A DNA stretch of 64,000 nucleotides from Clostridium sp. BNL1100 (GTDB taxonomy: Bacteria > Bacillota > Clostridia > Acetivibrionales > DSM-1351): positions 2,795,001-2,859,000 of the forward strand of contig NC_016791.1 of the NCBI RefSeq assembly GCF_000244875.1, written 5' to 3'. How positions within the stretch are numbered: position 1 is the first letter of the stretch; the number at the start of each line of letters is the position of its first letter. Below, one piece after another: positions 1-64,000 of this stretch. The translations under genes and the position numbers were made by a program. A model generated the notes under the pieces. That model was not told where the DNA came from and did not search any database. It saw nothing but the letters and a program-made list of their open reading frames with translations.

Positions 1-114
1 ACAAGGATCAGTTCCTTTACCTAAGACCTCTACCTCGCCCATGCTGTTAATTTTCCCAATTACCGTACTTACTTTAGAAGTACCTATGTCAATTCCTACA
101 ATGATATCAGACAC
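1..114 (-). CDS. ftsA: Cell division protein FtsA, N-terminal 38 residues (cut by window edge)
   Basis: The reading frame starts at a GTG at 114 and runs off the left edge. The visible residues begin MSDIIVGIDIGTSKV, the phosphate-1 motif of the actin/HSP70 ATPase fold as found in FtsA, which tethers FtsZ to the membrane. A GGGGG-type ribosome site lies about 10 bases upstream of the GTG. Placement directly downstream of divIB and the small basic protein is the usual clostridial division-cluster order and supports FtsA over MreB or other actin-like proteins. Only the first 38 residues can be judged. Confidence 0.85.
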   Translation of the reverse strand, partial: MSDIIVGIDIGTSKVSTVIGKINSMGEVEVLGKGTDPC

Positions 115-166
115 CGAACTGACCCCCTAAAAAGTGTATCTTTAGTACTTTACGTAACATTCTAAT

Positions 167-529
167 CTAAACATCCTCTTTTACTATATTATCTTTTTTA
201 AACATTTTATTCAATAGATATCTTCTAATTAAAGCAAAGTTTAAGAAAAGTCTGTTACCGAAGGCAAAAATGGCTGCAAAGTATATTTGTATTCCAAGTT
301 TGTCCCCAATATAAGCAAGACCAGCAGCAAGCAACGCATTTCCAAAAAAGCCTGACAGGAATATTCTCATCTCGAATTTTTTGTTTATTGACGCAACTAT
401 CCCGCCAAAAACAGAGTCTAATGCAGCAAGTATGGCCACCGCTACATATGTAAAATACTCTGATGGTATCGTTATTGGAATAAACATGCCTGCAATTATT
501 CCCAGAATTAATCCTAAAATCGGTATCAT
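167..529 (-). CDS. sbp: Small basic protein, DUF1290 family
   Basis: A 120-residue, very hydrophobic protein with about three membrane segments, ending in a basic tail (RRYLLNKMFKK). It matches the small basic protein family (DUF1290), which sits between divIB and ftsA in many Firmicutes; its biochemical role is not established. I place the start at 529 (MIPILG) because GGAGG lies five bases before that ATG. An ATG 12 bases upstream would itself contain the ribosome site. Probably co-transcribed with divIB and ftsA. Confidence 0.8.
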   Translation of the reverse strand: MIPILGLILGIIAGMFIPITIPSEYFTYVAVAILAALDSVFGGIVASINKKFEMRIFLSGFFGNALLAAGLAYIGDKLGIQIYFAAIFAFGNRLFLNFALIRRYLLNKMFKKDNIVKEDV

Positions 530-565
530 ATTAACCTCCATGAGCCACAGTTGTATGTATTTTAA

Positions 566-1405
566 TTATTCAGCCGGAGCAAAGAACGGATACTTTCCCG
601 TTGTAAAATCCAGTGTTCCTTTTTGCTTGGCAGTAATATTATTAACAAATAACTTTCTGAAGAAACCTATTTTGTAATCCAAATCATCCATGTCACCAAA
701 CTTTACGGTAACCCTGTTTTCAAATACAGCTGTTACGGCACCGGGATCTGACATATTAACTGCTGTCAGTTTTGGGTACAGTTTCAGTTTAGAATCCTTA
801 TCATTCTTTGTAAGGGCATTACAAAAAATCATCAAGTCATTCAGTGTATCTTTATTCTTAAATTTTACCTCTTGTCCCAATTTAAAGCTATCCAACGAAT
901 TACCTATTATTTTGAAATATTTCTTTTTTTCATTTTGATTTGTAAGAACTTCCAATGCATACCCCTGTTTATCAATCAACAGGCTTGCCCCTTTATTGTC
1001 GAGTATACAATAAGGTGTTCTCTCCGTCACCTTTATTTTTATGGACTTTGGTAGGGAAGGTCTTATACTGATAGAGCTTATGTACGGCATAGAAACTGAA
1101 ACTGCTTTTTCCTTGTCTCCAAACTTTAGAGTTAACAGATTCTTTGGTTTTTCTCCAAGCATTTTGAACACATTCTGACCTGTAACAAGCCCTGAACGCA
1201 AAATTATTTCATTGGCCTGGTATTTTTTATTCCCAGTAACATTTATGTTATCTACTATAAAAAGTGAAGATCTGGCAAATAAAACAACTGCCGTCACAAT
1301 CAAAACAAATGTAAATAACTTTTTCAGCCTTCTTATTTTAAATCTGTATTTTTTTTTCTTTTTGTCATTTGTAGTTTTTAAATTTTTCTTTTGATTATTA
1401 TTCAT
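566..1405 (-). CDS. divIB: Cell division protein FtsQ/DivIB
   Basis: A 279-residue protein with a lysine/arginine-rich cytoplasmic tail (residues 1-30), one membrane segment (about 30-51) and an extracellular part beginning with a POTRA domain (from about residue 52, VDNINVTGNKKY) followed by the beta domain. This is the bitopic FtsQ/DivIB layout. In divisome assembly it scaffolds FtsL, FtsB and the septal peptidoglycan synthase. It lies six bases downstream of the murA fragment and 36 bases upstream of the small basic protein gene, so all are probably one transcript. Length and topology are normal. Confidence 0.9.
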   Translation of the reverse strand: MNNNQKKNLKTTNDKKKKKYRFKIRRLKKLFTFVLIVTAVVLFARSSLFIVDNINVTGNKKYQANEIILRSGLVTGQNVFKMLGEKPKNLLTLKFGDKEKAVSVSMPYISSISIRPSLPKSIKIKVTERTPYCILDNKGASLLIDKQGYALEVLTNQNEKKKYFKIIGNSLDSFKLGQEVKFKNKDTLNDLMIFCNALTKNDKDSKLKLYPKLTAVNMSDPGAVTAVFENRVTVKFGDMDDLDYKIGFFRKLFVNNITAKQKGTLDFTTGKYPFFAPAE

Positions 1406-1411
1406 TCGCTT

Positions 1412-2344
1412 TTATACCCTTATAATTTTTGCGCCTAAAGCTGACAGTTTATCTTCTATCTTGTAGTAGCCTCTGTCAATATGCTCAAGGCTTGTAACTA
1501 TAGTTTCCCCTTTTGCTGCTAATCCGGCAAGAACCAAAGCCGCACCTCCGCGTAAATCTCTTGCTGTCACCTGCGCACCGTTAAGGCCGTCAACACCTTT
1601 TATCACAGCGACACGACTGTCTATTCTGATGTTTGCACCCATCTTTAAGAGTTCGTCAACATGTTTGTATCTACTTTCAAATATTGTCTCAATTATAATG
1701 CTGGTCCCTTTGCATATTGAAAGCAATGTCATCAGTTGTGCCTGCATATCCGTTGGGAATCCTGGATAAGGCAAGGTCCGTACTACTTCAATTGCATCTA
1801 ACCTTGTTCCGGCGCTCACCTGGATGTCATTCCTCTTTATGGAAATCTGACAGCCTATATCCCTTAACACCGAGGCAATTGATATGATATGTTCCGGTAT
1901 AATATTCTTTATTGTTATATTGCCGCCTGTAATAGCAGCAGCGACCATATATGTACCCGTAATGATCCTGTCGGGGATTATAGTATGCTCAACATTGTTC
2001 AGTTTTTTCTCAAGACCTTTAATTCTTATTACGCTTGATCCTGCTCCGGTAACCTTTGCCCCGATTTTTTGAAGGAAGTTCTGTAAATCTACAATCTCCG
2101 GCTCTTTTGCTGCGTTTCTGATAACAGTGTCTCCCTGTGCATAAACAGCAGCTATCATGGTATTTTCCGTTGCACCTACACTCGGATAATCAAGATAAAT
2201 GTCGCATCCCTTCAGTCCGTCTGTCTCGCATAATATGTAACCGCCGCTAATATCATCTATTTTTGCACCAAGGCTTCTTAATGCTTTCAAATGTAAATCA
2301 ATAGGTCTTGGGCCTAATTCACAACCACCTGATTGTGTTACTTT
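1412..2344 (-). pseudogene. murA: murA C-terminal part, separated from its N-terminus by 10.5 kb
   Basis: UDP-GlcNAc 1-carboxyvinyltransferase, first step of peptidoglycan precursor synthesis. The reading frame is open from about 2326 (GGCELGPRPIDLHLKALRSLGA) to 1412 but has no good start. A TTG at 2290 is the first possible initiator, and an in-frame stop lies just upstream near 2359. Family members have about 418 residues; this piece holds about 304, with the EPSP-synthase fold and the conserved PYPGFPTDMQAQ segment. The missing N-terminus, with the active-site loop region, is at 12870-13211 on the same strand. Joining codon GGT at 12872-12870 to codon GGT at 2326-2324 restores a 418-residue MurA in frame. 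As it stands neither piece should be active; clostridia usually carry a second murA. Confidence 0.85.
2334..2344. repeat. 11-bp inverted repeat at left murA breakpoint
   Basis: TGTGTTACTTT on the plus strand, five bases beyond the point where murA homology ends. The exact reverse complement lies at 12856-12866 beside the other breakpoint. The tetranucleotide GGTG (minus strand) sits next to both copies, at 2329-2326 and 12872-12869, like a short target duplication. Confidence 0.75.
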
Positions 2345-2432
2345 GCTGGCACTATGCTTTTATAATTATATCATAATGTAATATTACCCATCAATGCGAT
2401 ATAAAACATAAGAAATTTGTTAAAAATCATGA

Positions 2433-2438
2433 TATAAT
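2433..2438 (+). promoter_or_regulatory. Possible -10 element for murT-gatD
   Basis: TATAAT on the plus strand, 52 bases before the murT start, in an AT-rich gap with no better candidate. I see no convincing -35 hexamer at the right spacing, so this is a weak call. Confidence 0.35.
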
Positions 2439-2489
2439 GTTTACTAAAAGTTATTTTATTTTTGGTCTTAATATTACTTAGGAGAATAT

Positions 2490-3893
2490 ATGAACTTCAG
2501 AAAAATACTGACAATAATAATATCAAAATTAACCATAAGAATACTCAGAATACTGAAAAAAGGCGGTACAACCTTACCCGGTAAGGTTGCGTTTAAATTA
2601 TATCCTGATATTCTAAAATCAATAGCAAAAGACTTTGAAATAATCATGGTTACGGGAACTAATGGTAAAACAACAACTTCAAGAATTATTGAAGAGATTC
2701 TAAAAAATAATAATGTTGATTACATAACCAACAAATCAGGTGCAAATTTATTAAGCGGTATAACTACAACTTTCATACAGGCGGTTTCTCCCTTGGGAAA
2801 GCCAAAACACCAGACAGCTCTTATTGAAAGTGATGAGGCAGCATTTAATCAGGTTACAAAGCATCTCCAACCAAAGTCTGTTGTAGTTACCAACTTTTTC
2901 AGAGACCAGTTGGACCGATACGGAGAACTCTATTCTACATTGAATGCTGTTAAATCGGGTTTGGACAGGCTGGATGAAAAAACTACCCTTATACTAAATG
3001 CCGATGATTCAATGTGTGCATCACTTGGACATCTAACAGAGAAGCCTGTATTTTACTATGGTTTCGGTGAATCTGCCAGTCAGCAGAGTATAGAGAATAT
3101 CAATACCGATGCCATGTTCTGTATTTTCTGCAAAGGAAAATACCAGTACAAAAACCATGTATATGGTCATTTAGGCGGATTCTATTGCCCGGAATGCGGA
3201 TATTCAAGACCTGCGGCAGACCTTGAATGTATTGGTATTGAGGAAGCAGGAAGCAGCTATACAACCATCAAGTGGAAATGTTCAAAGGCGTTAGGCACCC
3301 ACGAGGCTGAACACACAACCCGGATTAATCTTCCCGGCCTCTATAATGTATATAATGCAATGGCGGCAGCAGCCTGTGGCCTTTCGCTTGCATATAGTCA
3401 CGAAACGGTACAGAAGGCTGTGGAATCCTTTGAATGCGGCTTCGGTAGAATGGAAACTATCAATGTTGGAGATAAATTAATAAAATTAATCCTTGTGAAA
3501 AATCCTACAGGATTTAATCAGGTACTGAATTTTCTGACCCTTGACAGTCAACCCCTGAATATAGCTTTCCTTATTAATGACAAGTTAGCTGACGGAACAG
3601 ACATTTCTTGGCTGTGGGATGTTGATTTTGAACACCTGAATACTGCAGGTGACAGAATCGTCAATCTTATAACCTCCGGTATAAGAGGTGAGGATATGGC
3701 TGTACGTCTTAAATACAGCGGCCTTGATACAAGAAAAATCAGAATTATAAAAGACTATCAAAGGGTTATTGATGAGGGACTAAAAGCAGTTTCTGCCGGC
3801 GGATGTTTTTATATCCTGCCTACTTACACAGCTATGTTGGATATCAGAGGTATTTTAAAGAAAAAGTTTAACTTAAAGGAGTTCTGGAAATAG
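2490..3893 (+). CDS. murT: Lipid II isoglutaminyl synthase, MurT subunit
   Basis: A 467-residue Mur-ligase-family protein. It carries the ATP-binding loop VTGTNGKTTT (residues 54-63), the Mur ligase middle domain, and a four-cysteine zinc ribbon (C211, C214, C233, C236) that is diagnostic of MurT. The C-terminal domain is DUF1727. With GatD it amidates the alpha-carboxyl of D-glutamate in lipid II at the inner face of the membrane. GatD follows after two bases, so the pair is translationally linked. The ribosome site TTAGGAG lies just before the ATG. Confidence 0.93.
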   Translation: MNFRKILTIIISKLTIRILRILKKGGTTLPGKVAFKLYPDILKSIAKDFEIIMVTGTNGKTTTSRIIEEILKNNNVDYITNKSGANLLSGITTTFIQAVSPLGKPKHQTALIESDEAAFNQVTKHLQPKSVVVTNFFRDQLDRYGELYSTLNAVKSGLDRLDEKTTLILNADDSMCASLGHLTEKPVFYYGFGESASQQSIENINTDAMFCIFCKGKYQYKNHVYGHLGGFYCPECGYSRPAADLECIGIEEAGSSYTTIKWKCSKALGTHEAEHTTRINLPGLYNVYNAMAAAACGLSLAYSHETVQKAVESFECGFGRMETINVGDKLIKLILVKNPTGFNQVLNFLTLDSQPLNIAFLINDKLADGTDISWLWDVDFEHLNTAGDRIVNLITSGIRGEDMAVRLKYSGLDTRKIRIIKDYQRVIDEGLKAVSAGGCFYILPTYTAMLDIRGILKKKFNLKEFWK

Positions 3894-3895
3894 AT

Positions 3896-4642
3896 ATGTA
3901 TCAATTAAAAATTTGTCATTTATACCCTGACCTTTTAAACACTTACGGAGACATGGGAAACATACTTGCTCTTAAAAGACGTGCTCAGTGGCGTAATATA
4001 GATGTATCAGTAACCAATATCACAATAGGGGACAGTTTTAATTCGGAAGAGTTCGATATTGTTTTTCTCGGAGGCGGTCAGGATTACGAGCAGGAGATTA
4101 TCCAAAACGATGTACTTACCCAAAAGGGAGCAGAGATTAAAAATGCAGTAGAGGGCAATAAGGTGTTCCTATGTATCTGCGGAGGATATCAGCTCATGGG
4201 AAAATACTATAAGACATGGGACGGAAAAGAGCTTGAATACTTGGGTGCGCTTGATTTATGGACAATCGGCGGTAAGGAAAGAATGATTGGAAATATTGTA
4301 TTTGAAAGCGAACTGATTTCAGATAATGGCTCACCTCTCAAAATCGTTGGATTTGAGAATCACTCTGGACGTACTTATCTGGGTGATAGTGTTCGTCCTT
4401 TGGGTAAAGTTCTTTCAGGCAATGGTAATAATGGTACTGATGGGTTTGAAGGTGCGGTTTACAAAAATGTTTATTGCTCCTACTCACATGGAAGCCTCCT
4501 GCCTAAAAACCCGCATCTGGCAGATCATCTGATATCTATAGCTTTAAAACAAAGCTATGATGAATTCGATGGCCTTAATCAGTTGGAAGATGCTTTTGAG
4601 AATGCAGCAAGAGTTACAATGATACAAAGAATATTAAAATAG
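3896..4642 (+). CDS. gatD: Lipid II isoglutaminyl synthase, glutaminase subunit GatD
   Basis: A 248-residue class-I glutamine amidotransferase of the CobB/CobQ type. The nucleophile is probably C95 in FLCICGGYQLMG, and the histidine is H198 in YSHGSLLPKNP. It releases ammonia from glutamine for MurT. It begins two bases after the murT stop. Length is close to characterised GatD proteins. No terminator is obvious before the downstream T-box leader. Confidence 0.93.
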   Translation: MYQLKICHLYPDLLNTYGDMGNILALKRRAQWRNIDVSVTNITIGDSFNSEEFDIVFLGGGQDYEQEIIQNDVLTQKGAEIKNAVEGNKVFLCICGGYQLMGKYYKTWDGKELEYLGALDLWTIGGKERMIGNIVFESELISDNGSPLKIVGFENHSGRTYLGDSVRPLGKVLSGNGNNGTDGFEGAVYKNVYCSYSHGSLLPKNPHLADHLISIALKQSYDEFDGLNQLEDAFENAARVTMIQRILK

Positions 4643-4689
4643 TTATAATGCATAAAAAAATCATTGACTTTTGATTATAGTGCATGTTA

Positions 4690-4997
4690 CTATAATTCTA
4701 ATACAATATTTGTAAGTAAATGTGATGAATGGGAAAAGTAGACTATATGAGTCTTCAAAGCGAGCAGTGGTCTGGTGGAAGCATTGCAGGATAGTATTTT
4801 TGAAGTTCTCCCATGAACAGTTGGCTGAACCTTTTATGTAGGTCATACCGGGTCTTTCCCGTTATAGAAAGAATTGTATCGGAAATTTCATTTGTTTTTC
4901 CCGTACATGATTAAGTGGGTTTTTACCAATTTGGGTGGTACCGCGTAGGCTATAAGTCTTCGTCCCTTGTTTATAGGGATGAGGGCTTTTTTATTTA
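4690..4997 (+). promoter_or_regulatory. T-box leader of the DAHP synthase gene (probable tRNA-Phe specifier)
   Basis: The T-box signature GGGTGGTACCGCG is at 4933-4945. It is followed by a terminator hairpin built on CGTCCC/GGGATG with a U-run at about 4990, just ahead of the DAHP synthase gene. Stem I begins near 4728 (ATGGGA) and closes at 4809-4814 (TCCCAT). The triplet immediately before the closing strand is TTC at 4806-4808, read as a Phe specifier. The same positional rule gives TAC in the tyrS leader and GCT in the alaS leader of this window. The leader would let transcription through when uncharged tRNA-Phe accumulates. Confidence 0.9.
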
Positions 4998-5070
4998 CTA
5001 AAACCCTGAAATGCTAACTAGTTTACTTGAGACATTTGTATTAAAAATTTAATTTGTGGAGGGTTAAGTT

Positions 5071-6084
5071 ATGATTATTGTAATGAAGCAAAGTGCGACG
5101 GTAAAGGACATTGAAAACGTTGAAGGCAGGCTACTTGATCTGGGTTTTAAAACCCATCCCATTCACGGAGATATAAAAACGGTAATCGGAGCAATCGGTG
5201 ATAAAAGGCTGCTTAATGTTCACGCTATATCCCAGATGCAAGGTGTAGAAACACTCGTTCCTATTATGAAACCGTATAAACTTGCAGGTAATGAACTTCA
5301 GCATTCACCAACAGTTATAGACATCGGCGGTGTTAAAATAGGCGGTGAAGAAATTGTTGTTATGGCCGGCCCGTGTGCCATAGAAAATGAAAAGGATTTT
5401 GTTGATACTGCAATCAGTGTGAAAAATAGCGGTGCTAAGATCCTTAGAGGCGGTGCTTTCAAGCCTAGAAGTTCTCCATATGCGTTTCAAGGGCTTGAAG
5501 AGGATGGTCTTAAAATAATGGTTGCAGGCCGTGAAGCCACCGGTCTAAAAATGGTTACTGAAGTTGTGGATACCAGAGATGTAGAGCTTGTAAATAAATA
5601 TACAGATATCTTCCAGATAGGCGCAAGGAACATGCAGAATTTCAGGTTATTAAGTGAAGTGGGCATGACTCGTAAGCCTGTACTTTTAAAAAGAGGGTTG
5701 TCTGCCACTATTGAAGAATGGCTTATGGCAGCTGAATATATAATTGCAGAGGGAAATCATGAAGTTATCCTTTGCGAAAGGGGTATACGTACTTTTGAAA
5801 CAATGACAAGAAATACCCTTGATTTAAGTGCAATCCCTGCTATTAAAGATGTTTCCCATCTTCCGGTTGTTGTTGACCCCAGCCATGCCACCGGTAACTG
5901 GAAGTATGTCCCTGCACTTGCAAAGGGAGCAATCGCTACCGGCGCAGACGGCCTAATTATTGAGGTTCATCCCAATCCACCATGCGCATTGTGTGATGGT
6001 CCCCAATCACTACGGCCAGAGAGATTCAAAAGCCTTATGGATGAATTGAGATTAGTAGCCCAAGCAGTACAAAGAACCATTTAA
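5071..6084 (+). CDS. aroF: 3-deoxy-7-phosphoheptulonate (DAHP) synthase
   Basis: A 337-residue DAHP synthase of the beta type (Thermotoga/Bacillus-like). An N-terminal ferredoxin-like regulatory domain (residues 1 to about 70) precedes the KDO8P/DAHP-synthase barrel. Visible motifs are GPCAIE, LRGGAFKPRSSPY, QIGARNMQNF, LLKRG, CERGIRTFE and the metal/substrate segment VVDPSHATG. It condenses PEP and erythrose-4-phosphate to start the shikimate pathway. It is a lone gene behind its own T-box, so it is controlled by tRNA charging as well as probably by the N-terminal allosteric domain. A strong GGAGG site precedes the ATG. Confidence 0.93.
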   Translation: MIIVMKQSATVKDIENVEGRLLDLGFKTHPIHGDIKTVIGAIGDKRLLNVHAISQMQGVETLVPIMKPYKLAGNELQHSPTVIDIGGVKIGGEEIVVMAGPCAIENEKDFVDTAISVKNSGAKILRGGAFKPRSSPYAFQGLEEDGLKIMVAGREATGLKMVTEVVDTRDVELVNKYTDIFQIGARNMQNFRLLSEVGMTRKPVLLKRGLSATIEEWLMAAEYIIAEGNHEVILCERGIRTFETMTRNTLDLSAIPAIKDVSHLPVVVDPSHATGNWKYVPALAKGAIATGADGLIIEVHPNPPCALCDGPQSLRPERFKSLMDELRLVAQAVQRTI

Positions 6085-6096
6085 TCCGTACCAAAA

Positions 6097-6133
6097 AAGG
6101 AAAGCTGCTGTTAGAATCAGAGCTTTCCTTTTT
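6097..6133 (+). terminator. Terminator after DAHP synthase
   Basis: GGAAAGCT pairs with AGCTTTCC across a 14-base loop, followed by a T-run. It lies 13 bases after the stop codon. Confidence 0.85.
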
Positions 6134-6152
6134 ATTTGTATTTTTGTGTTAT

Positions 6153-6500
6153 CTATACTATGTATTCCAAGTTGGCAGGCTTATATTTAATATCGTCATC
6201 CTCATTAAAAATAACCTGCATACATTCAACGCCATCGCAATTAAGCTTATCCAATTCATTTAGTTTCAGGTACACTAACGTGTTTTCAGATATTTTTATG
6301 TTTATTCTGTCAAATATCTCCTTTTGCAAAATATCAATTATAGTTTTAATATTATCAAGTGCCGAATGAATTGACTTCGACTCAATAATAACAGGTATCC
6401 TGGAATTTGTAGGACTTAAAAGCTTTACGTGAAGTATTCCGGGATCAATAACATTTTGTGTAGGATATAGCAAATCTCTCTCAAATAGAAGTGAATTCAT
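6153..6500 (-). CDS. Hypothetical protein, 115 residues
   Basis: I do not recognise this protein. It is a soluble, acidic 115-residue protein with no signal peptide, membrane segment or cysteine cluster (one Cys pair-free residue near position 93). The predicted pattern alternates strands and helices (IIESKSIHSALDNIKTIIDI, then VYLKLNELDKL). The ATG at 6500 has a GGAGGGTG-type site upstream. It lies 57 bases downstream of the lytic transglycosylase gene on the same strand and may share its transcript. It faces the aroF terminator tail to tail. Confidence 0.6.
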   Translation of the reverse strand: MNSLLFERDLLYPTQNVIDPGILHVKLLSPTNSRIPVIIESKSIHSALDNIKTIIDILQKEIFDRINIKISENTLVYLKLNELDKLNCDGVECMQVIFNEDDDIKYKPANLEYIV

Positions 6501-6557
6501 ATCGCTTGCACCCTCCTAATCAGATAGTACATTTTTCCTTACACTATAAAAATATCA

Positions 6558-7145
6558 CTATTTGTCATCATCGTAAAGCTTTTTATACATTTTATAGTAT
6601 TTTTGTATTCTTGAAACATAATTTTCTGTTTCTTCAAATGGTATAATACTAAGACTCTTTCCGTCATGACTTTTTTCAGGATCTTTCAACCATTTAGAAA
6701 CATTACCGCTGCCTGCGTTGTAAGCAGCCAGTGCTACTACAGTGTCATTGTCAAACTGCTTTAACAAATTTGACAGATACCAGCAGCCAATTTTTATATT
6801 GGTTTCGGGTTCAAGGAGCATACTTTTTTCAAACTCATTAATTCCTGCCTTTTTAGCAGCCCACTCCCCAGTGCTATCCATTATTTGCATAAGGCCCTTA
6901 GCTTCTCTGGGAGAAACAGCCTGAGAATTAAATCCGCTTTCTGCTTTTATAACCGCATAAACCATATAGTTATCCAGCTTATATTGCTGGGCATACTTCT
7001 CAACATACTCTGTGTATTCCAAAGGATATAAATATTCTAAAACATACCTTGAAGCAAATATTCCAACTGCTGCTATTATAACCAGTGTGATTAACACACC
7101 TATTATTTTTAAACCGCCTTTTTTCTTTTTCCTCAAAGAAATCAC
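6558..7145 (-). CDS. Membrane-anchored lytic transglycosylase, SLT domain
   Basis: A 195-residue protein with a basic N-terminus, one membrane anchor (about residues 13-35) and an extracellular Slt70-type catalytic domain. The catalytic glutamate is E69 in AVIKAESGFNSQAVS, followed by AKGLMQIM and the AYNAGSGNV motif. It cleaves glycan strands to 1,6-anhydromuramyl products. Its start overlaps the coaE stop by four bases, which with polA gives the familiar clostridial polA-coaE-slt transcript. Confidence 0.92.
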   Translation of the reverse strand: MISLRKKKKGGLKIIGVLITLVIIAAVGIFASRYVLEYLYPLEYTEYVEKYAQQYKLDNYMVYAVIKAESGFNSQAVSPREAKGLMQIMDSTGEWAAKKAGINEFEKSMLLEPETNIKIGCWYLSNLLKQFDNDTVVALAAYNAGSGNVSKWLKDPEKSHDGKSLSIIPFEETENYVSRIQKYYKMYKKLYDDDK

Positions 7146-7753
7146 CTTAACAGCCTTGCAAACTGACTTTCCACTTCTTGTCGAAGGATCGTCACATCAT
7201 CATTATTATTGATAACTTTATTTGCGATACTTAAATATTCCTCATCGGAAATCTGGGAACGAATTCTTGAAACAGCTTCCTCATAGGTCATACCGTTTCT
7301 CTTCATTATTCTTTCAACCCTTATCTCCATTAGCGCAAAAACTGTCCAAACCTCATCACACAAATCAAGAAAGCCGTTTTTAATAGGAATGGGTGCATCA
7401 ATAACAATAACTTTTGTCTGTTTTAGCAGCTGTTCTTCCACATTTTCTTTTATTTTTTGGGCAACAAATTTATGCACAATACTGTTCAAAATCCTGAGTT
7501 TGTTTTCATCATTAAACACTCTAGCCGCCAGTTCCTTGCGTTTTAGCTGCCCCCAATCATCAAGTATATCCTTACCGAACTCCTGTGTCAACTCCTCTAA
7601 GGCCCTTTTCCCGGGCTCTACGACCTCTCTGCTTATCACATCTGCATCAATTACAACAGCGCCAAGTTCTTTAAGAATACTGCTTACTGTACTTTTCCCG
7701 CTTCCTATTCCGCCTGTTACCCCTAAAATTATTGATTTTCTATTTTGTTTCAT
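7142..7753 (-). CDS. coaE: Dephospho-CoA kinase
   Basis: Last step of coenzyme A synthesis: ATP-dependent phosphorylation of the 3'-hydroxyl of dephospho-CoA. The P-loop GVTGGIGSGKST is near the N-terminus, followed by the CoA-binding DADxISR segment and the lid VERIMKRNGMTYEEA. I place the start at 7753 (MKQNRK), where GGGGA lies eight bases upstream; an ATG at 7768 has no ribosome site. It overlaps the polA stop by about 14 bases and the lytic transglycosylase start by four, so all three are translationally coupled. Confidence 0.93.
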   Translation of the reverse strand: MKQNRKSIILGVTGGIGSGKSTVSSILKELGAVVIDADVISREVVEPGKRALEELTQEFGKDILDDWGQLKRKELAARVFNDENKLRILNSIVHKFVAQKIKENVEEQLLKQTKVIVIDAPIPIKNGFLDLCDEVWTVFALMEIRVERIMKRNGMTYEEAVSRIRSQISDEEYLSIANKVINNNDDVTILRQEVESQFARLLR

Positions 7754-10430
7754 ACCAACTATCCCCATGTTTTACATCTACTGTTAAAGGTACTTTTAAT
7801 TGTACGGCATTTTCCATACAATCCTTTAACACTTTTGATACCTCTTCCAATTCAGATTTCTCTGTTTCCACAATCAATTCATCATGAACCTGTAGAATAA
7901 GTTTCGACTTAAGCTTTCTCTTTTTCAATTCATTATAAACCTTTACCATTGATATTTTGATAATATCTGCCGCACTTCCCTGAATAGGCGTATTCATTGC
8001 AACACGCTCTCCAAAGGAACGCATGTTAAAATTACTGGATTTAAGCTCAGGAAGATACCTTCTTCTGCTGTAAAGAGTTGTCACAAACCCAAATTCTTTG
8101 CCTTTTTCAACAGTATCACTCATGTATTCCTTAACCTTGGAATACTTATCAAGATAGTCATCTATATATTGTCGAGCTTCCTTTTTTGTTACCCCAATAT
8201 CTTTTGAAAGGCTGAAATCCCCTATTCCGTAAACTATTCCAAAATTAACGGCTTTCGCCCTTGACCTCATTAACGATGATACCTCTTCCGGAGGTATTCC
8301 AAATACCTTTGAAGCAGTAGTAGTATGAATGTCCTCGTTTTTTAAAAAGGCTTCTATCATATTCGGATCATCTGTTATATGTGCAAGTACTCTTAGTTCT
8401 ATCTGTGAATAGTCGGCATCCAGCAGTACATAATCTTGGTTGGTCGGAATAAATACCTTTCGTATTTTCCTTCCCATTTCCAGCTTCACAGGTATATTTT
8501 GTAGATTTGGCTCCGTACTGCTGATTCTTCCGGTTGCCGTCACTGTCTGGTTAAAGTTTGAATGAATCTTACCATCCTGCTCCAATACGGACAAAAGTCC
8601 ATCGGCATATGTTGACTTGAGTTTCATCAACTGTCTGTATTCAAGAATTCTTTCTACTATCTCATGCTTATAGGAAAGCTGTTCTAGTACCTCTGCACTT
8701 GTTGAATATCCTGTTTTCGTTTTCTTTCCAACAGGCAGTCCCAATTTTTCAAAAAGTATTACACCCAGCTGTTTTGGAGAATTAATATTAAAGGTCTCTC
8801 CTGCCTGCATGTATATTTCATTTTCCAGTATTACAAGTCTTGAATCCATTTCCTTTGAATATGCTTTCAGGCCTTCCACGTCAACTTTGAAACCCCTTAG
8901 CTCCATATCAGCCAGTACCTCAACTAGAGGGAGTTCTATTTTATAATAAAGTTCATCCTGACCGTTATCCCTTATAATAGGCCTCAGCTTCTGTGTCAGC
9001 CCAAATATGGCATTTACCGCCGCAGCACAAACCTCAGATGAACTTATATCCTGTTCCTGATCAAGTCTTTTGCCATGTTTATCATACAAAACTTCAACGG
9101 GGGTGATACTTTGTTTTAGTTTATCTTCAGACAGCTCAGAAATTGTGTAAGTGCTTCTTGTAGGTTCAAGTATATATGCTGCTATAAAAGTATCAAATAC
9201 TACATTTTCAAGCTCTATTCCACTAGATTTGAGATACTTGTATAAATTTTTTAAATCATGTCCGTATTTTTCAATATCCTTGCTTTCAAAAATTTCACGA
9301 AGTTCTTTAACAGCCGTTTCACAGGTTAATTTTTCTGAGAAAATGATATTTGCAGGAGCGTATTCCTCATTACAGGCAAAAATACACAGATCATCCAGAT
9401 AACTGCCTGTAGGATCAACGTGATAATACACAGATACATTACCACTGAGCTTGATTACACTTATATATGATTGTAGTTCACTTATGGAATCAACATCCAC
9501 ATGTTCAATTTTTAAAGCTTCAGTTGCTTCTACAAAAGGAGTATTTTCCAGACCGAACTTTTCTATAAGGGTCTTAAATTCCAGCCGTTTGAAGATACCA
9601 TATAATGCTTCTTTGTCAATTTCTGTTCTTGCAAAACTACTTAGGTTCTCTACACCGGGAACTTTTCTGTATATAGTAGCCAGCCTTTTACTCATAAAAG
9701 CAAGCTCTTTGTTATTCTCCAGTTTTTCACGGACGCCCTTCTTCTCTACTTTATCTAAATTTTCATATAATTCTTCTAAAGAGTTAAACTTATTAATTAG
9801 ATCAATTGCAGTTTTTTCACCTATACCGGGTACTCCGGGGATATTGTCCGAGGTATCACCCATAAGCCCCTTTACGTCTATAAGCTGGCCCGGTGTTACA
9901 CCGTATTTCTCTATAACCTTTTCATAATCGTATTGATCTGTTTCGGTTTTATTTCCTCTTGTTACAGGAAGTTTTATTCTTGTATGGCTTGATGCCAGCT
10001 GTAATGAATCCCTGTCGCCGGTTAATAGTATCGTTTCCATTCCCTGCTTTTCAGCATTCAAAGAAACAGTTCCCAGTATATCGTCAGCTTCAAACCCTTC
10101 CACTTCGACTCTTGCAATGTTCATAGCATCCAAAACCTGTTTTATGATGGGAACCTGAACTGCCAACTCATTTGGCATTCCCTTTCTTTGGGCCTTGTAT
10201 TGATCATACTCCTTATGCCTGAAGGTAGGGGCTTTTAGATCAAAGGCTACGCAAACATACTTTGGGTTTTCATCCTGAAGATATTTTGAAAGTATATTTA
10301 TGAACCCAAAAACCGCATTTGTATATAATCCCTCGGACGTTGTAAGCATGGCTGCTCTGCTAAGTCCGTAAAAAGCTCTGTTAAGTATACTGTTACCGTC
10401 TACAACTAAAATTTTGTCTTCCGAATTCAT
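7740..10430 (-). CDS. polA: DNA polymerase I
   Basis: An 896-residue family A polymerase. The 5'-3' exonuclease domain (1 to about 295) has helix-hairpin-helix GDTSDNIPGVPGIGEKTA. The central 3'-5' exonuclease-like domain (about 310-490) lacks the usual DxE metal residues, as is common in Gram-positive PolA. The polymerase domain has motif A DYSQIELRVLAHI, motif B RSRAKAVNFGIVYG and motif C VHDELIVE. It fills Okazaki gaps and repairs DNA. The start is set at the ATG at 10430, five bases after GGAGG; a GTG 12 bases upstream would overlap that ribosome site. Leads the polA-coaE-slt operon. Confidence 0.95.
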   Translation of the reverse strand: MNSEDKILVVDGNSILNRAFYGLSRAAMLTTSEGLYTNAVFGFINILSKYLQDENPKYVCVAFDLKAPTFRHKEYDQYKAQRKGMPNELAVQVPIIKQVLDAMNIARVEVEGFEADDILGTVSLNAEKQGMETILLTGDRDSLQLASSHTRIKLPVTRGNKTETDQYDYEKVIEKYGVTPGQLIDVKGLMGDTSDNIPGVPGIGEKTAIDLINKFNSLEELYENLDKVEKKGVREKLENNKELAFMSKRLATIYRKVPGVENLSSFARTEIDKEALYGIFKRLEFKTLIEKFGLENTPFVEATEALKIEHVDVDSISELQSYISVIKLSGNVSVYYHVDPTGSYLDDLCIFACNEEYAPANIIFSEKLTCETAVKELREIFESKDIEKYGHDLKNLYKYLKSSGIELENVVFDTFIAAYILEPTRSTYTISELSEDKLKQSITPVEVLYDKHGKRLDQEQDISSSEVCAAAVNAIFGLTQKLRPIIRDNGQDELYYKIELPLVEVLADMELRGFKVDVEGLKAYSKEMDSRLVILENEIYMQAGETFNINSPKQLGVILFEKLGLPVGKKTKTGYSTSAEVLEQLSYKHEIVERILEYRQLMKLKSTYADGLLSVLEQDGKIHSNFNQTVTATGRISSTEPNLQNIPVKLEMGRKIRKVFIPTNQDYVLLDADYSQIELRVLAHITDDPNMIEAFLKNEDIHTTTASKVFGIPPEEVSSLMRSRAKAVNFGIVYGIGDFSLSKDIGVTKKEARQYIDDYLDKYSKVKEYMSDTVEKGKEFGFVTTLYSRRRYLPELKSSNFNMRSFGERVAMNTPIQGSAADIIKISMVKVYNELKKRKLKSKLILQVHDELIVETEKSELEEVSKVLKDCMENAVQLKVPLTVDVKHGDSWYETK

Positions 10431-10445
10431 TTGTGCCTCCACTAA

Positions 10446-11582
10446 TTATTTATCTGCAAAAAATATTCTTACCGTTATCATACCACTATTCTTTACAATC
10501 TCATCCATCTTTTGCGATAAATCATCTCTTTCTTTTTCCAGAGTTAACGTATTTTCACCTTTTATTTCCATATTGCTGATTTGCTGGGTCAATTCATCCC
10601 TCTGTTTTTCAAGTTCTTTATATTGATCAGTTATATTCTCTTTTGTAACAGGTAGCTTTATGCTAATGTCCAGATTATATTTATCATTAGCCAACTGCTG
10701 AATTTTAGTAAATGATTCTAACGTTATTACAAAATCAGCATAATTATTTTGAGCCATAATAACTATAGCTTTGTCATCAGCAGTTAGCTCTTTGCCTCCT
10801 AACTCTGACATTAAGCCTTTTAAGGCTTTATTTTCACATTCTTTATCCTGAGTTGCCGAATTTAAAGTCATTTCCGCAGTATTTGAAAAATACTGCAGGG
10901 TAGCAGTTTCTTCAGCAATTTTTGCTTTGTATACTGACTCTGTTTTCTCTTTTGATTCTTCATCCGTTTTTTTCGTACTTTGACTTGATTTTGATACAGC
11001 TTTGTTTTCACCTTTTTCCTCAAAAACTCTTTTTTTCGGGTAATCTTTCACTGTACTCTTGCTGTTGTCAGCTGCAAATTTGTCGGATGAAGGTTGGCTT
11101 TCATTATTATTACCCTCTTGGGCACTAAAGTTCTGTACTGATTCCTGTGTGGAAATAGCAGAATCCTTTGCACTAGCCTCAGTAGAATTAGAAGCAGTTA
11201 TACCTGTAGAAATACCGGCAGCCTGCCGGTTTAAATCTGTATGAGGAAGCATACTGTATGCCACTAAGGATATTACCAGTACAGCAGCCGTTGACAGCAC
11301 CGCAATTAACTTTTTATTATATATAAACAACCTGCCTTTATTTACTTTTTGATTTTCCGCGACGTCTACCAGCCTGTCATGGAGGGAAGACGAAAAATTC
11401 TGTGGCAACATAATATCGCCGCTTTCTCTGCACAACTCTGCCAGAGCTAAAGCTTCCTTGACCTTTTGAGAACATTTACTGCACTCATTTATATGCTTTT
11501 CAAATTCTATTTTTATTGCCTCTTCCAGCATGTCATCAATATATAAAGATACATAGTAATCTGATTCCTTGCAAAAATCCAT
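10446..11582 (-). CDS. Membrane anti-sigma factor with zinc-finger (zf-HC2) domain
   Basis: A 378-residue protein. The N-terminus carries an anti-sigma zinc-binding motif (HINECSKC, about residues 30-37) preceded by DDMLEEA. One membrane segment follows (about 90-110). The extracytoplasmic region has a low-complexity Ser/Thr/Lys linker (about 120-215) and a folded C-terminal part with a long coiled coil (about 315-365), resembling DUF4349-type domains. It lies 20 bases after an ECF sigma gene, so it should hold that sigma factor at the membrane. The extracellular domain may sense an envelope signal; which one is unknown. Confidence 0.8.
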   Translation of the reverse strand: MDFCKESDYYVSLYIDDMLEEAIKIEFEKHINECSKCSQKVKEALALAELCRESGDIMLPQNFSSSLHDRLVDVAENQKVNKGRLFIYNKKLIAVLSTAAVLVISLVAYSMLPHTDLNRQAAGISTGITASNSTEASAKDSAISTQESVQNFSAQEGNNNESQPSSDKFAADNSKSTVKDYPKKRVFEEKGENKAVSKSSQSTKKTDEESKEKTESVYKAKIAEETATLQYFSNTAEMTLNSATQDKECENKALKGLMSELGGKELTADDKAIVIMAQNNYADFVITLESFTKIQQLANDKYNLDISIKLPVTKENITDQYKELEKQRDELTQQISNMEIKGENTLTLEKERDDLSQKMDEIVKNSGMITVRIFFADK

Positions 11583-11602
11583 TTCAATTCCCTCCTTTCA
11601 AT

Positions 11603-12199
11603 TTATTTGACGTAATCGGTAAATAAATGTTCCTTATCCTTGCATAATAATTCCCTTAGCTCGTTTCTGGCCCTGCTGATTCTTGATTTCACGGTGCCAA
11701 CAGGAATTTTCATTGTATCCGATATTTCATCATAACTAAGTCCCATAAAATCACGGAGTATGATTACCAAGCGGTTTTTTTCGTTCATTTTATCCATGGC
11801 AGCTTTAATGGCCTGTTTCTGTGCATTGGTCTCTGCTACTTTTTCCGGCCCCGGATTATCTGAAACCAGACTGTCTTTCAGCTGTAAATCCTCAAAAGTG
11901 CTCTGCTCTATGGAGACTACTTTCCTTTTCTTGTTTTTTCTAATAAAGTCCAGACATACATTAGTTGCAATTCTGTAAAGCCACGTAGATATGGCACAAT
12001 TCCCTTTAAAGCTTTTTATGTACTTAAAAGCCTTTATAAATGTCTCCTGAGCCTGTTCATATGCATCTTCGGTGTTATTGAGCATCCTGTAGCAAATACT
12101 GTATACTTTTGAATAGTAAACAGTCGTAAGCTCTTCAAATGCCCCTACGTCCCCGTTGCGTGCCTTGTGCAACAAGTTGTTTTCATTTATTGTTTCCAT
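11603..12199 (-). CDS. ECF RNA polymerase sigma factor (SigW-like)
   Basis: A 198-residue group-4 sigma factor. Region 2 includes YSKVYSICYRMLNNTEDAYEQAQETFIKAF-type sequence with the core-binding and -10 recognition segments (about residues 25-90). Region 4 carries the helix-turn-helix YDEISDTMKIPVGTVKSRISRAR (about 155-180). AAGGAT lies eight bases before the ATG. The next gene is its probable anti-sigma factor, the standard paired arrangement. I cannot name its regulon; no autoregulatory -35 AAC-type motif is clear upstream. Confidence 0.9.
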   Translation of the reverse strand: METINENNLLHKARNGDVGAFEELTTVYYSKVYSICYRMLNNTEDAYEQAQETFIKAFKYIKSFKGNCAISTWLYRIATNVCLDFIRKNKKRKVVSIEQSTFEDLQLKDSLVSDNPGPEKVAETNAQKQAIKAAMDKMNEKNRLVIILRDFMGLSYDEISDTMKIPVGTVKSRISRARNELRELLCKDKEHLFTDYVK

Positions 12200-12447
12200 A
12201 TTTTAGATCCTTACTTTTTTTATAGATCTGAAATGCCATTGTACCCAATAGCCTATAATATTGCAAGCCTTCATATATTCAAAACAATTATACCATAATA
12301 ATGTACAACAAAAATGTAACTTTAAATTCATCATTTTGTATAATATTTACAACCTTTTATTTTAAATAATAAATTTGGAGGTTTTTTGTATTCTATATCG
12401 AATACTGTACTGGAAACAAAATACAAATACATAAGAAGGAGTCTGCT

Positions 12448-12879
12448 ATGATTAGTACTATCCTTGTAACTGATGATAATATCCTGGACAATGCAATACT
12501 AAGAAATTATCTTTACAAAGAACGTGTTAATATAGTTTCAGTCCTTAATGGACGAGAAGCTCTGGATATGGTAGAAAGCAGAAATGTTGATGTTATAATA
12601 CTTGATTTGGTAATGCCGGTTTTAGATGGGTTTGGTTTTCTTGAGGAATTCTGCAAAATGAGTTCTTATAAGGAAATACCGGTAATAATTGCATCCAACA
12701 TAGAAATGGATCAAATTGAAAAAGTGTTGAATTACGATATTTATGATTTTATCCCAAAACCAATTAATGAGATTAACAGAATGGTGGTAGTAAATAAGGT
12801 TAGAAAAGCCATACAATTCAGAAAGATGATTAGTCAACTTAAATTACTTGAATCTAAAGTAACACACTCACCCGGATAA
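12448..12879 (+). CDS. Stand-alone CheY-like receiver protein
   Basis: A 143-residue receiver domain: acidic pair D9/D10, phosphoacceptor D53 in IILDLVMPVLDG, S83 in place of the usual Thr/Ser switch, and K104 in FIPKP. There is no output domain. The last ten codons (LESKVTHSPG) run into the murA breakpoint: the 3' end lies on the 11-bp inverted repeat and on antisense murA sequence. The original C-terminus may have been longer or different. AAGGAG sits 8 bases before the ATG. No partner kinase is nearby. Confidence 0.85.
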   Translation: MISTILVTDDNILDNAILRNYLYKERVNIVSVLNGREALDMVESRNVDVIILDLVMPVLDGFGFLEEFCKMSSYKEIPVIIASNIEMDQIEKVLNYDIYDFIPKPINEINRMVVVNKVRKAIQFRKMISQLKLLESKVTHSPG

Positions 12880-13211
12880 CTTATAGTCACTTTTCCTTCT
12901 CTGGCCAGTAAAGGACCCATTAATATTATTGATGATCTCATTTCTGCGGCGAGATGTTCGGGAACCTCTGTAGATGATAATGTTGATGAATCCACAGTAA
13001 CAACGTTATCTTCTACTTTTACTTTGCAGCCGATAGTTCTTAAAATTTCAATTATAACTTCCACATCCTTAAACATCGGACAATTTTTGATTACATTCTC
13101 GCCACGATTAAGAATTGTAGCAGCTAATATTGGTAAAACAGCGTTTTTGGCACCCTCAATTTCTATTTCACCTTTTAATTTTTTACCTCCCGTGACTATT
13201 ATTTTGCTCAT
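12834..13211 (-). pseudogene. murA: murA N-terminal part, separated from its C-terminus
   Basis: It encodes the first 114 residues of MurA (starts MSKIIVTGG, KGEIEIEGAKNAVLPILAA with the catalytic-site KN pair, then MRSSIILMGPLLAREGKVTISYPG). After codon GGT at 12872-12870 the frame passes into foreign sequence and stops after 11 unrelated residues. The rest of the same gene is at 1412-2326. The ribosome site GGAGG is intact, so a truncated peptide could still be made. It overlaps the 3' end of the receiver gene on the opposite strand. Confidence 0.88.
12856..12866. repeat. 11-bp inverted repeat at right murA breakpoint
   Basis: AAAGTAACACA on the plus strand, the exact reverse complement of 2334-2344. 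It lies three bases inside the point where murA N-terminal homology ends (12869/12870) and within the last codons of the receiver gene. Confidence 0.75.
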
Positions 13212-13431
13212 AATAAAAAAACACCTCCGTCATTCCGGGACATTGTTGATATTTGTAATGTCACTTTTTTTCACTCCTATTTTAAAGTTAATTATAATAC
13301 GTTTTATCTCGAAATATATGAAGCTTATAATAGCCCTATATAAAAAATTAAAATACATATATATAAACCTCTATCCCTGCAATATCAGTTTATGCGTATT
13401 AGAATAAAGTGTTACTCATGTTTAAATTACA

Positions 13432-13468
13432 ACACAAGGCAGGCTGCTGCCTGCCTTGTGTTTTTTTT
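13432..13468. terminator. Hairpin terminator between murA fragment and coat gene
   Basis: ACACAAGGCAGG pairs perfectly with CCTGCCTTGTGT around CTGCTG. The long T-run is on the plus-strand side. The coat gene on the minus strand ends at 13467, so the hairpin also marks its 3' end, with only a weak U-tract in that direction. Confidence 0.75.
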
Positions 13469-13736
13469 ATCCCATTTGGGATTCTATACCCTTAACCTTT
13501 TGCTGTGCTTGTGAAATCTCCTGCTGGTTTGCGTTTTGTACAGAATACCAGCCTTTTTGGGACATCATATCAAAAACATGTTTCTGTTCATCAAAAGTTC
13601 TGGTCAATATGCTCTTTGCATCGTTTCTAAGAGCCTGATTGGAGCTTTCCAGAATCAAATTTGTTAATGATGATGCAGCAAGCTTTCTTTCATTTAATAT
13701 AGATGCCATTATTTCCTTATCAGTTAACTCTGCCAT
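13467..13736 (-). CDS. Spore coat protein, CotF-like
   Basis: An 89-residue helical protein of the coat F family: ELTDKEIMASILNERKLAASSLTNLILESSNQALRN-type sequence, then a second helix containing RTFDEQKHVFDMMSQKGWY. The DKE...LxxxK and GWY features are typical of the small ferritin-like CotF proteins of clostridia. The ribosome site GGAGG is present. It follows a related small protein by 12 bases, so both are probably one sporulation-time transcript; that timing is an inference from the family. Confidence 0.82.
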   Translation of the reverse strand: MAELTDKEIMASILNERKLAASSLTNLILESSNQALRNDAKSILTRTFDEQKHVFDMMSQKGWYSVQNANQQEISQAQQKVKGIESQMG

Positions 13737-13748
13737 ATTCTACACCTC

Positions 13749-13946
13749 CTATTGTTGACCTGCTGTGTTTATGTGCTTCATCAAAAGCTGCAATCCATTC
13801 TTCTCTTCACTAGCCAATTGGTTGCAAAGATTCTTTACTTGGCTGTCATTTGCAAGCTGTGCGCAACCTTGTAAATACTTTATGTTGTTTTCACACATAC
13901 TGATATTATCCTGAATCAGCATCAGTTCTTTACTTGTAAGTGGCAT
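13749..13946 (-). CDS. Small helical protein, probable coat-associated
   Basis: A 65-residue helical protein starting MPLTSKELMLIQDNISMCENNIKYL. The start is chosen at 13946 because AGGAGG lies six bases before it; a longer frame from 13982 would run through the ribosome site. Two helices with conserved-looking cysteines at about 17, 29 and 41 and the EEKNGLQLLMKHI segment resemble the N-terminal half of clostridial CotF-like coat proteins. It is followed immediately by the CotF-like gene, and the pair is likely co-expressed. The exact function is unknown. Confidence 0.7.
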   Translation of the reverse strand: MPLTSKELMLIQDNISMCENNIKYLQGCAQLANDSQVKNLCNQLASEEKNGLQLLMKHINTAGQQ

Positions 13947-14169
13947 GTCAATCCTCCTTTTTACCTTTGTAAAAATATTCAACTTAGTTATAAGTTGAAC
14001 TCAAATGTTATTTTATACAAATATAAATATCATATTCTTAATTAATAATAATCGTATCATATGATGAAAATTTCTTACTAAAGATGATAATTGAAATAAT
14101 GGGTAATATATGGTAGTCTATATAATTAGACGTAAATACAAAAATATAAATAAAGCGGGTACTAACTAA

Positions 14170-15549
14170 ATGAAAATGAGAAAAATAAAAAATAAGGAAC
14201 ATCATCTGTTAAATATTGCTCCATCAAAGCTTTTGGTTTTAAGTTTCGCAGTTTTGATACTAACAGGGGCCATACTTTTGTCCATGCCGTTCTCCAGCAG
14301 ATCGGGAGAATGGACACCTTTTATTAATGCCCTGTTTACCTCTACCTCGGCATCATGCATAACGGGCCTGGTAGTTTACGATACCTATACTTACTGGTCC
14401 ACTGCAGGGCAAATAATTATATTAACATTGATTCAAGTCGGGGCTTTGGGGATTATTACTCTGGCAACATTCTTTTCTCTGTTATTAAAGAAAAAAGTCG
14501 GCTTAAAGGGGATGCTCATTGCTCAGGAATCCATTAATGCCTTCAGGTACGATGAAGTTCTGAGACTTGTCAGAAGAATTGTAACTACTACCCTGCTGGT
14601 TGAAACAATCGGGGCAATATTATTGTCTATTAGTTTTGTGCCCAAGTTCGGTGCCTTTGGCTTTTATATGAGTGTTTTTCACTCTGTTTCTGCCTTTTGT
14701 AATGCCGGCTTTGACATAACAAGCGGTGCCGTTAGCGGAAAATTCCTCAGCATTACACCTTTTAACAACGACCCTATAGTAATATACACTATTTCAGGTC
14801 TGATAATAGTTGGCGGACTAGGATTTACGGTTTGGAGAGATCTATATGAGTTCAGAAAAAACAAAGCACTCCTCTTTCATACAAAACTGGTCCTGGTTAT
14901 AACTGCTCTACTTTTGGTATCCGGTACTCTATTTTTCTTTGCAAACGAATATAGCAATGCTAAAACGCTGGGACCTATGAACTTTTTTGAAAAAATTAAT
15001 GCAGCCTTCTTTCAATCGACAGCAGCCAGAACAGCAGGCTTTAATTCAATTAACCTTGCCGATATGAAAGAGATATCAAAAGTCTTCACAGTTTTCCTTA
15101 TGTTTGTAGGTGCTGCTCCCGGCTCCACCGGAGGTGGTATAAAGGTTACTACATTTGGCGCCGTGATGATTGCTGTTTTTTCACAAATAAAAGGCTCCGG
15201 GGATGTAGTTCTTTTTAAGAGAAAATTGCACCAGTATACAGTAAACAAAGCGCTTTCAATAACCGGACTAAGCGCTATTCTCGTGGTAATAATTACCACT
15301 GCCATTGTTACAATCCAAAGTAATTTCCATGTATTGGACATACTATATGAGACAACTTCCGCCTTTGGTACAGTAGGGCTAACTCTTGGCCCCACACCCT
15401 TACTGAATACCGCCAGTAAAGCACTCATTATTCTTACAATGTTTTTGGGAAGGGTCGGCCCTTTATCCTTTGCTGTAGCATTGACCCTGAAGTCCTCTAA
15501 AAGAACTTCCGACATTGTTTATCCTGAAGCCAAGATACTTGTAGGATAA
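14170..15549 (+). CDS. ktrB: K+ uptake pore protein, TrkH/KtrB family
   Basis: A 459-residue membrane protein with the four repeated M1-P-M2 units of the Trk/Ktr superfamily. The selectivity-filter segments are TSASCITGL, CNAGFD, TAARTAGFN and TSAFGTVGL; each has the single key glycine. Length favours KtrB over the longer TrkH. It needs a cytoplasmic RCK gating ring, probably from one of the two TrkA-like proteins at 17.2-18.5 kb, which are divergent and separated by tyrS. It has its own transcript, ended by a strong hairpin. Confidence 0.9.
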   Translation: MKMRKIKNKEHHLLNIAPSKLLVLSFAVLILTGAILLSMPFSSRSGEWTPFINALFTSTSASCITGLVVYDTYTYWSTAGQIIILTLIQVGALGIITLATFFSLLLKKKVGLKGMLIAQESINAFRYDEVLRLVRRIVTTTLLVETIGAILLSISFVPKFGAFGFYMSVFHSVSAFCNAGFDITSGAVSGKFLSITPFNNDPIVIYTISGLIIVGGLGFTVWRDLYEFRKNKALLFHTKLVLVITALLLVSGTLFFFANEYSNAKTLGPMNFFEKINAAFFQSTAARTAGFNSINLADMKEISKVFTVFLMFVGAAPGSTGGGIKVTTFGAVMIAVFSQIKGSGDVVLFKRKLHQYTVNKALSITGLSAILVVIITTAIVTIQSNFHVLDILYETTSAFGTVGLTLGPTPLLNTASKALIILTMFLGRVGPLSFAVALTLKSSKRTSDIVYPEAKILVG

Positions 15550-15604
15550 AAATAACCGTTTGAATCAGTTTATATCTAGAACTGATTCAAACGGTTATTT
15601 TTTT
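15550..15604. terminator. Bidirectional terminator between ktrB and tyrS
   Basis: AAATAACCGTTTGAATCAGT pairs with its perfect complement (stem about 20 bp, loop about 10), with A- and T-runs on the two sides. It serves both convergent genes. Confidence 0.92.
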
Positions 15605-15612
15605 AATCTATA

Positions 15613-16839
15613 TTACACAATCTTTACCTTTACAAAGTTCTTCTTGCCCTTCTGAAGCATCATTTCACCGTTGACAAGGTCATTTGTACCAACCGTGTAA
15701 TCAAAAGCGGTTATCTTTTCGTCGTTCAGAAGTACCCCTCCCTGCTGAACAGCTCTCCTTGCCTCACTCTTTGAAGGGGTAAGTCCGGCAATCATCAGCA
15801 AATCAATTATTTTTATACCCGCCTCAATATCAGCAGTTTTCACTTCAACAAACGGTATACTGTCGGATTGGCCTTTTCCTCCGAATATTGCTTCTGCGGC
15901 TTCTTTGGCTTTTCTTGCCTCTTCTTCACCGTGTACGATTTTTGTAACCTCATAAGCCAGAACTGCTTTTGCCTCGTTTATTCCAGCATCTTTCAATGAA
16001 CCAAGTCTTCTTACCTCATCCATAGGAAGGAATGTCATCAGTGCTAGACAATTCTCAACATCATTATCAGCTATATTTCTCCAGTATTGGTAAAATTCGT
16101 ATGAGGTAGTCTTTTCAGGATCTAGCCAAACTGCGCCGTTCTCGGTTTTGCCCATCTTCTTACCTTCACTTGTAGTCAGAAGTGTGAAGGTCATTCCGTA
16201 GACATCCCTACCCTCTGATTTTCTTACTAGGTTGATCCCTCCAAGAATATTTGACCACTGATCGTCGCCGCCTAACTCCATCTTACAGCCATATTTTTTG
16301 TTTAAAACAAGAAAATCATAGCTTTGCATAAGCATGTAGTTAAATTCAAGGAAAGTCAAGCCCTTTTCCATTCTTGATTTAAAACATTCTGCAGTAAGCA
16401 TTCTGTTTACAGAAAAATGTACGCCAACATCTCTAAGGAATTGAACATAATTTAACTCCATAAGCCAATCGCTATTGTCAACCATAATTGCCTTGTTATC
16501 GGAAAAATCAATAAACTTGGATATCTGAGTTTTGAAACTATCTGCATTGTGTTTGACAATTTCCCTGGTCATCATTTTTCTCATATCATTCTTACCCGTA
16601 GGGTCTCCAACCATGGCCGTACCGCCACCTATGAGAACTATAGGTACATGGCCCGCCTGCTGCATATGAGCCATAACCATCAACTGTAGAAAATGTCCTA
16701 TATGCAAACTGTCTGCTGTTGGATCAAAGCCGATATAGAAAGTGACCTTTTCTTCACTTAAAAGCTTTTTTACTTCTTCCTCATGGGTAATCTGTGCAAT
16801 AAATCCTCTTTCCTTTAATACATCAAAAACACTGCTCAC
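15613..16839 (-). CDS. tyrS: Tyrosyl-tRNA synthetase
   Basis: A 408-residue class I synthetase, TyrS type. It has the HIGH-like signature [10 protein letters not shown], the tyrosine-binding region QSYDFLVLN with the GGDDQWSNI segment, the KMSKS-like loop [11 protein letters not shown], and a C-terminal S4 RNA-binding domain (about 345-408). It charges tRNA-Tyr. Expression is controlled by the T-box leader upstream, whose specifier reads UAC. The GGAG ribosome site lies about 10 bases before the ATG. Confidence 0.96.
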
Positions 16840-16889
16840 CTTAATCCACTCCTTATTTTCTTTTTGAAATATCGCGATATATAAAATAA

Positions 16890-17110
16890 AAGCCCTTTGT
16901 CCTATATAAGGACGAAGAGCTTCGTGGTACCACCTTAATTCACACTTTTGATGTAAAAATTATCAAAAATGTCTTATTGAGCTGTAACGGGCCTACCCGG
17001 CAATAGCAGCTCATAATCTGTAATTCACTTATCTGCGTACTCCAATCTTTTCACCAACCAGACTGTTCTCTAAAAGTACGTTGCAGACAGTTACTGTAAT
17101 TAATCATAGC
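16890..17110 (-). promoter_or_regulatory. T-box leader of tyrS (specifier UAC, Tyr)
   Basis: The T-box signature GGTGGTACCACG is on the minus strand at about 16919-16936. The terminator stem GCTCTTCGTCC/GGACAAAGGGC with a U-run is at about 16889-16920. Stem I starts with CTGTCTGC and closes with GCAGA. The triplet just before the closing strand is TAC (minus strand, 17039-17037), the Tyr codon, which agrees with the gene it controls. Confidence 0.95.
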
Positions 17111-17170
17111 TGTTTTGATATTCTTTTTACAATTCTAACATATGAAATCAATAATATGCAATAAAAATTA

Positions 17171-17827
17171 TTATCCCAGGAAAAAGTCCTTTAATTCCTG
17201 TTGATCCTGTATGGATGAGGCAGCCAGTATATGGTCTCCCTCCAACAAAAGTGTATCACCGTTTGGTATTATTACATTCTCTTCTCTTATAACTGAAATT
17301 AAAACACATTCCCTTGGAATATTTATTTCCTTTAGTTTTTTGTTTTTTACCGGGGAAGTCGAAGATAGCAATATTTCACTCAGAGAAATTTTACCGTTTT
17401 TCAATTTCATAAGAGTTTTCATTCCTGAGTAATCAACTTCCTGTTCTATTAAATCGGCAATTATTGAAGTACTGCTGACTGCAATATCTACACCAAGTTT
17501 TTCAAAGACAGTTATGTTCTTTGGATTATTTACCCTTGCTATGGTACGCTTTATGCCAAAATTTCTTTTTGCAAGCTGACAGGCAATAAGGTTTTCTTCA
17601 TCCTTTCCTGTAACCGCAATAAATATGTCCGCTCTCTCTACATTACATTCAGTTAAATGCTCAATATTTGTTCCATCTCCATTTACTACACAAACATTCA
17701 ACTGGTTTGCAATCTTTTCACAAAGTTCTTTCTGCTTTTCAATAACTGCTATTTTATGTTTATACGGTAGTAGGGTTTTTATAAGATAAAATCCAACTTT
17801 TCCTCCACCGGCAATTACTATATACAT
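17171..17827 (-). CDS. RCK (TrkA-type) K+ transport regulator, second copy
   Basis: A 218-residue cytoplasmic protein. The N-terminal Rossmann (TrkA-N) domain has the nucleotide loop IAGGGKVGFYL and acidic residue E34. It continues with VNGDGTN and TGKDEENLIACQLAK. The C-terminal RCK-C domain spans about 140-218. Such proteins form octameric rings that gate Trk/Ktr pores in response to ATP/ADP or NAD(H). It begins directly after the stop of the paralogous gene at 17828, so the two are one operon. Confidence 0.88.
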   Translation of the reverse strand: MYIVIAGGGKVGFYLIKTLLPYKHKIAVIEKQKELCEKIANQLNVCVVNGDGTNIEHLTECNVERADIFIAVTGKDEENLIACQLAKRNFGIKRTIARVNNPKNITVFEKLGVDIAVSSTSIIADLIEQEVDYSGMKTLMKLKNGKISLSEILLSSTSPVKNKKLKEINIPRECVLISVIREENVIIPNGDTLLLEGDHILAASSIQDQQELKDFFLG

Positions 17828-18460
17828 TTAGTTGATCTCCTTATTATTCTTATGGGTAGTATCCGCCACAACCAATATGTCACCTTTAACTAATCGTCCT
17901 GTGGCATTAGCCAATATAAATTCTCCCGACCGGATAATACCAAAAATCATACTCTGTTTAAGCTTAACCTGATCAATCCTTTTGCCTATATAACCATCCG
18001 CTAAATTTACATGTTTGAATAATACAGAGGTATTTCCGATATTATGTGTACTAACATCAGCATTTGACTCAACCATAGCCCTCATTACATTTACAGTAAT
18101 ATCGGTTGGACAAATAGTTTCCAGACCAAATTGATGAAACACATGTTCACGTGCAGGGTTATAAATTCTAGCAACAACCTTGGGTACCTTGAATATTTCT
18201 TTTGCCACCTGACAAACCATGATGTTTACATTATCATCTTCCGTTACTGCCACCAATACATCAGCATTTTCTATACCTGCCATTTTCAAAACATCCTGAT
18301 CAATAGGTACTCCCGTCAAGGTCACTCCGTCAAAGTCAGGTGGAAGATTTTTAAAAGCTTTCGGATCGTTTGAAACAATTACAATTTCGTTTCCTTCCTC
18401 AGAAAGAACCTGTGCAAACTTTGCTCCAACCTTTCCACATCCTATTATAACTACCTGCAT
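17828..18460 (-). CDS. RCK (TrkA-type) K+ transport regulator, first copy
   Basis: A 210-residue paralogue of the next gene. The Rossmann loop is IIGCGKVGAKFA, with TEDDNVNIMVCQVAK and an RCK-C domain at the C-terminus. The two together resemble the two halves of TrkA or the tandem TrkA-like pairs of clostridia and may form a mixed ring. The divergent KtrB-like pore gene is 2.3 kb away and is the probable partner. The ribosome site GGAGG is present. Which copy binds the pore cannot be told from sequence. Confidence 0.88.
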   Translation of the reverse strand: MQVVIIGCGKVGAKFAQVLSEEGNEIVIVSNDPKAFKNLPPDFDGVTLTGVPIDQDVLKMAGIENADVLVAVTEDDNVNIMVCQVAKEIFKVPKVVARIYNPAREHVFHQFGLETICPTDITVNVMRAMVESNADVSTHNIGNTSVLFKHVNLADGYIGKRIDQVKLKQSMIFGIIRSGEFILANATGRLVKGDILVVADTTHKNNKEIN

Positions 18461-18783
18461 GATTTCCTCCTATTAAAAATCCAGATAAAAATAATGAGCA
18501 TCATAGGTATGGTGTTTCTATCCCATACGTAATGCCCCATAGTAAAGAATACCAAACAATTATAACACTATTTAATTATTTTATTAATCCGCAAAAAATC
18601 ATTAAATATAAAAATTAAATCTTCATCGCACCAAATAGAACCAGAATTTGCTGATTATCATTTATTATCTCAATATTTCTTCAAATTTAAAACATTATTT
18701 ATTATTTAAATTAAGATGTATTTTTTTTAAGCTAATAAAAATAATAAGTCTATATAAAACCACATATGAAAAGAGGTATTTAA
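18461..18783. other. AT-rich divergent intergenic region
   Basis: A 323-base gap between the divergent RCK operon and the DUF421 gene, presumably holding both promoters. I see no hairpin, riboswitch, repeat or convincing -35/-10 pair. Confidence 0.5.
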
Positions 18784-19470
18784 TTGCTCGTTGTTTTTAT
18801 AAGAACCCTGATACTTTATATTGTCGTAATCATTGCAATGAGGGTTATGGGAAAAAGGCAAATAGGACAGCTACAGCCTTTTGAGCTCGCTGTTGCAATC
18901 ATGATTTCAGAGCTGGCCTCAGTGCCAATGCAAAACACAGGTATACCTCTGGTTAATGGAATAATACCCATACTTACCATGCTGGCTGCACAAATACTGA
19001 TATCCTTTATTTCACTTAAAAGTACCAGAGCCAGAACTATTATCTGCGGACGTCCAAGTGTTCTTATTGCAGGTGGCAGAATAATGGAGCAGGTTTTCCG
19101 GCAAGAACTGTATACCCTTAATGACCTTTTGGAACAACTGAGAAGTAAAGATATATACAATATTGCCGATGTGGAATACGCAATATTGGAAACTAACGGT
19201 CAGCTTAGTGTCATACCCAAAGCCGGAAAATCCAAAGTAACCCGTGAAGACCTTAATATTTCCGGCAAATATGAAGCACCAGCCGTTGAAATTATTATTG
19301 ATGGTGACCTTATTGATAAAAACCTGAAGCTTGCCAATTTAAGCAAAGCAAAGTTGGAAAGCGAATTAAAAAAGATGAATATACAAAGCACTAAAGATGT
19401 ATTTTTTGCATGTGTTGGTTCAGATGGTCAGTTGTTCTGTCAGGAAAAGGAAAAAACTAAAAGGAGCTAA
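18784..19470 (+). CDS. DUF421 (YetF/YcaP) membrane protein
   Basis: A 228-residue protein with three N-terminal membrane segments (to about residue 85), including the signature RVMGKRQIGQLQPFELAVAIMISELAS. A cytoplasmic DUF421 domain follows (about 95-180) and then a short polar tail. YetF-like proteins are linked to spore germination and membrane properties in bacilli, but no reaction is known. Translation appears to start at TTG (18784), since AGAGG lies eight bases upstream and no ATG is available. It is followed after five bases by a DUF4363 gene, a common clostridial pair. Confidence 0.85.
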   Translation: MLVVFIRTLILYIVVIIAMRVMGKRQIGQLQPFELAVAIMISELASVPMQNTGIPLVNGIIPILTMLAAQILISFISLKSTRARTIICGRPSVLIAGGRIMEQVFRQELYTLNDLLEQLRSKDIYNIADVEYAILETNGQLSVIPKAGKSKVTREDLNISGKYEAPAVEIIIDGDLIDKNLKLANLSKAKLESELKKMNIQSTKDVFFACVGSDGQLFCQEKEKTKRS

Positions 19471-19475
19471 AAGAT

Positions 19476-19868
19476 ATGTCAAACAACACAAAAACAGTTA
19501 CTGTAGTTGTTAGTTTAGTTTTGGTTATAATCATTTCAGGAGTTCTGACTCTATATTATCTGAATCGTTCCTGCGAAAAACTTGAAAAAACCGTAGACTC
19601 AGCTGGTTTATTTATACAATCTAAGCAATGGGACTCCGCAGAAAAGCTCCTGAATGATTTTGCATCCGATTGGGACAGAACAAAGTTTGGTTGGGCTATC
19701 CTTTTAGACCATTTTGAGATTGATAATATTGATAACTCATATATAAAATCTAAGAAATATGTTGAGAGCAAGGATTATCCTTCTGCTTTGGCAGAACTGG
19801 AGGCATTGAAAGAGTATATTAAACATATCCCCAAAAAAGAGAGTTTTTCCTTGGAGAATATTATGTAG
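19476..19868 (+). CDS. DUF4363 protein
   Basis: A 130-residue protein with one N-terminal membrane anchor (about 8-29) and an extracytoplasmic helical domain rich in tryptophan and acidic residues (WDSAEKLLNDFASDWDRTKFGW). It matches DUF4363, which is regularly encoded next to DUF421 proteins in spore-forming clostridia. The function is unknown; a joint envelope role with the upstream DUF421 protein is inferred from synteny. The ribosome site AGGAG lies in the end of the upstream gene. Confidence 0.8.
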   Translation: MSNNTKTVTVVVSLVLVIIISGVLTLYYLNRSCEKLEKTVDSAGLFIQSKQWDSAEKLLNDFASDWDRTKFGWAILLDHFEIDNIDNSYIKSKKYVESKDYPSALAELEALKEYIKHIPKKESFSLENIM

Positions 19869-19870
19869 GA

Positions 19871-20878
19871 TTATTTAAATCCTCTGAGTATTAAAAATGC
19901 GATAAACAATGCATAAAATACCCCACCGGATAGGAGCGGCAATGGTGTTAAGCTCTTTTTAACTTTTACCCAGATATATGTAACAAGAGTTGAAGACAAT
20001 GCCAGCAGAGAGCTTACCAATGTTATTATGTCAAGCTTCCAGTCCGTTGTGAGTATCCCTATTGAAACCGGTATACAGCTTTGGAATACCATAGCACCGG
20101 ATATATTTCCCAGGGAAAGTGTATCCTTGTTTTTACTTATCCATATAACACTGTTAAATTTCTCAGGAAGCTCTGTTGCAATAGGTGTAATTATAATCGA
20201 CAGGGCAAGTGTTGATATGCCTAAAGCCCCGGATATAACTTCAATATTCCCCACAAACATTTCAGCTCCAAGTATAATTGAGAAAAGTGCAAGAGCAATC
20301 TGAGCCAAAATAACCGGGATATTTTCGTTTAATTTGAATGTCTTTGAAAATATAAGCTCATCAATTTCTTCATTACTTGCCTTATCACTGTTTACTGTCT
20401 TAAATACGTAATAGATATAAGCGGCTATTAGAAGTATTGCAGTTATATTCTTGATAAAGCCTACAGAGAAAAATGACACGGAAATGGCACATGTATAAAC
20501 AATTACGAAAAATGAAATGTCACGCCCAAGGATATCCAAATTGGTATTGAGGTTCATTCCTGTCTGTCGTCTGCCGGAGAATATTATTACACTTAAACCC
20601 GTTATAAAAAATGCAAGGGTCGATAGCATAAAAGGTGCACCGACAATAGCACCGATTCCTATATCCACGGAGTCCTTACGATTATTTGAAAAAAGCAAAG
20701 CAATTACAGGTATCAGTGTTTCAGGCAGACAGGTTCCGACGGCAGAAAAAATACTACCTACAACCCCGTCTCCAAGCCTTAGCTTTTTACCTAACCACTC
20801 AATTCCATTTGTAAATAACTCGCATCCTGTAAGGATTATTCCAAGACTAAGTAATAAAATTAGTATGTTATCCAGCAT
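19871..20878 (-). CDS. Cation/Ca2+ exchanger family (CaCA, YrbG-like) transporter
   Basis: A membrane protein of about 335 residues with two inverted halves, each carrying an alpha-repeat: GTCLPETLIPVIA near residue 45 and IATELPEKFNSVIW near 245. The acidic residues in these repeats coordinate cations in the sodium/calcium exchanger superfamily. About ten membrane segments are visible. The substrate (Ca2+, Na+ or K+) cannot be told. The start is set at MLDNIL (20878); a GTG 18 bases upstream is possible. Tail-to-tail with the DUF4363 gene. Confidence 0.82.
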   Translation of the reverse strand: MLDNILILLLSLGIILTGCELFTNGIEWLGKKLRLGDGVVGSIFSAVGTCLPETLIPVIALLFSNNRKDSVDIGIGAIVGAPFMLSTLAFFITGLSVIIFSGRRQTGMNLNTNLDILGRDISFFVIVYTCAISVSFFSVGFIKNITAILLIAAYIYYVFKTVNSDKASNEEIDELIFSKTFKLNENIPVILAQIALALFSIILGAEMFVGNIEVISGALGISTLALSIIITPIATELPEKFNSVIWISKNKDTLSLGNISGAMVFQSCIPVSIGILTTDWKLDIITLVSSLLALSSTLVTYIWVKVKKSLTPLPLLSGGVFYALFIAFLILRGFK

Positions 20879-20955
20879 AGCTCTCTCTCTTCTCACTTTT
20901 TTAGGACAATGTCCTTAAATTATTCATATGCCGGATAGACAAGATTTAACACAAA

Positions 20956-22829
20956 AAGGGGCTGTTGCACAATGAATAAATTTATTCACTGTGCAACAGT
21001 CCCCTTTTTGTCCCTAAAATAGTAAAATGCGGGTCCCGTAGGGCCCGCAAGTGTTGTATAATTTAATTTGTGAAAAAACTTATGCAACATAAAAATTATA
21101 CCGAATTTAACGGATACTATCAATTAGTTTTGCCTTTAAATTTGGAGATGTTAATACCTGAAGATGATTCTGTCAGACTGTTAAGCCAAATATTGGAGGG
21201 ATTGAATTACACAAAGTTGTATAAGGCTTACTCTTCTACTGGAAGAAAACCGGCAGTTGACCCAAAGACCATGTTTAAGGTAATAACATATGCAAACTCA
21301 AATAACATATACTCAAGTAGAAAAATTGAAACTGCATGTAAAAGAGATATTAATTTCATGTGGTTGCTCCAAGGGGAATCAAAGCCAGATCACTCAACTA
21401 TAGCCAGATTCCGTAAGGATTATCTTCCAGAGGCAATAGAAGACCTATTCTATCAAATGGTACAGCACCTGCATTCTATCGGAGAAGTTAAATTCGAAAA
21501 CCTTTTTGTGGATGGTACTAAAATTGAGGCAAATGCAAACCGCTATACCTTTGTATGGAAGAAAGTAGTCAATAAAAACGAAGCAAAGATGTTTGAGAAA
21601 ATAAAAGCTTGCTTAGAGGATATAAACCAGTCATATTTGACTAACTTTTCAGTATCAAAAGATAGCATATTGGCGGATTTAGAGCAAGTTCTTGAATATT
21701 TAAAGGACAAGCAAAAAGAAGATAACATAGAATTTGTTCATGGAATCGGAAAACGTAAAACTCAATTACAAAGATTCACAGAGCAGTTCAAGGAATTTAA
21801 AGAACGTCAGGAAAAATACAATGCCCATAACCAGCTGTTCGAGGGGAGAAACAGTTATTCCAAAACGGATACTGATGCAACATTCATGCATATGAAAGAT
21901 GACCACATGCGTAATACTCAGCTAAAACCTGCCTACAATGTTCAGATTGGAGTTGAAAGCGAGTATGTTACTGGCATTGGAATTTTTCAGGATAGGAATG
22001 ACATTGCTACACTAATCCCATTTCTAAAAAGTATGGAATCAAACTTAGGTAGATGTTATGAAAACGTAATTGCAGACTCTGGCTATGAGAGCGAAGAAAA
22101 CTATCTGTATTTGGAAGAAAAGCATCAGAAAAGCTATATAAAACCTCAAACATACGAGATATGGAAGAAGAAAAGCTTCAAGAAAGATATCAGCAAGCGT
22201 GAAAATATGCAGTATGATGAAGAGAAAGATGAGTATACGTGCCATAATGGAAAACAATTAAAAATGTCAGGAACAACTCATAGAAAATCAGCAACAGGAT
22301 ATCGTTCCGAGATTAGCATATATGAATGTGAAGATTGCAGTAATTGCCCCTATAAGTCTAAGTGTACAAAAGCCCAAGGAAATCGCAAAATGCAGGTATC
22401 TAAGACATTTGTAAAAAAGAGACAAAAATCTTATGAAAACATCTTGACGGAGAAAGGCATTCTTCTAAGGGTAAATCGTTCCATCCAAGTTGAAGGAGCC
22501 TTTGGAGTTCTAAAAAGTGATTACAATTTCAGCCGTTTTTTAACACGAGGGAAAAACAGTGTTAAAACCGAATTTATCCTGCTGTGTTTTGGCTATAACA
22601 TAAACAAATTACACTCCAAAATTCAAAATGACCGATGTGGAAAAGAACTTCATGAAGTAAAAGCCTGCTAAAATTCCAACGAAATCTAATAGGCCTATTA
22701 AAGTGCGCTCAAATTCCACAAAATAGGGAATTAACTACAGAGTAATCAACAATTTAACAACAAAAAATATTGGAGCAAAAGAAGGGAGCACCGCTGACTA
22801 CTTTTTAAGTAGTTTTGCGACACTCCCTT
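20956..22829 (+). mobile_element. IS1182-family insertion sequence, apparently intact
   Basis: About 1.87 kb. The ends form an imperfect inverted repeat: left AAGGGGCTGTTGCACAA (20956-20972) and right, read inward, AAGGGAGTGTCGCAAAA (22829-22813). The left end also forms a long hairpin (20953-21009) and the right end a shorter one (22783-22829), which would block read-through transcription. One full-length transposase lies inside. The right end stops on the first base of the CCA end of tRNA-Val. No clear target duplication is seen, so the exact boundaries are tentative. Confidence 0.82.
21070..22671 (+). CDS. IS1182-family transposase
   Basis: A 533-residue DDE transposase. The N-terminal DUF772 domain (about 20-140) contains LLQGESKPDHSTIARFRKDY. 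The DDE core includes LFVDGTKIEANANRYTFVWKK, NVIADSGYESEENYLYLE and the late acidic block VEGAFGVLKSDYNFSRFLTRG. A cysteine motif of the family lies between them (CEDCSNCPYKSKC). No stops or frameshifts are present, so it is probably functional. Translation could start at the GTG at 21070 or the ATG at 21082; the family's usual N-terminus fits the latter. Confidence 0.93.
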   Translation: MKKLMQHKNYTEFNGYYQLVLPLNLEMLIPEDDSVRLLSQILEGLNYTKLYKAYSSTGRKPAVDPKTMFKVITYANSNNIYSSRKIETACKRDINFMWLLQGESKPDHSTIARFRKDYLPEAIEDLFYQMVQHLHSIGEVKFENLFVDGTKIEANANRYTFVWKKVVNKNEAKMFEKIKACLEDINQSYLTNFSVSKDSILADLEQVLEYLKDKQKEDNIEFVHGIGKRKTQLQRFTEQFKEFKERQEKYNAHNQLFEGRNSYSKTDTDATFMHMKDDHMRNTQLKPAYNVQIGVESEYVTGIGIFQDRNDIATLIPFLKSMESNLGRCYENVIADSGYESEENYLYLEEKHQKSYIKPQTYEIWKKKSFKKDISKRENMQYDEEKDEYTCHNGKQLKMSGTTHRKSATGYRSEISIYECEDCSNCPYKSKCTKAQGNRKMQVSKTFVKKRQKSYENILTEKGILLRVNRSIQVEGAFGVLKSDYNFSRFLTRGKNSVKTEFILLCFGYNINKLHSKIQNDRCGKELHEVKAC

Positions 22830-22905
22830 GGTGACGAATACTGGGCTCGAACCAGTGACCCCTACCATGTCAAGGTAGTACTCTAACCAACTGAGCTAAT
22901 CCGTC
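22829..22905 (-). tRNA. tRNA-Val (anticodon GAC)
   Basis: The minus strand folds as a full cloverleaf: acceptor GACGGAT/ATTCGTC with discriminator A and encoded CCA, D-arm GCTC...GAGT, anticodon stem CTACC/GGTAG around loop TTGACAT, and T-arm ACTGG-TTCGAGC-CCAGT. Anticodon GAC reads Val GUC/GUU. Length is 77 with CCA. The insertion sequence ends on its 3' base. Confidence 0.95.
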
Positions 22906-22980
22906 ATTTGTACTACTATTATCCATATATTTTTATCTACTGTCAAGTATCTGTAACATTTTTTTAAATATATCGAACTA

Positions 22981-24324
22981 TTATCCTGCAAGATAATTAT
23001 CAGATTCTACATTTTCCTTTTTTCTACTATTGGTCCTGAATTTATAGGCAAAAAATACTGCGCACAGAATTACAAGTGTACCTGATAATCCAAATATTAT
23101 CAGCATATTGTTGAGTACAGTTATCCCAATATTAATTTTCACATTGTCCAGGGCTCCTACGAGAAATGCTCCCAGCAATGCGCTTGCAAATCCGGCCAGT
23201 CCTGCCGCTGCAGCATTAAATCCTACAAATATTGTACGCCCTTCCTGTGGTGCGTGTTTGAACTGAATATTGAACAGTGACATGTTTACCCCTGCCCATC
23301 CGGCTCCGGCTACTATCTGAATAAACGGTATAATTACATAGCAGATTTCTTTGGTTACAAAAGCCCAAGTCAGGTGGCACAAGCCCAACATACCTATGGA
23401 AGCAACAGTAGTAACCTCCCAGCTGAATTTGTCAGCCAGTTTTCCCCAAACCTTAGCTGTAGAAGCCTGTACTACGGATAACAGAATATTTGCAAACATT
23501 ATAAACGTATATGACAGTTTTAGACCTGTTACCATATAAACAGAAAAGAAAGGCAGTGCAATCTGCGCTGCAAAATTCCATGCTGCATTTAATAAGATAA
23601 CCGAGAGGAACTGCTTATTTTTTAAAGGCAGCGTAAACAGACTCTTGATATTTATGTTCTGCCTAATAGGTACTATTTCAGGCTCTTTAATCTTTCTAAG
23701 TACATAAATATTCATTACAACTAAAACCAAAACAATTGAGAAAACAAAAATAAAACCCAGAAATTCTCTCCCCGACACTTTGAATATGTCAAGTATCCTA
23801 CCCATGGATAGTGAAAGAACAGCGGCTGATGAAATTATAAAGGTATCCCTTAACCCAAAATACCTGCCCCTGTATCGCTCGGGAACTAGACTAATAATCC
23901 AACTTCCGCCTGCAGGGTTAGAAAAGCTGAAAATAAGATATGACGTAAAATACATACCTCCCAGCAAAAGCAACCTGACTGACGTATTCTGTGTTAAAAG
24001 CGGAATGACTATCATCAGTCCAAGCAATGATCTATAAAAAATACAGGTAATAACAATCAAGCTCTTTCTACTGGTAAGCTTCTCCAAAAATATCGGGCTG
24101 AACATCTGTAGAATATTGGCCAGCAATGGCATAGCCGCAATAAGGCCTATAATTTGATCGGATGCACCTAAAAATTTTGCATACCCCGCCAAAAACGCAC
24201 CTGCTGTAAGGGTATAGACACCGTTGGAAAGGCACCCCTCAAGTATAAAACGCCTACGGCTTAGCTCATAATTCTCATCTGAAACATCGCCATAAAGCCT
24301 TGGTCTTTTAAATTTGAATACCAT
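22981..24324 (-). CDS. Major facilitator superfamily transporter
   Basis: A protein of about 447 residues with twelve predicted membrane segments and a short polar N-terminus (FKRPRLYGDVSDENYELSRRRFILEG). A conserved loop containing VPERYRGRYFGLRD lies between segments 4 and 5, as in MFS proteins of the YqgE/UMF-like type found in clostridia. The substrate cannot be inferred. The start at 24324 (MVFKFK) follows GGGGGA at ten bases; a start at 24351 would lack a ribosome site. A single-gene unit downstream of tRNA-Val on the opposite side of the IS. Confidence 0.82.
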   Translation of the reverse strand: MVFKFKRPRLYGDVSDENYELSRRRFILEGCLSNGVYTLTAGAFLAGYAKFLGASDQIIGLIAAMPLLANILQMFSPIFLEKLTSRKSLIVITCIFYRSLLGLMIVIPLLTQNTSVRLLLLGGMYFTSYLIFSFSNPAGGSWIISLVPERYRGRYFGLRDTFIISSAAVLSLSMGRILDIFKVSGREFLGFIFVFSIVLVLVVMNIYVLRKIKEPEIVPIRQNINIKSLFTLPLKNKQFLSVILLNAAWNFAAQIALPFFSVYMVTGLKLSYTFIMFANILLSVVQASTAKVWGKLADKFSWEVTTVASIGMLGLCHLTWAFVTKEICYVIIPFIQIVAGAGWAGVNMSLFNIQFKHAPQEGRTIFVGFNAAAAGLAGFASALLGAFLVGALDNVKINIGITVLNNMLIIFGLSGTLVILCAVFFAYKFRTNSRKKENVESDNYLAG

Positions 24325-24404
24325 GGAAAATAATCCCCCATCAAAGAACATTAGTATAAATTATGCTATAAATATTGAGTGTAAATATAAGTGTTACAGT
24401 TCTA

Positions 24405-25184
24405 TTACCTATGGGTTACTTCTACCTTATATTCTAAATCCATATAAATTTTTATAATAAAACGTTGCAGAATCAGGTTGGTTATCGTTGTCAAAAAGGC
24501 TCCAATAAACACACCTGCTATAGAGTTTCCTACTAAAAGAAATACCGGTAATTTAAATATTACAAAATAAGTTACAAGTACGCTCGCAATCTGAGCTTTC
24601 TTTCCCTTTGTAATCTCACTGCTAGCAGTCATTGCATCCGCCATTGTCAATTTCAGATCCAAAACATAGCAGAAACCGAAAACAAACATTACGTAAGCTA
24701 TTATACCGGGAATAACAAAAAACATGGAGCCAAACATTACTAAAAGCCCAAAAATAACATTATAGGCTATAATCCGGCCCATATGCTTGAAAACACCTGA
24801 AAAACTTGCCCTAAATCCACTGTCTTTGCCTCTTTGTTCTGATAAGTAAGAATACATATAAACCGATAAGAACAAATTTGAAACAAGTTTGGACAAAAGA
24901 GATACACCAAGTGCCACTAAAAAAGCATACAAAATATGTATAGACGGCTGGTATATATCTCCGGACGAAGTTGAGGTGAGTGAGGTTAAATTGTTATAAA
25001 TCTTCTCAATTTCCTCCACAGGGAACATCTGGGCATATTTGTATAATGCATATTTGCCTATCAATTGGCAAAAAAGGACAAGCACAAATATGAACCGTGC
25101 CAGCCCTTCTTTTTTTAATTTGTGAAACTTAATACTCTCCGGAAGATATTCAAAAAAAGTTTTGACTCCTGAAGAATTTTCCAT
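24405..25184 (-). CDS. Multi-pass membrane protein of unknown function
   Basis: A 259-residue protein with about six membrane segments. A central stretch (VIPGIIAYVMFVFGFCYVLD followed by MTASSEITKGKK) resembles the DUF975/YciC-type membrane family, in which a proline-bounded helix is followed by an AxxxSxxxxKGxK loop. There is no enzyme motif. The GGAGG ribosome site precedes the ATG. It is isolated between an MFS transporter and an SDR gene on the same strand. A role in membrane homeostasis would be a guess. Confidence 0.65.
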   Translation of the reverse strand: MENSSGVKTFFEYLPESIKFHKLKKEGLARFIFVLVLFCQLIGKYALYKYAQMFPVEEIEKIYNNLTSLTSTSSGDIYQPSIHILYAFLVALGVSLLSKLVSNLFLSVYMYSYLSEQRGKDSGFRASFSGVFKHMGRIIAYNVIFGLLVMFGSMFFVIPGIIAYVMFVFGFCYVLDLKLTMADAMTASSEITKGKKAQIASVLVTYFVIFKLPVFLLVGNSIAGVFIGAFLTTITNLILQRFIIKIYMDLEYKVEVTHR

Positions 25185-25334
25185 TTATTATCCTCCAAGC
25201 CGCCAAGGCAGCATAAAATTTTTATAAGTCATAAATTTGTGTCAACCACTAACAAAACAGACACTTGCTAGTATATACTTAGCATTATATAAATTCAAGA
25301 GTAATTTGTAATAATAAATTTCTTTTACTTTTAG

Positions 25335-26075
25335 CTAAATTAAAAAACCGCCGTTTGGGCTTATTACCTGCCCTGTTATAAATCCTGCATTGTCTGATGT
25401 CAGGAAGAAAACTGTTTCTGCAATATCAGTACCTGTTCCAATTATCCCCAATGGGGTTTGGTCCTTCAGCTCATCCAGGGTTTGAGAGTCAAGTCCTGAA
25501 TTCATATCGGTATCAATTACACCGGGGGCAACACAATTAACCTGTATATTAGACGGGCCTACTTCCTTTGCCAATGCCCGTGTCAATCCGATAACTGCTG
25601 CCTTTGAAGCAGAGTAATGCACCTCACATGACGCACCTGTTAATCCCCATATAGAGGATATATTGACTATTTTTCCCCATTTGTTTCTTATCATTTGTGG
25701 AAGTACGGCTTTACAGCAGTGAAACATCCCTTTGACATTAATATCAAACATCCTGTCCCATTCTTCTGTTGTAATGTCCGTGAATAGTCTTTGGCCTGCT
25801 ATTCCGGCATTATTGACCAGTATATCTATATTACCAAAATGTGAATTAACACTATCTACCATATAGAGAACCTGCTCCTGATTGCTTACATCCGCTTTTA
25901 CAGTCATTACTCTGCATTTCTCCAGAGCTAACTCCCTTTCCAAACTTTCAGCTGCCGTCCTGTTAACGTTAAAATTTATCGCAACATTAAATCCTTTTTG
26001 GGCAAACTTCTTAGCGATGGCATAGCCTATTCCTCTTGAAGCACCCGTTACAAGAACAGTTTTTTGGGTATTCAT
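25335..26075 (-). CDS. Short-chain dehydrogenase/reductase, FabG/YmfI-like
   Basis: A 246-residue classical SDR: NAD(P) loop TGASRGIG (residues 10-17), NNAG motif, catalytic serine in NISSIWG, YSASK catalytic Tyr/Lys, and the PGVIDTDMN segment. The length equals FabG. The Arg in TGASRG suggests NADPH. It stands alone, away from any fatty-acid genes, so 3-oxoacyl-ACP reductase is only one possibility. YmfI-type reductases (EF-P modification) look alike. Confidence 0.85.
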   Translation of the reverse strand: MNTQKTVLVTGASRGIGYAIAKKFAQKGFNVAINFNVNRTAAESLERELALEKCRVMTVKADVSNQEQVLYMVDSVNSHFGNIDILVNNAGIAGQRLFTDITTEEWDRMFDINVKGMFHCCKAVLPQMIRNKWGKIVNISSIWGLTGASCEVHYSASKAAVIGLTRALAKEVGPSNIQVNCVAPGVIDTDMNSGLDSQTLDELKDQTPLGIIGTGTDIAETVFFLTSDNAGFITGQVISPNGGFLI

Positions 26076-26120
26076 TATATAAATTGCCTCAATTCATTTA
26101 GTTTTTTAAATAGCAGTAAG

Positions 26121-26963
26121 CTATCTGCCACTAATCATATTAAAAAAAGCTTCCTTATCATCAGGCTTTTTAAACATACCGAAGTAATCAGCTATTTCAA
26201 TAGCAAAATCAACAAAAGATATACCTTTTGATGTTATGACATTTTTATCCCTTACTACTCTAGTGTCAATAAAGTTTTCCCTTGGAAACGGGTCATCCTC
26301 ATTGTTAAATGCCTCTCTTCTGGCTTGTGTCCATTCAACTATTGAAGTAGTGTATTTAACATCGTCTAATATACCGGCCTTTGCAAGGTATCTGGGGCCT
26401 GCACAGATTGCTGCAACGAGTTTCCCACTTGTATAAAAAGCTTTTATCAGGTCGAGCATTTCGGTCTTGACAACAGGATTCCAACCGCCGGGAATCAAAA
26501 AGCCTTCATAATCATCTACTTTTGCTTCGGCAACTGTAATTACTGGTGTAAACAACAAACCGCCTTTACTCTTAATAATATCTTTTTCATATGCGCACGG
26601 AACTATTTCTTTTGATAATTCATGTCCTAACAGGTGCGTAGCATATGAAATTTCAAAATCAGCCATATCGTTATACATAAATACTAATATTTTACTCATA
26701 TCTATACCTCCTAATTTTGTAAGTTCTTCAAGCTTGCACAGATATTCCAAAGCAAACTGTCCGGATTCCCCACACATTTCTCTGGAAGGTCTCAGGCTTG
26801 AACATACCTTAGGCCTTTCTGGCGACCCGAAAATCCTACAGCTATTATCACTATTCAACTGGACGCATCTTACTCCGGCGGGCTTACCTTTTGGCATACC
26901 GGGTATTGATGATGATATTGAAGGAGCAATACAACAAGCTCCGCAATATTTTCTGCATTCCAT
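26121..26963 (-). CDS. YkgJ-type cysteine-cluster domain fused to DJ-1/PfpI domain
   Basis: A 280-residue reading frame with two domains. Residues 1-88 are a YkgJ-type metal-cluster domain with C3, C7, C10, C11, C33, C42, C54 and C64 (CRKYCGACC opening, PERPKVC segment). From M89 it is a DJ-1/PfpI domain with the nucleophile elbow [11 protein letters not shown] and conserved glutamate E ([10 protein letters not shown]). The YkgJ part alone equals the usual free-standing family length, so this is a fusion without a stop. A full AGGAGG site lies eight bases before the ATG at 26699, so the DJ-1 domain (192 residues) could also be made separately. The function is unknown; metal- or redox-related handling of damaged metabolites is plausible. 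Confidence 0.82.
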
Positions 26964-26995
26964 TTGTAATCTCTTTTCTTAAAACTTTAACCTGT

Positions 26996-27460
26996 TTACC
27001 AGGCGTTATAAGGATTATTGACCAGGTTTGAGTTATAATATCTGACATCAGAAGTTATTTCTTTTCCAAGCCAGTCTGGTTTTTCAAAACTATCCTTCTC
27101 ATTATTTAGTTCGATTTCCGCTACAACAAGACCCTCATTTGCTCCAAGAAATTCATCTACAACCCATTCATTGCCTTTATATACCAGAAAATACCTTACC
27201 TTTTCTATTATAGGCTGTACACACAAATTATCAAGCATATTATCAGCATCCTCAGTTGGAATGCAATACTCGTATTCTAATCTGCTACAGTAATTTGTCT
27301 TCCCTTTTACCGTAATAAACCCTTTATCGTCATATCTTCTTACCCGTACAGTTCTTCCAGCGGACGTACTTAAATACCCCTGTTTGAATAAAACCGGCTT
27401 TGCAGAAGCCTTATATTCATTACTTTTTACAAGAAACTTTTTTTCAATTTCAATTGACAT
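26996..27460 (-). CDS. CYTH-domain protein (triphosphate tunnel metalloenzyme)
   Basis: A 154-residue protein opening with the family signature EIEKKF (ExExK), followed by KQGYLS, VRVRRYDDKGFITVKGK and a C-terminal acidic/basic barrel pattern (VVAEIEL). CYTH proteins hydrolyse inorganic or organic triphosphates with divalent metal. This short form is closest to bacterial tripolyphosphatases such as NeuTTM/YjbK-like proteins. The start has a GGAG site. It is just upstream of the YkgJ/DJ-1 gene on the same strand, 32 bases apart, so co-transcription is possible. Confidence 0.87.
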   Translation of the reverse strand: MSIEIEKKFLVKSNEYKASAKPVLFKQGYLSTSAGRTVRVRRYDDKGFITVKGKTNYCSRLEYEYCIPTEDADNMLDNLCVQPIIEKVRYFLVYKGNEWVVDEFLGANEGLVVAEIELNNEKDSFEKPDWLGKEITSDVRYYNSNLVNNPYNAW

Positions 27461-27590
27461 ATAGCTACTTCTCCTTTTGGCTACAAATAATTATAATAAG
27501 CAGGCTCAACTTTTTCAATAGGTTCCGGGGTACTTTTAACGTACACTTAACTTTTGCTGGACAAGATTTCTTATATTACAGGCATATGCA

Positions 27591-27622
27591 AGAAAGAGTC
27601 CGGTATATACCGGACTCTTTCT
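27591..27622 (-). terminator. Terminator of yqeY
   Basis: A perfect palindrome, AGAAAGAGTCCGGTAT and its complement, overlapping the stop of yqeY; followed on the minus strand by a short T-rich stretch. Confidence 0.75.
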
Positions 27623-28065
27623 TATTCTAATAACTTTTTTACTATTTGGTTAACTAATTTACCGTCAGCCTTGCCTCTGGTCTTAGGCATTACTGCCTGC
27701 ATTACCTTTCCGATTTCCTTAGCCGATGTAGCTCCGGTAGAAGAAATAGCTTCTTTTACAATTTCCTCTATCTCACCTTCACTCAACTGCTGTGGTAAAT
27801 ATTTTTTCAAAACTTCAATTTCTGCTTTAAGATTATCTATAAGATCCTGTCTGTTGCTTTTTTCAAAGTCAGGCAAAGTATCCATTCTTTTTTTAACTTC
27901 TTTTGCAATAATCTCAACTATACCATCATCGTCAAGGGTAACCCTAGTGTCCTTTTCAACCTGAAGCACTGCTGACCTAGCCATCTGAATAGCTGTCTTT
28001 GAGACATTATCGCCATCCTTCATGGCTTTTTTCAAGTCTTGAACAAGCAATTCTTTTAGTGACAT
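27622..28065 (-). CDS. yqeY: GatB/YqeY domain protein
   Basis: A 147-residue all-helical protein: N-terminal helices with QDLKKAMKDGDNVSKTAIQM, then the GatB/YqeY tail domain with EEIVKEAISSTGATSAKEIGKVMQAVMPKTRGKADG. It is homologous to the tRNA-binding tail of GatB. The exact function is unknown, but it is regularly found next to rpsU, as here (rpsU lies 41 bases upstream). Probably an rpsU-yqeY operon. Confidence 0.93.
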   Translation of the reverse strand: MSLKELLVQDLKKAMKDGDNVSKTAIQMARSAVLQVEKDTRVTLDDDGIVEIIAKEVKKRMDTLPDFEKSNRQDLIDNLKAEIEVLKKYLPQQLSEGEIEEIVKEAISSTGATSAKEIGKVMQAVMPKTRGKADGKLVNQIVKKLLE

Positions 28066-28106
28066 AATAAATATCTCCTATAGTCTTACTATTGTCACAA
28101 GATAAA

Positions 28107-28283
28107 TTATTTAAATTTTCTTTTTCTTGCTGCTTCAGATTTCTTTTTTCTCTTTACGCTAGGCTTCTCATAATGTTCTCTCTTTCTAACCTCAGCCAAA
28201 ACACCTGATTTAGCACAAGATCTCTTAAACCTTTTGAGAGCACTATCCAAAGACTCATTCTCTTTAACTCTTACTTCAGACAC
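28107..28283 (-). CDS. rpsU: 30S ribosomal protein S21
   Basis: A 58-residue protein, [20 protein letters not shown] followed by a highly basic tail ([24 protein letters not shown]). The start is the GTG at 28283 because GGAGGG lies upstream of it and the mature family N-terminus is SEVRV. The upstream frame up to 28310 would include the ribosome site. It binds the 30S platform near the anti-Shine-Dalgarno region. Confidence 0.96.
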
Positions 28284-28465
28284 ACACTTCCCTCCCTCCG
28301 ATGGTAACAATTGTGCCGGGAAATAAGCCGTAGTACCTTATCACATACTGTAGGGAATTAAGCTAAATACAGCACACACTATATTATATATTAATTTTCA
28401 AAAAAGTGTCAATATATATTTGATAAAAGATACAAATAATAACGACTTATTTACAAAAAATAATG

Positions 28466-28810
28466 TTACAGTATTTTGGAACCCATTGAAGTTCCGCCTA
28501 CCAGATGGTAATGCAAGTGGAAAACAGTTTGCCCTGCGTCTGCCCCGCAGTTATTGATTAATCTGTATCCGCTGTCGGAAATACCAAGCTTTTTCGCAAT
28601 TTCATTGGCAGCCAGATGAATGTCTTTCATTACATCAACATTATCTCCAGAAAGTTCGTTATGTGAAGCAATATGTTCTTTTGGAACTATCAGCACATGT
28701 ACCGGTGCCTCAGGATTAATGTCATGAAAAGCGTAAACCTTATCTGTCTCATAAACCTTCTTTGAAGGAATCTCGCCATTTATTATCTTACAAAATATAC
28801 AATCGCTCAT
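28466..28810 (-). CDS. HIT family nucleotide hydrolase (HinT-like)
   Basis: A 114-residue protein with the histidine triad HLHYHLVGG near the C-terminus and CIFCKIINGEIPSKKVYE at the start, with the Cys/His zinc site of HinT proteins. It hydrolyses nucleoside phosphoramidates or AMP-lysine-type adducts. It lies 34 bases downstream of alaS on the same strand. Length is normal. Confidence 0.93.
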   Translation of the reverse strand: MSDCIFCKIINGEIPSKKVYETDKVYAFHDINPEAPVHVLIVPKEHIASHNELSGDNVDVMKDIHLAANEIAKKLGISDSGYRLINNCGADAGQTVFHLHYHLVGGTSMGSKIL

Positions 28811-28843
28811 AGTATCACTCCTCTACTATTTTTGTACTTGATT

Positions 28844-31483
28844 TTATTTAATTTGTGATTCCACAATAGAAACAGCGGTCTTCAATGCTTCATCTATTTT
28901 AGACAAATCCTTACCGCCTGCCTGTGCCATATCTGGACGTCCGCCACCGCCACCTCCGGCAGTTTTTGCGACTTCCTTGATGATATTCCCTGAATGTATT
29001 CCCTTTGCCACAACATCCTTTGTGGCGGTCACAACAAAACTGACCTTATCGCCATAACCTGAGCCAAGAACTACCACACCTGAACCAAGTTTATTTTTCA
29101 GCATATCTCCGGTATTTCTAAGGCCTTCCATATCCATAGTGTCAAATCGTGCTGTAACTACCTTTACTCCTTTTATTTCAACAGCATTGGCAAGTACGCT
29201 TTCCGATTCTCCGCTTACCAGTTTGTTACGAAGCTGTTCTATTTCCTTTTCTGCATTTTTAAGTTCCTGTCCAAGGCTTTCAACTTTTTTAATACTGTCC
29301 TGAGGTGCTGTCTTTAAAGCCTGTGCAACTTCGTTCAGCAAGTTTTCTCTCTCTGTATAATATCTTATAGCTGCTTCACCTGTTAGTGCCTCCAGTCTTC
29401 TTACACCTGCCGCTACGCCGCTTTCCCCGAGAATTTTAACAAGGCCGGCCTGAGCAGTATTTTTCAGGTGAGTACCTCCGCACAATTCGATGCTGTAATC
29501 CTCTACCTTTACAACTCTTACGGTATTACCGTATTTCTCACCGAACAGGGCCATTGCTCCAAGTTTTTTGGCTTCATCAATAGGCATTTCTCTTACATCA
29601 ACTTCCATGCTGCTGAGAATTGCCTCATTTGTCATGTCTTCAACCTTCTTTAGTTCTTCAGGAGTCATTGCTGAAAAATGGCTGAAGTCAAATCTTAGTT
29701 TATTGGGTTCTACAAGGGAACCTGCCTGATGAACGTGGTCTCCCAATACAGTTCTCAGTGCTTTGTGCAGTAAATGGGTAACTGTATGGTTTCTGTTTAT
29801 TGCAATTCTTCTCTTTTCATCTATTGAAGCAGTAACAGTACTGCCTGTTTCCACAAGACCGGTTTCAACGAACCCTGTATGCAGGAATTTTCCATCAGCG
29901 GTTTTTGTGCAATTTTCAATCTTTATTACACCATTCTTGGCAGTCAGAACTCCTGAATCTCCTACCTGACCTCCCATTTCAGCATAAAATGGTGTCTTAT
30001 CAAGAATAACTGTTATTTCGTCCCCTTCCTGAACTGTATCAACGATATCTCCGTCTTTTACAAGATACAGTATTTCAGACTGACATGCTGTATTTTCATA
30101 CCCCATGAAAGCTGTCTTTTGACTTTTGTCCAGTTTGTCAAAAACACTGTCAGACCACGCTGATGTATCCTTGCTGTTGTGAGCATCTCTCGCTTTCTTC
30201 CTCTGGGAATCCATTTCCTTTTTAAAACCGTCCTCGTCTATTCCCAGACCGTTTTCTTCTGCAATTTCCCTGGTCAGATCAAGTGGGAATCCATACGTAT
30301 CATGGAGTTTGAAAACCATTTCACCTGGTATTACTTCTTGCTTTTTAGCTTTTATTTCATCTATAAATTCATTAAGAATAACTATTCCCTGGTCAACAGT
30401 TGCCTCAAATCTCTCTTCCTCTATTTTTATAACCTTTTTAATATACTCAGCCTTTTCAGCAAGCTCTGGATAAGCTTCTTTTGATTCGTTTATTACCACC
30501 ATGGCTACATCATACAGGAAAGGTTTATTTATACCTAATAGTCTTCCGTGTCTTGCAGCTCTTCTCAATAGTCTTCTTAAGACATAGCCTCTTCCTTCAT
30601 TTGACGGCAGAACTCCGTCACAAACCATCATTGTTGTACTTCTGATATGGTCTGTGATTACACGAATGGATACATCTGTTTTCTCGGATTTTTTGTACTC
30701 AACCCCTGCTGTTTTACAGATATAATCCAATATATTTCTTACAGTATCAACCTCAAAGAGATTATCAACATCCTGTGAAATACATGCGAGTCTTTCAAGT
30801 CCCATTCCGGTATCGATATTGGGGTGAGCCAGTCTTGTATAGTTGCCCTGTTCATCTCTGTTGAACTGTGTAAAAACGTTGTTCCAGAATTCTACGTAGC
30901 GGTCGCACTCACAACCCACCCTACAGTCAGGGCTTCCACAGCCTTTTTCAGGCCCTCTGTCAAAGTATATTTCCGAACAAGGACCGCAAGGGCCTGTACC
31001 ATGCTCCCAGAAATTGTCTTTCTTACCCATTCGTACAATTCTTTCAGCCGGCAAGCCTACAACCTTATGCCATATATCAAAAGCTTCATCATCGTCCTCA
31101 TAAATTGTTACCCATAACCTGTCAACAGGCATTTTGAGGTCTTCAGTTACGAATTCCCAAGCCCATGGAATAGCTTCATTTTTAAAGTAATCACCAAATG
31201 AAAAATTACCAAGCATTTCAAAATAAGTACCATGGCGTGCTGTCTTTCCAACGTTTTCTATATCTGGTGTTCTTATACATTTTTGACAGGTTGTTACTCT
31301 TTTTCTTGGAGGCTCCTCTTGTCCTGTAAAAAAGGGTTTCAACGGTGCCATTCCCGAGTTAATAAGCAAGAGGCTGGGGTCATTTTTGGGAACCAGAGGT
31401 GCACTTGCAAGTCTTAGATGTCCCTTGCTCTCAAAAAACTTCAGATAACGTTCTCTTAATTCATTCAATCCTAGTTTTTGCAT
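28844..31483 (-). CDS. alaS: Alanyl-tRNA synthetase
   Basis: An 879-residue class II enzyme. The catalytic domain (1 to about 240) opens [17 protein letters not shown] with motif 2 and the insert C-rich segment [16 protein letters not shown] tRNA-recognition domain follows. The editing domain (about 555-715) has HxxxH ([12 protein letters not shown]) and CGGTH. The C-terminal DHHA1 domain ends in [15 protein letters not shown]. It charges tRNA-Ala and clears Ser/Gly mischarging. Controlled by a T-box with specifier GCU. Confidence 0.97.
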
Positions 31484-31541
31484 TTATATACGTCCTTTCA
31501 AATATATTGGTCTTCAATTTTTTAAAAAGTTCTTTACATTA

Positions 31542-31775
31542 AAAAACTCCCATCCCCCAAAATAAAGGGACGAGAGATATCTCACGCGGTACCACCCTAA
31601 TTCCCCCGAACGGGGGCTCTTAGTCAATCCACAATAACGTCGTGGGTACGTCCATCCTTTTTACCGGACAGAAGCTCCGGAAACTGCTTCGTAAAATGCT
31701 CTGCAAGAACTTGCACCAACCGTTCTCTCTCTTTAGTCAGAAAACATAAAACTACTTCTTTCCTTCATTGCCATT
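31542..31775 (-). promoter_or_regulatory. T-box leader of alaS (specifier GCU, Ala)
   Basis: On the minus strand the signature GGGTGGTACCGCG lies at about 31585-31600. A terminator stem (CGTCCC...GGGATG) ends in a T-run at about 31545. A GGTTGGTGCAAGTTC bulge region and Stem I are visible upstream. The triplet before the closing strand of Stem I is GCT (minus strand, 31675-31673), the Ala codon, matching the gene. Confidence 0.95.
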
Positions 31776-31828
31776 CTTGATAAAATTATATACAATCTTA
31801 TATTCCAGTGTCAAGGATTGCAACAAAT

Positions 31829-32494
31829 TTAATCCCTGTGACCCCCGGTTATAAAGTCAACCAGTTCGGAAGGCGAAGCCAGCAGTATCTTTCCTCCGCA
31901 TGCTATTAATTCCTCTTTCTCCCGAAACCCCCATAATACACCGGCCGCCAGCATCTCTGCCCTGTTAGCCGACTCCATATCACCACCCGAATCTCCCACA
32001 TATATGGCTTGACTCGGTGCAACTCCTAGCCTTTCAGCCGCTTCAATCAGTGAAGCCGGATCCGGCTTACGGGGTATTCCCTCCCGCTCACCAAATACTA
32101 CGTCAAAATACTCGCATCCCAATAATTTTTCAACTATCTCATTTGTAGATTTGTGAGGTTTGTTTGAGCAAACTCCCATTTTTATCCCTGCTTTTTTCAG
32201 ATTATCCAGCATTTCATTTATCCCATCATAAGCTCTTGTTTTATTTACATAATTTTTATTGTATATTATACGGTAATCTTCGAGTATCTTATCAACAACG
32301 CTGTCATCTGTTCCGTCAGGGGCAGCGTTTTTTATCAGGTTCCGTACTCCGTTTCCTACAAACTTTTTATATGAATCCGTTGGGTGGGTTTTGAACCCAT
32401 GTTTTCTTATGGCCTCATTGGCACTGTCAGCCAAATCCTCCAGAGAGTTTATAAGTGTCCCGTCCAAATCAAACAGTATTGCTTTGTATTCCAT
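31829..32494 (-). CDS. HAD-family phosphoglycolate-phosphatase-like hydrolase
   Basis: A 221-residue HAD subfamily IA phosphatase: motif I LFDLDGTLINS with two catalytic aspartates, a cap domain, motif II CSNKP, lysine in PRKPDP, and motif III YVGDSGGDMESA. It resembles Gph (2-phosphoglycolate phosphatase), but the substrate of this family cannot be fixed from sequence. A single gene between the alaS leader and the divergent argJ. Confidence 0.87.
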   Translation of the reverse strand: MEYKAILFDLDGTLINSLEDLADSANEAIRKHGFKTHPTDSYKKFVGNGVRNLIKNAAPDGTDDSVVDKILEDYRIIYNKNYVNKTRAYDGINEMLDNLKKAGIKMGVCSNKPHKSTNEIVEKLLGCEYFDVVFGEREGIPRKPDPASLIEAAERLGVAPSQAIYVGDSGGDMESANRAEMLAAGVLWGFREKEELIACGGKILLASPSELVDFITGGHRD

Positions 32495-32682
32495 TTTCTC
32501 CTCCGAAAAATTGCATAGATTAAAGGTAGGACTATTATAGCATAATATTTTTAATTAAGATTGAATATATGCCAAATTTAATTGATTCATTCTGCATAAT
32601 TATGTATAATCAACTTAAAATAAAGATGTTATTATTTGTATTCAAATTTAAATAGAGCCTGAATAGGCACATGGAGGTTCAC

Positions 32683-33885
32683 ATGAATATTATTGATGGT
32701 GGTGTTACTGCTCCCAAAGGCTTTAAAGCCGCAGGAGTTGCCTGTGGAATAAAGAAGAATAACAGGAAGGATCTTGCGATAGTTTGTTCTGAGGATACAG
32801 CCGTTGCGTCAGGCGTATTTACAACCAACGTTGTTAAAGGACACTCCCTGCAAGTTTCAATGGAACATATTAAGAATGGTTTTGCAAGAGCAATTGTAAT
32901 CAATAGTGGAAATGCCAATGCCTGTGTCGGTGAAACCGGTTACAAGGATGCAAAGGAAATGACCGAGTTGACTGCCGAACTTTTACAGTGCGATGCTCAG
33001 GATATTCTTGTTAACTCTACCGGAGTAATAGGTACAAAGCTAAATATGCCTTCCATAAGATCAGGTATACGTTTGGCGGTCAATGCCCTAAGCTCTCAGG
33101 GAGGGTCAGATGCTGAAGAAGCTATAATGACTACCGACCTGATGCCAAAGGAAATCGCCGTTGATATAGAGCTTCAAGGTGAAACCGTTCGTATTGGTGG
33201 TATTGCAAAGGGTTCCGGAATGATTCACCCTAACATGGCTACTATGATAGGTATAATCACAACAGATGCAAATATATCGAGAAGCCTTCTTGATAAAGCC
33301 CTTAAACAATGTGTAAAAAAGACTTTTAACAGAGTTTCCGTAGATGGAGACACTAGTGTTTGTGATTCTGTTTTTGTACTGGCTAATGGTTTTGCAGATA
33401 ATGATGCCATTGTAAAGGAAGACTATGAGTATTCAAAATTTATTGATGCAATGATGTTTGTCTGTACTTATCTTGCTAAGTTAATGGCTAAAGACGGTGA
33501 AGGAGCTACAAAGCTTATTGAGATTCAAGTTGACGGTGCCGGTGATGAAAGCGATGCCTATAAGGTTGTAAGTACTGTTGCTAAATCTCCTTTGGTAAAA
33601 ACAGCTATCTTCGGAGAAGATGCTAATTGGGGAAGAATATTTACGGCTGTAGGATATTCCGGTGCTTCCTTTGACCCTAATCTTACAGATATATATATAG
33701 GAGATATCCTTGTTTGTAGAAATGGAGCGGCCGCTAATTTTGATGAAGCTGCTGTAAAAGAAATTATTAAGAAAAAAGAGATTGTTATTAAAATAAATCT
33801 TAAAAAGGGAAATGTGTCAGACAGGATATGGACTTGTGATTTTTCATATGACTATGTTAAGATAAACGGAAGTTACAGAAGTTAA
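32683..33885 (+). CDS. argJ: Bifunctional ornithine acetyltransferase / N-acetylglutamate synthase
   Basis: A 400-residue ArgJ. It transfers acetyl from N-acetylornithine to glutamate and, in bifunctional forms, uses acetyl-CoA too. The self-cleavage site is in KGSGMIHPNMATMIG: the chain is cut before the Thr of MAT, which becomes the nucleophile. NSGNANACVG and EDANWGR are also characteristic. The start is the ATG at 32683, five bases after GGAGG; an upstream ATG at 32671 overlaps that site. It stands apart from other arginine genes, which is unusual. Confidence 0.95.
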   Translation: MNIIDGGVTAPKGFKAAGVACGIKKNNRKDLAIVCSEDTAVASGVFTTNVVKGHSLQVSMEHIKNGFARAIVINSGNANACVGETGYKDAKEMTELTAELLQCDAQDILVNSTGVIGTKLNMPSIRSGIRLAVNALSSQGGSDAEEAIMTTDLMPKEIAVDIELQGETVRIGGIAKGSGMIHPNMATMIGIITTDANISRSLLDKALKQCVKKTFNRVSVDGDTSVCDSVFVLANGFADNDAIVKEDYEYSKFIDAMMFVCTYLAKLMAKDGEGATKLIEIQVDGAGDESDAYKVVSTVAKSPLVKTAIFGEDANWGRIFTAVGYSGASFDPNLTDIYIGDILVCRNGAAANFDEAAVKEIIKKKEIVIKINLKKGNVSDRIWTCDFSYDYVKINGSYRS

Positions 33886-33955
33886 ACGATTGCCGAATTT
33901 TACTATTACTGATATAATGTTTGTACAAGAACTTTTTGGGGGAGGTAATTGTAAA

Positions 33956-34375
33956 ATGTCTACGCAATTGGTTTTATTTAAGATAAACAATGAAATATTT
34001 GCAATTAGTATAAATAATGTAAATATAATTGAAAGAATTACGGATATTTACAAAGTTCCTGATACACCTGAGTATATTGATGGATTGATTAATTTAAGAG
34101 GAAAAGTCCATACAGTTTTTAATTTGAGAAAGAAGTTTGGATATTTGCCAAAAGAGTCTGATGACAATACAAGAATTATCATATTGAATCATCAATCAAA
34201 CGTTGGCCTTCTCGTTGATGAGGTAATGGAAATATTCAGTGCGGAAGATTCCGAAGTAAAGCCTGCTCCTGAACTTATTTCAGGTATTTCAGGCAAATTT
34301 TTCAGCGGTGTTATTGAAAGAGACGGTCGTATAGTACTTATTCTTGATCTTGAAAAATTATTTGAAGCAAAGTAA
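33956..34375 (+). CDS. CheW-like chemotaxis coupling protein
   Basis: A 139-residue single CheW domain: VLFKINNEIFAISINNV, IDGLINLRGKVHTVFNLRKKFG, NVGLLVDEVMEIF and the closing IERDGRIVLILDLEKLF. CheW proteins join chemoreceptors to the CheA kinase. No CheA or other che gene lies beside it; the nearest receptor is at 38.1-40.1 kb. The start at 33956 follows GGGGGAGG at about ten bases; the frame extends upstream to 33890 but without a good site. It closes with its own terminator. Confidence 0.9.
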   Translation: MSTQLVLFKINNEIFAISINNVNIIERITDIYKVPDTPEYIDGLINLRGKVHTVFNLRKKFGYLPKESDDNTRIIILNHQSNVGLLVDEVMEIFSAEDSEVKPAPELISGISGKFFSGVIERDGRIVLILDLEKLFEAK

Positions 34376-34392
34376 AAACAACAAAACAATGG

Positions 34393-34437
34393 GCTGTCCA
34401 TTAGTGGCTAAATAGTTACCAATGAACAGCTTTTTTT
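34393..34437 (+). terminator. Terminator of the CheW-like gene
   Basis: GCTGT...ACAGC stem with an inner CCATT/AATG pairing, followed by seven T. Confidence 0.8.
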
Positions 34438-34482
34438 GCATCTGCTATAAATCTCTAATTTCTCCAAAGGCACTGTGTACAT

Positions 34483-34510
34483 AAAAAAAGAGACTGAACA
34501 ATAATCTCTT
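34483..34510 (-). terminator. Terminator of the RiPP operon
   Basis: On the minus strand AAGAGA pairs with TCTCTT across about 11 bases and runs into a seven-T tail. It lies 118 bases after the precursor stop. Confidence 0.75.
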
Positions 34511-34546
34511 AATGATACAGCCCCTTTTGATGTCAAACTATATATG

Positions 34547-34580
34547 TAACCTATTTAAATAAATGATATATACCTCTAAA
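34547..34580. repeat. Direct repeat copy downstream of the precursor gene
   Basis: About 34 bases, roughly 85% identical by eye to 34827-34860 in the same orientation (shared cores ATTTAAA, TAAATGATA and ATACCT). The two copies bracket the precursor peptide gene. Confidence 0.6.
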
Positions 34581-34627
34581 AAATATAAATCCTTTGTAAA
34601 AATCTATTCATTGCATTTCAGAACTTA

Positions 34628-34792
34628 TTACCAAGTTGCCAAGATGGATGAATAAAGGCCATTTAAATTCATATCCTGGACTTGGCTATTGCCTTTACAC
34701 TGGATATAACATTGGGCATAATTACAAGGGCAACCTGCAAATGCCATAACTGTGTTAGATACCTGATCATTTCTTTTTGATAGTTTCTTCAT
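34628..34792 (-). CDS. Cys-rich RiPP precursor peptide, CLI_3235/Clo7bot-like
   Basis: A 54-residue peptide. The leader MKKLSKRNDQVSNTV is followed by MAFAG and a core with four cysteines spaced C21-x-C23-x4-C28-x3-C32, then a tail NLNGLYSSILATW. The ATG at 34792 has a perfect AGGAGG eight bases upstream, and the stop is TAA at 34628-34630. The basic MKKL start, the SNT motif before the core and the Cys cluster are the pattern of the clostridial CLI_3235-type precursors (TIGR04065/Clo7bot). It lies 99 bases after the acyl-carrier-related gene of the same operon. Thioether cross-links made by the radical SAM enzyme are inferred, not seen. Confidence 0.85.
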   Translation of the reverse strand: MKKLSKRNDQVSNTVMAFAGCPCNYAQCYIQCKGNSQVQDMNLNGLYSSILATW

Positions 34793-34826
34793 GAAATTCA
34801 CCTCCTCTTATAAATGTTTTTATAGG

Positions 34827-34860
34827 TAAACCATTTAAAATAAATGATACATACCTTTAA
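34827..34860. repeat. Direct repeat copy upstream of the precursor gene
   Basis: Partner of 34547-34580. It lies in the untranslated gap between the acyl-carrier-related gene and the precursor ribosome site. It could be a remnant of a tandem precursor duplication or a shared RNA element. Confidence 0.6.
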
Positions 34861-34891
34861 CAAATTAAAACTTCTCCGCACAACTCCTTCT

Positions 34892-35167
34892 TCATAATAA
34901 TTTTAGTTCTTCTGGAAGCTTTGCCAATTCATTTAGTATGGCATCTGCTAAATTTGATAATTTCCAAATATTGTAGTCATTTTTCTCAAATATCCCGAGT
35001 ATCTCTTTTCCATATATTTTCTCAAGTTCATCAACAACATATACCGCATATACCACTGGATATTTGTGATGACATCCGAGTATATTGTCATTCTCATCCT
35101 CTATTTGTATTCCTATTATCTGATACACAATTTCTTTTATTTTATCCATTATCTCGTTCTTTTCCAT
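34892..35167 (-). CDS. Peptide-maturation acyl-carrier-related protein
   Basis: A 91-residue four-helix protein with an acyl-carrier pattern (EKNEIMDKIKEIVYQIIGI... then VVYAVYVVDELEKIYGKEI). Its C-terminal half aligns with helix II of ACPs, but where ACPs have DSL, with the phosphopantetheine serine, this protein has PVV and no serine nearby. It therefore probably cannot carry a prosthetic arm. Best match from memory is TIGR04069, found only in CLI_3235-type peptide clusters. The start at 35167 (MEKNE) follows AAGGAG; the upstream frame to 35185 overlaps the previous stop. It begins 10 bases after the maturation protein. Confidence 0.78.
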   Translation of the reverse strand: MEKNEIMDKIKEIVYQIIGIQIEDENDNILGCHHKYPVVYAVYVVDELEKIYGKEILGIFEKNDYNIWKLSNLADAILNELAKLPEELKLL

Positions 35168-35177
35168 ACGTCTCTCC

Positions 35178-36260
35178 TTACACAAGTTCTATATTATCCT
35201 CTAATTCCCCCAACATTAAGTTGAAAATATCATCCTTTGACTCTTCACGAAGCATATGGCAAAACTTCATAGTTTTATCACTAATTTCAGGGATACCTTT
35301 ATTACACCGATGCCTATCCAACGAAAAATATTCTACTTCGTATGCTTGAGAAACTTTAAATTGTCTATTAGTCATATAAAAATAATCTGTAATGCATCCT
35401 ATTCTTCCCTTACAAAAATTCGCTATTTCATACAGATCCTTTACCTTAAGGTTTTCATTATGATAAAGGCACATCATATTAATATCAATATTTAATGCAG
35501 ATGTTATAATTAAAGAATTTTCCCCAAAATAGTTGGTTACATAACTATTAATAGGAAGGATTCCTCCGGCAACTCCTAGAATAATTACATCATAATCCTC
35601 TTTAAGCACTTCTCTATTTATATAATAGTTAAACATATATACTTTTTTGTCAATTGATATATTCTTTGACATAAGAAAATAAGGAAGTTTCCTGAAGCCA
35701 AACATTTCACTATAATCTTTTGTACCAAACTGTAATACTCTATACCCTTTGTCTTCAAATTTTTTCCTTAAATCCAATTGTGCTTCAAATTTATTGGTGT
35801 TCTCCCCCATAGACATGACTGTTATGACAGGAATATCCGGCTGTGTAAGTTTAGGAATTCGCATATTATCATAAAGTTCAACTTCCGAAATATTATCCAG
35901 GAGTTTGATATTTGACATAACATCTAAGCGAGCCTGACAGTAGTCGTATATTTTTTTATTTACCATTGCAATACGATTCTTTAGTATTGCCATTTTTATC
36001 TTTTCAAAATATGTATCTTTTAGTTCATCGAAGTTCTTATCTAGAATAAGTACCACATCACATTTTTCTATTGCATTTCCAAAATCACTTGTAATTATTA
36101 TTCCAGTCTCAACTTCATCAAATACGCCTGCATCCTTACCATTTTCATATGCTCCCTCCAGGCATACAAGGCTGACAATTTCATAATTTTTTAGCATATT
36201 TCGATACCTAATTATAGAACTCTCGTTCAGATCATAAGGATATACCAATAATTTATACAT
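35178..36260 (-). CDS. RiPP maturation system protein, TIGR04066-like
   Basis: A 360-residue cytoplasmic protein. The first part (1-125) has an alternating strand/helix pattern. The second (from about residue 137) opens PVITVMSMGENTNKFEAQL, which reads like a degenerate P-loop of the dethiobiotin-synthetase/GTPase type, followed by YRVLQFGTKDYSEMFGF and VIILGVAGGILP. It corresponds to the TIGR04066 family known only from Cys-rich peptide clusters; its reaction is not known. The start at 36260 follows AAGGAGGAG, so it overlaps the end of the radical SAM gene by eight bases and is translationally coupled to it. Confidence 0.78.
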   Translation of the reverse strand: MYKLLVYPYDLNESSIIRYRNMLKNYEIVSLVCLEGAYENGKDAGVFDEVETGIIITSDFGNAIEKCDVVLILDKNFDELKDTYFEKIKMAILKNRIAMVNKKIYDYCQARLDVMSNIKLLDNISEVELYDNMRIPKLTQPDIPVITVMSMGENTNKFEAQLDLRKKFEDKGYRVLQFGTKDYSEMFGFRKLPYFLMSKNISIDKKVYMFNYYINREVLKEDYDVIILGVAGGILPINSYVTNYFGENSLIITSALNIDINMMCLYHNENLKVKDLYEIANFCKGRIGCITDYFYMTNRQFKVSQAYEVEYFSLDRHRCNKGIPEISDKTMKFCHMLREESKDDIFNLMLGELEDNIELV

Positions 36261-37659
36261 ATATCTCCTCCTTGCCAAAATTGTAACCAAATTCTTTTAG
36301 GAAACAAAAAGTAAGAAGTTTATCTTCAGCTTCAATTAATGAATTAATACAATTTGATTTCTTTGTCGCAAGATCAAACTTGCCATCTTTTATAGCATAC
36401 ATTGCACATAAAGAGCACCAGTTAATTCCCCAACAGTTTTTACAATCTTTCTCCGAGAGTTTACCAATATTCATTACCTTTGCAACTTTATCTGCCTCAG
36501 TACCTGTCTCCAATTTGCCAAGCATCAGGACTTCACTGGTTTCTACTGCTTTTTCGCATGGATATATAGTACCTTCGACATTTACAAACATTCTCATTGC
36601 ACCTGCCATACAGGGTCCGGAATGATGCCATGCCCTGTGGAGAGAATTCAGTTCCCCCATGTTTGAATACTCTAAATCTATGCCATATTTGAACTGTTCC
36701 ATTAATTCTGGTAATTTGTCCTTTTTTAGTTTTTTTATCATAGTCATCAATAAAAGAAAATAGTCATATCTTCTCAAGTTCACAAATTCTTCACTAAATA
36801 ATATATCTCCGTTGTAGTTTTTGGAGTCCATTAAACTAATACCTACCTCTACGTCGCATATTATGTCTTCAGATGCAAAGTAATTTCTGACTGCTCCGTA
36901 GTCCGATTTTGGATTTAAAACAGTATTGAACCTAAGGTTTTTTATGTATTCATTATCATATTTGATTATTTCTTTGATGTTGTTTACTATAGTATCGAAG
37001 CTTCCCTCTCCATTTGCAAACTTTCTGTTTGCATCATGGTCTTTCTTTGAGCCATCAAGGCTGATTGCAATAGCGAATCTATTCTTTATTAAAAAATCAG
37101 CTACCTTCCTATTTAAAAGTGTACCGTTAGTAGTCATTCCATATCTTGTATTTCTATCGGGATACGCTTCTTTTACATATGCTACACATTTTTTTATTAA
37201 ATCCAGACATAGTAAAGGTTCTCCGCCATAAAAGCTTATATGAACATCATCCAATTCATTTGAATGTTCGTATAAATAATCAATTGATTTTTTAGCTAAT
37301 TCCCATGACATCACTTTGTTGGAATGAACTCTGTTTTCATATTCTCCTGAATAAACACAATAACTGCATCTAAGATTGCAATTCTGAGTAACCTGCAATA
37401 TAAGAAACTGCACTCTGTGATCCAGATAGTGCTGAATATATTCAGTTTCAGGGTGTAAAATTTCTTCTATTACATTTTCTTTTAAGTAACCGTACTTCTG
37501 ATATTTAGGCAAACATCCCACTTCATTTTCGCTAATCTCTTTTTTTTGTAACTTGTCCAGTTCCTCATAATCTTCTTTGCTTATGTTTAAGATTTTATTT
37601 CTATTCCTATCGAATACGTAATATTTTTTTGGCGTTTTTATAAGCTTGTACACAATCAT
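36253..37659 (-). CDS. ccpM: Radical SAM/SPASM Cys-rich peptide maturase (CcpM-like)
   Basis: A 468-residue enzyme. An N-terminal recognition-like region (1-85) starts VYKLIKTPKKYYVFDRN. The radical SAM domain has the iron-sulfur motif C94-x3-C98-x2-C101 (CNLRCSYC) and SFYGGEPLL. The SPASM domain near the C-terminus (about 340-445) has CMAGAMRMFVNVEGTIYPCEKA and CKNCWGINWCSLC, enough cysteines for auxiliary clusters. Such enzymes form thioether bonds from Cys to backbone or side-chain carbons of a precursor. The operon partners and the 54-residue precursor identify it as a CcpM/TIGR04068-type maturase. First gene of the operon. Confidence 0.88.
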   Translation of the reverse strand: MIVYKLIKTPKKYYVFDRNRNKILNISKEDYEELDKLQKKEISENEVGCLPKYQKYGYLKENVIEEILHPETEYIQHYLDHRVQFLILQVTQNCNLRCSYCVYSGEYENRVHSNKVMSWELAKKSIDYLYEHSNELDDVHISFYGGEPLLCLDLIKKCVAYVKEAYPDRNTRYGMTTNGTLLNRKVADFLIKNRFAIAISLDGSKKDHDANRKFANGEGSFDTIVNNIKEIIKYDNEYIKNLRFNTVLNPKSDYGAVRNYFASEDIICDVEVGISLMDSKNYNGDILFSEEFVNLRRYDYFLLLMTMIKKLKKDKLPELMEQFKYGIDLEYSNMGELNSLHRAWHHSGPCMAGAMRMFVNVEGTIYPCEKAVETSEVLMLGKLETGTEADKVAKVMNIGKLSEKDCKNCWGINWCSLCAMYAIKDGKFDLATKKSNCINSLIEAEDKLLTFCFLKEFGYNFGKEEIYV

Positions 37660-38013
37660 AGATCATATTGTCCTTTCTGATTAAACCTACATGCTTCTTA
37701 TATATATTAATATAAAAATTCTTCAACTGAATTAAATCTTTAAGAATTGATGGTGTTATAATCATCAAAATTAATAAATATACTCAAAATGAAATGAATA
37801 CTGTAAAAAGTACCATTTGTAAACATTTTTAATTATTTACTTTATATTTAAATATTGTAATATAATGGTACATATTAGTCAATACAAAAATCATGCTTCT
37901 ACCAAAATTTAAATATTACGTCACAATACTCCAATATTGTTAATATTTAACCCAAATTTTGCAGTAAAGCTAGTGGTATTAAGGTTTTGGTCATTATAAA
38001 AATGTTTTGACAT
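37660..38013. other. AT-rich region upstream of the RiPP operon
   Basis: About 350 bases without a gene, strikingly AT-rich with several AATATT repeats. I see one plausible promoter for the RiPP operon (37697-37726) and nothing else I can name. Confidence 0.5.
37697..37726 (-). promoter_or_regulatory. Candidate promoter of the RiPP operon
   Basis: On the minus strand TTGAAG (37726-37721) and TATATA (37704-37699) are 16 bases apart, a reasonable vegetative -35/-10 pair. The distance to the radical SAM start is about 40 bases. Confidence 0.5.
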
Positions 38014-38015
38014 GG

Positions 38016-38064
38016 AAAAATCCTCTGATCGTTGCTTTATATCAACAACTAACAGAGGATTTTT
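38016..38064 (-). terminator. Terminator downstream of the chemoreceptor gene
   Basis: AAAAATCCTCTG pairs with CAGAGGATTTTT across a 25-base loop, with T-run on the minus strand. It lies about 50 bases past the chemoreceptor stop and could also work in the other direction. Confidence 0.8.
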
Positions 38065-38114
38065 TATTTCCCTGAGTTCAGTAAACAGCGTAGCACATGA
38101 GGTTGCAGGTATTC

Positions 38115-40145
38115 CTAAACTTTGAATAAACCTACGGATGAATTCAGCTTTTTGGATAAGCCCTTAAATATGTTTGATTTTTCATGGACTTTTTTTACGG
38201 AAGTAATATTATTTTTTGTGTACTGATGTACATCGTCAGAACTATTTGCTATCTCTTCGGCAGCGTTATTGATTTGATCTACCAGTAATACAAGATTATC
38301 TTTTTGTTTATCCATTTCATGCAAATAATCAGTTATATTAAAAAGACGAGTATTTATATTGTCTATATCCTTTTTGATTTCCAGAAAGCACTCTTTTGTT
38401 TCATTTATACAGCTATTTTGTGTGTCTGTTCCTGTACTTACCTCTTCAAAACCCATACTAAGGTTGTTTGAATTCTGTACAATACTTTCAATCATTTTTC
38501 TTATTACCCCTGCCTGTGAGTTTGTCTGGTTAGACAGTTCCTTAATTTCTTCAGCTACGACGGCAAATCCTTTTCCTGACTCTCCTGCTCGTGAAGCCTC
38601 TATTCTGGCGTTTAGTGACAACAGCTGTGTTTGTTTAGCTATACTCTGAATTGTAGCAGTTATAGTATTTATCTGTTGCATTTGTGTCTGTAATCCAATT
38701 ATCATTTCATTCATTTTGCTAATACTTTTAAGATTTAGGGTTGAATTTGCTTCCAGCTTAACCATTTGGCCCTTACCCCTTTCCGCTGAACTGTTGAGTC
38801 TGTCAAGAAAGCTGTAAACATTGTTTGAGTGCTCCCTTGTTGTAGCAATCTGATCTGCAAGACTTTTTATCTCTGCTGCTGCATAACTTGTATTGTCTGC
38901 TTGATTCTTTATATTGATATTTATTTTTGAAATTGATTTTTGAGTATATTCTGATTTTTCAAATGATTCACTGGCCTCACTATACATAAGAGCGGACATT
39001 TCGTCTATTTCCCTTGAAGCTGAACTGATACCGGATATAAGTATATTCAGATTACTAACCATTTTTTTGAATGCATTTCTTAAACTGTTTATTTCTGATA
39101 TATTGATTTTTTCGTTAAAGTGAACTTCCAGAAAGCCTTCTTCAATTTTCTTTATTTGTGTGGTTAGTTCAACTACAGGGTTTGATATATATTTTGAATA
39201 AAAAATAGAAATGAGTGTAGCAAGCAGAAGCGATAATACTAAAACAATTATAAGAATAAGAATATATTGCTTTACAGGCAGCATAACTTTGTTGTAGTTC
39301 ATTTGAGCACAAACTATCCAATTTGTAAGATCTGATTTCTCCAAATGGGCTATTTTTTTTATTCCTGAATCCTTATAATTAATATTTTCATCATATACAG
39401 CTCCTTTGATTGGGATTTTGCTGTTAACTTTACTGTTGTCCATACCGTAAAAAATTCTAAATTCACTGTCCAATACAATAATTTCGCTTTTTATTTTGTT
39501 TTTGTCAAACTTGAAGAATTTATCATAGTCCACTAATGCAGTTATTGTTCCGCTGAAACCTGCCAGACTTTTCACTGCTCTCGTAACTGGTATTACTTTT
39601 TTGTTTGCTTCTTTAATAATAACATAATTACCGACTATAACTTCATTGTTTGTATCTGTTTTTATTCTTTCAAAAAGCTGCATATCGTAAAATTTAACTA
39701 TTCCTGATGTTTTTGTTTTTTTGGCTGCGGAGGCTATAACTTTTCCGTTTTTATTGCACAAGTACATCGTATCAATGAGTCCTTCTGAGCCTTCTACTAC
39801 ATTTTTCATTGAAAGCTGAATTCCGCTGTATGTTGCTGTATCCATCTTAGCATTAACACTGTTGGCCATTTCAAGTCCAACCAAGAAGTCGGTCTGAGAA
39901 GCTACTCCCTTAATGGTACTGTCTAAACTATTTATTTTTACTTCTATATTGTTCATAGTATTATAGGAATCAGATTTAAGATTGTTTAATGAAAGTTCCG
40001 TTATTTTTCCTATGGTTGTTATGTAAGTTGTAGTACTTACTGCAATTATTGGAATAAGTGTTACCGTTATAAGCACTATAAGAAGTTGTATACGAAGCCT
40101 TATATTAGTATTTATTATTTTTCTGTATATTTTTGTCACAATCAT
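38115..40145 (-). CDS. Methyl-accepting chemotaxis protein with dCache-type sensor
   Basis: A 676-residue receptor: membrane segment 1 (about 16-38), a large extracellular double-Cache-like sensor (about 40-300), membrane segment 2 (about 300-325), HAMP ([18 protein letters not shown]), and a cytoplasmic signalling domain with the hairpin tip [33 protein letters not shown]. The ligand is unknown. The start is set at 40145 (MIVTKIYRK), preceded by AAGGGG. The frame extends to 40229, but that would begin inside the pstS terminator hairpin, so the longer form is unlikely. Confidence 0.92.
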
Positions 40146-40183
40146 TTTTCCATTCCCCTTTGGAAATATTTCGACTTTTATAT

Positions 40184-40217
40184 AAAACGTGGCACTTAAT
40201 TTAAAGTGCCACGTTTT
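40184..40217 (-). terminator. Terminator of pstS
   Basis: AACGTGGCACTT pairs with AAGTGCCACGTT, then TTAT on the minus strand, starting 16 bases after the pstS stop. It separates pstS from the chemoreceptor. Confidence 0.85.
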
Positions 40218-40232
40218 ATAATATTTCAATTC

Positions 40233-41174
40233 TTATTTGAGCTTAGCTTTTTCGGCGTCATAGCGTTCGAGAGGTATATACCCTACTTCTTGGGTTAATT
40301 GTTCAGCATTATCCAGATAGAATTTTACAAATTCTTTAACCGGGGATTGATTAAGCTTATCTTTGTTTACATAAATATACAATGGTCTTGACAAAGGACT
40401 ATAGGTCTTATCCTTAATTGTTTTTGCAGTTGGCTCAATAGGTCCCTTTCCGGAATCAATTTTCAATACTTTTAGTGAATCCTGATTTTCTTCGTAGTAA
40501 GCAAACCCGAAATATCCCATTGCATCCTTATCTCCAGCAATACCTTGAACCAAAACATTGTCATCTTCACTTGGAGTATAGTCAGTTCTTGATTCCTTTG
40601 CCTTTTTATTAATCATTTCAGTAAAGAATTCAAATGTACCTGAGTCTGTACCCGGTCCATATAGTTTTATAGGCTCGTCTGGCCATGCGGGATTTACTTC
40701 TTTCCATGTCTTTACTTTACTATCCTTGCCCCAGATTTTATTCAGTTCATTAACTGTGATTGAATGTGCCCAAGTATTATCTTTATTAACAACAACAGAG
40801 ATTCCGTCATATGCAATTTCAAATTCTACATATTCTATTCCTTTTGCTTTTGCAGCCTCTGCTTCTTCCGGCTTTATTTTTCTGGAAGCATCACATATGT
40901 CTATTTCCCCTGCCGTGAACTTTTTCATTCCACCGCCCGTTCCTGACATGGCTACCGATACTTCTACCTCAGGTTGCTCGATTTGAAATTCTTCAGCAAC
41001 AGCTGATGTCACCGGGTAAACCGTGCTTGAACCGTCTATAACTATCTTACCGCTTAGATTGGTGTTACCAACATTATCATTTTTAGTACCGCTGCCGCAA
41101 GCCGCTAATGAAACAGTTAAGGCAACGCCTACTGCTAATGAAACAACTTTTTTCATATTTACTAATTTAACCAT
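40233..41174 (-). CDS. pstS: Phosphate-binding lipoprotein PstS
   Basis: A 313-residue periplasmic-type binding protein with a lipoprotein signal (lipobox SLAACGSG). The phosphate-site motifs are DGSSTVYPVTSAVAEEF, SGTGGGMKKF and GPGTDSGTFEFF. It delivers phosphate to PstCA. The start at 41174 (MVKLV) follows GGGAGG. It has its own promoter region with a Pho-box array 100 bases upstream and its own terminator, so it can be made in excess of the permease, as is usual for binding proteins. Confidence 0.95.
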   Translation of the reverse strand: MVKLVNMKKVVSLAVGVALTVSLAACGSGTKNDNVGNTNLSGKIVIDGSSTVYPVTSAVAEEFQIEQPEVEVSVAMSGTGGGMKKFTAGEIDICDASRKIKPEEAEAAKAKGIEYVEFEIAYDGISVVVNKDNTWAHSITVNELNKIWGKDSKVKTWKEVNPAWPDEPIKLYGPGTDSGTFEFFTEMINKKAKESRTDYTPSEDDNVLVQGIAGDKDAMGYFGFAYYEENQDSLKVLKIDSGKGPIEPTAKTIKDKTYSPLSRPLYIYVNKDKLNQSPVKEFVKFYLDNAEQLTQEVGYIPLERYDAEKAKLK

Positions 41175-41275
41175 TTTTATACCTCCCAAATTGTATCCTG
41201 CTTAGTTTTCGCAATTAACTGTAATTTATTATGATTAAATTATATTATGGTATTTTAAAGTCCATATTGGGATTT

Positions 41276-41312
41276 GGTTAATTAATGTTAATTCATTATT
41301 AAGAAATATTAA
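41276..41312 (-). promoter_or_regulatory. Pho box array upstream of pstS
   Basis: On the minus strand, four TTAAYA/TTAACC-type hexamers begin every 10-11 bases (plus-strand positions 41276, 41286, 41297, 41307). The -10-like TATAAT at 41244-41239 lies about 30 bases downstream. The pattern matches Firmicute PhoP direct repeats. Confidence 0.75.
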
Positions 41313-41375
41313 CACATATTTTTATCACCATATAAAAAACGGACCTATAAAGGCCCGCTAACGTAAAAATGTCAG

Positions 41376-41849
41376 TTAACGTTGTTTTCTTTTTGCAGTA
41401 AATCCCGTTGAAACAAGTTTTAAAACCGTTACACCCGTAAGACGATTTTCTTCATATGTGTAGTCATTCTTTTGGGTGTATTTTTTCATTATAAGGTTCA
41501 AACCATGAATTTTATCTTCATTATTTACTACTATTTGAGCAACAGCATCTCCTATAACACTTTCGAAATCCATTGAACAGTCACATGCTTTTACTCCTGT
41601 TACCAGCCTATGTTTACAATCCATTTCAAAACATACCCTATTGTTCTTTTTTAATATGTCAAGCTTTCTTCCTTCATTTGCACAATGCAAATATATAATA
41701 ATATTACTGTCCATAACCTCGTAACCAAAATTCATAGGTACAATATACGGCATATTATCATCTGATAATGCAATCCTGCAAACATCGCATCTTTCAATAA
41801 TTTCAATTATTTCAGTCAATTCAGTTACTTGCCTGTCTTTTCTTCTCAT
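41376..41849 (-). CDS. Pyridoxamine 5'-phosphate oxidase-related flavoprotein (NimA-like)
   Basis: A 157-residue split-barrel protein. It has CRIALSDDNMPYIVPMNFGYE, an IIIYLHCANEGRKLDIL segment and the NRVCFEMD motif, all typical of the NimA/5-nitroimidazole-reductase-like PPOX family that binds FMN. The physiological substrate is unknown. It sits between pstA (56 bases upstream) and the pstS promoter on the same strand, so it may ride on the pstCA transcript. This is an odd guest in a phosphate operon. Confidence 0.85.
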   Translation of the reverse strand: MRRKDRQVTELTEIIEIIERCDVCRIALSDDNMPYIVPMNFGYEVMDSNIIIYLHCANEGRKLDILKKNNRVCFEMDCKHRLVTGVKACDCSMDFESVIGDAVAQIVVNNEDKIHGLNLIMKKYTQKNDYTYEENRLTGVTVLKLVSTGFTAKRKQR

Positions 41850-41904
41850 TGTTTTCTCCTGAATTACAAATATTTTACTAAATATTATAATTCAGAAGAA
41901 ATAA

Positions 41905-42759
41905 TTATTCTATGGATTTTTGATATTTATTTCTTAGAACAATGGCAATTGCGTTTGTTGTTAAAAGTATTCCCAGAAGTACTATTATCCCTGCGGCAGC
42001 CAAATCCTTAAACTGTTCTTTAGGAAGCCCCATCCAATAATATATTTGCAGTGGTAATGCTGTAAATATTGAATTTAATCCTTCAGGAAGTTTGGAAACA
42101 TATGTTGCAGCCCCTACCATAATAAGCGGAGCAGTCTCTCCCAATGCCCTTGATACAGAAAGTATGACACCTGTAAATATTCCGGGAAGTGCAGCCGGTA
42201 TAACTATTTTTCTAATGGTCTGCCACTTTGTAGCCCCAAGAGCATAGGAACCGTGTCTCAAATACTGTGGTACCGCTTTTATGGCTTCCTGCGATGAAAC
42301 TATTACTATAGGCAGTACAACTAGCGACATGGTTAAAGCTCCGGCTAAAATACTTTTTCCTAAGCCAAGAGTTCTTACAAAAACAGTGAGTCCAAGTAAA
42401 CCGTAAACAATCGACGGAGTTCCTGAAAGATTTGAAATGTTTATTTTTATGAATTTGGTAAAACGATTGTTTTTAGCGTATTCTTCTAAATATACGGCTG
42501 TACCCAAACCTATAGGAACTGCGAAAAGTATTGTTAACAATATAATATATACACTACCATAGATTCCGGGCAGTATTCCGGCCTTTTTAGGAAAACGGGA
42601 CGGAAAGTTTGTAAAAAATTGTTTGGTAAGAAACGGTACTCCTCTCATGATAATATCAGCAAGCAGAATGACAAGTACTACTATTCCTATCAGCGTTACA
42701 CAAAAAATTACTCCGTGAAAAATAGAATTTTTCATTTTTCTATACTTAATCTGATTCAT
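41905..42759 (-). CDS. pstA: Phosphate ABC transporter permease PstA
   Basis: A 284-residue inner-membrane permease with six membrane segments and the EAA loop (QEAIKAVPQYLRHGSYALGATKWQTIRKIVIPAALPGI) that docks the PstB ATPase. It pairs with PstC to form the channel. It follows pstC by 24 bases. Length and topology are normal. Confidence 0.95.
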   Translation of the reverse strand: MNQIKYRKMKNSIFHGVIFCVTLIGIVVLVILLADIIMRGVPFLTKQFFTNFPSRFPKKAGILPGIYGSVYIILLTILFAVPIGLGTAVYLEEYAKNNRFTKFIKINISNLSGTPSIVYGLLGLTVFVRTLGLGKSILAGALTMSLVVLPIVIVSSQEAIKAVPQYLRHGSYALGATKWQTIRKIVIPAALPGIFTGVILSVSRALGETAPLIMVGAATYVSKLPEGLNSIFTALPLQIYYWMGLPKEQFKDLAAAGIIVLLGILLTTNAIAIVLRNKYQKSIE

Positions 42760-42783
42760 ACAATTACCTCCGATATTATGCTT

Positions 42784-43716
42784 TTAATATTCCTTCCTGT
42801 ATTTTTCAACCATGTAATGAGAAAGAATATTAAGTCCCAATGTAATAAGGAATAGTAGCAGACCTACGGCAAATAATGAATAGTAACCTACTGTTCCATG
42901 AGGGTTGTCACCTTGACTGGCCTGCACTATAAACGAAGTCATGGTCTGCACGCTTTCCAAGGGATTAAATGTAAGGTTCGGCCTTGCACCTGCAGCGATT
43001 GTTACAATCATTGTTTCGCCTATAGCTCTTGAAATTGCAAGGACGAATGAAGCCGAAATCCCCGATATTGCAGCCGGAACGACTACCTTCAAGGAGGTTT
43101 CCATTTTAGTTGAGCCTAAAGCAAGTGCCCCCTGCCTTAAACTGTCGGGAACAGCTCTTAATGCGTCCTCACTCAGTGAAGAAACCAGTGGTATGGTCAT
43201 AATACCAACTGCAATACTGGCACTAAGTGCATTAAAAATTTCTGTCTGGGGCAAAACTGTTTTAATTAATGGTGTTATTAAGGTCAATGCAAAGTATCCG
43301 AATACTATTGAAGGTATTCCTGCCAAAACCTCCAGAATAGGCTTTATAACCTTTCTTACTCTTTTATTGGCATACTCGCTAAGATATATTGCAGTAAACA
43401 AACCTATAGGAATTGATATAACTGCCGATATCAGTGTGATTATTAATGTTCCCATAACCAGAGGCAGTACGCCGAAGCTTGGGTTGCTGAATAATGGTGT
43501 CCATTTCCTACCGAAAAGGAAGTCCGTAATTGAAACATTAGAAAAAAAACCAATGGAATCCTTTAAAAGTGAAACAATGATTCCTATAGTCGTTAATATT
43601 GTAATTATTGCAAACAAAAACAGGATGTTTCTTGCAATTACATTTGAAATCCTCATTCTTTTTATCCTGCTGTTTACAGCTTTTTTATTCTGAAAAGTAC
43701 TTGTTGATTCTGTCAT
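42784..43716 (-). CDS. pstC: Phosphate ABC transporter permease PstC
   Basis: A 310-residue permease, six membrane segments, with an EAA loop (EDALRAVPDSLRQGALALGSTKMETSLKVVVPAA). The start is the ATG at 43716 after AGGAGG; a GTG six bases upstream is less likely. First gene of a minus-strand operon whose promoter region carries three TTAACA boxes at exact 11-base spacing. Its ATPase PstB is encoded divergently. Confidence 0.95.
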   Translation of the reverse strand: MTESTSTFQNKKAVNSRIKRMRISNVIARNILFLFAIITILTTIGIIVSLLKDSIGFFSNVSITDFLFGRKWTPLFSNPSFGVLPLVMGTLIITLISAVISIPIGLFTAIYLSEYANKRVRKVIKPILEVLAGIPSIVFGYFALTLITPLIKTVLPQTEIFNALSASIAVGIMTIPLVSSLSEDALRAVPDSLRQGALALGSTKMETSLKVVVPAAISGISASFVLAISRAIGETMIVTIAAGARPNLTFNPLESVQTMTSFIVQASQGDNPHGTVGYYSLFAVGLLLFLITLGLNILSHYMVEKYRKEY

Positions 43717-43776
43717 AAACACTCCTCCTAATATTGTAATAATAGCATTTGGAGCAATAGTCTAAAAGTAAAGTCA

Positions 43777-43804
43777 TGTTAAACGTGTGTTAATATAATG
43801 TTAA
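43777..43804 (-). promoter_or_regulatory. Pho box array upstream of pstC
   Basis: Three perfect TTAACA hexamers on the minus strand, starting on the plus strand at 43777, 43788 and 43799, exactly 11 bases apart. This is the direct-repeat arrangement bound by phosphorylated PhoP dimers in Firmicutes. Confidence 0.88.
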
Positions 43805-43898
43805 CTCATTCTCTGAATTTTCTATTTTAGTTTTGTCCTATTGGAACAAAATTTATATATTTTTGTGTTTATGTTAATAATAAAAAAAATATATATTG

Positions 43899-43937
43899 TT
43901 AACACCGAATTAACACGGAATTAAACCTGCATTAAAA
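43899..43937 (+). promoter_or_regulatory. Pho box array upstream of pstB
   Basis: TTAACA (43899), TTAACA (43910), TTAAAC (43921) and TTAAAA (43932) on the plus strand, all at 11-base intervals. It lies 60 bases before the pstB start and serves the pstB-phoU-phoP-phoR direction. Confidence 0.85.
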
Positions 43938-43996
43938 ATATATTGATATTATTAATCTGCATCAGTAATAATATTTTTTGTATAAGGAATGATAAC

Positions 43997-44755
43997 ATGA
44001 CTAACGAATATAGAATTGTTACTAAGGATCTAAATCTTTACTATGGAGATATGCAGGCGTTAAAAAATGTTTCATTGGAAATTCCAAGCAACAAGGTTAC
44101 TGCATTTATAGGCCCTTCCGGCTGTGGTAAATCGACCTTCTTGAAAACTCTAAACAGAATGAACGATCTGGTGGCATCAGTCAGGATTACCGGTGATGTC
44201 TATTTCGACGGTTTGAATGTTTATAAGGAATATGATATAGTTGAGTTAAGAAAAAATATTGGAATGGTATTCCAAAAGCCTAATCCGTTTCCAATGTCTA
44301 TTTATGATAATGTTGCTTACGGGCCACGTATTCATGGGATAAAGTCTAAATCCAAACTGGACGATATAGTTGAAAAAAGTCTCAGAAACAGTGCCCTTTG
44401 GGACGAGATTAAGGACAGATTAAAGCAGAATGCACTGGGTTTATCAGGTGGTCAGCAGCAGCGTCTTTGCATCGCAAGGGTTTTAGCTGTAGAGCCTGAA
44501 GTTGTTTTGATGGATGAACCTACATCAGCTCTTGACCCGATTTCAACTCTTAAAATAGAGGATTTAATTGAAGAATTGAAACAAAATTATACTATTGTAA
44601 TAGTTACACATAATATGCAACAAGCAGCAAGAATATCAGATTTAACAGCTTTTTTCCTCCACGGGGAGGTAGTTGAATTTGGCAATACAAACCAATTGTT
44701 CAGCAATCCAAAAGATAAGAGAACTGAAGACTATATAACAGGAAGATTTGGTTAA
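43997..44755 (+). CDS. pstB: Phosphate ABC transporter ATPase PstB
   Basis: A 252-residue ABC ATPase: Walker [11 protein letters not shown]-loop [17 protein letters not shown] (the [11 protein letters not shown] stretch is specific to PstB), signature [16 protein letters not shown], Walker [13 protein letters not shown], and H-loop VTHNM. It powers PstCA. The start at 43997 follows AAGGAATG; an upstream extension to 43943 would enter the promoter. It heads an operon with phoU and the phoPR regulators, split from pstCA by the divergent promoters. Confidence 0.97.
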
Positions 44756-44768
44756 GAGGTGATTATTA

Positions 44769-45434
44769 ATGGTAAGAAATTCATTTGACAAAGAACTGGA
44801 ACATTTGCACGGTCTTATGGTAAAAATGTCAGCAATGGTTGAGGAATCTATTGAAAATTCAGTACTCGCTTTCAAGAAGCAGGATGTGAGTCTTGCTAAA
44901 CAGGTATTTGAAAGTGATGATACCATTGATGATATGGAAAGTAAAATAGAAAAGATATGTATAAATCTGATTGCAAGACAGCAGCCGCTGGCAAAGGACC
45001 TTCGAGCAATAAGCACAGCTCTTAAAATAATAACCGACATGGAGCGAATAGCAGATCATGCGGCAGATATTGCTGAATTGACAATCAGAATGGCTGATTT
45101 AAAGCAAGTTAAACCTCTGATTGATATACCCCTTATGGCTGATTTGGCAAAGAAAATGGTTACCAAATCAATTGATTCCTATGTAAAGCAGGACATTGCT
45201 CTTGCTAAAGAGGTTTGCAATAGTGATGATGAGGTAGATAATTTATTTTCAAAAATTGTTCTTGAACTGATTAATATAATGAAGAACAACCCTGAAACTG
45301 TAGAACAGGCTACTGATTATATGTTTATAGTAAAGTATTTGGAAAGAATTGGAGACCACGCTACCAACATTGCAGAATGGGTTGTTTTCAATGTAACGGG
45401 TTCCCATGATCATTTAGCCCGGAAAAATGAGTAA
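44769..45434 (+). CDS. phoU: Phosphate-signalling protein PhoU
   Basis: A 221-residue protein made of two similar three-helix bundles, each with an E/DxxxD metal motif (DDTIDDMESKIEKICINLIARQQP in the first, DDEVDNLFSKIVLELI in the second). It passes the transporter state to the PhoR kinase and limits phosphate uptake. It follows pstB by 13 bases and precedes phoP by 24. Confidence 0.95.
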   Translation: MVRNSFDKELEHLHGLMVKMSAMVEESIENSVLAFKKQDVSLAKQVFESDDTIDDMESKIEKICINLIARQQPLAKDLRAISTALKIITDMERIADHAADIAELTIRMADLKQVKPLIDIPLMADLAKKMVTKSIDSYVKQDIALAKEVCNSDDEVDNLFSKIVLELINIMKNNPETVEQATDYMFIVKYLERIGDHATNIAEWVVFNVTGSHDHLARKNE

Positions 45435-45458
45435 ATTTTAATTTTATGGGGTGACAGT

Positions 45459-46175
45459 ATGTCTAAGCAGGTAATTTTTGTTGTAGAAGATGAAATGCAT
45501 ATTCAACAATTGATAAAATATAACCTTGAGGCCAATGGCTTTAAGGTTAATGTTTTTGATAATGGAGAAGATTTGTTGGCATATAGTTCTGAAAATGTAC
45601 CGGATTTATTTATTCTTGATATAATGCTCCCCGGTATAGATGGGCTAGAAGTTTGCAGAAACCTGAAGCAAACCTCCAATACAAAGACTATTCCCATAAT
45701 TATGTTAACAGCAAAAAGTGAGGAGTTTGATAAAGTATTGGGACTGGAGCTTGGGGCCGATGATTATATTACAAAGCCTTTCAGTGTAAGAGAACTTGTT
45801 GCCAGGGTTAAGGCCTTATTCAGAAGAGTGAATACAACTACTGAGCCTAAAATTGAAGTCCTGTCCCACGGTGAGATTACAATTGACTGTAACAGAAGAG
45901 AAGTATACAAGGGTGACAGACTTCTGGAAATGCCACTAAAAGAATTTGAACTTCTTAAAATGCTGATTCTTAACAAGGGTAAGGTTTTATCCAGAGAGCA
46001 TCTATTGGATAAAATATGGGGGTTTGATTACTACGGAGAAACAAGAACGGTAGATGTTCATATAAGATATTTAAGGCAAAAAATTGAAGATAATGATGAA
46101 AATCCGACTTATATTGAAACTGTTCGTGGAATAGGCTACCGTTTTACAGATAAAAACCCTGATTCAGCCAATTAG
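45459..46175 (+). CDS. phoP: Phosphate response regulator, OmpR/PhoB family
   Basis: A 238-residue regulator: receiver with D54 in LFILDIMLPGIDG, switch Thr and lysine in ITKPFSVRELVARV, and a C-terminal winged helix (about 130-232) ending VHIRYLRQKIEDN with YIETVRGIGYRF. It should bind the TTAACA boxes upstream of pstS, pstC and pstB. It is followed by its sensor kinase after 40 bases. Confidence 0.94.
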   Translation: MSKQVIFVVEDEMHIQQLIKYNLEANGFKVNVFDNGEDLLAYSSENVPDLFILDIMLPGIDGLEVCRNLKQTSNTKTIPIIMLTAKSEEFDKVLGLELGADDYITKPFSVRELVARVKALFRRVNTTTEPKIEVLSHGEITIDCNRREVYKGDRLLEMPLKEFELLKMLILNKGKVLSREHLLDKIWGFDYYGETRTVDVHIRYLRQKIEDNDENPTYIETVRGIGYRFTDKNPDSAN

Positions 46176-46215
46176 ATGTATTAATTTATCGCTAATGGGG
46201 GTGCCCTGAAAATAA

Positions 46216-48012
46216 ATGAGAAAAAGAATAATTCAATACTCTGTTATGTTGGTAATAATCGGTATTACTATTGCAGGAATTTTCACATCTGCAATGGCCA
46301 GATATTTCTATAAGTTGGAAGTTCAAAATAATATTGAAAGTATCGCCGTTCTATTAAGGAATGATATAGTAGAAGAGACATCTGTTAAAAGTAAAATAGA
46401 CTTTAATAAGTTTGTAAAAGATTATGCATATCTTCTTAATTCCAGAACAGATAAAGATAAAAATTTCCCTTTAGCGACCAGAATAACAATCATAGACTTC
46501 CAGGGAAAAGTCCTCGGTGACTCCGACTCAAATATCGATACAATGGAAAACCATTTAAACAGAAAGGAAATTCAGGAAGCTATCCAAGGGCAAACAGGAA
46601 GAGACCAACGATTTAGTTCCACCATGGGAATGCCTTATTTGTACGTCGCTCTGCCCATAAATGAGCATCGCATAATTGTAAGAATTTCTGTGCCTTTATA
46701 TCAGCTTAATGCTATAAATAAAGCATTTTTATATTATACTTTGCTTGGAATTCTTGCAGGCTTGCTACTTACTTTACTTATTTCATTTAAATTATCCAGT
46801 TTTATAACCAAGCCAATTCAACATTTAATTAATACCTCTAAGGAGATAGCTGGAGGTAACTACAAAAAGAGAGTTGATGTTAATTATAAGGACGAAATTG
46901 GTCAACTAGCTTTAACCTTTAATGAAATGGCTGATAAACTTGATGAGACTCTCAGCGGCATAATGGACAAAAATGTAAAAGTAGATACCGTTATTAATAG
47001 TATGAGGAACGGTATAATTGCTATAGATACCAACTCAAAAATTATTATTGTAAACACTACAGCCTGCGATATATTTGATGTCCAGTACGGGCCTGGAATT
47101 ATTGGTAAAAATCTGATAGATATTACAAGAAATTCTAAAGTTAATTCATTGTTACGAGAAACAATTAAGAATGATTCCTCTTTAATTGACGAAATTGTAC
47201 TGTTCTCTCCCTCGCTGGGAATAGACAAAATCTACAGAATTTATACCAACACTATCAAATCATCAGATGGTAAAAATCAAACAGCAGGAGCGGTAATTAC
47301 ACTAAATGACATAACATCAGTAAGAAAATTGGAGCAAATACGTACCGAGTTTGTATCAAATGTTACCCATGAGCTAAAGACTCCCCTTACCTCAATAAGA
47401 GGATTTGTGGAAACTTTAAAAAATGGTGCTATTGAGGATGCCACAGTAGCTGTAAAATTCCTCGATATTATTGACATTGAAGCCGAAAGACTCTATACCC
47501 TCATTAATGATATTTTACAACTATCAGAAATAGAGGCTATGCGAAAAGATGACAGCATAATGGAAATAGACCTGAGGCAGATAATAGATGAAGTTGTTCT
47601 TATTTTAAAATCTTCAGCAGACAAAAAGAATATTATTCTGGAGGTTTCAACTATTCCATCGCAAATTCAGGTTATAGCCAGTAGAAACAGAATAAAACAA
47701 ATGCTTATTAATCTTATTGATAACGCTATTAAGTATAATGTTGAAAATGGAAAAATATATATAAAAGCAGAAAAATATAATGGAAATACAGTAATTTCTA
47801 TAAAAGATACCGGCATAGGAATTCCGGAAATACATCATTCAAGAATTTTTGAAAGATTTTACAGAGTAGATAAAGGGCGTTCAAGAAACATGGGTGGTAC
47901 AGGACTTGGGCTGTCTATTGTAAAACATATAGTAAATCTATACAGCGGCGACATCCATATTATAAGTGAACCCGGTAAGGGAACAGAATTTATAGTTAAA
48001 CTACCATTGTAA
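46216..48012 (+). CDS. phoR: Phosphate sensor histidine kinase PhoR
   Basis: A 598-residue kinase: membrane segment 1 (about 9-29), an extracytoplasmic Cache-like domain, membrane segment 2 (about 170-192), HAMP, a PAS domain (about 250-360), HisKA with the H box FVSNVTHELKTPLTSIRGF, and the HATPase domain with N box, DTGIGIP and GTGLGLSIVKHI. The architecture equals Firmicute PhoR. Last gene of the pstB-phoU-phoP-phoR operon, closed by a strong hairpin shared with the convergent cbpA. Confidence 0.94.
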   Translation: MRKRIIQYSVMLVIIGITIAGIFTSAMARYFYKLEVQNNIESIAVLLRNDIVEETSVKSKIDFNKFVKDYAYLLNSRTDKDKNFPLATRITIIDFQGKVLGDSDSNIDTMENHLNRKEIQEAIQGQTGRDQRFSSTMGMPYLYVALPINEHRIIVRISVPLYQLNAINKAFLYYTLLGILAGLLLTLLISFKLSSFITKPIQHLINTSKEIAGGNYKKRVDVNYKDEIGQLALTFNEMADKLDETLSGIMDKNVKVDTVINSMRNGIIAIDTNSKIIIVNTTACDIFDVQYGPGIIGKNLIDITRNSKVNSLLRETIKNDSSLIDEIVLFSPSLGIDKIYRIYTNTIKSSDGKNQTAGAVITLNDITSVRKLEQIRTEFVSNVTHELKTPLTSIRGFVETLKNGAIEDATVAVKFLDIIDIEAERLYTLINDILQLSEIEAMRKDDSIMEIDLRQIIDEVVLILKSSADKKNIILEVSTIPSQIQVIASRNRIKQMLINLIDNAIKYNVENGKIYIKAEKYNGNTVISIKDTGIGIPEIHHSRIFERFYRVDKGRSRNMGGTGLGLSIVKHIVNLYSGDIHIISEPGKGTEFIVKLPL

Positions 48013-48033
48013 TTTATATCTTGCTTTTAAAAC

Positions 48034-48084
48034 AACAAAGCAGCCTTCTATTGTATAGCCTGTACAATAGGAGGCTGCTTTGTT
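48034..48084. terminator. Bidirectional terminator between phoR and cbpA
   Basis: AACAAAGCAGCC pairs with GGCTGCTTTGTT with further inner pairing (CTATTGTA/TACAATAG). It stands between the two convergent stop codons. Confidence 0.88.
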
Positions 48085-48118
48085 TGCATATTGAGGAATC
48101 TATTTTAATTTACCGAAA

Positions 48119-50554
48119 TTATCCCATTACAACTTCAACTTGGTGTGTCTTTCCATCATTAAATACAGGAATTATATTACCATCAATTTCATTTCCGTCT
48201 ACAACAAGCTTCTTAACTCCTTTTGAAACGTGTTCAGGATTGGTGATGGCAATTTCAAAAATAGCATTTCTGAATTTTCTTGTAACTTTGTAGCCCTCCC
48301 AACTTGTTGGGATACACGGATCAATCTTCAACCCTGAGTAATCAGGCTTAATTCCGAGTATATTTTGAGAAATAACAACAAAGTTCCATGCTGCAGTACC
48401 TGTAAGCCAGGAATTCTTTGCTTCTCCCGGTCTCTTGGCATCCTTACCCGCAATCATCTGAGAATAAACATAAGGCTCAGTTTTATGGATCTCACTTATC
48501 TCTTCAGTATATGCAGGAGCGATTTTTGAATAATATTCAAAAGCCCTGTCTCCTCTGCCTATAGCGGTTTCACCTGCAATTATCCATGGATTGTTGTGGC
48601 AGAATATGCCGGCATTTTCTTTATATCCTGCAGGATATGTAGATATCTCACCCATATTTACATAATATTTTGTAAATGCTGGATTTTGGAGTACAAGTCC
48701 ATATGGAGTATCCAAATACTTTCTTGCAGAATTTAGGGCTTTCTCGACATAGCCGTCTTCCATACCTATTTCAGCCATAGAACAGAAGCCTTGTGATTCT
48801 ATGAATATCTTACCCTCTTCATTTTCATTACTGCCAATCTTCTCACCGTTATCATCATAAGCACGAATGAACCATTCTCCGTCCCAACCGTACTCTTTAA
48901 CAGTCTTAGTCATTTTTTCAATTTCAATTTGAGCCTGTGCAGCTTCATCTTCAAGACCATTAAGCTTGCAAAGTTTTACATACTCAGGACCATAATAAAC
49001 AAACATTCCCGCTATCAAAACTGACTCTGCAACTTTCCCCTCTTTACTTGTAGTTGTCTGGAATGATTCGTCTGGGGTCTCTGAGAAACAGTTAAGGTTC
49101 AGACAGTCATTCCAGTCTGCTCTTCCAATAAGGGGCAATCCATGGGGTCCAAGATTATTTACAACATGATAGAAAGATCTTCTTAAATGCTCAAATAGAG
49201 AAGCAGCTTTCTTATCATCATTATCAAAAGGAACATCTTCCTTTAATATATCCATATCCCCTGTTTCTTTTATATAAGCAGCAACAGAAGCAATTAACCA
49301 AACCGGGTCGTCATTGAAATTCCCACCGATTTCGTTGTTACCCTTCTTTGTAAGAGGCTGATACTGATGATATGCACCGCCATCCTCCAACTGGGTTGCA
49401 GCTATATCAAGTATTCTTTCTCTTGCTCTGTCAGGTATCTGGTGTACAAATCCCAATATATCCTGATTTGAATCTCTGAAACCCATACCTCTTCCGATAC
49501 CTGTTTCAAAATATGAAGCACTTCTTGACATATTGAAAGTAACCATACATTGGTATTGATTCCATATGTTAACCATTCTGGACAGCTTTTCGTCTTTATG
49601 CTCCAGATTGTACTGTGTAAACAGCTGGCTCCAATAATTCTGCAGTTCTTCAAAAGCTGCCTGAACCCCTGCCGGATTACCCTTTTCTTCTATCATTTTA
49701 TATGCTTTCTTTTTATTTATAACGCCTTTGCTTTCCCATTTATCATTGACATCGTTCTCAACATAACCTAGAATGAAGTCAAACTCCTTTTCTTCACTTG
49801 CTTTTAATTCAACGGTTATGCAATGTGAAGCCATTGGGCCCCATCCGTCAGCCATAGTATTCTTTGGTTCACCGCTAACAGGAACCTGAGGAGCATCAAA
49901 ACCATTATATAAACCAACGAACTGATCTCTGTCAGTATCAAATCCGGTTACTTCAGCATTAACAGAATAAAAAGAATAGTGATTTCTTCTTTCCTTGTAT
50001 TCTGTTTTATGATAAATTACTGAGTTCTCAACTTCAACTTCGCCGGTACTTAAATTTCTCTGATAATTTGTCATATCATCATACGCATTCCATAAGCAGA
50101 ATTCAATACATGAGAATAATTTTACACTTTTATTATCAGATGTTGTATTTTTAACTCTTACACGATGAATTTCACCATTAAATTTTAATGGAACGAAATA
50201 TAATACTTCTGCGCTGATACCATTCTTGCTTCCGGTTATCTTGGTGTATCCCAAGCCGTGTCTGCACTCATATGAATCTAGCTCAGCCTTAACAGGAGAC
50301 CATCCAGGTGACCAAAGAGCACCGTTATCGTTTATATAGAAATATCTCCCTCCCATATCTATTGGGACGTTGTTATATCTGTAACGGGTTATTCTGCGCA
50401 AACGTGCATCCTTATAGAAGCAATAGCCACCTGCAGTATTTGATATCAAAGAAAAGAATTCCTGAGTTCCAAGATAATTTATCCAAGGATAAGGTGTTTT
50501 AGGTGTTGTGATGACATACTCTCTATTTGGATCATCAAAAAAACCGTATTTCAA
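48119..50554 (-). CDS. cbpA: Cellobiose phosphorylase, glycoside hydrolase family 94
   Basis: An 811-residue cytoplasmic enzyme converting cellobiose and phosphate to glucose-1-phosphate and glucose. The N-terminus [20 protein letters not shown] and the size fit clostridial cellobiose phosphorylases. The catalytic acid is D483 within [20 protein letters not shown] and the conserved phosphate-site C-terminal region are present. Translation must start at TTG (50554), eight bases after AAGGGG; no ATG is near. Last gene of the cuaABC-cbpA unit. The R. cellulolyticum enzyme of this locus is reported to act on cellobiose only, not on longer cellodextrins. Confidence 0.95.
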
Positions 50555-51191
50555 AATTATAACCCCTTTCAATTGTCGAATTATTTTATGAGAAATCTAT
50601 GTTAAGACTATATAACAAGTTTCTCTAATAATCATTATTTTAAATTTTTATATTTAGAACTATTAATTAAGAAAATTCATAATTTAGTATTTTCTAAGAA
50701 AATCAAAAAGACGGGGGTCCCTTTTTAGAGACATTTATTTGAACATTAGCTTCTCTTCTCAATTCTTCCCCCGCCTGTTTCTACTTTTTTAAAAATACTT
50801 TTACAACACAGATATATTGTTTATAGACAACAAGTGAAACAATACTTTTAATTTTGGTATTGTATATTTGCCGATGCCATTTTTTCGTACAAAAAGTTTA
50901 ATAATGCAACTTTTTGTAGAAAATCAACCTATTTATATTTTATTCAAATTAAGTAAAACTTGAATAGAACAACTTGCTTTAATGTGCAATATTTTGTCAT
51001 GGCTTAGTTGTAATAATAATAATCCATATTTACATTACCCAGTTAATTTTCTTTGAGCAGTCATATATCTGCTCAAAGAGTAATTTAACCAGTTTATTTC
51101 AAACACGCTAAATACCTATATTATAAGGTATTCAAAACTAAAAACTTTTTAAATTCAATGTACAAAACAAATCTGTACATAAATCTGCAAG
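50555..51191 (-). other. Long untranslated gap between cuaC and cbpA
   Basis: About 640 bases with no gene on either strand. It holds a perfect 10-bp stem-loop (51051-51078), a G/C-tract pairing (GACGGGGG near 50711 with CCCCCGCC near 50769) and otherwise AT-rich sequence. In an operon reported to be polycistronic, such a gap is likely a site of mRNA processing or partial termination; that is inference. Confidence 0.6.
51051..51078 (-). other. Stem-loop after cuaC without U-tract
   Basis: CTTTGAGCAG and CTGCTCAAAG form a perfect 10-bp stem with an 8-base loop, 114 bases downstream of cuaC. No T-run follows on the minus strand, so it is more like an mRNA-stabilising or processing element than a terminator. 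Confidence 0.65.
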
Positions 51192-52019
51192 TTAGCCTTT
51201 TACAGACCCTGCAGTAATACCTTGAATAAGTGATTTTGAGAATATCAGGAATATACAGAACATAGGTATTGTACCAATAACCAATGCTGCTATTCTGGCA
51301 CCATAATTTGCTCTGTACAACGCATCCAATGTTGATAATCCAAGAGTAACAGTGTACTTCTTCTGATCATTGATTAATACCAGCGGTAACAGATATGAAT
51401 TCCAAGCTGCCATAAAGGATAATAAAGCCTGTGAACCAAGAGCCGGCTTAATAAATGGCACAACCAACTTGAAGAAAATGCCACCTTCAGTACAACCATC
51501 CATTCTTCCGCTCTCAATTATTTCTGTCGGAACACCTTGAACTGTGTATTGTCTTATCCAGTATACTGCAAATGCATTTGCAGCTGCCGGAATGATAAGT
51601 GACAAATGTGAGTCAGTCCAACCAATCTTGTTCATTTCAGTTACAAATGCTATCAGACCCAGCTGAGTAGGAAGCATCATAGTAATCAAAATTGCATAAT
51701 ATGCTGTCTTTTTGAGCCTAAAGTTAAATTTTGCAAGTGCATATCCGCACATGGCACATACAAGTACTGTCAATACTGTTGTAAGAACAGCGATGTATAT
51801 ACTGTTAAAATAGAATCTTCCGAATCCCGCATTTAGAAATACATCCTTAATGTTAATCATAAAGTTGTTTCCAGGCAATAAATGAAGGTCAGTAAAAAGA
51901 GCATTTGTATCATAAGTACTCATTATTATCATAAGATAAAAAGGACCTATAGCAATTATAGAACAGACAGCGAGAAATATATATAAAATAAAGGAATAAA
52001 CTTTATTAGATTGCTCCAT
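51192..52019 (-). CDS. cuaC: Cellodextrin ABC transporter permease CuaC (MalG type)
   Basis: A 275-residue permease with six membrane segments and an EAA loop (EIIESGRMDGCTEGGIFFKLVVPFIKPALGS). It is of the carbohydrate CUT1 class. The start at 52019 (MEQSNK) follows GGAGGGG. It overlaps the cuaB stop by 14 bases, so translation is coupled. With CuaB it forms the membrane channel for cellodextrins; the ATPase is not encoded here. Confidence 0.93.
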   Translation of the reverse strand: MEQSNKVYSFILYIFLAVCSIIAIGPFYLMIIMSTYDTNALFTDLHLLPGNNFMINIKDVFLNAGFGRFYFNSIYIAVLTTVLTVLVCAMCGYALAKFNFRLKKTAYYAILITMMLPTQLGLIAFVTEMNKIGWTDSHLSLIIPAAANAFAVYWIRQYTVQGVPTEIIESGRMDGCTEGGIFFKLVVPFIKPALGSQALLSFMAAWNSYLLPLVLINDQKKYTVTLGLSTLDALYRANYGARIAALVIGTIPMFCIFLIFSKSLIQGITAGSVKG

Positions 52020-52926
52020 CTTTATCCCCTCCATTCATGAACTTTAATGATACAAATGAGAATATTGCAATTACAACAAACATTCCATATGCAACAGCAC
52101 TTCCATAGCCATATTGAGAGTTCTGGAACGCACCCTTACCCATAAGCATTACCAAAGTCATTACTGCATTATCAGGTCCCCCTGAGTATGGTCCGGTTTG
52201 ATAATTTCCCTGAGTATAAATAATATTTGGTTCATCAAATGTCTGGAAACCACCTATAAGGGATGTAATAACCATATATATAATTATAGGTTTTATCATT
52301 GGAAGAGAAATATTCCAGAAATTGTGCCATGCTCTGGCTCCATCAACACGTGCAGCCTCATACAATTCCTCCGGTACTGATACAAAACCGGCTATAAAGA
52401 ACAGTACACAATATCCTGTGTATCTCCACAACATGATAACTGCAATAACAACTTTAGCTAATTTGGGATTTGCAAGAAAATCAATCGGCTCTTTTATGAT
52501 ATGCAAACTTTGCAATAAAACATTTATTGTTCCTGATGAACCACCATCAAAAAAGAATGCCCACAACAATCCCGCAGCTATCGGTATAACAAGATATGGA
52601 GTAAAAACTGCAGTCTTAAAAATTTCTTTGTGCCTGACAAGCTTTGAATTGATCATATAGGCAATAACAATTGCAAACACCAACTGCAATGGTATCAACA
52701 GCAACATGATAATCGCAGTATTTTTAAGAGCTAGAACAAACTCCCCATTTTCAAACATTCTCTGATAATTTGCTAGTCCTACAAATTTTATTCCCGAGTA
52801 TCCATCCCATTCATTAAGACTCATATACAACGTAAAAATTATAGGTATTAAAGAAAATGCTGTGAAAAGCAGGAAGTAAGGTGCCATGAAAAGATAAGGT
52901 GTTGATTTCTTTGAGAGATTTTTCAT
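52006..52926 (-). CDS. cuaB: Cellodextrin ABC transporter permease CuaB (MalF type)
   Basis: A 306-residue CUT1 permease with six membrane segments. The EAA loop is EELYEAARVDGARAWHNFWNISLPMIKPIII. The start at 52926 (MKNLSKK) follows GGGTGG; a longer frame to 52992 has no ribosome site. It lies between cuaA and cuaC in the order seen in R. cellulolyticum. Confidence 0.93.
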   Translation of the reverse strand: MKNLSKKSTPYLFMAPYFLLFTAFSLIPIIFTLYMSLNEWDGYSGIKFVGLANYQRMFENGEFVLALKNTAIIMLLLIPLQLVFAIVIAYMINSKLVRHKEIFKTAVFTPYLVIPIAAGLLWAFFFDGGSSGTINVLLQSLHIIKEPIDFLANPKLAKVVIAVIMLWRYTGYCVLFFIAGFVSVPEELYEAARVDGARAWHNFWNISLPMIKPIIIYMVITSLIGGFQTFDEPNIIYTQGNYQTGPYSGGPDNAVMTLVMLMGKGAFQNSQYGYGSAVAYGMFVVIAIFSFVSLKFMNGGDKDGAI

Positions 52927-53032
52927 TACTAACCACCCCCGTGTGCTTGATAAAGTACAAACAGTAAAATAATCAAGGAGAGGGAATTTCACCCTCTCCT
53001 AAATCATCAATAACATTCAGATAATTCCGAAA

Positions 53033-54382
53033 TTACTTCAATTCAGGAACATTTTTCTTCATATCTGCAATCATAACATCAACTGCTTCTTGAGCTGTCT
53101 TTCCTTTTTTGATTTCCTGTAATCCCTTTATAAAGTTATTTTCGAGGAAATTATCGTATTTGCCAAGTGACTTAACCTTTACTGCATCCATGTTGTCCAT
53201 GAAGAATTGGCCTACATCCTGACCGCCCCAGTATTCTTCTTTTTGGCTGAAGAAGCCTGGTTTATCCATAAATTCTTTAACAGGAGTAATATTCATACCT
53301 GTTGTGAATGCGTTCTTAACACCGTTTTCATTAAGTACCTGATCAGCTATGTATCCCCAAGCTGCATCCTTAACTTTTGAATCCTTCCAGATTGACAACG
53401 CAGTTCCACCCCAGTTAAACATTCCGCCTGGAGCTACTGTTACTCCCCAGTCACCTTTGCCCTTGGTATCGGCTGGTTCTATAACGTACTTGAGGAACCA
53501 AGGTGCTGCTGCTGCAAATACATCCTCGCTCTTAGCGAATGATGCAGTCCAGTTAGGAGCCCACATATCGTATTTGTTGATAACGCCTGCTTTCCACATC
53601 TTTTCTATAACCTGGAAAGTAGGAAGATAAACTTCGTTAAATTTGATTGTTCCATCTTGAATTGGGTTTTGAGGATTATATCCGTCAACTATATGGAATA
53701 TATCTCTTACAGATCTGAATGCGTAAACCTTCTTGCCATCTATCTTAGCATCCTTAAATGCAGCGATTACATCATCCCAAGTCTTAAACTTGTCTGCCAA
53801 TGCTTTAGGATCATCAGTATTGAATAATGCCTTTGTCATGCTTCTTCTGTAAGCGATACCTGATGGGTTGAACTGTGTAAGAGCTCCTAATACCTGTCCC
53901 TTGCTATCTGTAACGAGTGGCAATGCTTTGTCAGCCAGTTTGGACTTATCGAAGTTGAATGGAGCCTGTGAAAGATCTTGACAAATATCCATGTCAAAGA
54001 GAGTTCCTCTGAAACCAACTTCTCCTCTTATTACATCTGGTAAAGCTGTCTTTGCTGCTACTGCAGTCTGTATTTTCTTAACATAGTCTGCACTTGCAAC
54101 CGGTACTGATTCAACCTTTACATTTGGATATCTGGTATTGAAATCAGCTATTGCTGTCTTAAGCTGATCCTTATTTTCCCAGTTCCACATTACTATTGTA
54201 CCAGAAGCCTTTGTAAAGTCTGTTGATGTAGCAGCTGGTGAAGAAGTAGCTGCTACTGAGCTAGTGCTAGCTGCTGAACTTGATGCAGAAGAAGTGCTGT
54301 CACCTGACTCAGTGTTTCCGCAGGCAGCCATACCAAGCACCATAACACCTGTTAAAACAGAAGCTATTACCTTTTTAAACAT
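53033..54382 (-). CDS. cuaA: Cellodextrin-binding lipoprotein CuaA
   Basis: A 449-residue family 1 extracellular solute-binding protein with lipobox GMAACGNTE and a Ser/Ala/Thr-rich linker (about 25-55), as in many lipoproteins. The fold segments are TIVMWNWENKDQLKTAI, then many aromatic residues (W/Y) that would stack on sugars. First gene of the cuaABC-cbpA transcript. In R. cellulolyticum CuaA is reported to bind cellobiose to cellopentaose, acting in transport. AAGGAGG precedes the ATG. Confidence 0.94.
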   Translation of the reverse strand: MFKKVIASVLTGVMVLGMAACGNTESGDSTSSASSSAASTSSVAATSSPAATSTDFTKASGTIVMWNWENKDQLKTAIADFNTRYPNVKVESVPVASADYVKKIQTAVAAKTALPDVIRGEVGFRGTLFDMDICQDLSQAPFNFDKSKLADKALPLVTDSKGQVLGALTQFNPSGIAYRRSMTKALFNTDDPKALADKFKTWDDVIAAFKDAKIDGKKVYAFRSVRDIFHIVDGYNPQNPIQDGTIKFNEVYLPTFQVIEKMWKAGVINKYDMWAPNWTASFAKSEDVFAAAAPWFLKYVIEPADTKGKGDWGVTVAPGGMFNWGGTALSIWKDSKVKDAAWGYIADQVLNENGVKNAFTTGMNITPVKEFMDKPGFFSQKEEYWGGQDVGQFFMDNMDAVKVKSLGKYDNFLENNFIKGLQEIKKGKTAQEAVDVMIADMKKNVPELK

Positions 54383-54452
54383 TTTAAAATCCTCCTTTTT
54401 GTTTTAGCAATTTCATATTGAAATGCTTACATTAGTGCTATTAAAGCACTTT

Positions 54453-54503
54453 GCAACATTAATTCTATAAAAATAGACTTTCATTCTAAATAGATAATGT
54501 TGC
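54453..54503 (-). promoter_or_regulatory. Candidate CuaR operator upstream of cuaA
   Basis: A perfect 9-bp inverted repeat, GCAACATTA (54453-54461) and TAATGTTGC (54495-54503), 33 bases apart and about 70-120 bases before cuaA. A second, smaller dyad GCAATTTCATATTGAAATGC lies at about 54407-54426. CuaR of R. cellulolyticum is reported to bind the region upstream of cuaA; assigning these exact repeats is inference. Confidence 0.55.
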
Positions 54504-54551
54504 TTTATGTTTTAATATTTTGACTATATAGGTATGGCAAGAAATTGCACT

Positions 54552-54589
54552 AAAAAAGACACATATTCTTACAATTATGTGCCTTTTTT
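54552..54589 (-). terminator. Terminator of the cuaDSR transcript
   Basis: On the minus strand GGCACATA pairs with TATGTGTC and a six-T run follows. It lies about 120 bases after the cuaR stop and separates the regulatory and transport units. Confidence 0.85.
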
Positions 54590-54707
54590 GACGATTTTCT
54601 TTATTTTTTAAAATTACAGGTCAAATTTTGTCCATTGCTACAACATGGTTACGTGCAATTATTTCCATTAAAAGTCAATATTGAACACCATGTTAGCCAT
54701 CATAGAA

Positions 54708-56324
54708 TCAAAATAAACTATCTCTGTATTCAGAGGGTGTCATTCCTGAATACTTTTTAAATAGCTTTGAAAAATAGTGCGGGTCAGAAATACCAACCTT
54801 TTCTGCTACTTCATAGGTCTTATACCTTACATCCTTTAGAAGTTCCTTTGCTTTATCAATCCTGACATCATTAAGATAATCTACAAAACTTTTACCCAAC
54901 TCTTTTTTGAACATCCTGCTGATATAGAAGGTACTGACGTATATATTTTCTGCTACTTCGTTAAGAGTTACCTGCTCATTGTAATGGTCTTGTATATAAT
55001 CTATTGCTTTGCGTAATATAAGTTTTATACTTTTATTATTAAAACTGTTTACCTTGGATGCTATTTTTATGGATACTTCTTCCAGCAGAGAGTTAAGTTC
55101 TTCTGCTTTATCGGTCTTTTCTATGAGCTTTATCAGACTTGCTATATCCTCACCTTCTGAATACTTTTTGTCCGTATCCACCGATGAAACTGATATTCTA
55201 ATGTTATTTATTGAAGACAATGTTGTATAATAAAAATTTCGCATATAGTGTATATTTATATTGTTATTTGTCAGATAATCAGATATAAGCTTTGTATTTT
55301 CCCTTACTCCAAGGTCATTTCCCGATTTTATATTTTCAATAAGTTGTTTTTGATACTTGTCCAGTATAGAATAGTCTTCATATCTAAAAAATGAGTTTAA
55401 ATCACTATACTGAATTATAGAATTTTCTCCCATATAGCTCTTATATTCTAATGAACCCAGACATTCCTTTAGTTTGTCCGGAAGTTCCAGAGCTTCTTTT
55501 CCGTTTGAACTGACGGCTATTGTAACAGTAAAACCGAATCCGCTATTTATAACCTCTTGTAGATAGGCACATTTTTCACTTACCTTCTCAATATCCAAAG
55601 GTAAGTTATCAGATTTCTGTATTATAAAGCCTACTCTGTTACTGTTGAGCATAATGCTTAAAACTTCATAATTCTCTGCAAATATTTCTTCAAAGGATTT
55701 TACAATACCGAATTGGTAAAGGTGTTTATCATACAACGAACTGTTTGATTTATCGTTGTAGTCGTTTTCCATTACAACCAAAACAAAATTTCGTATTGAT
55801 ATATCAAAGAGCTTCATTTTTTCGTATATTTCATTTTCACTTGTATTGAGTCCGTATATAATATCATAAAGAAGTTTTTCTCTGAGTACGGGAATATTTT
55901 GTTCAAAAAGCATCCTGAACCGCTCAATCTCATTGTGCTTGTTCTTTTGTTCATTTAATTCATTAACTGCCTTTGTCAGTACAGAAGTCAGTTCTTCAAT
56001 TTTTGAGGGTTTAAGAAGAAAATCAAATGCTCCGCATTTAATAGCTTTCTGTACATAGTCAAAATCCCTGTACCCCGTTAGTATTATTATTTTTGTGTTT
56101 GGAACAATTTCCTTTACCTGCTTGATCATTTCCAAACCGTCCATTCCAGGCATACGTATATCTGTTATAATTACTTCCGGCAGATATTTTTTTATTAGAT
56201 CAATTCCTTCGATACCGTCACAGGCATCTGCACAAACCTCGCAATCAAGCTGTTTCCAATTAATAATGTTCTTGATGCCTTTTCGTATTATAGATTCATC
56301 ATCAATTATTAGAACCTTGTACAT
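54708..56324 (-). CDS. cuaR: Response regulator CuaR, AraC-type output
   Basis: A 538-residue regulator: receiver with D55 in VIITDIRMPGMDG and K near FLLKPSK, a long middle region (about 140-430), and an AraC/XylS DNA-binding domain with two helix-turn-helix units (about 435-538; VTLNEVAENIYVSTFYISRMFKKELGKSF, then GISDPHYFSKLFKKYSGMTPSEYR). YesN family. It overlaps cuaS by 23 bases. It would activate cuaABC-cbpA in response to CuaS. Confidence 0.94.
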   Translation of the reverse strand: MYKVLIIDDESIIRKGIKNIINWKQLDCEVCADACDGIEGIDLIKKYLPEVIITDIRMPGMDGLEMIKQVKEIVPNTKIIILTGYRDFDYVQKAIKCGAFDFLLKPSKIEELTSVLTKAVNELNEQKNKHNEIERFRMLFEQNIPVLREKLLYDIIYGLNTSENEIYEKMKLFDISIRNFVLVVMENDYNDKSNSSLYDKHLYQFGIVKSFEEIFAENYEVLSIMLNSNRVGFIIQKSDNLPLDIEKVSEKCAYLQEVINSGFGFTVTIAVSSNGKEALELPDKLKECLGSLEYKSYMGENSIIQYSDLNSFFRYEDYSILDKYQKQLIENIKSGNDLGVRENTKLISDYLTNNNINIHYMRNFYYTTLSSINNIRISVSSVDTDKKYSEGEDIASLIKLIEKTDKAEELNSLLEEVSIKIASKVNSFNNKSIKLILRKAIDYIQDHYNEQVTLNEVAENIYVSTFYISRMFKKELGKSFVDYLNDVRIDKAKELLKDVRYKTYEVAEKVGISDPHYFSKLFKKYSGMTPSEYRDSLF

Positions 56325-58185
56325 AATAACTCTCCTTAGTATTGAATGTTTGAAGCGGTAAAGAAACCGTTACTTTAGTAAATATGTTAACACTGCTCTC
56401 TATTTTGATACCGTATTTTTCACCGTAGAAGAGTTTTATTCTTCTATTTACATTATCAATTCCGATACTCTTGTTTTTCTTCTCTCTAAGAGATTTAAAA
56501 TATGTGTCATTATCCATTTCAAGGCTCTTATTTAACTTTATAAGATCATCTTTCGAAATTCCGTTGCCGTTGTCAATTACCTCTAATACTATTAAATCTT
56601 CCTGTATTCTGGCATTCAGCATAATGACACCTTTTTCTCTGCTGTTTTCCACTCCATGATAGACAGCATTTTCGATTAATGGCTGTATAAGAAGTCTTGG
56701 AATCTTTATATACAGAACCTGAGGGTCAATTTCTTTTTTAAGTGTTATTTTATCTTCAAATCTGCGTTTTAAGAGAGATATGTATTTATCTATATACATA
56801 AACTCCTCTTCTATGGGAATAAGCCTGTCATCCCTTCCAATACTGGCTTCAAGCAGTGCAGAAAGGTCCGTTACTATATCGCTTATCTCAGGTACGTTAT
56901 TTAACTGTGCCATCCAGTTTATTGATTCCAGTGTATTAAAGAGAAAATGGGGGTTTATTTGCGACTGTAATGCTTTCAGCTCAGCCTCTTTACGAGTAAT
57001 CTGTTCCCTGTAAATCCATGTAACCAGATGGTCAATCTCTTTAGCCATATTATTGAAGGTCTTATGCAGGAAGCCAAGTTCGTCACTTCTGTCAACCTCA
57101 ATATAACTTTCCGGTATATTGTTTATGTTCATATTTTTCATTGCCTTTACCAACCTGTTGATTGGTTTTATCATATCAAATGACATATAAATGCTGACTA
57201 CAGACAATATTATAATTGATGCAAGACAGAGCATAATTATCCTGTTTCTCAATATATTTACATCTGAATATAATTCATTTAAAGGAACAAATGTAACTAT
57301 TCTCCAATTAATATTATCTTTTAAATATGTATAAGCAACAAAAATATTATTTTCCTGATCTATAAAAGAATCCTCATCATACGGTGTATCCTTTATTATG
57401 GATTTATACCTTTCCAATGCCGATTTATTCTTTGATACAATTATATCACTATTTGGTGAAAGAATTGTAGTATTTTGCATGACCTCAGATTCCAGTCCCT
57501 TTAAAACATCCTTCAAAGAATCCATTTTTATTTGGACTACCAACATTCCTATTTCCGTATAATCATCCCTGTTGTATACCTTTTTTACTAAATAAGCATT
57601 CTTGACAACTCCTGAGGACGTTTCAAAGAACCAGGCTGCTTTTCTGGTAACTTCATCAGCCTTTTCACTCATTCGGGAGTATTCTCTGTTTACTACTGAC
57701 CTTAGCTCCGAGTCAGTACTTGGATAACGTCTCGGTAGTACTAAACCGCTGTCAGTTACTATGCAAATAGAATTAATTTCAGGTCTATTGCCTTTTACCG
57801 TTATAAATAGGTTTGTTAACTGAGAATCTATTTCATGAATGCCCATCTCCGTTAAATTATTATTGTTATTACCTGTATCATAGCTGATTAAAGCGTCATA
57901 TATATTTTTATCCATACTTATGTCACCGGATATGTTGGTCAAATTTGTTACCGTATCTTGTAGTCTTAATCCGATAGAGCTAAGTACATCATTAGAGTAC
58001 GATAGAGATTTGCTATTAATAATTTCTTCTGAACTCTTATAAGCAAAAAACCCTACAAATATAAGAGGTATTAAAATTTGTAGGTTTACTACAAGCAGTA
58101 ATTTCTTTTTTATTGATATGTTTTTGTAAAATTGTGAGCTTCTAAGTATTTTAGAAAACATGCTTGAAGTAATTTTATTTATCAT
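56302..58185 (-). CDS. cuaS: Sensor histidine kinase CuaS, YesM family
   Basis: A 627-residue kinase: membrane segment 1 (about 27-49), an extracellular dCache-type sensor (about 50-320), membrane segment 2 (about 325-345), HAMP, a His_kinase domain with phosphoacceptor in SQINPHFLFNTLESI, and a HATPase domain with NAVYHGVENS and DNGNGIS. The LytS/YesM type pairs with AraC-output regulators such as CuaR. The sensor probably contacts the binding protein CuaD rather than sugar itself. Confidence 0.94.
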   Translation of the reverse strand: MINKITSSMFSKILRSSQFYKNISIKKKLLLVVNLQILIPLIFVGFFAYKSSEEIINSKSLSYSNDVLSSIGLRLQDTVTNLTNISGDISMDKNIYDALISYDTGNNNNNLTEMGIHEIDSQLTNLFITVKGNRPEINSICIVTDSGLVLPRRYPSTDSELRSVVNREYSRMSEKADEVTRKAAWFFETSSGVVKNAYLVKKVYNRDDYTEIGMLVVQIKMDSLKDVLKGLESEVMQNTTILSPNSDIIVSKNKSALERYKSIIKDTPYDEDSFIDQENNIFVAYTYLKDNINWRIVTFVPLNELYSDVNILRNRIIMLCLASIIILSVVSIYMSFDMIKPINRLVKAMKNMNINNIPESYIEVDRSDELGFLHKTFNNMAKEIDHLVTWIYREQITRKEAELKALQSQINPHFLFNTLESINWMAQLNNVPEISDIVTDLSALLEASIGRDDRLIPIEEEFMYIDKYISLLKRRFEDKITLKKEIDPQVLYIKIPRLLIQPLIENAVYHGVENSREKGVIMLNARIQEDLIVLEVIDNGNGISKDDLIKLNKSLEMDNDTYFKSLREKKNKSIGIDNVNRRIKLFYGEKYGIKIESSVNIFTKVTVSLPLQTFNTKESYYVQGSNN

Positions 58186-58231
58186 TATTCCACCATATCC
58201 TAAGCACGAGTAATTAACAAAATGCTATAAA

Positions 58232-59530
58232 TCATTGCAATCTATTCAAAGCTTTTTCCCATATTTCTTCCGCAGAGATTTTATTATCAAGATAATTTGG
58301 AAACTCCTTAACAATAACCTTTTCCCATGTGCTTCTATCTATTACATGATCAGGAATGGCACACCGATTCTGTTCTGGAGTTTTTTCATAAACACCGATA
58401 CTTTGTTTTGCCAATGCGTTATAGGGGGTCTCCATTGATATGTTTAATGTACTGAATAAGCCGGCTTCCTTGTATAAATAGTCTGATGTGTCCTTTGACG
58501 TGAGGAACTTCATAAGTTTTACCGTGTTTTCTTTACCTTCTGGTGCGCTCCATGCACTTTTACTTATGTAAAAGGTTCCCCCACCTAAACCTGCAGGTAT
58601 TTTACTACTTCCATTTCCCATAGACGGAAACGGTATCATTTCAACAGTTTTATCAAATTTACCAAAGTATGCTGCAAACCATGACCCCTGAACTATCATG
58701 GCTGCCTGTTTCTTTATAAAAAGATTGTTTCTTTCTTCGCTGGTAATAGATATTAAATCATCCGGAAATGCATGCATTTCATATAGTTCTTTCATATATT
58801 TCATTGCATCTATGTAGCATTTATTTATCTTATTATTAACTATAAACTTTTCTACTCCTTCGTTTCCTCCGAGGCTGGCAATCATATTCTGATATATATA
58901 TGAGCCTTCGGCGGTAGCGTTATAGGCTATAGGGGTTATGTTGTGCTTATTAAATATATTTATTGCATTTTTAAGCTCCTGATAATTTTGAGGTATTTTT
59001 ACACCAAATTGCTGAAATAAATCCTTATTGATAAACATCCCTTCAAATACAAGCTCAAAAGGTATTCCAAATATCCTGTTATTGTAGGTAGTCAAATCAA
59101 AGTAGTTTCCCTTGAAGCTTTCCATCCATTCACTGTCCTTCCTGAGCATGTCCGTAAGGTCAGCAAGCTTGTTTGCCCTGATCATATATTTTATATCCGA
59201 GCACGGCCATAAACCAAAAACATCGGGTTCGTTACCTGACGCAAACCTCGTTTTAAGAGTAGGCAAATATTCATCTCCAAAAATAGATTGATTGGAAACT
59301 TTTATAGTAGGATTTTCATTTTCAAATTTGTCCAGCAAATCGGTCAAACATCCGGCTTTGCTGTCAACACCGCCCCAACTTGTCATTAAACTTATTGTAC
59401 TGGTTTCAGTGTGATTAATTTTACTGTTACGAGCGTCTGAAACATACGATTTATCACTACCACAGGAAACTGATATAATACTGACTAATGTAAATAGTAC
59501 TAAACATAAAAGTTTTTTTGAGTGTTGCAT
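58232..59530 (-). CDS. cuaD: Cellobiose-sensing binding lipoprotein CuaD
   Basis: A 432-residue family 1 solute-binding lipoprotein; lipobox ISVSCGSD. The start at 59530 (MQHSKK) follows TTGGAG; the frame to 59602 would add an uncharacteristic extra N-terminus. It lies first in a cuaD-cuaS-cuaR unit and has no permease of its own, so it is a signalling binding protein. The R. cellulolyticum CuaD is reported to be specific for cellobiose, with higher affinity than CuaA, and needed for growth on cellobiose and cellulose. Confidence 0.93.
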   Translation of the reverse strand: MQHSKKLLCLVLFTLVSIISVSCGSDKSYVSDARNSKINHTETSTISLMTSWGGVDSKAGCLTDLLDKFENENPTIKVSNQSIFGDEYLPTLKTRFASGNEPDVFGLWPCSDIKYMIRANKLADLTDMLRKDSEWMESFKGNYFDLTTYNNRIFGIPFELVFEGMFINKDLFQQFGVKIPQNYQELKNAINIFNKHNITPIAYNATAEGSYIYQNMIASLGGNEGVEKFIVNNKINKCYIDAMKYMKELYEMHAFPDDLISITSEERNNLFIKKQAAMIVQGSWFAAYFGKFDKTVEMIPFPSMGNGSSKIPAGLGGGTFYISKSAWSAPEGKENTVKLMKFLTSKDTSDYLYKEAGLFSTLNISMETPYNALAKQSIGVYEKTPEQNRCAIPDHVIDRSTWEKVIVKEFPNYLDNKISAEEIWEKALNRLQ

Positions 59531-59716
59531 TTGTTTCACTCCAATTCTTATTTTATATAGCCATTTTTTGTCTACTATTAAGAACGAGGATAACACAATC
59601 ATTCAGGAGAATCCTAAATTTTTTTATACCATATACAATTATAAATACTATTAGGCATATATTGCAATATATTACAATTAAATAATGACTTACTGCAACA
59701 TAATTTATCAACATTA

Positions 59717-59751
59717 AAATAGCAGCAAGAGTTGGATTCCTGCTGCTATTT
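59717..59751 (-). terminator. Terminator of clpE
   Basis: AAATAGCAGCA pairs with TGCTGCTATTT; T-rich on the minus strand. It starts 15 bases after the clpE stop. Confidence 0.85.
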
Positions 59752-59765
59752 ATAATAATAAAATG

Positions 59766-62117
59766 CTAGACAATTTTTAATGTTACTTCATTATTTTCAT
59801 CTAAGTCTACCCCTACAAGAGAACCTTCTTTTATTGTACCTTTTAAGAACTCTTCTGAAAGGCGATCCTCTATATAGTTCTGTACTGTTCTTCTCAAAGG
59901 TCTGGCGCCAAACTTAGGATCATAGCCTTTTTCCAATATGAATTCTTTAACCTTATCGGAAACATTTACTCTGATATCCTTTTCACCGGCTTCTTGGTAA
60001 ACTTCTTCCAGCATCAGATCGATTATTTTCTTTAATTCCTCTTTTCCAAGTTCAGTAAATACAATTATCTCATCTATTCTATTGAGAAATTCCGGCCTGA
60101 AAGTTTCTTTTATTACATCTCGTACTTTGCTTTCAAGGGCAGTATAGGTATTGTTTGAAAAACCTATGCCACCGGATTTAAAATTAGTTCCTGCATTTGA
60201 TGTCATGATAATAATAGTATTCTCAAAGTTTACAGTCTTACCGTGACTATCTGTCAATCTTCCGTCTTCAAGAATTTGAAGCAGCATATTGAATACGTCC
60301 GGATGAGCTTTTTCAATTTCATCCAAAAGTATTACTGAATATGGTCTTCTCCTTACTTTTTCTGTTAATTGACCTGCATCATCATATCCAACATATCCCG
60401 GAGGTGAACCAATTAACTTGGAAACTGTATGCTTTTCCATGTATTCAGACATATCAAGCCTTATCAGTGCTTCCTCACTTCCAAACAGTTCAGTTGAAAG
60501 TGCTCGTACAAGCTCGGTTTTACCAACGCCTGTTGGCCCTACAAAAATAAAGGATGATGGTTTTTTCTTCTTTTTAAACCCAGACCTGCTTCTTCTTATT
60601 GCTTTTGCTACTCCTTCTACAGCTTTTTCCTGTCCTATTACCCTTTGATGGATACGTGTTTCCAGGCTTATTAGTTTTTCGGCTTCACCCTCGGTGAGCC
60701 TTTGAATAGGAATTTTAGTCCACGCTTCTATTACTGCTGCTATATCTTCCATGGTAAGTTCAACATCTTTACTGGTATCCTCTATATCTTTAATAAGCTC
60801 ATTAAGCTTACACTCATAGACCTTTAAATCTGCTGCCTTCTGGTAGTCTTCTATTGAATCCGCTGAAACCGCAAATTCTTTCTCTTCTTGAACCCTTTTC
60901 AGTTCTTCCTTGTATGACTCAAGCTCAGCCAATTTTGTATTATTCAGGTTAGCTCTTGAGCCTGCTTCATCTATTACATCTATGGCTTTGTCAGGCAAAA
61001 GTCTGTCGGTTATATACCTTTCAGAATAATTTACTGCAGCCTTTACTATCTCGTCACTTATTTTAACCCTGTGATATTGTTCATAGTAGTGTTTGATACC
61101 TTTTAAAATTTCTATACTTTCTTCAATGGATGGTTCATCAACAATTATAGGTTGGAATCTCCTCTCCAAAGCAGTATCTTTTTCTATATGCTTTCTATAT
61201 TCATTCAGAGTTGTAGCTCCAATTACCTGAATTTCACCTCTGGATAATGCAGGCTTCAAAATGTTTGCGGCATTCATTGCACCTTCAGCCTCGCCGGCAC
61301 CCATTATATTATGAAGTTCATCGATTACAAGAATTATATTTCCGAATGATTTGGCTTCTTCGATTATCCCCTTCATCCTGCTTTCAAACTGTCCTCTGAA
61401 CTGTGTTCCTGCAACAACACTGGTCATATCTAAAAGATAAACCTCAGAACTCTGTATTTTTGCAGGAACTGTTTTTTCAGCAATCCTTAATGCCAGTCCT
61501 TCTGCAATAGCAGTTTTACCTACACCGGGTTCTCCTATTAAAACAGGATTGTTTTTAGTCCTTCTGTTTAAAATCTGAATAACTCTTTCAATTTCACGGG
61601 TTCTGCCTATAATCTTATCAATACTTCCTTCTTTAGCCTTGTCAATAAGATTAGTACCATACATTTCAAGATATTTTTTCTTTTTAACAGTCTTTTTATC
61701 CTGAGCTTTTGTTTTAGTAGAATTTTTATCCTTTTCATCCCCGTCTTTATCCTGCCCCATGGGCTGAAGGCTTTTTGAATTATTTGCTTCAATATCATTT
61801 GAATCATTTGCCTTTGGAAATGCCTTATTCAATATACTAAAAAAAGGATTTGCCTGATTAATGTTTTCAGGGTCTACCTGCATTGCTTCCATTATTTCAG
61901 ACCCGTCCATCTCTTCAAGCATATCTCCTACTTGTTTGCTTATATTATCAAGCTCATATTCTGTCATACCAGTTTGCGACAGTAATTGATCTATGGGCTG
62001 TAAATTCTGCTTCTTTGCACAGCTTACACATAAGCCTTCCTGAATTTGCTTCCCGTCTATAATTTTTGTTACAAACACAACTGCAATATTTTTATTACAA
62101 ATGGAACATTTTATCAT
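59766..62117 (-). CDS. clpE: ClpE-type AAA+ unfoldase
   Basis: A 783-residue HSP100 with two AAA+ modules. The N-terminus is a four-cysteine zinc finger (C4, C7, C30, C33), the hallmark of ClpE, and not the Clp-N repeats of ClpC. NBD1 has GEPGVGKTA and IDELHN. The middle has a UVR-type coiled coil ([22 protein letters not shown]). NBD2 has [14 protein letters not shown] and [14 protein letters not shown]. An acidic/lysine-rich linker (about 105-145) joins the N-domain. It feeds ClpP. A single gene, no CtsR operator seen. Confidence 0.92.
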
Positions 62118-62437
62118 TTAATCACCTCTTCTTTTAATTCCAGTATATTCCTTCCAATATATATACTATATTATTTCCATAAATGTCCAACAATTTATTA
62201 TTTAATCTTCTTTTTTATCTATATTAGTTTTTACTAGTATAACACAAGTACATTTCGAGGTCTAACCGATTTGCTTTTATTTTTTTGATTTTTGTCTTAT
62301 ATAAGTAGTTCATATTCTAAAAGACGAATAAACCTGAATTATAGTCCTAATATCTAATCTATACGACTCTAATTCAGGTTTATTAATGTGTAATTGTAAC
62401 CATTTCTATTTAGAAATAAGTACGTTTTTAATAATTA
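62118..62437. other. Intergenic region between clpE and the phosphate transporter
   Basis: About 320 bases. Apart from the terminator at 62327-62384 I see only AT-rich sequence that should hold the clpE promoter; no CtsR-type heptad repeat is recognisable. Confidence 0.5.
62327..62384 (-). terminator. Terminator of the PiT transporter gene
   Basis: AATAAACCTGAATTA pairs with TAATTCAGGTTTATT, with a partly paired loop and T-rich tail on the minus strand. Confidence 0.8.
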
Positions 62438-63436
62438 TTAAGCAAAGAATTTAAATATAGTTGTTATAAATGCTCCAATTATTGCTGATACAGGAATTGT
62501 AAATATCCAAGCATATACTATATTTCTTGCCAGTGCCCATTTTACAGCAGATAACCTTTTTGAAGCTCCAACACCCATTATTGATGTTGATATAACATGT
62601 GTTGTACTTACAGGTGCTCCGAAGTGTGTCATTGTTTCAATAACAATTGCTGCCCCTGTTTCAGCTGCAAAACCGCCAATTGGCTGAAGCCTGATCATGT
62701 TAACACCTATTGTTTTAATAATTTTCCATCCGCCTATTGACGTACCAAGTGCCATTGAGACAGCACATGCCAACATAACCCAAGGCTGAACTCCTGTATG
62801 GCCATTATTTAAATTTGCACCTATTAATGCCAGTGTTATTATTCCCATTGACTTCTGAGCATCATTATTTCCGTGAGAATATGCCATAAATGCTGCTGAA
62901 ACTATTTGTAATTTAGAGAACCATTTATTTACGAACCTTTGAGAAAAAGGACGGAGTATCTTGTATAGAAATGACATAAACACAAAACCAATTACAAAAC
63001 CTATTACCGGGGACGTAATTAATGGTATAACAACCTTGTCCAGTATACCTTGCCATTTTACTATGCTTAACCCACCTGAATATGCTATTGATGAACCTAC
63101 AAGAGCACCTATCAACGCATGTGATGAACTACTTGGTATACCAAAATACCATGTAATCAAATCCCATATAATTGAAGCTATTAAAGTTGCTATAATTACA
63201 TATTGTACCTTAATCATGGTACTATCAACCAGGCCGTTAGTAATAGTATGAGCTACCTTACTGCTCATTAATGCACCTATAAAATTAAGTACTGCAGACA
63301 TTAAAATGGCCTGACGGGGTGACAAAACTCTTGTTGAAACTGAAGTAGCGATAGAATTTGCGGTATCGTGGAATCCGTTTATAAAATCAAATCCTAGTGC
63401 CAGTACAACAACTACTACTAATGAAACACTAAGCAT
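62438..63436 (-). CDS. pit: Inorganic phosphate transporter, PiT family
   Basis: A 332-residue membrane protein with about ten segments and the twin signature repeats: GFDFINGFHDTANSIATSV near the N-terminus and AYSHGNNDAQKSMGII in the second half. The GANG-type Asn/Asp residues are in place. It imports phosphate with H+ or Na+. The gene overlaps the upstream DUF47 gene by eight bases, the standard pair. It is a low-affinity partner to the Pst system 20 kb away. Confidence 0.94.
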   Translation of the reverse strand: MLSVSLVVVVVLALGFDFINGFHDTANSIATSVSTRVLSPRQAILMSAVLNFIGALMSSKVAHTITNGLVDSTMIKVQYVIIATLIASIIWDLITWYFGIPSSSSHALIGALVGSSIAYSGGLSIVKWQGILDKVVIPLITSPVIGFVIGFVFMSFLYKILRPFSQRFVNKWFSKLQIVSAAFMAYSHGNNDAQKSMGIITLALIGANLNNGHTGVQPWVMLACAVSMALGTSIGGWKIIKTIGVNMIRLQPIGGFAAETGAAIVIETMTHFGAPVSTTHVISTSIMGVGASKRLSAVKWALARNIVYAWIFTIPVSAIIGAFITTIFKFFA

Positions 63437-64000
63437 TTTTCATAACAACCCCTTCTACTATATTCGCAACGTCCTCACAAGCATCTATGGTATTTTCAAG
63501 AAGTTCAAATATTTCTTTCCACTTTATAACTTCTACTGCGTCATGCTCAGTTATAAACAGGTTTGCCATTGCATCTCTGAAAATAGTATCAGCTTCATCC
63601 TCAACATTGTTTACTTCAATTATTTTGTTCTGGAGCTGTTTGCTCTTCTTCATATTTTTCATTTCAATCATTACATTTTTCAGCTCGCTTGTTGCTCTGA
63701 CAATCAACTTTGTCATGGTAACAGCTTCGGGTTTTACAGACTTAACGTTATACATGCTAAACCTATGCGCAGCAGTTTCAATATCATCTGTAATGTTATC
63801 CAGTTCTTTTGCTATTGTGAAAATATCTTCACGGTCAATCGGGGTAATAAAAGATTGGTTAAGCTCATTTAGAATTTTATGGACATTACTATCGCATGCA
63901 TGCTCAGTTCCTTCTATAGTTGAGATCTTTTCATTAACATTTACATAGTTTGTAGTTAAATCCTCAAGAAGTGATGCTGCTTTGCAAATAATCTCACATG
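63429..64000 (-). CDS. DUF47 PhoU-like protein (YkaA), N-terminus beyond window
   Basis: At least 190 residues; the frame is open to the right edge, so the start lies outside. The visible sequence is helical (LLEDLTTNYVNVNEKISTIE, then FITPIDREDIFTIAKELDNI and EVNNVEDEADTIFRDAMANLF) with the D/ExxD pattern of PhoU relatives. DUF47 proteins are encoded next to PiT transporters and thought to regulate them. The stop codon overlaps the pit start. Confidence 0.9.
   Translation of the reverse strand, partial: CEIICKAASLLEDLTTNYVNVNEKISTIEGTEHACDSNVHKILNELNQSFITPIDREDIFTIAKELDNITDDIETAAHRFSMYNVKSVKPEAVTMTKLIVRATSELKNVMIEMKNMKKSKQLQNKIIEVNNVEDEADTIFRDAMANLFITEHDAVEVIKWKEIFELLENTIDACEDVANIVEGVVMKNA

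Follow-up and report, generated by a model that had tools for sequence, protein, structure and literature searches.

A CLI_3235/CcpM-type gene quartet inserted between chemotaxis-type genes of Clostridium sp. BNL1100, and its probable peptide product

Gene content and expression signals

The window analysed here is a 64,000-nucleotide stretch of Clostridium sp. BNL1100 DNA (NC_016791.1, positions 2,795,001 to 2,859,000), in which four open reading frames lie together on the minus strand, as the initial annotation had it. In the direction of transcription they encode a CcpM-type radical SAM/SPASM peptide maturase (36253..37659, 468 aa), a TIGR04066 partner (35178..36260, 360 aa), an acyl-carrier-like protein (34892..35167, 91 aa) and a CLI_3235-family precursor (34628..34792, 54 aa). 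The maturase and partner genes overlap by 8 bp, and gaps of 10 bp and 99 bp separate the carrier-like gene from the partner gene and the precursor gene, respectively. All four frames are preceded by Shine-Dalgarno-like sequences, so that the ribosome sites and close spacing first described are both borne out. A hairpin of -15.6 kcal/mol followed by a U-run (34478..34535, minus strand; z -3.27) is the putative intrinsic terminator of the operon; an equally good hairpin arose in 3 of 200 shuffles, which makes the terminator originally proposed plausible, and the hairpin is not among the matches of a simple consensus terminator scan. The proposed promoter is not supported: the 17 promoter-like matches in 34300-38300 fall below the shuffled mean of 24.5. 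An Rfam search over 32000-40500 returned no RNA element at the gathering score.

Three of the four protein families named in the initial annotation were recovered above their curated cut-offs: TIGR04068 (CcpM) by the maturase with 593.8 bits (cut-off 500), TIGR04066 by the partner with 359.3 bits (cut-off 200) and TIGR04065 by the precursor with 38.5 bits (cut-off 26). The fourth, TIGR04069 (cut-off 70), gave no match to the 91-residue protein at E 1 and none at the locus when the whole genome was searched at E 10; that search scored above the cut-off at two further quartets and below it at a remnant. In the 14 control genomes no TIGR04065 match exceeded 26 bits, with weaker matches in eight.

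The maturase and its two companion proteins

The maturase carries a CX3CX2C motif (C94, C98 and C101) that all but one of 50 distinct relatives keep, the exception having a gap there, and seven SPASM cysteines (C350, C368, C406, C409, C415, C418 and C437) that are kept in all 50. The nearest solved structure by profile search is 5wgg (E 3.8e-43), the structure of CteB, a maturase that forms thioethers and has a domain for leader binding. Comparison of the enzyme with its paralogue gave a dN of 0.18 against a saturated dS of about 2, indicative of purifying selection. Assignment to the PapB ranthipeptide maturases (NF047865) was rejected at 211.1 bits against a cut-off of 340, and lachnocin membership was likewise ruled out on cut-offs.

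The partner is confidently predicted to adopt a two-domain DUF1611 fold with an altered P-loop around Lys157. At the level of sequence, a Pfam search with DUF1611 (PF07755) left the partner unmatched and found no member in its own genome at E 0.001; 199 genomes of the phylum, searched at E 1e-30, also yielded none, and sequence comparison therefore used a single DUF1611 protein, from another genome (G009). No significant similarity emerged (hhalign E 0.26, probability 0.2%; profile against the PDB E 1.1), the G-K-M-T of the DUF1611 protein aligns with N-K-F-E in the partner, and the DUF1611/DgcN structures 2g0t, 2obn and 7xrj likewise lack a significant sequence match to it. The 91-residue protein, a member of a divergent subfamily, is predicted to form the four-helix fold of acyl carrier proteins, in keeping with its initial description as acyl-carrier-like in fold, though not in TIGR04069 membership; the corresponding protein of paralogue B is also without a TIGR04069 match. 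The position of the phosphopantetheine serine is occupied by valine here, and 40 of 42 aligned relatives have a residue other than serine there, so the protein cannot act as a conventional acyl carrier.

The functions of these two proteins can be approached through their predicted folds. TIGR04066 proteins have been suggested, in the part of the source available, to be ATPase-type immunity proteins (PMC10731318); the predicted DUF1611 fold of the partner, with the serine-less carrier fold beside it, argues against this idea. It is improbable that the partner transfers acyl groups as an enzyme of the DUF1611/DgcN type, with the carrier-like protein as its docking cofactor, such that the peptide would be both acylated and cross-linked, given the insignificant sequence similarity, the replacement of G-K-M-T and the general loss of the carrier serine. 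We regard as quite improbable, too, the related proposal that the partner is a repurposed DUF1611/DgcN-type acyltransferase onto which a serine-less carrier relative docks for a second, acyl-type peptide modification. No description of a RiPP tailoring module of this composition was found in the literature searched, as far as the sources were accessible, and on DUF1611 together with radical SAM proteins these sources yielded one phage paper only. The two predicted folds provide concrete, testable hypotheses.

Insertion, paralogues and evolution of the precursor core

The quartet sits in a segment (34376..38107) that four congeners lack at the corresponding position. BLAST of 32000-44000 against the corresponding sites of the closely related genomes fetched (G007, G005, G002 and G006) revealed an empty site in all four, with the flanks 52-63 bp apart. 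The quartet lies between a cheW-like and an MCP-like gene, a placement that none of the other lineages examined shares, and is best explained as an old paralogue of the quartet next to clpC. A repeat search found no repeat pair at the two ends of the segment; weak inverted repeats occur within it (e.g. 34552-34572 with 37834-37854, 76%). An origin as a mobile element was rejected on the absence of end repeats and of any segment ORF that reads as a transposase, small ORFs having had no family scan. Plasmid carriage was also rejected: tblastn of the enzyme at E 1e-40 matched 2 of 72,556 plasmid records, both from Enterococcus (one at 37% over 86% of the query, the other at 54% over 36%), and since the annotated neighbours of these matches, in gene tables that are incomplete, name no partner or carrier, they are not the quartet.

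The genome carries four quartets of the CcpM kit, a decayed fifth elsewhere and a separate SCIFF maturase. Among 11 genomes of the genus, with up to six CcpM genes each, all 35 CcpM genes adjoin a partner gene and a carrier-like gene, and 32 have a detected precursor; the precursor is last, as here, in seven quartets and first in 22. Across 391 genomes of the class, TIGR04068 (E 1e-100) was found in 14 and TIGR04066 (E 1e-30) in 15, all 14 lying within the 15; at the same limits neither family occurred in the 14 controls. Three of four NCBIfam scores over curated cut-offs, the unbroken co-occurrence in the genus and purifying selection on the enzyme confirm that the four-gene operon is real and more than a chance arrangement. 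That the inserted copy is silent or decaying is very unlikely: the promoter signal does not rise above chance and the genome does hold a decayed relative, but all four frames are intact, every catalytic cysteine is retained, and the low dN of the enzyme stands against a saturated dS.

Set against 41 other distinct precursors, the precursor shows a leader, MKKLSKRNDQVSNTVMAF, of some 18 aa with a putative boundary, and all four cysteines (Cys21, Cys23, Cys28 and Cys32, as originally read) fall in the core. The 42 distinct precursors, including that of the operon, span 44 to 77 aa with 2-7 cysteines, starts having been chosen by script; the 54-residue peptide is thus of ordinary length rather than of the unannotated size first claimed for it. 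The leader is kept while the core diverges fast: in nine orthologue/paralogue pairs, core identity was 0.29-0.78 against 0.71-0.95 for the enzyme, and the core had a non-synonymous excess over the radical SAM gene in eight (Fisher p<0.01; pairs not independent), the excess between the B quartets of G006 and G002 not being significant (p 0.13). A 42-nt direct repeat flanks the precursor gene, with copies at 34829-34870, between the carrier and precursor genes, and 34548-34589, just past the precursor (81% identical, spacing 281), and is confined to copies of the inserted locus among the related loci examined. Exchange of the precursor as a cassette was considered and set aside; only one of eight related quartets examined has a repeat pair around the precursor. 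This pair, in the L157 quartet, is 20 nt long and covers the ribosome sites. Four paralogous quartets with unlike cores, one of them inserted, form a natural set for studying leader specificity, cross-talk and the drivers of core diversification.

Proposed mechanism, role of the product and comparison with known systems

We consider it probable that this old, inserted paralogue is a complete RiPP operon of the CLI_3235/CcpM kind that works through leader docking, thioether formation and an accessory module. The leader (L-x-K-K/R ... T-x-x-A-F/Y) would dock on the N-terminal region of CcpM, an enzyme that would hold a single AdoMet cluster together with two SPASM clusters and link core cysteines with other core residues as thioethers, at -2 Da each; the acceptors are not readable from sequence. 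The partner and the serine-less carrier-like protein, found with the enzyme in all genus quartets surveyed, would form a joint accessory module that either shapes the substrate complex or adds a second modification. Export, if any, would proceed via a general exporter. The gene set itself is already catalogued; the literature searched, available in part, yielded neither direct evidence of a cross-link in the CLI_3235/CcpM family nor tested biochemistry for two of the four parts, and the authors of the SacP23 study, in the portion available, note that its thioether linkages have still to be worked out (PMC10731318).

A motif scan within 8 kb of the inserted quartet found no peptide exporter; the sole ABC ATPase encountered there, a 270-aa protein encoded at 43943-44755, looks like PstB. 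The scan was repeated with a wider ABC signature, the first one missing bacitracin-type ATPases; no half-size exporter was found within 8 kb of any of the four quartets of the genome, and the wider signature picked up a gene for a 219-aa ABC ATPase ~5.5 kb from the enzyme of quartet D. No protease was found near the inserted quartet, by a subtilase pattern that matched in no scanned locus and whose sensitivity is therefore unproven. These scans agree with the initial remark that neither an exporter nor a protease is adjacent, and they render a secreted product uncertain.

We tentatively entertain, at somewhat less than even odds, a narrow-spectrum bacteriocin released by a general ABC exporter, its fast core evolution arising from competition with relatives. 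The rapid divergence of the core relative to the enzymes and the multiplicity of CcpM genes per genome are consistent with this, as are the ABC proteins of 530-620 aa in the scanned stretch of 11 of the 35 genus quartets (two quartets sharing one) and the activity against Gram-positive bacteria of B. subtilis carrying the related SacP23 cluster, for which the vector-only control was negative, described in the accessible part of its report (PMC10731318). The lack of a nearby half-size exporter by motif scan and of a recognised immunity gene speaks against it. The available text gives m/z 3404 and a blocked N-terminus for SacP23 (PMC10731318). Both features resemble subtilosin A, a cyclic peptide of about 3400 Da that the B. 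subtilis host makes itself, so that the SacP23 activity is not firm support. A cell-cell or cell-internal signal, with the core setting specificity and no toxic action, appears rather unlikely; it would suit the missing half-size exporter, and the genes that follow quartet C, both here and in G007, look like those of a two-component pair (response regulator, histidine kinase). The inserted quartet itself adjoins chemotaxis-type genes, but through insertion; these neighbours are common to congeners without the quartet, and no dedicated receptor or regulator was recognised beside it.

Among known systems, the SCIFF maturases (TIGR03974) include 5wgg, the solved radical SAM/SPASM peptide maturase that is closest by profile, yet the operon enzyme scores 156 bits against their cut-off of 425. 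SCIFF systems are not known to have a TIGR04066 partner. Clo7bot (TIGR04334), on which a literature search found no paper, is also a radical SAM/SPASM peptide maturase family, but the enzyme reaches only 62.3 bits against a cut-off of 600; the initial reading of the locus is thus supported in its CcpM families and missing exporter, and not in its Clo7bot label or TIGR04069. In a sactipeptide-like cluster of Roseburia intestinalis L1-82, TIGR04068, TIGR04066 and TIGR04069 occur together, accompanied by an ABC transporter and a protease of the subtilase family; the authors, in the part of the text available, report no obvious structural gene for it (PMC4573289). The SacP23 cluster of Paenibacillus polymyxa #23, as far as the available text describes it (PMC10731318), likewise combines a Cys-rich CLI_3235-type precursor with TIGR04068, TIGR04066 and TIGR04069 proteins, but comes with a dedicated ABC transporter, a subtilisin-like protease and a sigma factor; no counterpart of these was recognised at the inserted quartet. 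From the CLI_3235/CcpM system (TIGR04065, TIGR04066, TIGR04068 and TIGR04069), whose precursor-enzyme pairing is credited to Haft and Basu 2011 in the accessible part of PMC7343975, the operon differs in the TIGR04069-unmatched carrier-like protein and in the precursor being last, while it shares the same precursor, maturase and partner families over cut-off and the same gene neighbourhood.

Identity and organization of the window quartet

The four genes reported in the initial annotation were found on the minus strand, encoding a CcpM-type radical SAM/SPASM enzyme (36253-37659), a partner protein (35178-36260), an acyl-carrier-like protein (34892-35167) and a precursor peptide (34628-34792). 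The enzyme and partner genes overlap by 8 bp, and gaps of 10 bp and 99 bp separate the carrier-like gene from the partner and precursor genes, respectively. Of the four family assignments proposed, three hold in NCBIfam, with scores of 593.8 bits for the enzyme against TIGR04068 (cut-off 500), 359.3 bits for the partner against TIGR04066 (cut-off 200) and 38.5 bits for the precursor against TIGR04065 (cut-off 26); the 91-residue carrier-like protein gave a single meaningless weak match (E 0.02), far below the cut-off of the model concerned. This quartet (A) is real and intact, a new representative of a known type of system; its carrier belongs to a divergent subfamily and its insertion history is clear. 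The label ‘Clo7bot’ was wrong; the enzyme scores 62 bits against TIGR04334, where the cut-off is 600, which rules out that identity.

A hairpin with a U-run lies 3' of the precursor gene (z -3.3), in agreement with the proposed terminator, and the proposed promoter is not supported, as promoter matches do not exceed chance. On either side of the precursor gene, at 34548-34589 and 34829-34870, stand the two copies of a direct repeat of 42 nt (81%), 281 bp apart; this repeat was not seen in the related quartets examined, and the pair is possibly the relic of a duplicated precursor.

Quartets and exporters in the source genome and its relatives

Whole-genome searches of the 4.61-Mb source genome revealed four quartets, namely A in the window, B (locus L027) adjoining a putative clpC gene, and C and D (L028 and L029, respectively), together with one remnant. 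All four precursors passed the TIGR04065 cut-off in the genome-wide search. In quartets A and B the genes run enzyme-partner-carrier-precursor and the carrier is divergent, while in C and D the precursor comes first and the carrier scores over the TIGR04069 cut-off. Among 14 control genomes, weaker matches were found in 13 for TIGR04068 and in eight for TIGR04065, none above cut-off. The remnant of a fifth quartet (L030 9843-10374; G000:C1 about 672843-673374) comprises a TIGR04066 protein reduced to its C-terminal part and a carrier gene of which the end survives, with no enzyme or precursor match. Two further maturases are encoded elsewhere in the genome (L005, L006): a ranthipeptide maturase of the PapB type, scoring 389 bits (cut-off 340), and one of the SCIFF family, at 716 bits (cut-off 425). 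Quartet C is followed on the same strand by a putative response regulator gene and a putative histidine kinase gene (L028 12667-14694), an arrangement also present in the congener G007 (L139).

A CcpM-type match at E 1e-100 was found in all 11 genus genomes searched, over cut-off in 10, giving 35 genes. Examination of the surroundings of each (for A, the window itself) identified a partner and a carrier in 35/35 and a precursor in 32/35, the exceptions being L140, at a contig edge, L165, with a broken enzyme gene, and L159, which showed no small, Cys-rich ORF upstream. The precursor is first in 22 quartets, last in seven and between partner and carrier in three. A scan of named genomes gave 353 loci, of which the best 80 were retained; among 22 of these analysed, the partner gene was present in 15, and two of those (L035 and L042) come from genomes also in the genus set. 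Across 391 genomes of the class, TIGR04068 occurs in 14 and TIGR04066 in 15, which include all 14. In the congener G006, two copies of one precursor sequence lie about 5 kb from each other (L163 7519-7782 and 12498-12761), which suggests local duplication.

The earlier remark that no exporter adjoins quartet A was borne out by a motif scan, which detected no half-size ABC exporter within 8 kb of any of the four source-genome quartets; the same scan detected one in the stretch examined for 11 of the 35 genus quartets. The product of A may use a general exporter or remain inside the cell. The best match in the genome to the exporter of one congener quartet is a 591-residue ABC protein, 32% identical, adjoining another radical SAM gene (L007/L166; G000:C1 about 207500-211100), and these two are possibly a separate peptide system.

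Insertion history and divergence of quartet A

We compared the site in five of the ten congeners in the genus set. In G007, G005, G002 and G006 the match to the window ends at 34375-34377 (92-94% identical) and, after 52-63 bp containing a hairpin-like terminator by eye, resumes from 38108-38116 (86-94%). The fifth and more distant genome, G001, has no quartet at the site and also lacks the MCP-like gene. In a midpoint-rooted enzyme tree, for which support values are not given, A is sister to five B orthologues and no other enzyme groups with it; the A and B enzymes are 72% identical. The empty sites and the position in the tree thus identify quartet A as an old paralogue that either reached this position in the source lineage or survived only there. 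As G007, the closest relative at the site (96%), is without the quartet, a single insertion needs fewer events than several precise losses.

Between the A and B enzymes dN is 0.18 and dS about 2. The precursor core is conserved less than the enzyme in nine pairs, which have members in common, and the replacement excess reaches p<0.01 against the enzyme in eight (p=0.13 for B of G006 versus B of G002) and p<0.05 against the partner in 8/9. The alignments of the core are short and, in most pairs, its dS is likewise elevated or saturated; two of the B precursors are read from their second codon. With the common members, these features mean that recombination or misalignment may contribute to the apparent excess.

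Proposed mechanism and comparison with SacP23

In the best-supported reading, CcpM would cross-link the core cysteines as thioethers, and the partner-carrier pair would assist it. The product may be a bacteriocin or a signal. The main lead from quartet A is the predicted fold of its two accessory proteins.

Subtilosin A of B. subtilis has a mass near m/z 3404 and a cyclic backbone. One expression study of a relative was found in the literature, that of the SacP23 cluster of Paenibacillus polymyxa #23 in B. subtilis. That study describes a product of m/z 3404 with a blocked N-terminus and a vector-only negative control, and gives neither a structure nor a demonstration of thioethers (PMC10731318). 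In both mass and blocked N-terminus, as described there, the SacP23 product resembles the expression host's own subtilosin A, a possible confound for its identity despite the vector-only control.
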